DNA of 16,659 nt from contig JAUXJB010000009.1 in NCBI GenBank assembly GCA_030624945.1, positions 1-16,659 on the forward strand, in the 5' to 3' direction. Shown here piece by piece: positions 1 to 16,659 of the stretch (positions within the stretch are counted from its first letter, which is position 1; the number at the start of each line of letters is the position of its first letter). The DNA is from Deltaproteobacteria bacterium (lineage in GTDB: Bacteria > Myxococcota_A > UBA9160 > SZUA-336). The notes under the pieces were generated by a model. It did no database searches, had not been told where the DNA came from, and was given only the letters and a program-made list of their open reading frames with translations. A program made the translations under genes and the position numbers.

Positions 1-998
1 AACTCCCGTCCGTCGGGTGCGCGCGCCTCCACGGTGAGGTTGTTCTCGCCGGGCTTCAGGTGAACGTACCCGTCGAAGGAGCCGTCGGCGAAGACGCGTA
101 CGGCTCGACCGCGGGCGCCTGTCGTGTGGTTGATGAGAGAGACGTCCTCCAGGAGAGCGACGTCGAGCCGCGGGAGGTGGTCGATGATCTCCCCGGGCTC
201 CTTCACCTCGAAGTACCTGCCATCCGTGGTGCTGGCCAACTGCTGCAGAACATCCGGTCGCTCTAGCGCCCCGCGGCCGATCGCGAACGCGTAGATCCGC
301 ACACCCGCCTCGGCCGCGCGCTTCCCCATGCGCAGCGCCGACCGGCGCGCGTAGATGTCGGGTCGGGGTTCGGTGGGATAGCCGTCGGAAAGGATCACCA
401 GGATGCGTTCCCGGTCGGGTGGGCTCTTGCGCAGGACCCGCAGGCCCGTGCGGATGGCGGAAGCCAGATTCGTACCGCCCCGGTCGTCGCGGACCTTCAC
501 CCGTTTGAGCGCGACGAGCGCATCTTCGGGATGCCCCAGTCCCGCTCGCAGGCGCGATCGCCCGGCAAAAGTCAGGATCGCGACACGCGTCCAGCGCTCG
601 TCCACTCGCCGGACCAGGCGCTGGGCCCCCAGCAGCTCCGCCCGGGCAATGGTGTCGCCCGCGTCCGTGGTCCACCTGCGGTGTGACTGGCTGGTGGTAC
701 GTCTCAGCGCTCCCCGGCGCATGGTGCCGACCGTGCCGTCTCCGTCGATGTCGGAGCCGGAGGGCAACAGCGTGCTCGCGGAGAGGTCGATGGCGACGAC
801 CAGATCGTAGGGAGTGGCCGGGCCCACGACGGCGCGCCCGCGAATCTCGAGGAGGGGCACGATCTCCGTGATCTGCTCGTTCGCGTCAGGGGAGGTCACA
901 TCGAGCCAAACGGGCTCGTCGGCCACGGCCCGCCCGCCCGAGCATGCGAGCCAGAGGATGGTCGCAAATCTCAGGGCCCCATGAGAGTTCCATCTCAT
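1..998 (-). CDS. Secreted von Willebrand factor A domain protein (3' end beyond window)
   Basis: The reading frame runs from ATG at 998 leftwards and is still open at base 1, so about 332 residues are visible and the C-terminus is missing. The N-terminus looks like a signal peptide, with a hydrophobic stretch at residues 11-19 and a probable cleavage after AVA at 24-26. The VWA domain starts near residue 64 and has the metal-ion (MIDAS) motif DLSAS (D71, S73, S75), a later GGTNL threonine and an LSDGYP aspartate. After MIDAS there is an unusual insert with an EF-hand-like DIDGDG sequence. Beyond the domain comes LKPGENNLTVEARAPDG, a beta-sandwich-like segment. VWA domains usually bind proteins through a divalent metal, so an exported adhesion or scaffold role is likely, but the partner is unknown. 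No good Shine-Dalgarno precedes the ATG. It diverges from the aspartyl protease gene over 61 bases. Confidence 0.85.
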   Translation of the reverse strand, partial: MRWNSHGALRFATILWLACSGGRAVADEPVWLDVTSPDANEQITEIVPLLEIRGRAVVGPATPYDLVVAIDLSASTLLPSGSDIDGDGTVGTMRRGALRRTTSQSHRRWTTDAGDTIARAELLGAQRLVRRVDERWTRVAILTFAGRSRLRAGLGHPEDALVALKRVKVRDDRGGTNLASAIRTGLRVLRKSPPDRERILVILSDGYPTEPRPDIYARRSALRMGKRAAEAGVRIYAFAIGRGALERPDVLQQLASTTDGRYFEVKEPGEIIDHLPRLDVALLEDVSLINHTTGARGRAVRVFADGSFDGYVHLKPGENNLTVEARAPDGRE

Positions 999-1059
999 AG
1001 AGAACACTTCGGAAGATCTGGGCGAGAGTTTAAAAGGGGCTTCGGTCGATAGAAGATGT

Positions 1060-2007
1060 ATGGGTGAGAAGCACCGGGACGAGGCGCGGAGCCGTCAGGG
1101 CAAGCTCACGACGGTCGCCTGCTGGCTGGTACTGGCCGCCGTACTGCTCGGTATTCTCAGGTTCACCTCGCTTGGTGCCCGAACGACGCCAACGCTCGAT
1201 GTGTCCGCGTCCCATGAGGCGGCCATTCGGCTGTGGCGGCCCCCGGGCTCGCCCGCACATCGTCTCGTCGCGGTGGGCCTCGGTGCCGCGGACGAGCTCT
1301 TCCTGCTCGACACGGGCGCGGCCGAGACGGTCATCAGCCCCGCTGCGGCCGCCCGCGCCGGTCTCATCGAGAGCGCGCGGCCCGTCCTGGCGGCGCTCAA
1401 CGACTCGTTCGGCCTCCACGCGCTGGTCCGCGTGGATCGGCTCACGCTAGGCGCCCGTACGTACGCGGACTTCGAAGCGCTGATCCTCGACCTGTCGCAC
1501 CTGGAGGGCGTGCTGGGTACCGAGCTCGCCGGAGTCCTGGGGATGAACGTGCTCGGCCAGAGCCCGTTCGAGATCGACTTCGTTCGCGACGTGCTCCGGA
1601 TCGGCGGATCGCTTACGGCCTTCCGGGCGGACCTTCCGCCGCAGCTGCTGGAGTCCGAGTTTCCGCTGCTGGATCTCGACGGAACCGTCGTCGTCGAGCT
1701 CGTCATCGAGGATCAGACCGCACTGTTTGTGATCGACACCGGTGCGGTCCCCACGACCGTGCAGCCCGACCGGGGCTTTCGCGGGGCCGTGTACGGACAC
1801 CAGATGACCCGCTTCGACGCCGGGGGTGCACGTTCGGTCCACGTTCAGAGTGTCGTGCTCGACTCGCTCTCGCTCGGCCACATCGAGCGTCGGAGCTTCG
1901 CCGTCGACCTCGGGGAGTTCAATCTGCTCGGGGCGGACTTCCTGCAAGGGACGGCGCTCTTCATCGACGCTGGCGAGGGCCGGGGAGTGCTCTGGTCGTT
2001 GCGGTAG
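1060..2007 (+). CDS. Membrane-anchored retropepsin-like aspartyl protease with two DTG lobes
   Basis: 315 residues. A single hydrophobic helix at about residues 16-33, after a basic cytoplasmic stub, should anchor the protein with its body in the periplasm. Two homologous lobes follow. Lobe 1 has LLDTGAAET (catalytic D84-T85-G86) and a typical GVLGMNVL flap-end motif near residue 158. Lobe 2 has VIDTGAVPT (D226-T227-G228) and ends with LLGADFLQG. Bacterial retropepsin-like proteases usually carry one lobe and dimerise, so this looks like an internal duplication giving a pepsin-like single-chain enzyme. The substrate is unknown. The start was taken at ATG 1060, which gives the full basic stub; a GTG at 1064 is in another frame. 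No strong ribosome binding site is seen. The stop lies 2 bases from the stop of the convergent DsbA-like gene. Confidence 0.85.
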   Translation: MGEKHRDEARSRQGKLTTVACWLVLAAVLLGILRFTSLGARTTPTLDVSASHEAAIRLWRPPGSPAHRLVAVGLGAADELFLLDTGAAETVISPAAAARAGLIESARPVLAALNDSFGLHALVRVDRLTLGARTYADFEALILDLSHLEGVLGTELAGVLGMNVLGQSPFEIDFVRDVLRIGGSLTAFRADLPPQLLESEFPLLDLDGTVVVELVIEDQTALFVIDTGAVPTTVQPDRGFRGAVYGHQMTRFDAGGARSVHVQSVVLDSLSLGHIERRSFAVDLGEFNLLGADFLQGTALFIDAGEGRGVLWSLR

Positions 2008-2009
2008 CG

Positions 2010-2627
2010 CTAGCTCTGCTCCTCGAGAGCTCTTCGAATCCAGCGCCGATACGTTTCCGCCGGGTAAGCACCGGTGATGGCGGCCTCGCGGCCCTGTAGC
2101 TGAACAGCGGGGACCCCGATCACGCCGAGATCGAGTGCCGCCCTGTGCTCTTCCAGGACCTCCTCCAAGAGCGCGGGATCGTCGGCCCGCGCCAGGTTTC
2201 CCTCGGCCAGGCCGGCGTCTCTCCAGATGTCACGCAGCGTCTCGCGATCGGTGATGTCCCGGTTGTGGGTGAAGTAGGCTCGCAGGAGCCGGATGTGGAC
2301 GCGCTCGAAGGCGTCGGGGCCGATCCGCGCCGCGGCCTTGGCCACGAGGTGGGGCGGCACGCTGTGGCTCGGTGGTCCGGAATCGCCAGCCCAGACGTTG
2401 AACTCGCCACTCTCGTCTTCGGCCGCGGGGCGCATCCAAGCTCGGGTGTAGCCCCGGAACGTCTCGAGGTCCCGCTTCTCGTCCGGCTCGGGTCGCAGCA
2501 GGAAGCTGCGCCACGCGAACCCCACCTGATCCCCGAACTCCTCCCGGATTGTCCGCAGGCGGACCGCCGCGTTGAAGCACCAGGGTCAGAGGTAGTCGGA
2601 CCAGACGTTGAACACAATCCGCTTCAC
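2010..2627 (-). CDS. DsbA/FrnE-type thiol oxidoreductase, probable selenoprotein (UGA = Sec14)
   Basis: The frame starts at GTG 2627, preceded by an AAGGGGG ribosome site about 12 bases upstream, and ends with TAG at 2010, giving 205 residues. It is interrupted once, by TGA at 2588-2586. Reading through gives VKRIVFNVWSDYL-U-PWCFNAAVRL, so the TGA falls exactly where this thioredoxin-fold family has the first Cys of its C-x-x-C active site (here U14-P15-W16-C17). Downstream the protein is intact: an alpha-helical insertion, the helix HRAALDLGVIGVPAVQ with the cis-proline P173, and a normal C-terminus. FrnE/DsbA proteins of the 2-hydroxychromene isomerase-like group oxidise or shuffle disulfides. 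No signal peptide is visible, so a cytoplasmic role is likely. An ordinary gene call would begin at GTG 2525 and lose the active site. The alternative is a nonsense mutation or base error (TGC to TGA), but the exact position and the SECIS-like hairpin argue for selenocysteine. Confidence 0.85.
2554..2571 (-). promoter_or_regulatory. Candidate bacterial SECIS hairpin
   Basis: On the coding strand the sequence CGCGGCGGUCCGCCUGCG can fold as CGC/GCG plus GGC/GCC stems, separated by one bulged U on the 3' side, with the apical loop GGUCC. The stem begins 14 bases after the UGA and the loop guanines lie 20-21 bases after it. E. coli fdhF SECIS has two 3-bp stems, one bulged U and a GGUC loop at nearly the same distance; its bulge is on the 5' arm, so the match is close but not exact. 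SelB recognises such a loop. A competing hairpin at 2551-2564 is possible. Confidence 0.65.
2586..2588 (-). other. In-frame UGA, predicted selenocysteine codon
   Basis: This TGA is the only stop between GTG 2627 and TAG 2010 in this frame. It sits at codon 14, in place of the first Cys of the C-P-W-C motif, and is followed directly by Pro-Trp-Cys codons. Sec replacing the N-terminal (nucleophilic) Cys of a CxxC motif is the usual pattern in redox selenoproteins. Confidence 0.8.
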
Positions 2628-2700
2628 GGTCCCGTCGCCCCCTTGGATCGGCTCGGACTCCAGCGTATCACAGCCCTGTTTTGCTAAGGTTCTGCCTTCT

Positions 2701-2709
2701 CCCCCCCCC
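2701..2709 (+). repeat. Nine-base poly-C tract next to GGGG
   Basis: A run of nine C followed by four G lies just upstream of the kinase-like gene, and the G run forms part of its ribosome binding site. It is in the 94-bp divergent region between the DsbA-like and kinase-like genes. Such runs can slip in replication or sequencing; being non-coding here, a slip would not shift either frame. Confidence 0.6.
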
Positions 2710-2720
2710 GGGGAGCTCGG

Positions 2721-3551
2721 ATGGAAAGGCGCTCGATCGGGACGCGGCTCGCTGGCGCGTTTCGGAGCCGCGGCGCGGAGGAGCTCGAGGGCTCGCGCGC
2801 AGAGCTCGTACTCCAGCAGCTCGAGGAGACGCGAGGGGCCTTGCGGGCTACCCATGCCCAACTCGTCGAGATGGAGCGACTGGCGGCGGGGGAAGAGCTG
2901 GCGAGCGACTTCGCGGACGCGATCAACAATCCGCTCGCGGCCCTGCTGGGGCGCCTTCAGATGCGGCTCGAGGCCAGTCGCCCACCCGACCCGGAAGACG
3001 AGCGTCTCTACGCTTTGGCCCGGCGCATCGCGGAGGTGGTCGAGGGCATGTTTCAGCTCGCGAGGCGCCAGCCTCTCGAGCCCCGTGAGGTCTCCATCGC
3101 GAAGATCGTGGAGGAGACGGCGCGCCCGCTGCGCGCGTTGGCCGAGGCGCGCGGCGTCAAGCTCGCCATCTCCCTCGACCCGGATCTGCCCGACGTCTTC
3201 GCCGACCCCTCGCTGATCGCGCAGGCGCTGTCGGAGCTGGTCCAGAACGCACTCGCGGCGAGTGCGGAAGGTGGACAGGTGGAGCTCGACGTCGAGACAT
3301 TGGCAGGGGCCGCCGCCGTGTGCTTCCGGGTTCGGGATGCGGGCCCGGGCATCGCACCCGAGCTCCGCGAGCGCGTCTTCGATCCCTTCTTCACCACACG
3401 CCGGGGTTCGCTCGGACTGGGACTGACCCTGGCCGGCCGCATCGCGCGTGGACACGGCGGCAGGCTCCGGATCCAGTGTGCCGAGGGCGGCGGTTGCGAG
3501 GCCACGCTGGAGCTGCCGCTCCCTCCCAGCTTGCAAAGATCGGAGCGGTAG
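2721..3551 (+). CDS. Histidine-kinase-like protein lacking the phospho-acceptor histidine
   Basis: 276 residues, with no membrane helix and no recognised sensor domain. Residues 20-60 look like a coiled coil leading into the dimerisation helix. The H-box, normally AHEINNPLA, reads ADAINNPLAALLGRLQ, so residue 66 is Asp (codon GAC) instead of His and residue 67 is Ala instead of Glu. The ATP-binding domain is complete: N box ELVQNALAA (N176), G1 box RDAGPGI (D206, G208, G210), F box FDPFFTT (220-226) and G2 box GSLGLGL (229-235). It may bind ATP and act as a pseudokinase, allosteric partner or phosphatase; autophosphorylation at the usual site is not possible. A GAC/CAC base error cannot be excluded. 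ATG 2721 has GGGGAG six bases upstream. No response regulator gene is adjacent. Confidence 0.8.
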   Translation: MERRSIGTRLAGAFRSRGAEELEGSRAELVLQQLEETRGALRATHAQLVEMERLAAGEELASDFADAINNPLAALLGRLQMRLEASRPPDPEDERLYALARRIAEVVEGMFQLARRQPLEPREVSIAKIVEETARPLRALAEARGVKLAISLDPDLPDVFADPSLIAQALSELVQNALAASAEGGQVELDVETLAGAAAVCFRVRDAGPGIAPELRERVFDPFFTTRRGSLGLGLTLAGRIARGHGGRLRIQCAEGGGCEATLELPLPPSLQRSER

Positions 3552-3583
3552 GTCCGAGCTTCGTTTCCCTCCCCCGATCGGAA

Positions 3584-3601
3584 AGCGACTCAAGAGTCGC
3601 T
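3584..3601. terminator. Hairpin between convergent genes, possible bidirectional terminator
   Basis: AGCGACTC-AA-GAGTCGCT is a perfect 8-base inverted repeat 33 bases after the kinase-like stop and 50 bases from the FKBP stop. On the minus strand it is followed by TTTCC, on the plus strand by no T run, so termination is plausible rather than certain. Confidence 0.5.
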
Positions 3602-3603
3602 CT

Positions 3604-3621
3604 GCGCGCGGCAAGGCGCGC
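3604..3621. terminator. Second GC hairpin in the same intergenic region
   Basis: GCGCGC-GGCAAG-GCGCGC forms a 6-bp stem with a 6-base loop, two bases after the first hairpin. It lies between convergent stops and has no T run, so it may add to termination or transcript-end protection. Confidence 0.35.
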
Positions 3622-3650
3622 TGTGCGCTCCGATAGGCCGTTAGGATCGG

Positions 3651-4337
3651 CTAGCGGACGATGTCGATCAGCTCGACCTCGAAGCTCAGAACAGATCCGG
3701 GTGCGATGCTGCCCTTTGCGCCCTGGTCGCCGTAGGCGAGGTCCGCGGGGCAGACGAGCTCGCCCTTGCCCCCGACCTTCATCAGCTGCAGGCCCTCCGT
3801 CCAGCATGGGATCACGGCGTCGAGGGCGAAGGTTGCGGGGGTGCGATCGCGCGTGCTGTCAAACACCGAGCCGTCCGTGCGAGTGCCGTGGTAGTGCACC
3901 TGAACCCGGTCGCTGGCCGTCGGGCTCGCGCCCGTTCCCGGCTGCAGCTCGGTGTAGATGAGCCCGCTGGGCATGCGCACCGCGCCGGGGTCCGTCTCGG
4001 CACTCGCCAGGAAGGCCGTGGCCTCCTTCTCCATCCGCGCTCGCGTCACCTCGACGCGTTGCTTGCGCAGGTCCTCGATGCGTCTCGCCCACAGCGTGGG
4101 GGAGATCCTGGGCTCGCGGCCGAGGGCACCGTCGGAGAACCCGGCCAGCAGAATCTCCAGCTCGGTCTCGCTCAGCTGGAACTCCTCCACGGCGTTGGCC
4201 AGGCTGAGCCCCATTGCGTAGATGATCTTCTCGTCCTTTGTAGACAGCTCGGGTCCGTTCTGTCCGCCACCGCTGGCACTTGCGGGCAGAGCGGCGCACA
4301 GCGCCAACAGCAGGAAGGTTCGGAATGTCGGCCGCAT
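3651..4337 (-). CDS. Periplasmic FKBP-type peptidyl-prolyl isomerase (FkpA/Mip-like)
   Basis: 228 residues, catalysing cis/trans isomerisation of prolyl bonds to help envelope proteins fold. A signal peptide covers about residues 1-22 (hydrophobic LLLALCAALPASAS). The N-terminal helical dimerisation domain runs to about residue 115 and includes KIIYAMGLSLANAVEE, as in Mip and FkpA. The FKBP domain follows with the expected pocket residues: VHYHGTRTDGSVFDST, VIPCWTEGL (the conserved pocket Trp), LAYGDQG and the closing LSFEVELIDIV. Loop VIPCW has Pro-Cys where Gly is more common before the Trp. ATG 4337 was chosen because AGAGGAG lies five bases upstream and the signal peptide starts there; the frame is open further upstream without good starts. 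It faces the kinase-like gene tail to tail and diverges from folB. Confidence 0.92.
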   Translation of the reverse strand: MRPTFRTFLLLALCAALPASASGGGQNGPELSTKDEKIIYAMGLSLANAVEEFQLSETELEILLAGFSDGALGREPRISPTLWARRIEDLRKQRVEVTRARMEKEATAFLASAETDPGAVRMPSGLIYTELQPGTGASPTASDRVQVHYHGTRTDGSVFDSTRDRTPATFALDAVIPCWTEGLQLMKVGGKGELVCPADLAYGDQGAKGSIAPGSVLSFEVELIDIVR

Positions 4338-4544
4338 GGGAACTCCTCTGGACTCGTACGCAGCCCCTTGAATCGTCATTTGCGCCCGACAGGTTGAGCG
4401 CTCCGGGCAGGCTGTCAACCGCCGAAGCCCGAGGGATCTCGCGCTATTAGGTGTTCCGAGTGCCGATCGCGCCCCGCTTCCCTGTAAAGCTCCGGTGAAT
4501 GGACTGGACAGTCGTTCCGACGCCTGCGGGACCTGCCGAAGCAC

Positions 4545-4550
4545 TAGACT
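4545..4550 (+). promoter_or_regulatory. Possible -10 element (TAGACT) for folB
   Basis: TAGACT lies 30 bases before the folB start. The same hexamer occurs before gor (4969-4974) and aat (9896-9901), which suggests a recurring -10 form. No convincing -35 is seen at 16-18 bases. The rest of the 243-bp gap 4338-4580 holds only small dyads, such as GGTTGA/TCAACC at about 4391-4420. Confidence 0.35.
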
Positions 4551-4580
4551 TGCAGGCGCACCTGCGGATGGGAGGCATCG

Positions 4581-4955
4581 GTGAGCGTTCTGCGGTTCTC
4601 TGGCGCGAGGATGCAGGTCCGCCTGGGCTGTTCCGCCCAGGAGCGGATCACGCCACAGGACGTGGATCTGGAGGTGTCGATCCGCTTCGCAGAGCTGCCG
4701 ACGGCCTGCGAGACGGATGAGCTGAAGGATACGGTGAGCTACTCGGACCTGATCGATGCGGCCCGCGCGCTTTGCCGCGAGCGCGAGTACAAGCTGATCG
4801 AGCGACTGGCGGCCGAGCTCTACGCGCGGCTCCGACCGGAGCTCCCCGGGCCTGCGCAGCTGTGGCTGCGGGTCACCAAGCTGCACCCGCCCGTGGAGGG
4901 GTTGCACGACGGGGTGAGCTTCTCCCTGGGCGACTGGGAGCCCTTGCCGCGCTAG
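4581..4955 (+). CDS. folB: Dihydroneopterin aldolase
   Basis: 124 residues, the usual length. FolB converts 7,8-dihydroneopterin to 6-hydroxymethyl-dihydropterin and glycolaldehyde in folate synthesis, as a cytoplasmic oligomer. Visible family features are LGCSAQER with the catalytic E21, DELKDTVSYSDL (substrate-site segment), YKLIERLAAELYARL and VTKLHPPVEG with the catalytic K100. These positions match the Glu22/Lys100 pair of characterised enzymes. GTG 4581 was chosen because GGGAGG sits five bases upstream. gor follows after 61 bases with its own possible promoter. The family also includes epimerase paralogues (FolX), but the Glu/Lys pair and genomic generality favour FolB. Confidence 0.85.
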   Translation: MSVLRFSGARMQVRLGCSAQERITPQDVDLEVSIRFAELPTACETDELKDTVSYSDLIDAARALCREREYKLIERLAAELYARLRPELPGPAQLWLRVTKLHPPVEGLHDGVSFSLGDWEPLPR

Positions 4956-4968
4956 GGAGCCCAGCGAG

Positions 4969-4974
4969 TAGACT
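4969..4974 (+). promoter_or_regulatory. Possible -10 element (TAGACT) for gor
   Basis: TAGACT lies between the folB stop and the gor start, with TTGCCG at 4944-4949 as a weak -35 candidate at a long 19-base spacing. It would give a leader of about 36 bases containing the gor ribosome site. Confidence 0.35.
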
Positions 4975-5016
4975 CATGCCTCCGGCAACGAGGCCGGGCG
5001 AAGGGGGGAGCGCGAC

Positions 5017-6366
5017 ATGGCTCGCTACGGCTTCGATCTCTTCACCATCGGCGGCGGCTCCGGCGGCGTACGCGCCGCGCGCGTGTCCGCGTCGTTCGGT
5101 GCGCGCGTTGCCCTCGCCGAGGAGCGTTACCTCGGAGGAACCTGTGTCAACGTGGGCTGCATCCCCAAGAAGCTCCTGGTCTACGCCTCTCACTACGCCA
5201 GCGACTTTCGGGACGCGAGGTCGTACGGCTGGTCCGTCGACAACAGCCAGGTCGACTGGGGAGCTCTGATCGCCAACAAGGACCGCGAGATCGCACGCCT
5301 GAACGGCGTCTACGGCCGCCTGCTCGGCGACGCCGGAGTGGAGCAGATCGAGGGCCGCGCGACGCTCGTCGATGCTCACACCGTGGCCGTGGGCGACCGG
5401 CGCTTCACGGCGGAGAACATCCTGATCGCGACGGGGGGCTGGCCAGCCCTGCCCTCCATTCCCGGCATCGAGCGCGTGATCACGTCGAACGAGGCGTTCC
5501 ACCTCAAGTCCCTGCCGGAGCGCGTGATCATCGTCGGCGGCGGCTACACCGCCGTGGAATTCGCGGGGATCTTCCACGGCCTCGGCGTCCAGACCACGGA
5601 ACTCTACCGCGGGCCGCTGTTCTTGCGCGGGTTCGACCTCGACGTGCGCCAGGTGCTCGCCGAAGAAATGCGCAAGCAGGGCGTGGATCTGCGCTTCGAA
5701 GCCGTCGTCGAGAAGATCGAGCGCACGGACGCGGGGCTCGTCGCCAGGCTCGCGGACGGAGGCGCGCTCGAGGCCGACGAGATCATGTACGCGACCGGCC
5801 GCCGCCCACTCACGCGGGACCTCGGGCTCGAGGAGGTCGGCGTCGAGCTCGACGCCAGGGGAGCGATCGTGGTCGACGAGTACTCGCGCTCGTCCGTCGA
5901 CCACATATGGGCGGTGGGAGACGCCACCGACCGCATCAACCTGACTCCGGTCGCGATCCACGAGGGCATGTGCCTGGCGAACACGCTCTTCAATGACAAG
6001 CCGACCAGACCTTGCCACGACGATGTCCCGTCTGCCGTCTTCAGCCAACCGAGTATCGGTGCGGTCGGTTTGACCGAGGAGCGGGCGCGCGAGCGATACG
6101 CCGAGCTCGACGTGTACAAGAGCCGCTTTCGCCCGCTCAAGCACACGCTCACCGAGAGCGACGAGACGACTTTCATGAAGCTGATCGTCGATCGCGAGAG
6201 CGATCGCGTCGTCGGCTTCCACATGGTCGGTGCAGATGCGGGCGAGATGACCCAGGGCGTCGCGGTGGCGATCAAGTGCGGGGCGACGAAGGCGCAGTTC
6301 GACGCGACGATCGGTATTCACCCGACGTCGGCGGAGGAGTTCGTGACGATGCGGGAGCCCGCTTGA
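5017..6366 (+). CDS. gor: Glutathione-disulfide reductase (NADPH)
   Basis: 449 residues, full length for the family. It reduces GSSG to GSH with NADPH through FAD and a redox-active disulfide in the cytoplasm. The FAD site is IGGGSGGVRAAR (11-22), and the disulfide is GGTCVNVGCIPKK (C43, C48). The NADPH domain has GGGYTAVEFAG (174-184) with R198 and R204 in YRGPLFLRGFD, the arginines that select NADPH over NADH. The second FAD motif is IWAVGDATDRINLTPVA. The C-terminal HPTSAEEF supplies the catalytic His/Glu pair (H435, E440). These features distinguish it from lipoamide dehydrogenase and mercuric reductase. A strong GGGGGAG site precedes ATG 5017. The stop TGA overlaps the ATG of the next gene by one base, so the two are probably translationally coupled. 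Confidence 0.95.
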   Translation: MARYGFDLFTIGGGSGGVRAARVSASFGARVALAEERYLGGTCVNVGCIPKKLLVYASHYASDFRDARSYGWSVDNSQVDWGALIANKDREIARLNGVYGRLLGDAGVEQIEGRATLVDAHTVAVGDRRFTAENILIATGGWPALPSIPGIERVITSNEAFHLKSLPERVIIVGGGYTAVEFAGIFHGLGVQTTELYRGPLFLRGFDLDVRQVLAEEMRKQGVDLRFEAVVEKIERTDAGLVARLADGGALEADEIMYATGRRPLTRDLGLEEVGVELDARGAIVVDEYSRSSVDHIWAVGDATDRINLTPVAIHEGMCLANTLFNDKPTRPCHDDVPSAVFSQPSIGAVGLTEERARERYAELDVYKSRFRPLKHTLTESDETTFMKLIVDRESDRVVGFHMVGADAGEMTQGVAVAIKCGATKAQFDATIGIHPTSAEEFVTMREPA

Positions 6367-6887
6367 TGCGACTCATCGGTTTCCTGTTCGCGCTCATCGC
6401 GGCCATGGCGATCATTCTCGCGATCGCGCTCGGCGTCCCCGAGGTCAGCGGGGGGCACGGTTTCACCCATCCCTTGCTGGAGACCATGGAACGGGGCGGT
6501 GCCGGGTACGCGCGTGTCGAGGGCGTGCTGGAGCTGGGCTGGGCCTTCGGGCTGGCGCAGATCCTGCTCTTCGTGGGCCTCCTGGCGCTCGGTGCCCGCA
6601 CCCGTCGAGGTCTGCGCGGGCTCGGCTCCGGACTCGTGATCGGCGGCCTCGTGTACGCCCTGGTCTGGACCGCCCTGGTGCTCGCGTACCGTTCCTACGC
6701 GCTGGGCTCCGATCCGGCGCTCTTCCTGGGTTTTCCCGTGCCAACCGCGCTCCTGTTGTTCGGGCTCTTCCCCGTGCCCTTGATCTTCCTCCTGCTCTAC
6801 GTCGTCGGTTTCGAGCGCTGGATCGCGACGCCTTCCGATCTCGCCGAGCTGGAACGGCGCCTCGCGGAGCTGCGCCGGGACTCCTGA
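6366..6887 (+). CDS. Four-helix membrane protein of unknown function
   Basis: 173 residues, not recognised. Four hydrophobic segments are clear: about 4-24, 59-79, 87-110 and 120-146. A short charged tail (SDLAELERRLAELRRD) at the C-terminus may form a coiled coil in the cytoplasm. The first loop, about 35 residues with GGHGFTHPLLETMERGG, probably faces the periplasm. The gene is held between gor and the symporter by one-base overlaps at both ends (TGATG), so all three should be made together. Some sodium:solute symporters have small membrane partners encoded just upstream (for example the DUF485 protein before ActP), and this could be a similar subunit, but I see no sequence match to those. 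Confidence 0.75.
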   Translation: MRLIGFLFALIAAMAIILAIALGVPEVSGGHGFTHPLLETMERGGAGYARVEGVLELGWAFGLAQILLFVGLLALGARTRRGLRGLGSGLVIGGLVYALVWTALVLAYRSYALGSDPALFLGFPVPTALLLFGLFPVPLIFLLLYVVGFERWIATPSDLAELERRLAELRRDS

Positions 6888-8383
6888 TGGAGGCGCTGCG
6901 CAACCCGATCATCCTCGGCTCGGTGGGCATATACATGGCGGTGTGCATCGGGTTCGGCGTCTGGGCCATGAGTCGCACGCGCTCTACGCGCGACTTCTTC
7001 ATGGCCGGTCGAGACATCGGCGCGATCGTCGCCGGTCTGGCGGTCTTCTCGAGCACGCTGTCCGGGTTTGGCTTCGTGGGAGGCCCAGGGCTCGTCTACT
7101 CCATGGGCATGAGCTCGATGTGGATGGTCGTGTGCGCTTCGATCGGCTTCTGCCTCTCCTTCTTTCTGTTGGCCAAACGACTCCGGTTGTTCGCCGAGGC
7201 CCGCGACACGATCTCGCTACCGGACGCCGTCGGGGCGCGCTACGGGAGCGAGACCACGCGTCTGCTGACCGCGATCGCGATCCTGCTCGGGGTCATGGGG
7301 TATCTCGCAACGCAGATCCTGGCGATGGCGACGGTGCTGCAGAGCATCCTCGAACGGACGGAGCTCGTCGGCAGCATCAGCCTGATCACCTGCGTCGTGA
7401 TCTCCGGCGCAGTCCTCGTCTTCTACTGCGTGACGGGCGGGATCATCGCATCTGTGTATACCGATGTGGTGCAGGGCAGCGTGATGGTGGTCGCCGCGCT
7501 GCTCGTCTTCCTGACCGCTCTCTATACTGTCGACGGCGGTGCCGCGGGTGCGGTCCAGATCATCATGCGCGACGATCCGGAGGCGATCGGGCCCTGGGGA
7601 ACGCTGGGTATGCTCGGGTGTCTGTCCTGGTACTTCATGTTCGCGCTGGGCGGTGCCGGTCAACCGCACGTCGTGACGAAGTTCATGATGAACAAGAAGG
7701 TCGCCGACGCGCGGCGCGTGCTGCCGGTGGCGGTGGGAAGCTTCATGCTGGCCGCGCTGCTGTGGATCAGCATAGGCATGGCCATGCGCGCGCTCGTGCT
7801 CGACGGGGTACACCCCGAGCTGTCGAACGCGGACGCTGCGGCGTCCGAGTTCTTGCAGGCCTACGCGCATCCAATCCTGGCGGGTGTGGTCTTCGCGGGC
7901 CTCTTCGCGGCGATCATGTCGACGGCGGACGGCTTCCTCAACATCGGTGCCGCGGCGCTGGTTCACGACATACCCGTGGCGCTTCGCGGCAGGTCGCTCT
8001 CCAACGAGCTGCGATCGGCTCGGATCGCGACGCTTGGAATTGCCGTGGCCGCGGCGCTCTTCGCGCTCTACTCCCATTACCAGAACGAGCGCCTGGTGGC
8101 GTTGCTCGGTGCCTTTGGCTGGGGAACCTTCGGCGCCGCGTTGGTGCCTACCGTGGCAATCGGCTTCAACTGGAAGCGCGCCACCGCGAAGGCCGCCAAC
8201 ACCGCTATCGTTGCGAGCCTCGTCGTCAACTTCGCGATCGAGCTGCTCGACGTCGACATTCCGTTCGGGATTCACGGCGGCACGATCGCGCTCTTGGTAT
8301 CCATCACGCTCTTCTTCGGCATCTCGCTCCTGTCCCCGCCCCCCGAGCTCGCCCCCGACATCGAGGCTGTGATGGACGTCTGA
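6887..8383 (+). CDS. Sodium:solute symporter family (SSS) transporter
   Basis: 498 residues with about 13 hydrophobic helices. It should import an organic solute together with sodium across the inner membrane. The family signature appears as GLFAAIMSTADGFLN near residue 338, and the early motif FFMAGRDIGAIVAGLAVFSSTLSGFGFVG is typical of the PutP/PanF-like group, where this region shapes the sodium site. Substrate cannot be read from the sequence; proline, pantothenate, acetate and other carboxylates are all used by relatives. ATG 6887 overlaps the preceding stop by one base. rmuC starts 46 bases downstream. The tight link to glutathione reductase is unusual. Confidence 0.9.
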   Translation: MEALRNPIILGSVGIYMAVCIGFGVWAMSRTRSTRDFFMAGRDIGAIVAGLAVFSSTLSGFGFVGGPGLVYSMGMSSMWMVVCASIGFCLSFFLLAKRLRLFAEARDTISLPDAVGARYGSETTRLLTAIAILLGVMGYLATQILAMATVLQSILERTELVGSISLITCVVISGAVLVFYCVTGGIIASVYTDVVQGSVMVVAALLVFLTALYTVDGGAAGAVQIIMRDDPEAIGPWGTLGMLGCLSWYFMFALGGAGQPHVVTKFMMNKKVADARRVLPVAVGSFMLAALLWISIGMAMRALVLDGVHPELSNADAAASEFLQAYAHPILAGVVFAGLFAAIMSTADGFLNIGAAALVHDIPVALRGRSLSNELRSARIATLGIAVAAALFALYSHYQNERLVALLGAFGWGTFGAALVPTVAIGFNWKRATAKAANTAIVASLVVNFAIELLDVDIPFGIHGGTIALLVSITLFFGISLLSPPPELAPDIEAVMDV

Positions 8384-8429
8384 AGCGGGGCGAGACTTGG
8401 CGCGCGGAAAGGGGTATGTGTAGACGGGA

Positions 8430-9857
8430 ATGGCTTGGTGGGGGATCGCGGTCCTAGCTTGGGTCACAGGCCTGGCGCTCGGCGGGGCCTTTGCCTGGCT
8501 GTTCGCGCGTTCGCGCGGGGACGAGTCGGCGCGCGAGTGGGAGCTGCGGCTGGCGGCCACCAGCGCGCATCTGGAGGAGCGCTCGCACCAGATCGAGCAC
8601 CTGGAGGCGGATCTCGCTGAGGCGCAGCGGGTCGGCGAGCAGCTGCGAGCGGAGCTCCGCGTATTCGAGCGCACGAACGCCCAGCTCGCGCAGGAGCTCC
8701 GGGACGAGCGGGAGAGCGCGCAGCAGAAGCTGGCGCTCATCAACCGCGCCGAGGAGAGGCTCACCGAGACGTTTCAGGCGCTCTCCGCCGAGGCACTGCG
8801 AAGCAACAACCGGACCTTTCTGGAGATCGCGCGCAGCGATCTCGCAAAGCTCCAGGAGACGGCGCGAGGCGAGCTCGACGGGCGGCAGGAGGCGATCTTC
8901 GACCTGGTGAAGCCCATCTACGAATCGCTGTCCCGCGTGAACGACAAGCTCATCGAGGTGGAGAAGGAGCGGCACGGGCACTACTCCGCGCTGACGGAGC
9001 AGCTCAAATCGCTGGCGGCCTCACAGCAGCAGCTTCAGGGCGAGACCGCGAGCCTGGTGAAGGCCCTGCGCGCACCGACCGTGCGCGGCCGCTGGGGCGA
9101 GATCCAGCTCAAGCGCGTGGTGGAGCTCGCGGGGATGCTCGACCACTGCGACTTCTACGAGCAGCCGGTCGCCGATTCGGAGGATGCTCGACTGCGACCG
9201 GATCTCCTGGTGCGCCTGCCCGGAGGCAAGAACGTGGTCGTGGACGCCAAGGCGCCGCTGTCGGCCTACCTCGACGCGCTGGAGGAGCTGGGCGACCCGG
9301 AGCGCGACAAGCTGATGACCGACCACGCGCGTCAGGTCCGCAGCCACATGGCTCAGCTCGGTGCCAAGCGCTACTGGAACCAGTTCGAGCCGGCCCCGGA
9401 GTTCGTGGTCATGTTCCTGCCCGGGGAGACGTTCTTCAGCGCCGCCCTCCAGTACGATCCCACCCTGATCGAATACGGGGTGGAGAACCGGGTCATCCCC
9501 GCCAGCCCGACCACGTTGATCGCCTTGCTGCGGGCGGTGGCTTACGGCTGGCGACAGGAGAAGCTCGCCGAGAATGCGCAGGCGATCAGCTCACTGGGGC
9601 GCGAGCTCTACGAGCGACTCGTCACGCTCACCGGGCACTTCGACGGGATGCGGCGCGGCCTGGAGGGCGCGGTGAGCTCCTACAACGATGCCGTAGGATC
9701 GCTCGAGGCTCGGGTCCTGGTCTCCGCGCGGCGCTTTCGCGACCTGGGCGCGGCGGCCGACCAGGAGCTGCCCGCCCCGAGATCCGTCGACAGCGCGACG
9801 CGAAGGCTCACGGCGGGGGATCGGGAGGCGCCCGAGGACGAGCCCCCGACTCCTTAG
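8430..9857 (+). CDS. rmuC: DNA recombination protein RmuC
   Basis: 475 residues. RmuC limits recombination at inverted repeats in E. coli and belongs to the PD-(D/E)XK nuclease-like group. An N-terminal membrane helix (about 4-26) is followed by a long coiled coil (30-120). The conserved core begins near residue 215 with [19 protein letters not shown] and contains [27 protein letters not shown], with the nuclease-fold Asp and D-A-K residues. [16 protein letters not shown] and [14 protein letters not shown] (here [19 protein letters not shown]) segments follow. The C-terminal 40 residues are acidic and low-complexity. ATG 8430 fits the helix; the nearest purine-rich site, GGAAAGGGG, is 15 bases away, so initiation may be weak. 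Confidence 0.93.
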
Positions 9858-9895
9858 TCGTTGCTGTCCCCGGAGCCGGCCTGACCCCCGCTCGT

Positions 9896-9901
9896 TAGAC
9901 T
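9896..9901 (+). promoter_or_regulatory. Possible -10 element for a leaderless aat transcript
   Basis: TAGACT ends six bases before the ATG at 9908, so transcription would start at or next to the A of the start codon. No Shine-Dalgarno sequence precedes the ATG, which fits leaderless translation. A clear -35 is absent. Confidence 0.4.
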
Positions 9902-9907
9902 CTCGGC

Positions 9908-10549
9908 ATGCGAGACGACCGGCGGCGCGAGATCGATCCACAGACCCTGACGCCCGAGCTCCTGATCGCCGCCTACAGCCGCGGGATCTTTCCGATGGTC
10001 GACTCGAGAAACGGCGAGGTTGGTTGGTACAGCCCCGACCCGCGCGCGATCATTCCGCTCGACTCCTTTCACGTTCCCCGGAGCCTCGCGCGCGTGGTGC
10101 GATCGGGCCGTTTCGAGCTGCGGACCGACACGAGCTTCGAGGTGGTCATGCGCGCCTGCGCCGAATCGCGCCCGGGACGCGAGGAGACCTGGATCGACGA
10201 TCGCATGGTCGCTGCGTATGTCGGGCTTCAGCGGGCGGGTCTTGCGCACAGTCTGGAGGCGTGGCGCGAAGACCGGCTCGTCGGCGGTCTCTACGGTGTC
10301 CACATCGGCGGGGCCTTCTTCGGCGAGAGCATGTTCAGCCTCTGCGAGCTCGGCGGGACCGACGCCTCGAAGGTCTGTCTGGTGCGTCTCGTCGAGCTCA
10401 TGCGCGCGCGCGACTTCGCGCTGCTCGACACGCAGTTCACGACGGAGCACCTCGTCCGCTTCGGCTGCATCGAGATCCCGCGCCCGCAGTACCTCCGGAA
10501 GCTGGCCGCCGCCCTGGGACGCGAGGCCCGCTGGCCGGCGCAGCTCTAG
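9908..10549 (+). CDS. aat: Leucyl/phenylalanyl-tRNA--protein transferase
   Basis: 213 residues. Aat adds Leu or Phe from aminoacyl-tRNA to proteins with N-terminal Lys or Arg, marking them for ClpAP through ClpS. Family motifs in order are LIAAYSRGIFPM (19-30), WYSPDPRAIIPLDSFHVPRSLAR, the EETWIDDRMVAAY segment (catalytic region), HSLEAWREDRLVGGLYG, GGAFFGESMFS, ASKVCLVRL and LLDTQFTTEHLVRFGCIEI. The insertion CELGGT after MFS is seen in a subset of the family. ATG 9908 starts the expected conserved N-terminus and has no ribosome site. The stop TAG overlaps the stop of the convergent DUF3501 gene within a shared CTAG. Confidence 0.95.
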   Translation: MRDDRRREIDPQTLTPELLIAAYSRGIFPMVDSRNGEVGWYSPDPRAIIPLDSFHVPRSLARVVRSGRFELRTDTSFEVVMRACAESRPGREETWIDDRMVAAYVGLQRAGLAHSLEAWREDRLVGGLYGVHIGGAFFGESMFSLCELGGTDASKVCLVRLVELMRARDFALLDTQFTTEHLVRFGCIEIPRPQYLRKLAAALGREARWPAQL

Positions 10550-11130
10550 GCGTCCGGGAGCAGGTCCGCCGCGAGGGATGCGCGTGAGGCGCCTTCGATT
10601 GGCGCCGATGCCCGGTAGTTGGGGTGATCGACGCGCAGCGCGACGGCTGTCGACGCCATGCCGAAGCGTTCCGCGAGCTCGCGGCCGAGTGGAAACCGCA
10701 CGTACTGCACGGCCGAGATGCGGTCCTCCTCGAACTGCTTCGGATCGAACTCCGCCTGGACGACCTCCCCGCCGATCTCGAGGCAGACCTGCTCGTCGAT
10801 ACCGACCAGGCGATCGAGCTCGGGGCGGACATTCTTCTGGTCGGTGATCTCGATCATCAAGGTGGCGGAGAGGCCGTACTCCTGGGGGATGAGCTCGTGG
10901 TAGCTCTCGAGCTCGCTGCGGATCTCCTCCTCCTCGACGATCCGCTCCGCGCGCGTCATCTCCTGGACCTGGAAGAGGACCGTGTCGCGGTTCTCGAACA
11001 CGAAGGTGAGTCGATCTCCCACCTGGATCCGGCGCGGTCGTTTGAGCTCGATGATGCGGGCGCGAAACTCGGAACGCACCTTCTCATAGCTCACGAGGTC
11101 CAGGACGTCGGACAGCTCGAGCTTCTTCAT
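10546..11130 (-). CDS. DUF3501 family protein
   Basis: 194 residues, cytoplasmic, no signal or membrane segment. The sequence begins MKKLELSDVLDLVSYEKVR and includes LTFVFENRDTVLFQVQEMTRAERI, EYGLSATLMIEI and RFPLGRELAE, as expected of DUF3501. The biochemical role is not known. The family is typically encoded with a rubrerythrin and a CCG-domain Fe-S protein, exactly as here. Its ATG overlaps the stop of the Fe-S protein gene (ATGA), so translation is probably coupled. Its stop shares CTAG with the convergent aat stop, leaving no room for a separate terminator. Confidence 0.85.
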   Translation of the reverse strand: MKKLELSDVLDLVSYEKVRSEFRARIIELKRPRRIQVGDRLTFVFENRDTVLFQVQEMTRAERIVEEEEIRSELESYHELIPQEYGLSATLMIEITDQKNVRPELDRLVGIDEQVCLEIGGEVVQAEFDPKQFEEDRISAVQYVRFPLGRELAERFGMASTAVALRVDHPNYRASAPIEGASRASLAADLLPDA

Positions 11131-12386
11131 TTGTCCTCTGCGAGGCCGTACGCGTCCCGCAGCAGAACGACGGGGTGGACGGCGCGACGACCGGTGCCCT
11201 CCTCGATGCGAAGCGCCGCGAGCGGGCAGTCGGTGGCGACGTGCCGCGCGTCGGACTGCCGCACACCTTCCAGCAGCTTGTCCGCGATCTTGAGGCTCTG
11301 GGGGTACCACTTGGTCTTCATGCCCCAGGTGCCGTCGACTCCCGAGCAGTGGTCGAGCATCTCGACCTCGCCCCCGGCCAGCGTGAGCAGCTGACGCGAG
11401 CGGAAGCCGATGTTCTGGGCCTTGAGGTGGCAGGGGAGGTGGTAGGCGACCCGCCCGAGCGGGTGCGGGAAATCGCGGTCGAGCTGTCGGTTCGCACCCA
11501 GTTTGAAGAGGTACTCGCCCACGTCGAAGGTGTTTCCCGCCACGAGCTCGGCGTCCTCGCTGGCGAGGAGCTCCGGGTACTCGCGCTTGATCTGGTACGA
11601 GCAGGTCGGTCCCGGGACCACGACCTGCGCCCCCGACCGGACCGCCGGGGCCAGGCTTGCGACCACCTTCTCGGCGTTCCCGCGCGCACCCGCGAGGTCG
11701 CCCCCGTGCAGGAAGGGGGCCCCGCAACACCGGTCGTAGACGACCTCGACGGCCACGCCACTGTGCTCCAGCACCTGGACCGCGGCGCGCGCGGTCTCGG
11801 CCTCGCTGTACTCGACGAAGCAGGTGGTGAAGAGCACGACGCGGCCGTTCTCACCGCTGGCGGTCGCCCGCCCCGCGAGTTCCTTCGAGGCGCGTCGGCG
11901 GCCGTAGGACGGCATGATCCAGCGCCTGTCGATTCCCGTCCCCCTCTCCATGAGGCTCCGGACCGCGCGATTCCGGAATGCGGCGTTGGTCAGGGCCGAG
12001 GTGAGACACGAGACCTTGCCCATGAGGTCCTGCCGCATGCCCAGCTTCTCGGACATCGGGATGCCCTCTTCCTGCGCCTGGACCAGCTTGGCTCGGGTCA
12101 TCAGCTTGGGGAAGTCGATCTCCCATTCGTGCGGCGGGTTGTAGGGGCAGTGGTTGTAGCAGAGCTTGCACTGGTAGCAGAGGTCGATGACCTCACGGGT
12201 CTCCTCCCGGGTGAGCTGCGACGCCTGCTGTTCGTGGCGATCGACCGCCTCGAAGAGCGCCGGGAACGAGGGACAGAGGGGGAGGCAACGCCGGCAATCG
12301 TGGCAGTGCTCGAACACGCGCACGAGCTCGTCGTCGAGTGCGGCCCGGTCTAGGAAATCTGGATCCCGGAGGCCGGCGTTCTTCAC
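11127..12386 (-). CDS. Fe-S/CCG-domain oxidoreductase (GlpC/HdrD-like)
   Basis: 419 residues. Two [4Fe-4S] ferredoxin-type motifs lie near the N-terminus: C28-x2-C31-x2-C34-x3-C38 and C70-x2-C73-x2-C76-x3-C80. Two CCG-type domains follow: TTCFVEYSE leading to RCCGAPFLHGGD, and HLPCHLKAQ leading to LDHCSGVDGTWGM, the second with Ser instead of the middle Cys. This layout is that of GlpC, HdrD and glycolate oxidase GlcF relatives, which pass electrons between redox partners. The link with rubrerythrin and DUF3501 suggests it supplies electrons to a peroxide-reducing rubrerythrin. GTG 12386 has GGGAG seven bases upstream. No membrane helix is seen. Confidence 0.88.
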   Translation of the reverse strand: MKNAGLRDPDFLDRAALDDELVRVFEHCHDCRRCLPLCPSFPALFEAVDRHEQQASQLTREETREVIDLCYQCKLCYNHCPYNPPHEWEIDFPKLMTRAKLVQAQEEGIPMSEKLGMRQDLMGKVSCLTSALTNAAFRNRAVRSLMERGTGIDRRWIMPSYGRRRASKELAGRATASGENGRVVLFTTCFVEYSEAETARAAVQVLEHSGVAVEVVYDRCCGAPFLHGGDLAGARGNAEKVVASLAPAVRSGAQVVVPGPTCSYQIKREYPELLASEDAELVAGNTFDVGEYLFKLGANRQLDRDFPHPLGRVAYHLPCHLKAQNIGFRSRQLLTLAGGEVEMLDHCSGVDGTWGMKTKWYPQSLKIADKLLEGVRQSDARHVATDCPLAALRIEEGTGRRAVHPVVLLRDAYGLAEDK

Positions 12387-12406
12387 CTGGCATCTCCCGG
12401 CAAAGT

Positions 12407-12433
12407 GTCGGGGGGCGTGCGTCGGCCCCCGAC
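12407..12433 (-). terminator. Strong hairpin between rubrerythrin and Fe-S genes
   Basis: GTCGGGGG and CCCCCGAC pair as an 8-bp GC-rich stem with an 11-base loop, about 16 bases after the rubrerythrin stop. No U run follows, so full termination is doubtful; it may protect the 3' end of a rubrerythrin message or lower expression of the downstream genes. The Fe-S gene's ribosome site follows the stem. Confidence 0.45.
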
Positions 12434-12448
12434 GCCTTGCTACGGCGG

Positions 12449-12874
12449 CTAGAGTGTTTCGAGTCCGTCGAGCGCCTTCTGGAAACGCCCCGCGTGAGAC
12501 TTCTCAGCCTTGGCCAGCGTCTCGAGCCACTCGGCGATCTCCGCGAAGCCCTCATCTCGCGCGGTTCTGGCCATCCCGGGGTACATCTCCGTGTATTCGT
12601 AGGTCTCGCCCGCGACGGCGGCCGCGAGGTTGAGGTCGGTGCCGCCGATCGGCTTCTCCGTGGCGGGATCGCCCACCTGCTTCAGGAAGTCGAGGTGGCC
12701 GTGCGCGTGTCCCGTCTCTGCGTCGGCGGTGTTCTTGAACAGGCCGGCGACCTCCGGATATCCCTCGATGTCCGCCTGCTTCGCAAAGTACAGATAACGT
12801 CGGTTTGCCTGTGACTCCCCGGCGAACGCGTCCTTCAAATTCTGATGCGTCTTGGATCCCTTGAGATCGGCCAT
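12449..12874 (-). CDS. Rubrerythrin, diiron domain only
   Basis: 141 residues. Rubrerythrins reduce hydrogen peroxide at a non-haem diiron centre in the cytoplasm. The four-helix ligands are visible: E20 in [16 protein letters not shown]53-x-x-H56 in [10 protein letters not shown]90 and E93 in [12 protein letters not shown], and E124-x-x-H127 in [10 protein letters not shown]. Classical rubrerythrin has a C-terminal rubredoxin domain with four Cys; this protein ends after the diiron domain and has no Cys, so it needs an outside electron donor, probably the Fe-S protein encoded next. ATG 12874 is preceded by GAGAGGAAACG. It heads the operon and a promoter is visible about 200 bases upstream. 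Confidence 0.93.
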
Positions 12875-12909
12875 GCTTCGTTTCCTCTCAGTGGCATTCG
12901 ATGTTCGTG

Positions 12910-13080
12910 TCAGGTGGTGTCGAATTCGCTTCGACGGCTCTCTGCGGCGCCGGGCTCCGAACAGGCGGGGCAGGGGCCGTAGAAATCGATCTCGATCCGC
13001 TTGGCGCGCAGGTCGTACTGGCGCTCGAGTCGGCGGGTGGTGCGGGTCTCGGGGGGGACGAGCTCACGGCGCGAACATAC
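12910..13080 (-). pseudogene. Remnant of a Fur/PerR-family regulator gene (C-terminus only)
   Basis: In the frame ending with TGA at 12912-12910 the translation includes VCSRRELVPPETR, then RTTRRLERQYDLRAKRIE and IDFYGPCPACSEP. This resembles the end of Fur-family proteins, where a helix is followed by a HRLEIYGxCxxC-type strand and the last zinc-binding Cys pair (here CPAC). The frame has no ATG, GTG or TTG start and overlaps the end of the CDF gene if extended, so the DNA-binding half is absent. VCSRRELVP may be a shortened form of the family's CxxCG segment. Fur/PerR genes often lie before rubrerythrin genes. It is probably a decayed regulator, now forming the leader of the rubrerythrin transcript. 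Confidence 0.5.
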
Positions 13081-13102
13081 TTGCCGGCTCGACTTGGGGC
13101 AA
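13074..13102 (-). promoter_or_regulatory. Predicted promoter of the rubrerythrin operon
   Basis: On the minus strand TTGCCC (13102-13097) and TATGTT (13079-13074) are separated by 17 bases. The start of transcription would fall near 13067, giving a leader of about 190 bases that runs through the Fur-like remnant. Confidence 0.45.
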
Positions 13103-13103
13103 G
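13080..13103 (-). promoter_or_regulatory. Dyad overlapping the rubrerythrin promoter, possible operator
   Basis: CTTGCC and GGCAAG form a 6-base inverted repeat with a 12-base centre. It covers the -35 and the whole spacer of the predicted promoter, where a bound repressor would block RNA polymerase. It does not match the AT-rich Fur/PerR box. Confidence 0.35.
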
Positions 13104-13115
13104 ATTTTCCGCGAA

Positions 13116-13143
13116 CGGTTCCCGTTTTCTGCTCCGGGAACCG
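13116..13143 (-). terminator. Hairpin just after the CDF gene
   Basis: CGGTTCCCG and CGGGAACCG form a perfect 9-bp stem with a 10-base loop, starting two bases after the CDF stop codon. No T run follows, so it could be a weak intrinsic terminator or a transcript-end stabiliser for the CDF message. Confidence 0.55.
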
Positions 13144-13145
13144 GG

Positions 13146-14063
13146 TCAGTCCCGGGGATCCGCGTGAACATCGGGCTCGATGTAGATCAGGCTTGCCGCG
13201 GTATGAGTCCGGAGCTGCTCCTCGATCTCGTCGATCGCCCGGGTGAGCTCATCCATCGCGATGGCGCCATCGAACTCCACCTTTGCGCCGACCAGCAGCT
13301 CTTCGGGACCCAGGTGCTGCGTGCGCAGGTGAATGATGCGGCGCACGCTCGCATGGGACTCCACGGCGCTGCGTATGATTCGCTCCTGGCTGCGCGAGGC
13401 CGACTCGCCGATCAACAGGCTCTTCATCTCCGTGCCCATCAGCGCGGCGATCACCCCGAGCAGCACACCGATGGCCAGGCTGCCCACCGCATCCCAGCGC
13501 GCATCACCGGTCCAGAGCGCGAGACCTACGCAGACGAGCGCCAACAGGATCCCCGTCAGCGCTCCGAAATCCTCGAGCAGAATCACGGCAATCTCGGGGT
13601 TCTTCGAGTGGCGGACGAAGGCCAGCCACGATTCCTCGCCGCGCAGCTTCCGGGCCTCTCCAACCGCGTACCGTAGCGCTCCGCCCTCCACCACCATCGC
13701 GAAGAGCAGGACGCCGATCGCCCAGGCGGGAGACTCCAGAGGCTCGGGATGCTGGAGCTTCTGCCAGCCTTCGACGATGGCGAAGAGCGAGCCCATCGTG
13801 AAGAGGACTACCGCCACCATGAAGGCCCAGAAGTAGCGCTCCCGGGCGTAGCCAAACGGGTGCTCCTCGCTGGCCTCTCGGCGTGCGCGGTAGCCGCCGA
13901 AGATCAGGAGCAGCTGGTTCCCGCTGTCGGCAACCGAGTGAACCGCTTCTGCCAGGAGGGAGGCCGCTCCGGTGAACGCGTAGCCCGTGAACTTGGCAAC
14001 GGCCACCCCGACGTTCGCCAGGAAGGCGGCGATGACCACCCTCCGATTTCCGTCGGCTGCCAC
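13146..14063 (-). CDS. Cation diffusion facilitator (CDF) family metal transporter
   Basis: 305 residues from GTG 14063. CDF proteins export divalent metals such as zinc, iron or manganese in exchange for protons. Six membrane helices are followed by a cytoplasmic metallochaperone-like domain from about residue 215. Metal ligands are visible in helix 2 (EAVHSVADSGNQ, H42 and D46) and helix 5 (LLEDFGALTG, E164/D165). The motif HPFGYARERYFWAF after helix 2 is the SLC30A9-like subgroup signature. The replacement of helix-5 His by acidic ligands makes pure zinc specificity uncertain. GTG 14063 was preferred to ATG 14111 because GAGGGG lies six bases upstream and the family N-terminus starts there. 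It is separated from the rubrerythrin cluster by a hairpin and diverges from the NYN gene. Confidence 0.9.
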   Translation of the reverse strand: MAADGNRRVVIAAFLANVGVAVAKFTGYAFTGAASLLAEAVHSVADSGNQLLLIFGGYRARREASEEHPFGYARERYFWAFMVAVVLFTMGSLFAIVEGWQKLQHPEPLESPAWAIGVLLFAMVVEGGALRYAVGEARKLRGEESWLAFVRHSKNPEIAVILLEDFGALTGILLALVCVGLALWTGDARWDAVGSLAIGVLLGVIAALMGTEMKSLLIGESASRSQERIIRSAVESHASVRRIIHLRTQHLGPEELLVGAKVEFDGAIAMDELTRAIDEIEEQLRTHTAASLIYIEPDVHADPRD

Positions 14064-14294
14064 CCCGTTCCCCTCAGGCTGCGGTCGCGCGGCGAGACGC
14101 CTCGGCCGCAAACCCCTCCCGATGATCGGCTCGGCCGCCGAGAATTGCGTTGGAACTCCCGGAACAGGACACTAACACACCCACCGATCTCGCAAATCGT
14201 CGCGCCGCACCTGCGGGCCCGCCGCCGCTGCGCGGTCGGAGGAGGGACGAGTGCGCTACACTCGGACTTCCACCTCACCGAGGGAAAGGCGCGA

Positions 14295-15068
14295 GTGGTA
14301 ACGGAGTCGCACGAGACCCGAAACATCGCGGTCTTCATCGATCTGGAGAACGTGGCCATCGGCGTGCGCGATGCGCACTACAAGCTGTTCGACATCGGGC
14401 TTGTCATCAAGCGTCTCGTCGACAAGGGCAACATCGTCGTGCGCAAGGCCTACGCGGACTGGAGTCGGTACGAGGAGTACCGCCGTCCCCTGCACGAGGC
14501 AGGCGTCGAGCTGCTCGAGATGCCGGGCAGCAAGATCACGGGCAAGAACAGCGCGGACATCAAGATGGTGGTCGACGCGCTCGAGCTCAGCTACACGAAG
14601 CCCCACATCGATGTCTTCGCGCTCGTCAGTGGCGATTCCGATTTCTCGCCGCTCGTGGCCAAGCTGCGGGAGAACAACAAGCACACGATCGGAATCGGTG
14701 TCAAGAACTCGACGAGCCCGTTCCTGATCGACAGCTGCGACGAGTTCATCTACTACGACGATCTCGTGCGCAAGCCGCGCAAGCGCAAGCAGACACGGCT
14801 CTCCCGGCTCCCCAAGAAGACGCGCGAGGCGTTCAGCCTGCTGCTCGATACGCTGGATGCGCTCCAGCGCGAGAACAAGGAGCTACACAGCTCGCTCGTG
14901 AAGGAGACGATGACGCGCAAGCAGCCCCAGTTCAACGAGGAGTACCACGGCTATCGAACGTTCAGCCGGCTCCTCGAGGACGCGGAGAGCAACCAGCTGA
15001 TCAAGCTGAGCAAGGACTCTCGCAGCGGAACCTACGTGGTGACGGAAGTGCTGGAGGAGGAGGTCTAG
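14295..15068 (+). CDS. NYN (PIN-like) nuclease domain protein with LOTUS-like C-terminus
   Basis: 257 residues. The N-terminal NYN domain (about 9-155) carries the acidic active-site set: FIDLENV (D16, N19), NSADIKMVVDA (D88, D94) and SGDSDFSPLV (D114, D116). Such domains cleave RNA with divalent metals. A basic linker, RKPRKRKQTRLSRLPKKTR (159-177), follows and may bind nucleic acid. The last 80 residues include YRTFSRLLEDAESNQLIKLS and SGTYVV, like the OST-HTH/LOTUS winged helix that binds RNA in MARF1-type proteins. GTG 14295 was chosen from GGGAAAGG upstream and from the start of the conserved region; the frame is open far upstream through non-coding sequence. Its stop is 8 bases from the LolA-like stop. 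The RNA target is unknown. Confidence 0.88.
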   Translation: MVTESHETRNIAVFIDLENVAIGVRDAHYKLFDIGLVIKRLVDKGNIVVRKAYADWSRYEEYRRPLHEAGVELLEMPGSKITGKNSADIKMVVDALELSYTKPHIDVFALVSGDSDFSPLVAKLRENNKHTIGIGVKNSTSPFLIDSCDEFIYYDDLVRKPRKRKQTRLSRLPKKTREAFSLLLDTLDALQRENKELHSSLVKETMTRKQPQFNEEYHGYRTFSRLLEDAESNQLIKLSKDSRSGTYVVTEVLEEEV

Positions 15069-15076
15069 GCCCCCTC

Positions 15077-15919
15077 CTAGCGCAGCTCGGTACCGACGTC
15101 GAGCTCCTCAAAGTTCGGCTTCGGAAGCTCTACCTCGAGCTTCGGGATCGGGAGGGGCTGCATGGGATCGAACGCTGGCAGCTCCAGCCCTGTGTTCACG
15201 CTCTGCACTACCAGGCGACTCTGCGTCTGGTCGCGAAGGTCCATCATCATCAGATCGTGAGGGAACCAGGCTTCGTCGAGCCGTCGGATCTCCTGCGGAT
15301 CGGCGATCAGCACCTTGCGGAGCTGCGTTCCGTTCTCGTAGAACTCCGTCCGCAGGGCGACGCACGTCTCCTTGTCGACGAAGGAGAGGATCCGCGAGTA
15401 GGCCGACTGCTGTGGGCGCGTCTCCAGCACGTAGGTGGGCCGGTCCGCGGTGCGGCTGTCCTCCAGGCGCGTCAGCCAGAGCCCCTCGCCGTCCCAGTTG
15501 AAGCCCTGCAGGCGTTCGAAGTCCTCGTAGCTGAAGTCGGTGCCGAACAGCCGCCCGGACGCATCGCCTCCCGTGATGGTCTTGGGCGCCTCGAAGTCCG
15601 GCGAGTAGACGCTCATGGAGATTCCGCTCTCTCCTTCCGAGATGAGGAAGCTCGTGTTCTTCACCTCCTCGGGCGCCGTGACCTGAGCCAGGAGTCTGCG
15701 GTGGCCCGTGGGAGTCCTGCGGCTGGCGATGTTCACGCGCGTCGTGCGCGTCTCTCCGACTCGGTCCCGCGAGGAGAATTCCACGGCCTGCAGACTCGTG
15801 ATATCGGGAAGGTTGCGCCGGATGCATGCTCTGATCTCGTCCGTCGTCTCCAGCTCCGCCGACGCAACTGCGGGGGACGCGAACACGAGGCCTGTGAGGG
15901 CGAGCTGTAGGAGTCTCAT
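15077..15919 (-). CDS. LolA-like outer membrane lipoprotein-sorting protein
   Basis: 280 residues from ATG 15919. A signal peptide (MRLLQLALTGLVFASPAVASA) should send it to the periplasm. The body resembles the LolA-like group that carries lipids or lipoproteins in a half-barrel: RTTRVNIASRRT, FLISEGESGISMSVYSPDFE, GTDFSYEDFERLQGF and SRILSFVDKETCVALRTEFYENG. In many bacteria these proteins are encoded with RND/MMPL exporters; none is seen here. An ATG at 15928 is in frame, but AGGTAGG is directly against it and stands nine bases before 15919, so the inner start is preferred. It follows the lipoprotein gene closely, the stop of that gene lying inside this ribosome site, and is probably cotranscribed with it. 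Confidence 0.85.
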   Translation of the reverse strand: MRLLQLALTGLVFASPAVASAELETTDEIRACIRRNLPDITSLQAVEFSSRDRVGETRTTRVNIASRRTPTGHRRLLAQVTAPEEVKNTSFLISEGESGISMSVYSPDFEAPKTITGGDASGRLFGTDFSYEDFERLQGFNWDGEGLWLTRLEDSRTADRPTYVLETRPQQSAYSRILSFVDKETCVALRTEFYENGTQLRKVLIADPQEIRRLDEAWFPHDLMMMDLRDQTQSRLVVQSVNTGLELPAFDPMQPLPIPKLEVELPKPNFEELDVGTELR

Positions 15920-15929
15920 CGCGCCCATC

Positions 15930-16457
15930 CTACCTGTGCCGCCTGACCGCGTAAACTCGCCGGTCTGGCCCGAGCTGGGTGGCGCCCGGACTCGCTGGTT
16001 TCAGGCAGAGGGCAGCCCGATAGTGGCACTGCGAGGTGCTTCTCATGCCCAGGGAGGTGCGCCCCTCGGCGGCGAGATCGGTGACCTGGCCATCCACCAT
16101 CTGGATCGTGAGCCTGCAGAAGCCGGGGGCCAGGTCGGCGTTTAGCGGGTCGGCCAGGAACCGCCGGATCTTCGGACTCAAGAAGGGGCTCTGCGCGACG
16201 TGGCCAGACAGGTGCGCGTCCATGTCGGGTAGCGCGTGGATGTATACCCAGCGAGCGCGGTGTTCGTCGGGATAGTCGAAATCGCTCGGGGGCCCCAGGC
16301 AGCTCAGGACCTGGCGCCCGTTCAGCTCGAGGAACGCCTGCCGGAGGAGCTCTGTCTGCTGGCTTGTGGATGCGGTCGCGCAGGCGGAGGCCAGCAGCGC
16401 CGCGAGCAGCCAGATCCCGGAGTTCGCATACGCGCTCGAGCTGCTCGACCCTCTCAT
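15930..16457 (-). CDS. Putative lipoprotein of unknown function
   Basis: 175 residues, not recognised. The N-terminus has a hydrophobic segment (GIWLLAALLASA) ending in ASAC-ATAS, an imperfect lipobox with C26 as the likely lipidated residue. The mature part has four more Cys (C53, C114, C144, C151), which could form two disulfides in the periplasm. LNGRQVLSCLGPPSDFDYP followed by CRLTIQMVDGQVTDL has the feel of a small BamE/SmpA-like fold, but the match is too weak to assign. The ATG has no ribosome site and follows a -10-like TATACT by six bases. It probably forms an operon with the LolA-like gene, which suggests a role in the outer envelope. Confidence 0.7.
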   Translation of the reverse strand: MRGSSSSSAYANSGIWLLAALLASACATASTSQQTELLRQAFLELNGRQVLSCLGPPSDFDYPDEHRARWVYIHALPDMDAHLSGHVAQSPFLSPKIRRFLADPLNADLAPGFCRLTIQMVDGQVTDLAAEGRTSLGMRSTSQCHYRAALCLKPASPGATQLGPDRRVYAVRRHR

Positions 16458-16463
16458 CCCACA

Positions 16464-16471
16464 AGTATACT
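16464..16471. promoter_or_regulatory. Palindromic -10 element shared by divergent genes
   Basis: AGTATACT reads TATACT on both strands. On the plus strand it ends six bases before the udk GTG (16478), and on the minus strand six bases before the lipoprotein ATG (16457). Either transcript would start at its initiation codon. The 20-base region between the genes has no ribosome site, in agreement with leaderless starts. Any -35 would lie inside the opposite coding region. Confidence 0.45.
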
Positions 16472-16477
16472 GCGCCC

Positions 16478-16659
16478 GTGAGTTCCCTGATCATCGGCGT
16501 GGCGGGAGGAACCGGGGCCGGCAAGACGACCCTGGTCCGCAGCCTCGTGGCCGAGATCGGCTCGAGGGACGTGCTGGTGATCCCCCACGACGCCTACTAC
16601 GCGGATCAGCGTCATCTCGGACCCGCGGAGCGGGCCAAGCTCAACTACGACCACCCCGA
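16478..16659 (+). CDS. udk: Uridine kinase (5' part only)
   Basis: Sixty residues are visible before the window ends. Udk phosphorylates uridine and cytidine with ATP or GTP in pyrimidine salvage. The P-loop reads GVAGGTGAGKTTL (residues 7-19), and downstream VIPHDAYYADQRHL and ERAKLNYDHP match the uridine kinase nucleoside-binding region, where D-x-Y-Y and NYDHP are diagnostic. The P-loop has GAGKT where GTASGKT is more common. The start is GTG 16478, with no ribosome site and a TATACT six bases upstream. Phosphoribulokinase is the nearest alternative family, but NYDHP favours Udk. Confidence 0.9.
   Translation, partial: MSSLIIGVAGGTGAGKTTLVRSLVAEIGSRDVLVIPHDAYYADQRHLGPAERAKLNYDHP

Follow-up and report, generated by a model that had tools for sequence, protein, structure and literature searches.

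The minus-strand gene at 2627-2010 of the window (the whole stretch of 16,659 nucleotides that was analysed) encodes a DsbA/FrnE-like protein, and the TGA that stands in place of its first active-site cysteine is very probably decoded as selenocysteine (Sec). Comparison with relatives points to an intact selenoprotein gene with Sec as the predicted residue. The features of the gene, all on the minus strand, are as follows.

2010-2627, minus strand: predicted DsbA/FrnE-like selenoprotein gene of 205 codons, from GTG 2627 (inferred start) to TAG 2010
2586-2588, minus strand: in-frame TGA, codon 14, the predicted Sec codon, corresponding to the first Cys of CPWC
2577-2579, minus strand: TGC for Cys17, the second active-site residue; apart from the predicted Sec codon, no other position of the frame would encode a redox Cys/Sec residue
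2554-2571, minus strand: SECIS-like hairpin, +15 to +32 past the TGA, with GUC in the apical loop and one bulged U
2109-2111, minus strand: codon for Pro173 in a GVP stretch (Gly171, Val172, and Pro173 are invariant in 37 aligned proteins)
2010-2525, minus strand: 171-aa fragment produced by ordinary gene calling, active site missing, listed as database protein P0002

The frame from 2627 to 2010 contains a single internal stop, the TGA at 2588-2586, in the context SDYL-TGA-PWCFNAAVRLR. When the TGA was read through, residues 7-194 matched PF01323 (DSBA) with an E value of 1.2e-20 (74.5 bits; cut-off 25.6), and the sequence on both sides of the TGA is conserved among relatives. The first-pass annotation, which had described one in-frame TGA exactly at the first Cys of the family CxxC with intact homology to either side, was thus correct on this point. 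It had also predicted that ordinary gene calling would start at GTG 2525, where the frame after the TGA begins, and lose the active site, and the protein database indeed holds precisely this fragment as P0002; the present reading corrects that entry. GTG 2627 is the putative start; in the same alignment column three of the TGA relatives have Met (L013, L014, and L017) and two have Val (L007 and L051). The motif DYxCPW was present in 119 of 121 proteins from a protein database search (P0001 included), the two exceptions being P0002 and P0035. The latter, 182 aa long and 67% identical, begins just beyond the motif and, judged from its sequence, is likely another selenoprotein shortened by gene calling. 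Against six other TGA orthologues (all but L051), dN/dS after the TGA was 0.20-0.37, at dS values of 1.0-2.0 that are near saturation. By this measure the region downstream of the TGA evolves as protein under purifying selection. At gathering cut-offs Rfam had no match in the window, and the sole NCBIfam match, to thioredoxin, lay under its cut-off.

Whether codon 14 alternates between TGA and Cys codons in homologues, the check that had been proposed, was answered in the affirmative. P0001 served as query against the 97 genomes of the relatives set and all 90 genomes of the class, the own genome being included in both. Matches at an E value of 1e-20 or better were obtained in 71 of the 90 class genomes, own included; two of these matches lacked the N terminus, leaving 69 orthologues, the window's gene among them, in which codon 14 was readable. 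It is TGC in 36, TGT in 25, and TGA in eight, with no other codon occurring, so that 61 of the 68 orthologues other than the window's gene have Cys. The TGA orthologues are L001 (the window's gene), L003, L007, L010, L013, L014, L017, and L051. No other disruption was seen in them, and the other stops in homologues that would have spoken against Sec are therefore absent from this group. Cys is encoded in each of the ten named genome-collection loci; seven were compared with class members, and six of them showed no difference over the compared stretch. A TAG reported for G028 falls elsewhere: codon 14 is Cys in that genome, and the alignment is stop-free over residues 6-203. TGA at codon 14 occurs in three further PF01323 proteins of the class, which are more distantly related. 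L055 (G084:C347), a DsbA-family protein, reads FSDYV-TGA-PWC and has a strong hairpin, only 0.2% of synonymous recodings folding as well; L053 (G005:C89) and L054 (G014:C16) read DYA-TGA-PWA and are without the second motif Cys.

The 69 orthologues were placed in a maximum-likelihood tree, with residues 14-26 masked. Six changes between TGA and Cys were needed on this tree, of which at least three were forced by well-supported branches; L051 and L110 are long branches of unsure placement. The TGA/Cys label was somewhat clustered, 16 of 500 shuffles giving a count as low. Constraining the TGA genes to one clade cost 69 log-likelihood units (AU p 0.006). As read from this tree, Sec has been gained, lost, or transferred several times among the orthologues. 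A tree with several TGA/Cys changes speaks against a single error or a single dead lineage.

A bacterial SECIS element is a hairpin close behind the TGA with a G in its apical loop. All eight TGA genes can form a SECIS-like hairpin there: positions +15 to +17 pair with +30 to +32, at least two of positions +18 to +20 pair with the far side, and GU is found at +22 and +23. The apical loop resembles that of Escherichia coli fdhF. The stem rule, which was drawn up after the sequences (L001 among them) had been inspected, holds for 8/8 TGA genes versus 5/61 Cys genes (Fisher p 1.5e-7, kinship ignored); when kinship was considered, only three independent TGA/Cys pairs were left, too few for a powerful test (sign test p 0.25). 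Folding energy over +13 to +35 was lower in TGA genes than in Cys genes (Mann-Whitney p 3.4e-5). Codon +11 is CGN (Arg) in every TGA gene versus 11 of the 61 Cys genes, and codon +7 is Ala in every TGA gene versus 16 of 61. The two strands of the window contain 328 TGA trinucleotides in all; the full hairpin pattern follows the codon 14 TGA alone, though eight of the 328 have folds at least as stable downstream. Folding of the single sequence was dropped as proof of a SECIS element: against dinucleotide shuffles the L001 hairpin was unremarkable in all three folding windows (z values of about 0, about 0, and 0.6). Because single-sequence folding gave no signal, only the comparison across relatives was used. 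Synonymous recodings folded as well in 10% of cases for L001, 2-4% for L003, L010, L014, and L017, and 15% for L013; L007 (42%) and L051 (59%) were no better than their recodings, so that only four of the eight TGA orthologues were under 5% in this test. The hairpin at +15 to +32 would serve as the SECIS element that lets SelB deliver Sec-tRNA. The stem pattern is also kept in five Cys orthologues (L016, L022, L027, L081, and L095), which may reflect recent Sec-to-Cys changes or chance.

The own genome (G000; 1.78 Mb, 301 contigs, 73% complete) was searched for the Sec machinery, as had been suggested, with a divided outcome. selA (528.7 bits) and selD (311.9 bits) were found; selB did not exceed its cut-off (best E value 4.3e-19), and tRNA-Sec was not found in this 73%-complete assembly. 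The selD gene (L045, G000:C264:175-1095, plus strand) itself carries one in-frame TGA, near the N terminus in the context GG-TGA-ARKLGAEDLVK, at the usual Sec place of SelD; the own SelD is likely a selenoprotein as well. Use of Sec by this organism, as originally proposed, is thus supported by the TGA/Cys alternation in relatives, by selA, and by the TGA-bearing selD. A genome without selB or tRNA-Sec had been named in advance as evidence against Sec, and formally this is what the own assembly presents. Yet its tRNA genes number only nine, no EF-Tu exceeded the cut-off, and it alone among the 97 genomes gave no match, however weak, to the tRNA-Sec model, so that the missing selB and tRNA-Sec carry little weight. 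Absences in G000 are in general not to be trusted despite its 73% completeness rating.

All seven other TGA genomes have both genes. selB was over the cut-off of 242.25 bits in each (G006, 290.5; G022, 297.7; G027, 304.9; G068, 294.1; G071, 293.0; G074, 302.3; G080, 256.8 bits), and each gave a full-length tRNA-Sec match (G006, 75.6; G022, 73.2; G027, 65.7; G068, 73.2; G071, 72.5; G074, 73.9; G080, 71.8 bits). Since the tRNA-Sec cut-off of 47 bits passes weaker matches too, being exceeded in 5 of 14 control genomes, the tally was set at 58 bits or more. At this level tRNA-Sec is present in 73 of the 97 genomes (counted by hand), and 72 of them have a selB match that exceeds the selB cut-off, when each gene is counted over the whole set. 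The Sec machinery is thus widespread in the class, which makes it permissive rather than diagnostic. Full-length tRNA-Sec matches occur twice in G062 (C140:707-801 and 1978-2072) and in G029 (C29 and C192); they may be true duplicates or assembly artefacts. ARAGORN found no tRNA-Sec in the selB loci of ten relatives. The contig with the own selA runs on for 425 bases past the gene and ends with an open frame that is HNH-like by eye. When the own SelA, the HNH-like frame, and an Rng-like neighbour were sought in the same kind of loci (ten relatives' selB loci), selA adjoined selB in L041 only, and a place for selB immediately beyond the end of the own selA contig is therefore not proposed.

Two readings dispense with Sec. 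Were the TGA a true stop, it would be a nonsense mutation or a sequencing error in the Cys codon of a broken gene, or else the genuine product would be the fragment translated from GTG 2525. TGA is one base change away from both TGC and TGT, and the window stems from a fragmented assembly, as such an accident would have it. However, codon 14 is TGA in seven further genomes as well, which are not a single clade, the flanks are conserved with purifying selection past the TGA, no second internal stop is present in the frame, and the fragment from GTG 2525 would be devoid of the active site; a true stop is accordingly regarded as very improbable. The other reading is a changed genetic code, in which the organism reads TGA as Cys or Trp throughout. 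A TGA at an expected Cys is just what a Cys code would give, but TGA closes 5 of the 16 frames checked in the window, selA is present, the TGA of selD lies where that enzyme usually has Sec, and the relatives with TGA at codon 14 possess selB and tRNA-Sec. We consider a changed code barely conceivable and retain Sec at codon 14 as the explanation.

The structure model of the protein, built from 37 aligned sequences with the TGA entered as Cys, had a pLDDT of 94.4 and a pTM of 0.91. Its top match in the PDB was FrnE from Deinococcus radiodurans (TM 0.82), which was also the best sequence match (E 2.1e-12). Cys17 is invariant in the 37 aligned proteins, and Pro173 presumably forms the cis-Pro loop of the thioredoxin fold. 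The first strand of the model starts at residue 4. Apart from predicted Sec14 and from Cys17, the protein contains no Sec or Cys residue, none being present after residue 17, and because there is no other Cys, this pair would carry all redox work. From fold and motif, the product is predicted to be a cytoplasmic, FrnE-like protein with Sec14/Cys17 as its sole redox pair. It would act as a thiol-disulfide oxidoreductase: Sec14 would attack the disulfide of a substrate, and Cys17 would resolve the intermediate. The second CxxxxC pair is absent; hence the protein is named FrnE-like and not D. radiodurans-type FrnE, and its regeneration must take another route. Conceivably the enzyme is re-reduced by the thioredoxin or the glutathione system.

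The fold is common to human kappa-class glutathione transferase (E 4.4e-8) and 2-hydroxychromene-carboxylate isomerase (E 8.5e-8), and UPWA replaces UPWC in the two distant TGA relatives L053 and L054, both of which would suit a selenoprotein acting like one of these enzymes instead of as a disulfide oxidoreductase. Against such an activity, the motif of the window's protein is UPWC with an invariant Cys17, and FrnE is the best match in sequence as well as in fold. A transferase- or isomerase-like function is therefore unlikely, and a disulfide oxidoreductase is preferred.

The statement of the first-pass annotation that DsbA-like selenoproteins had been reported before is sound, with the correction that the UxxC kind itself is already in print (PMC1088965, PMC2398784). 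As these sources describe them, DsbA-like UxxC selenoproteins have been known since 2005, and the window's gene adds a member. PMC1088965 lists nine DsbA-like UxxC sequences in COG2761; PMC2398784 distinguishes DsbA 1 (63), DsbA 2 (18), and DsbA 3 with UxxV (5); a table line in PMC5029168 gives 41 and 45 for DsbA-like proteins; PMC9312934 has one DsbA-like selenoprotein; and a 2026 review describes two forms (PMC13188914). According to these descriptions, the published UxxC kind (PMC1088965; DsbA 1 and DsbA 2 of PMC2398784; form 1 of PMC13188914) has in common with the window's gene a PF01323 domain, widespread Cys homologues, Sec (predicted in the window's protein) where CxxC has its first Cys, and a hairpin after the TGA, which in the window's gene is a candidate SECIS element. 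Compared by description, the window's gene differs in coming from an uncultured, probably Myxococcota-like lineage. DsbA-like form 2 with DxxUP (PMC13188914), which L053 and L054 fit, and DsbA 3 with UxxV (PMC2398784) likewise belong to PF01323 and have Sec at the same place, but in the window's gene, unlike these, the second Cys is retained. PMC8945050 presents FrnE (D. radiodurans structures PDB 5cnw, 5cp1, and 5xwh) as a disulfide reductase/isomerase of the cytoplasm, with a second, C-terminal CxxxxC pair in many members though not in all. The window's protein resembles D. radiodurans FrnE in the DsbA fold, the CPWC-type motif, and the lack of room for a signal peptide; it differs in its identity of about 25%, the predicted Sec for Cys, and the missing second CxxxxC pair. 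Search listings of the open literature, with the terms tried, returned no paper joining selenoprotein, Myxococcota, and selenocysteine. Of the papers listed for FrnE together with selenocysteine, no title bore on the subject, nor did any among the titles shown by a wider search.

The new part is modest: repeated Sec/Cys exchange within one uncultured lineage, tied to hairpin-building codons. The window's gene and selD indicate at least two selenoprotein genes in this lineage. In a broader formulation, a FrnE-like enzyme of the cytosol would have switched several times between Cys and Sec at the first Cys position of its active site, each Sec gene carrying the same in-frame hairpin, with the RNA signal dictating part of the protein; we regard this proposition as evenly balanced. 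If it is true, the family is a natural laboratory for Sec gain and loss in which the SECIS constraint is visible as amino-acid choice. With Sec and Cys versions that closely related genomes have swapped repeatedly, the benefit of Sec to a DsbA-fold enzyme could be tested directly, the faster catalysis proposed in the first-pass annotation being an expectation of the literature; the same exchange would allow testing how SECIS signals arise inside coding sequence.

Four neighbours of the gene in the window were sought in the loci of 37 relatives (L002-L037 and L051, with flanks of mostly 1.5 kb); none was matched, and an operon partner is therefore not proposed. The window contains a gene for a pyridine-nucleotide disulfide oxidoreductase (5017-6366, plus strand), for which the same comparison of loci gave no conserved linkage. 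A rubrerythrin gene is located at 12449-12874 on the minus strand.
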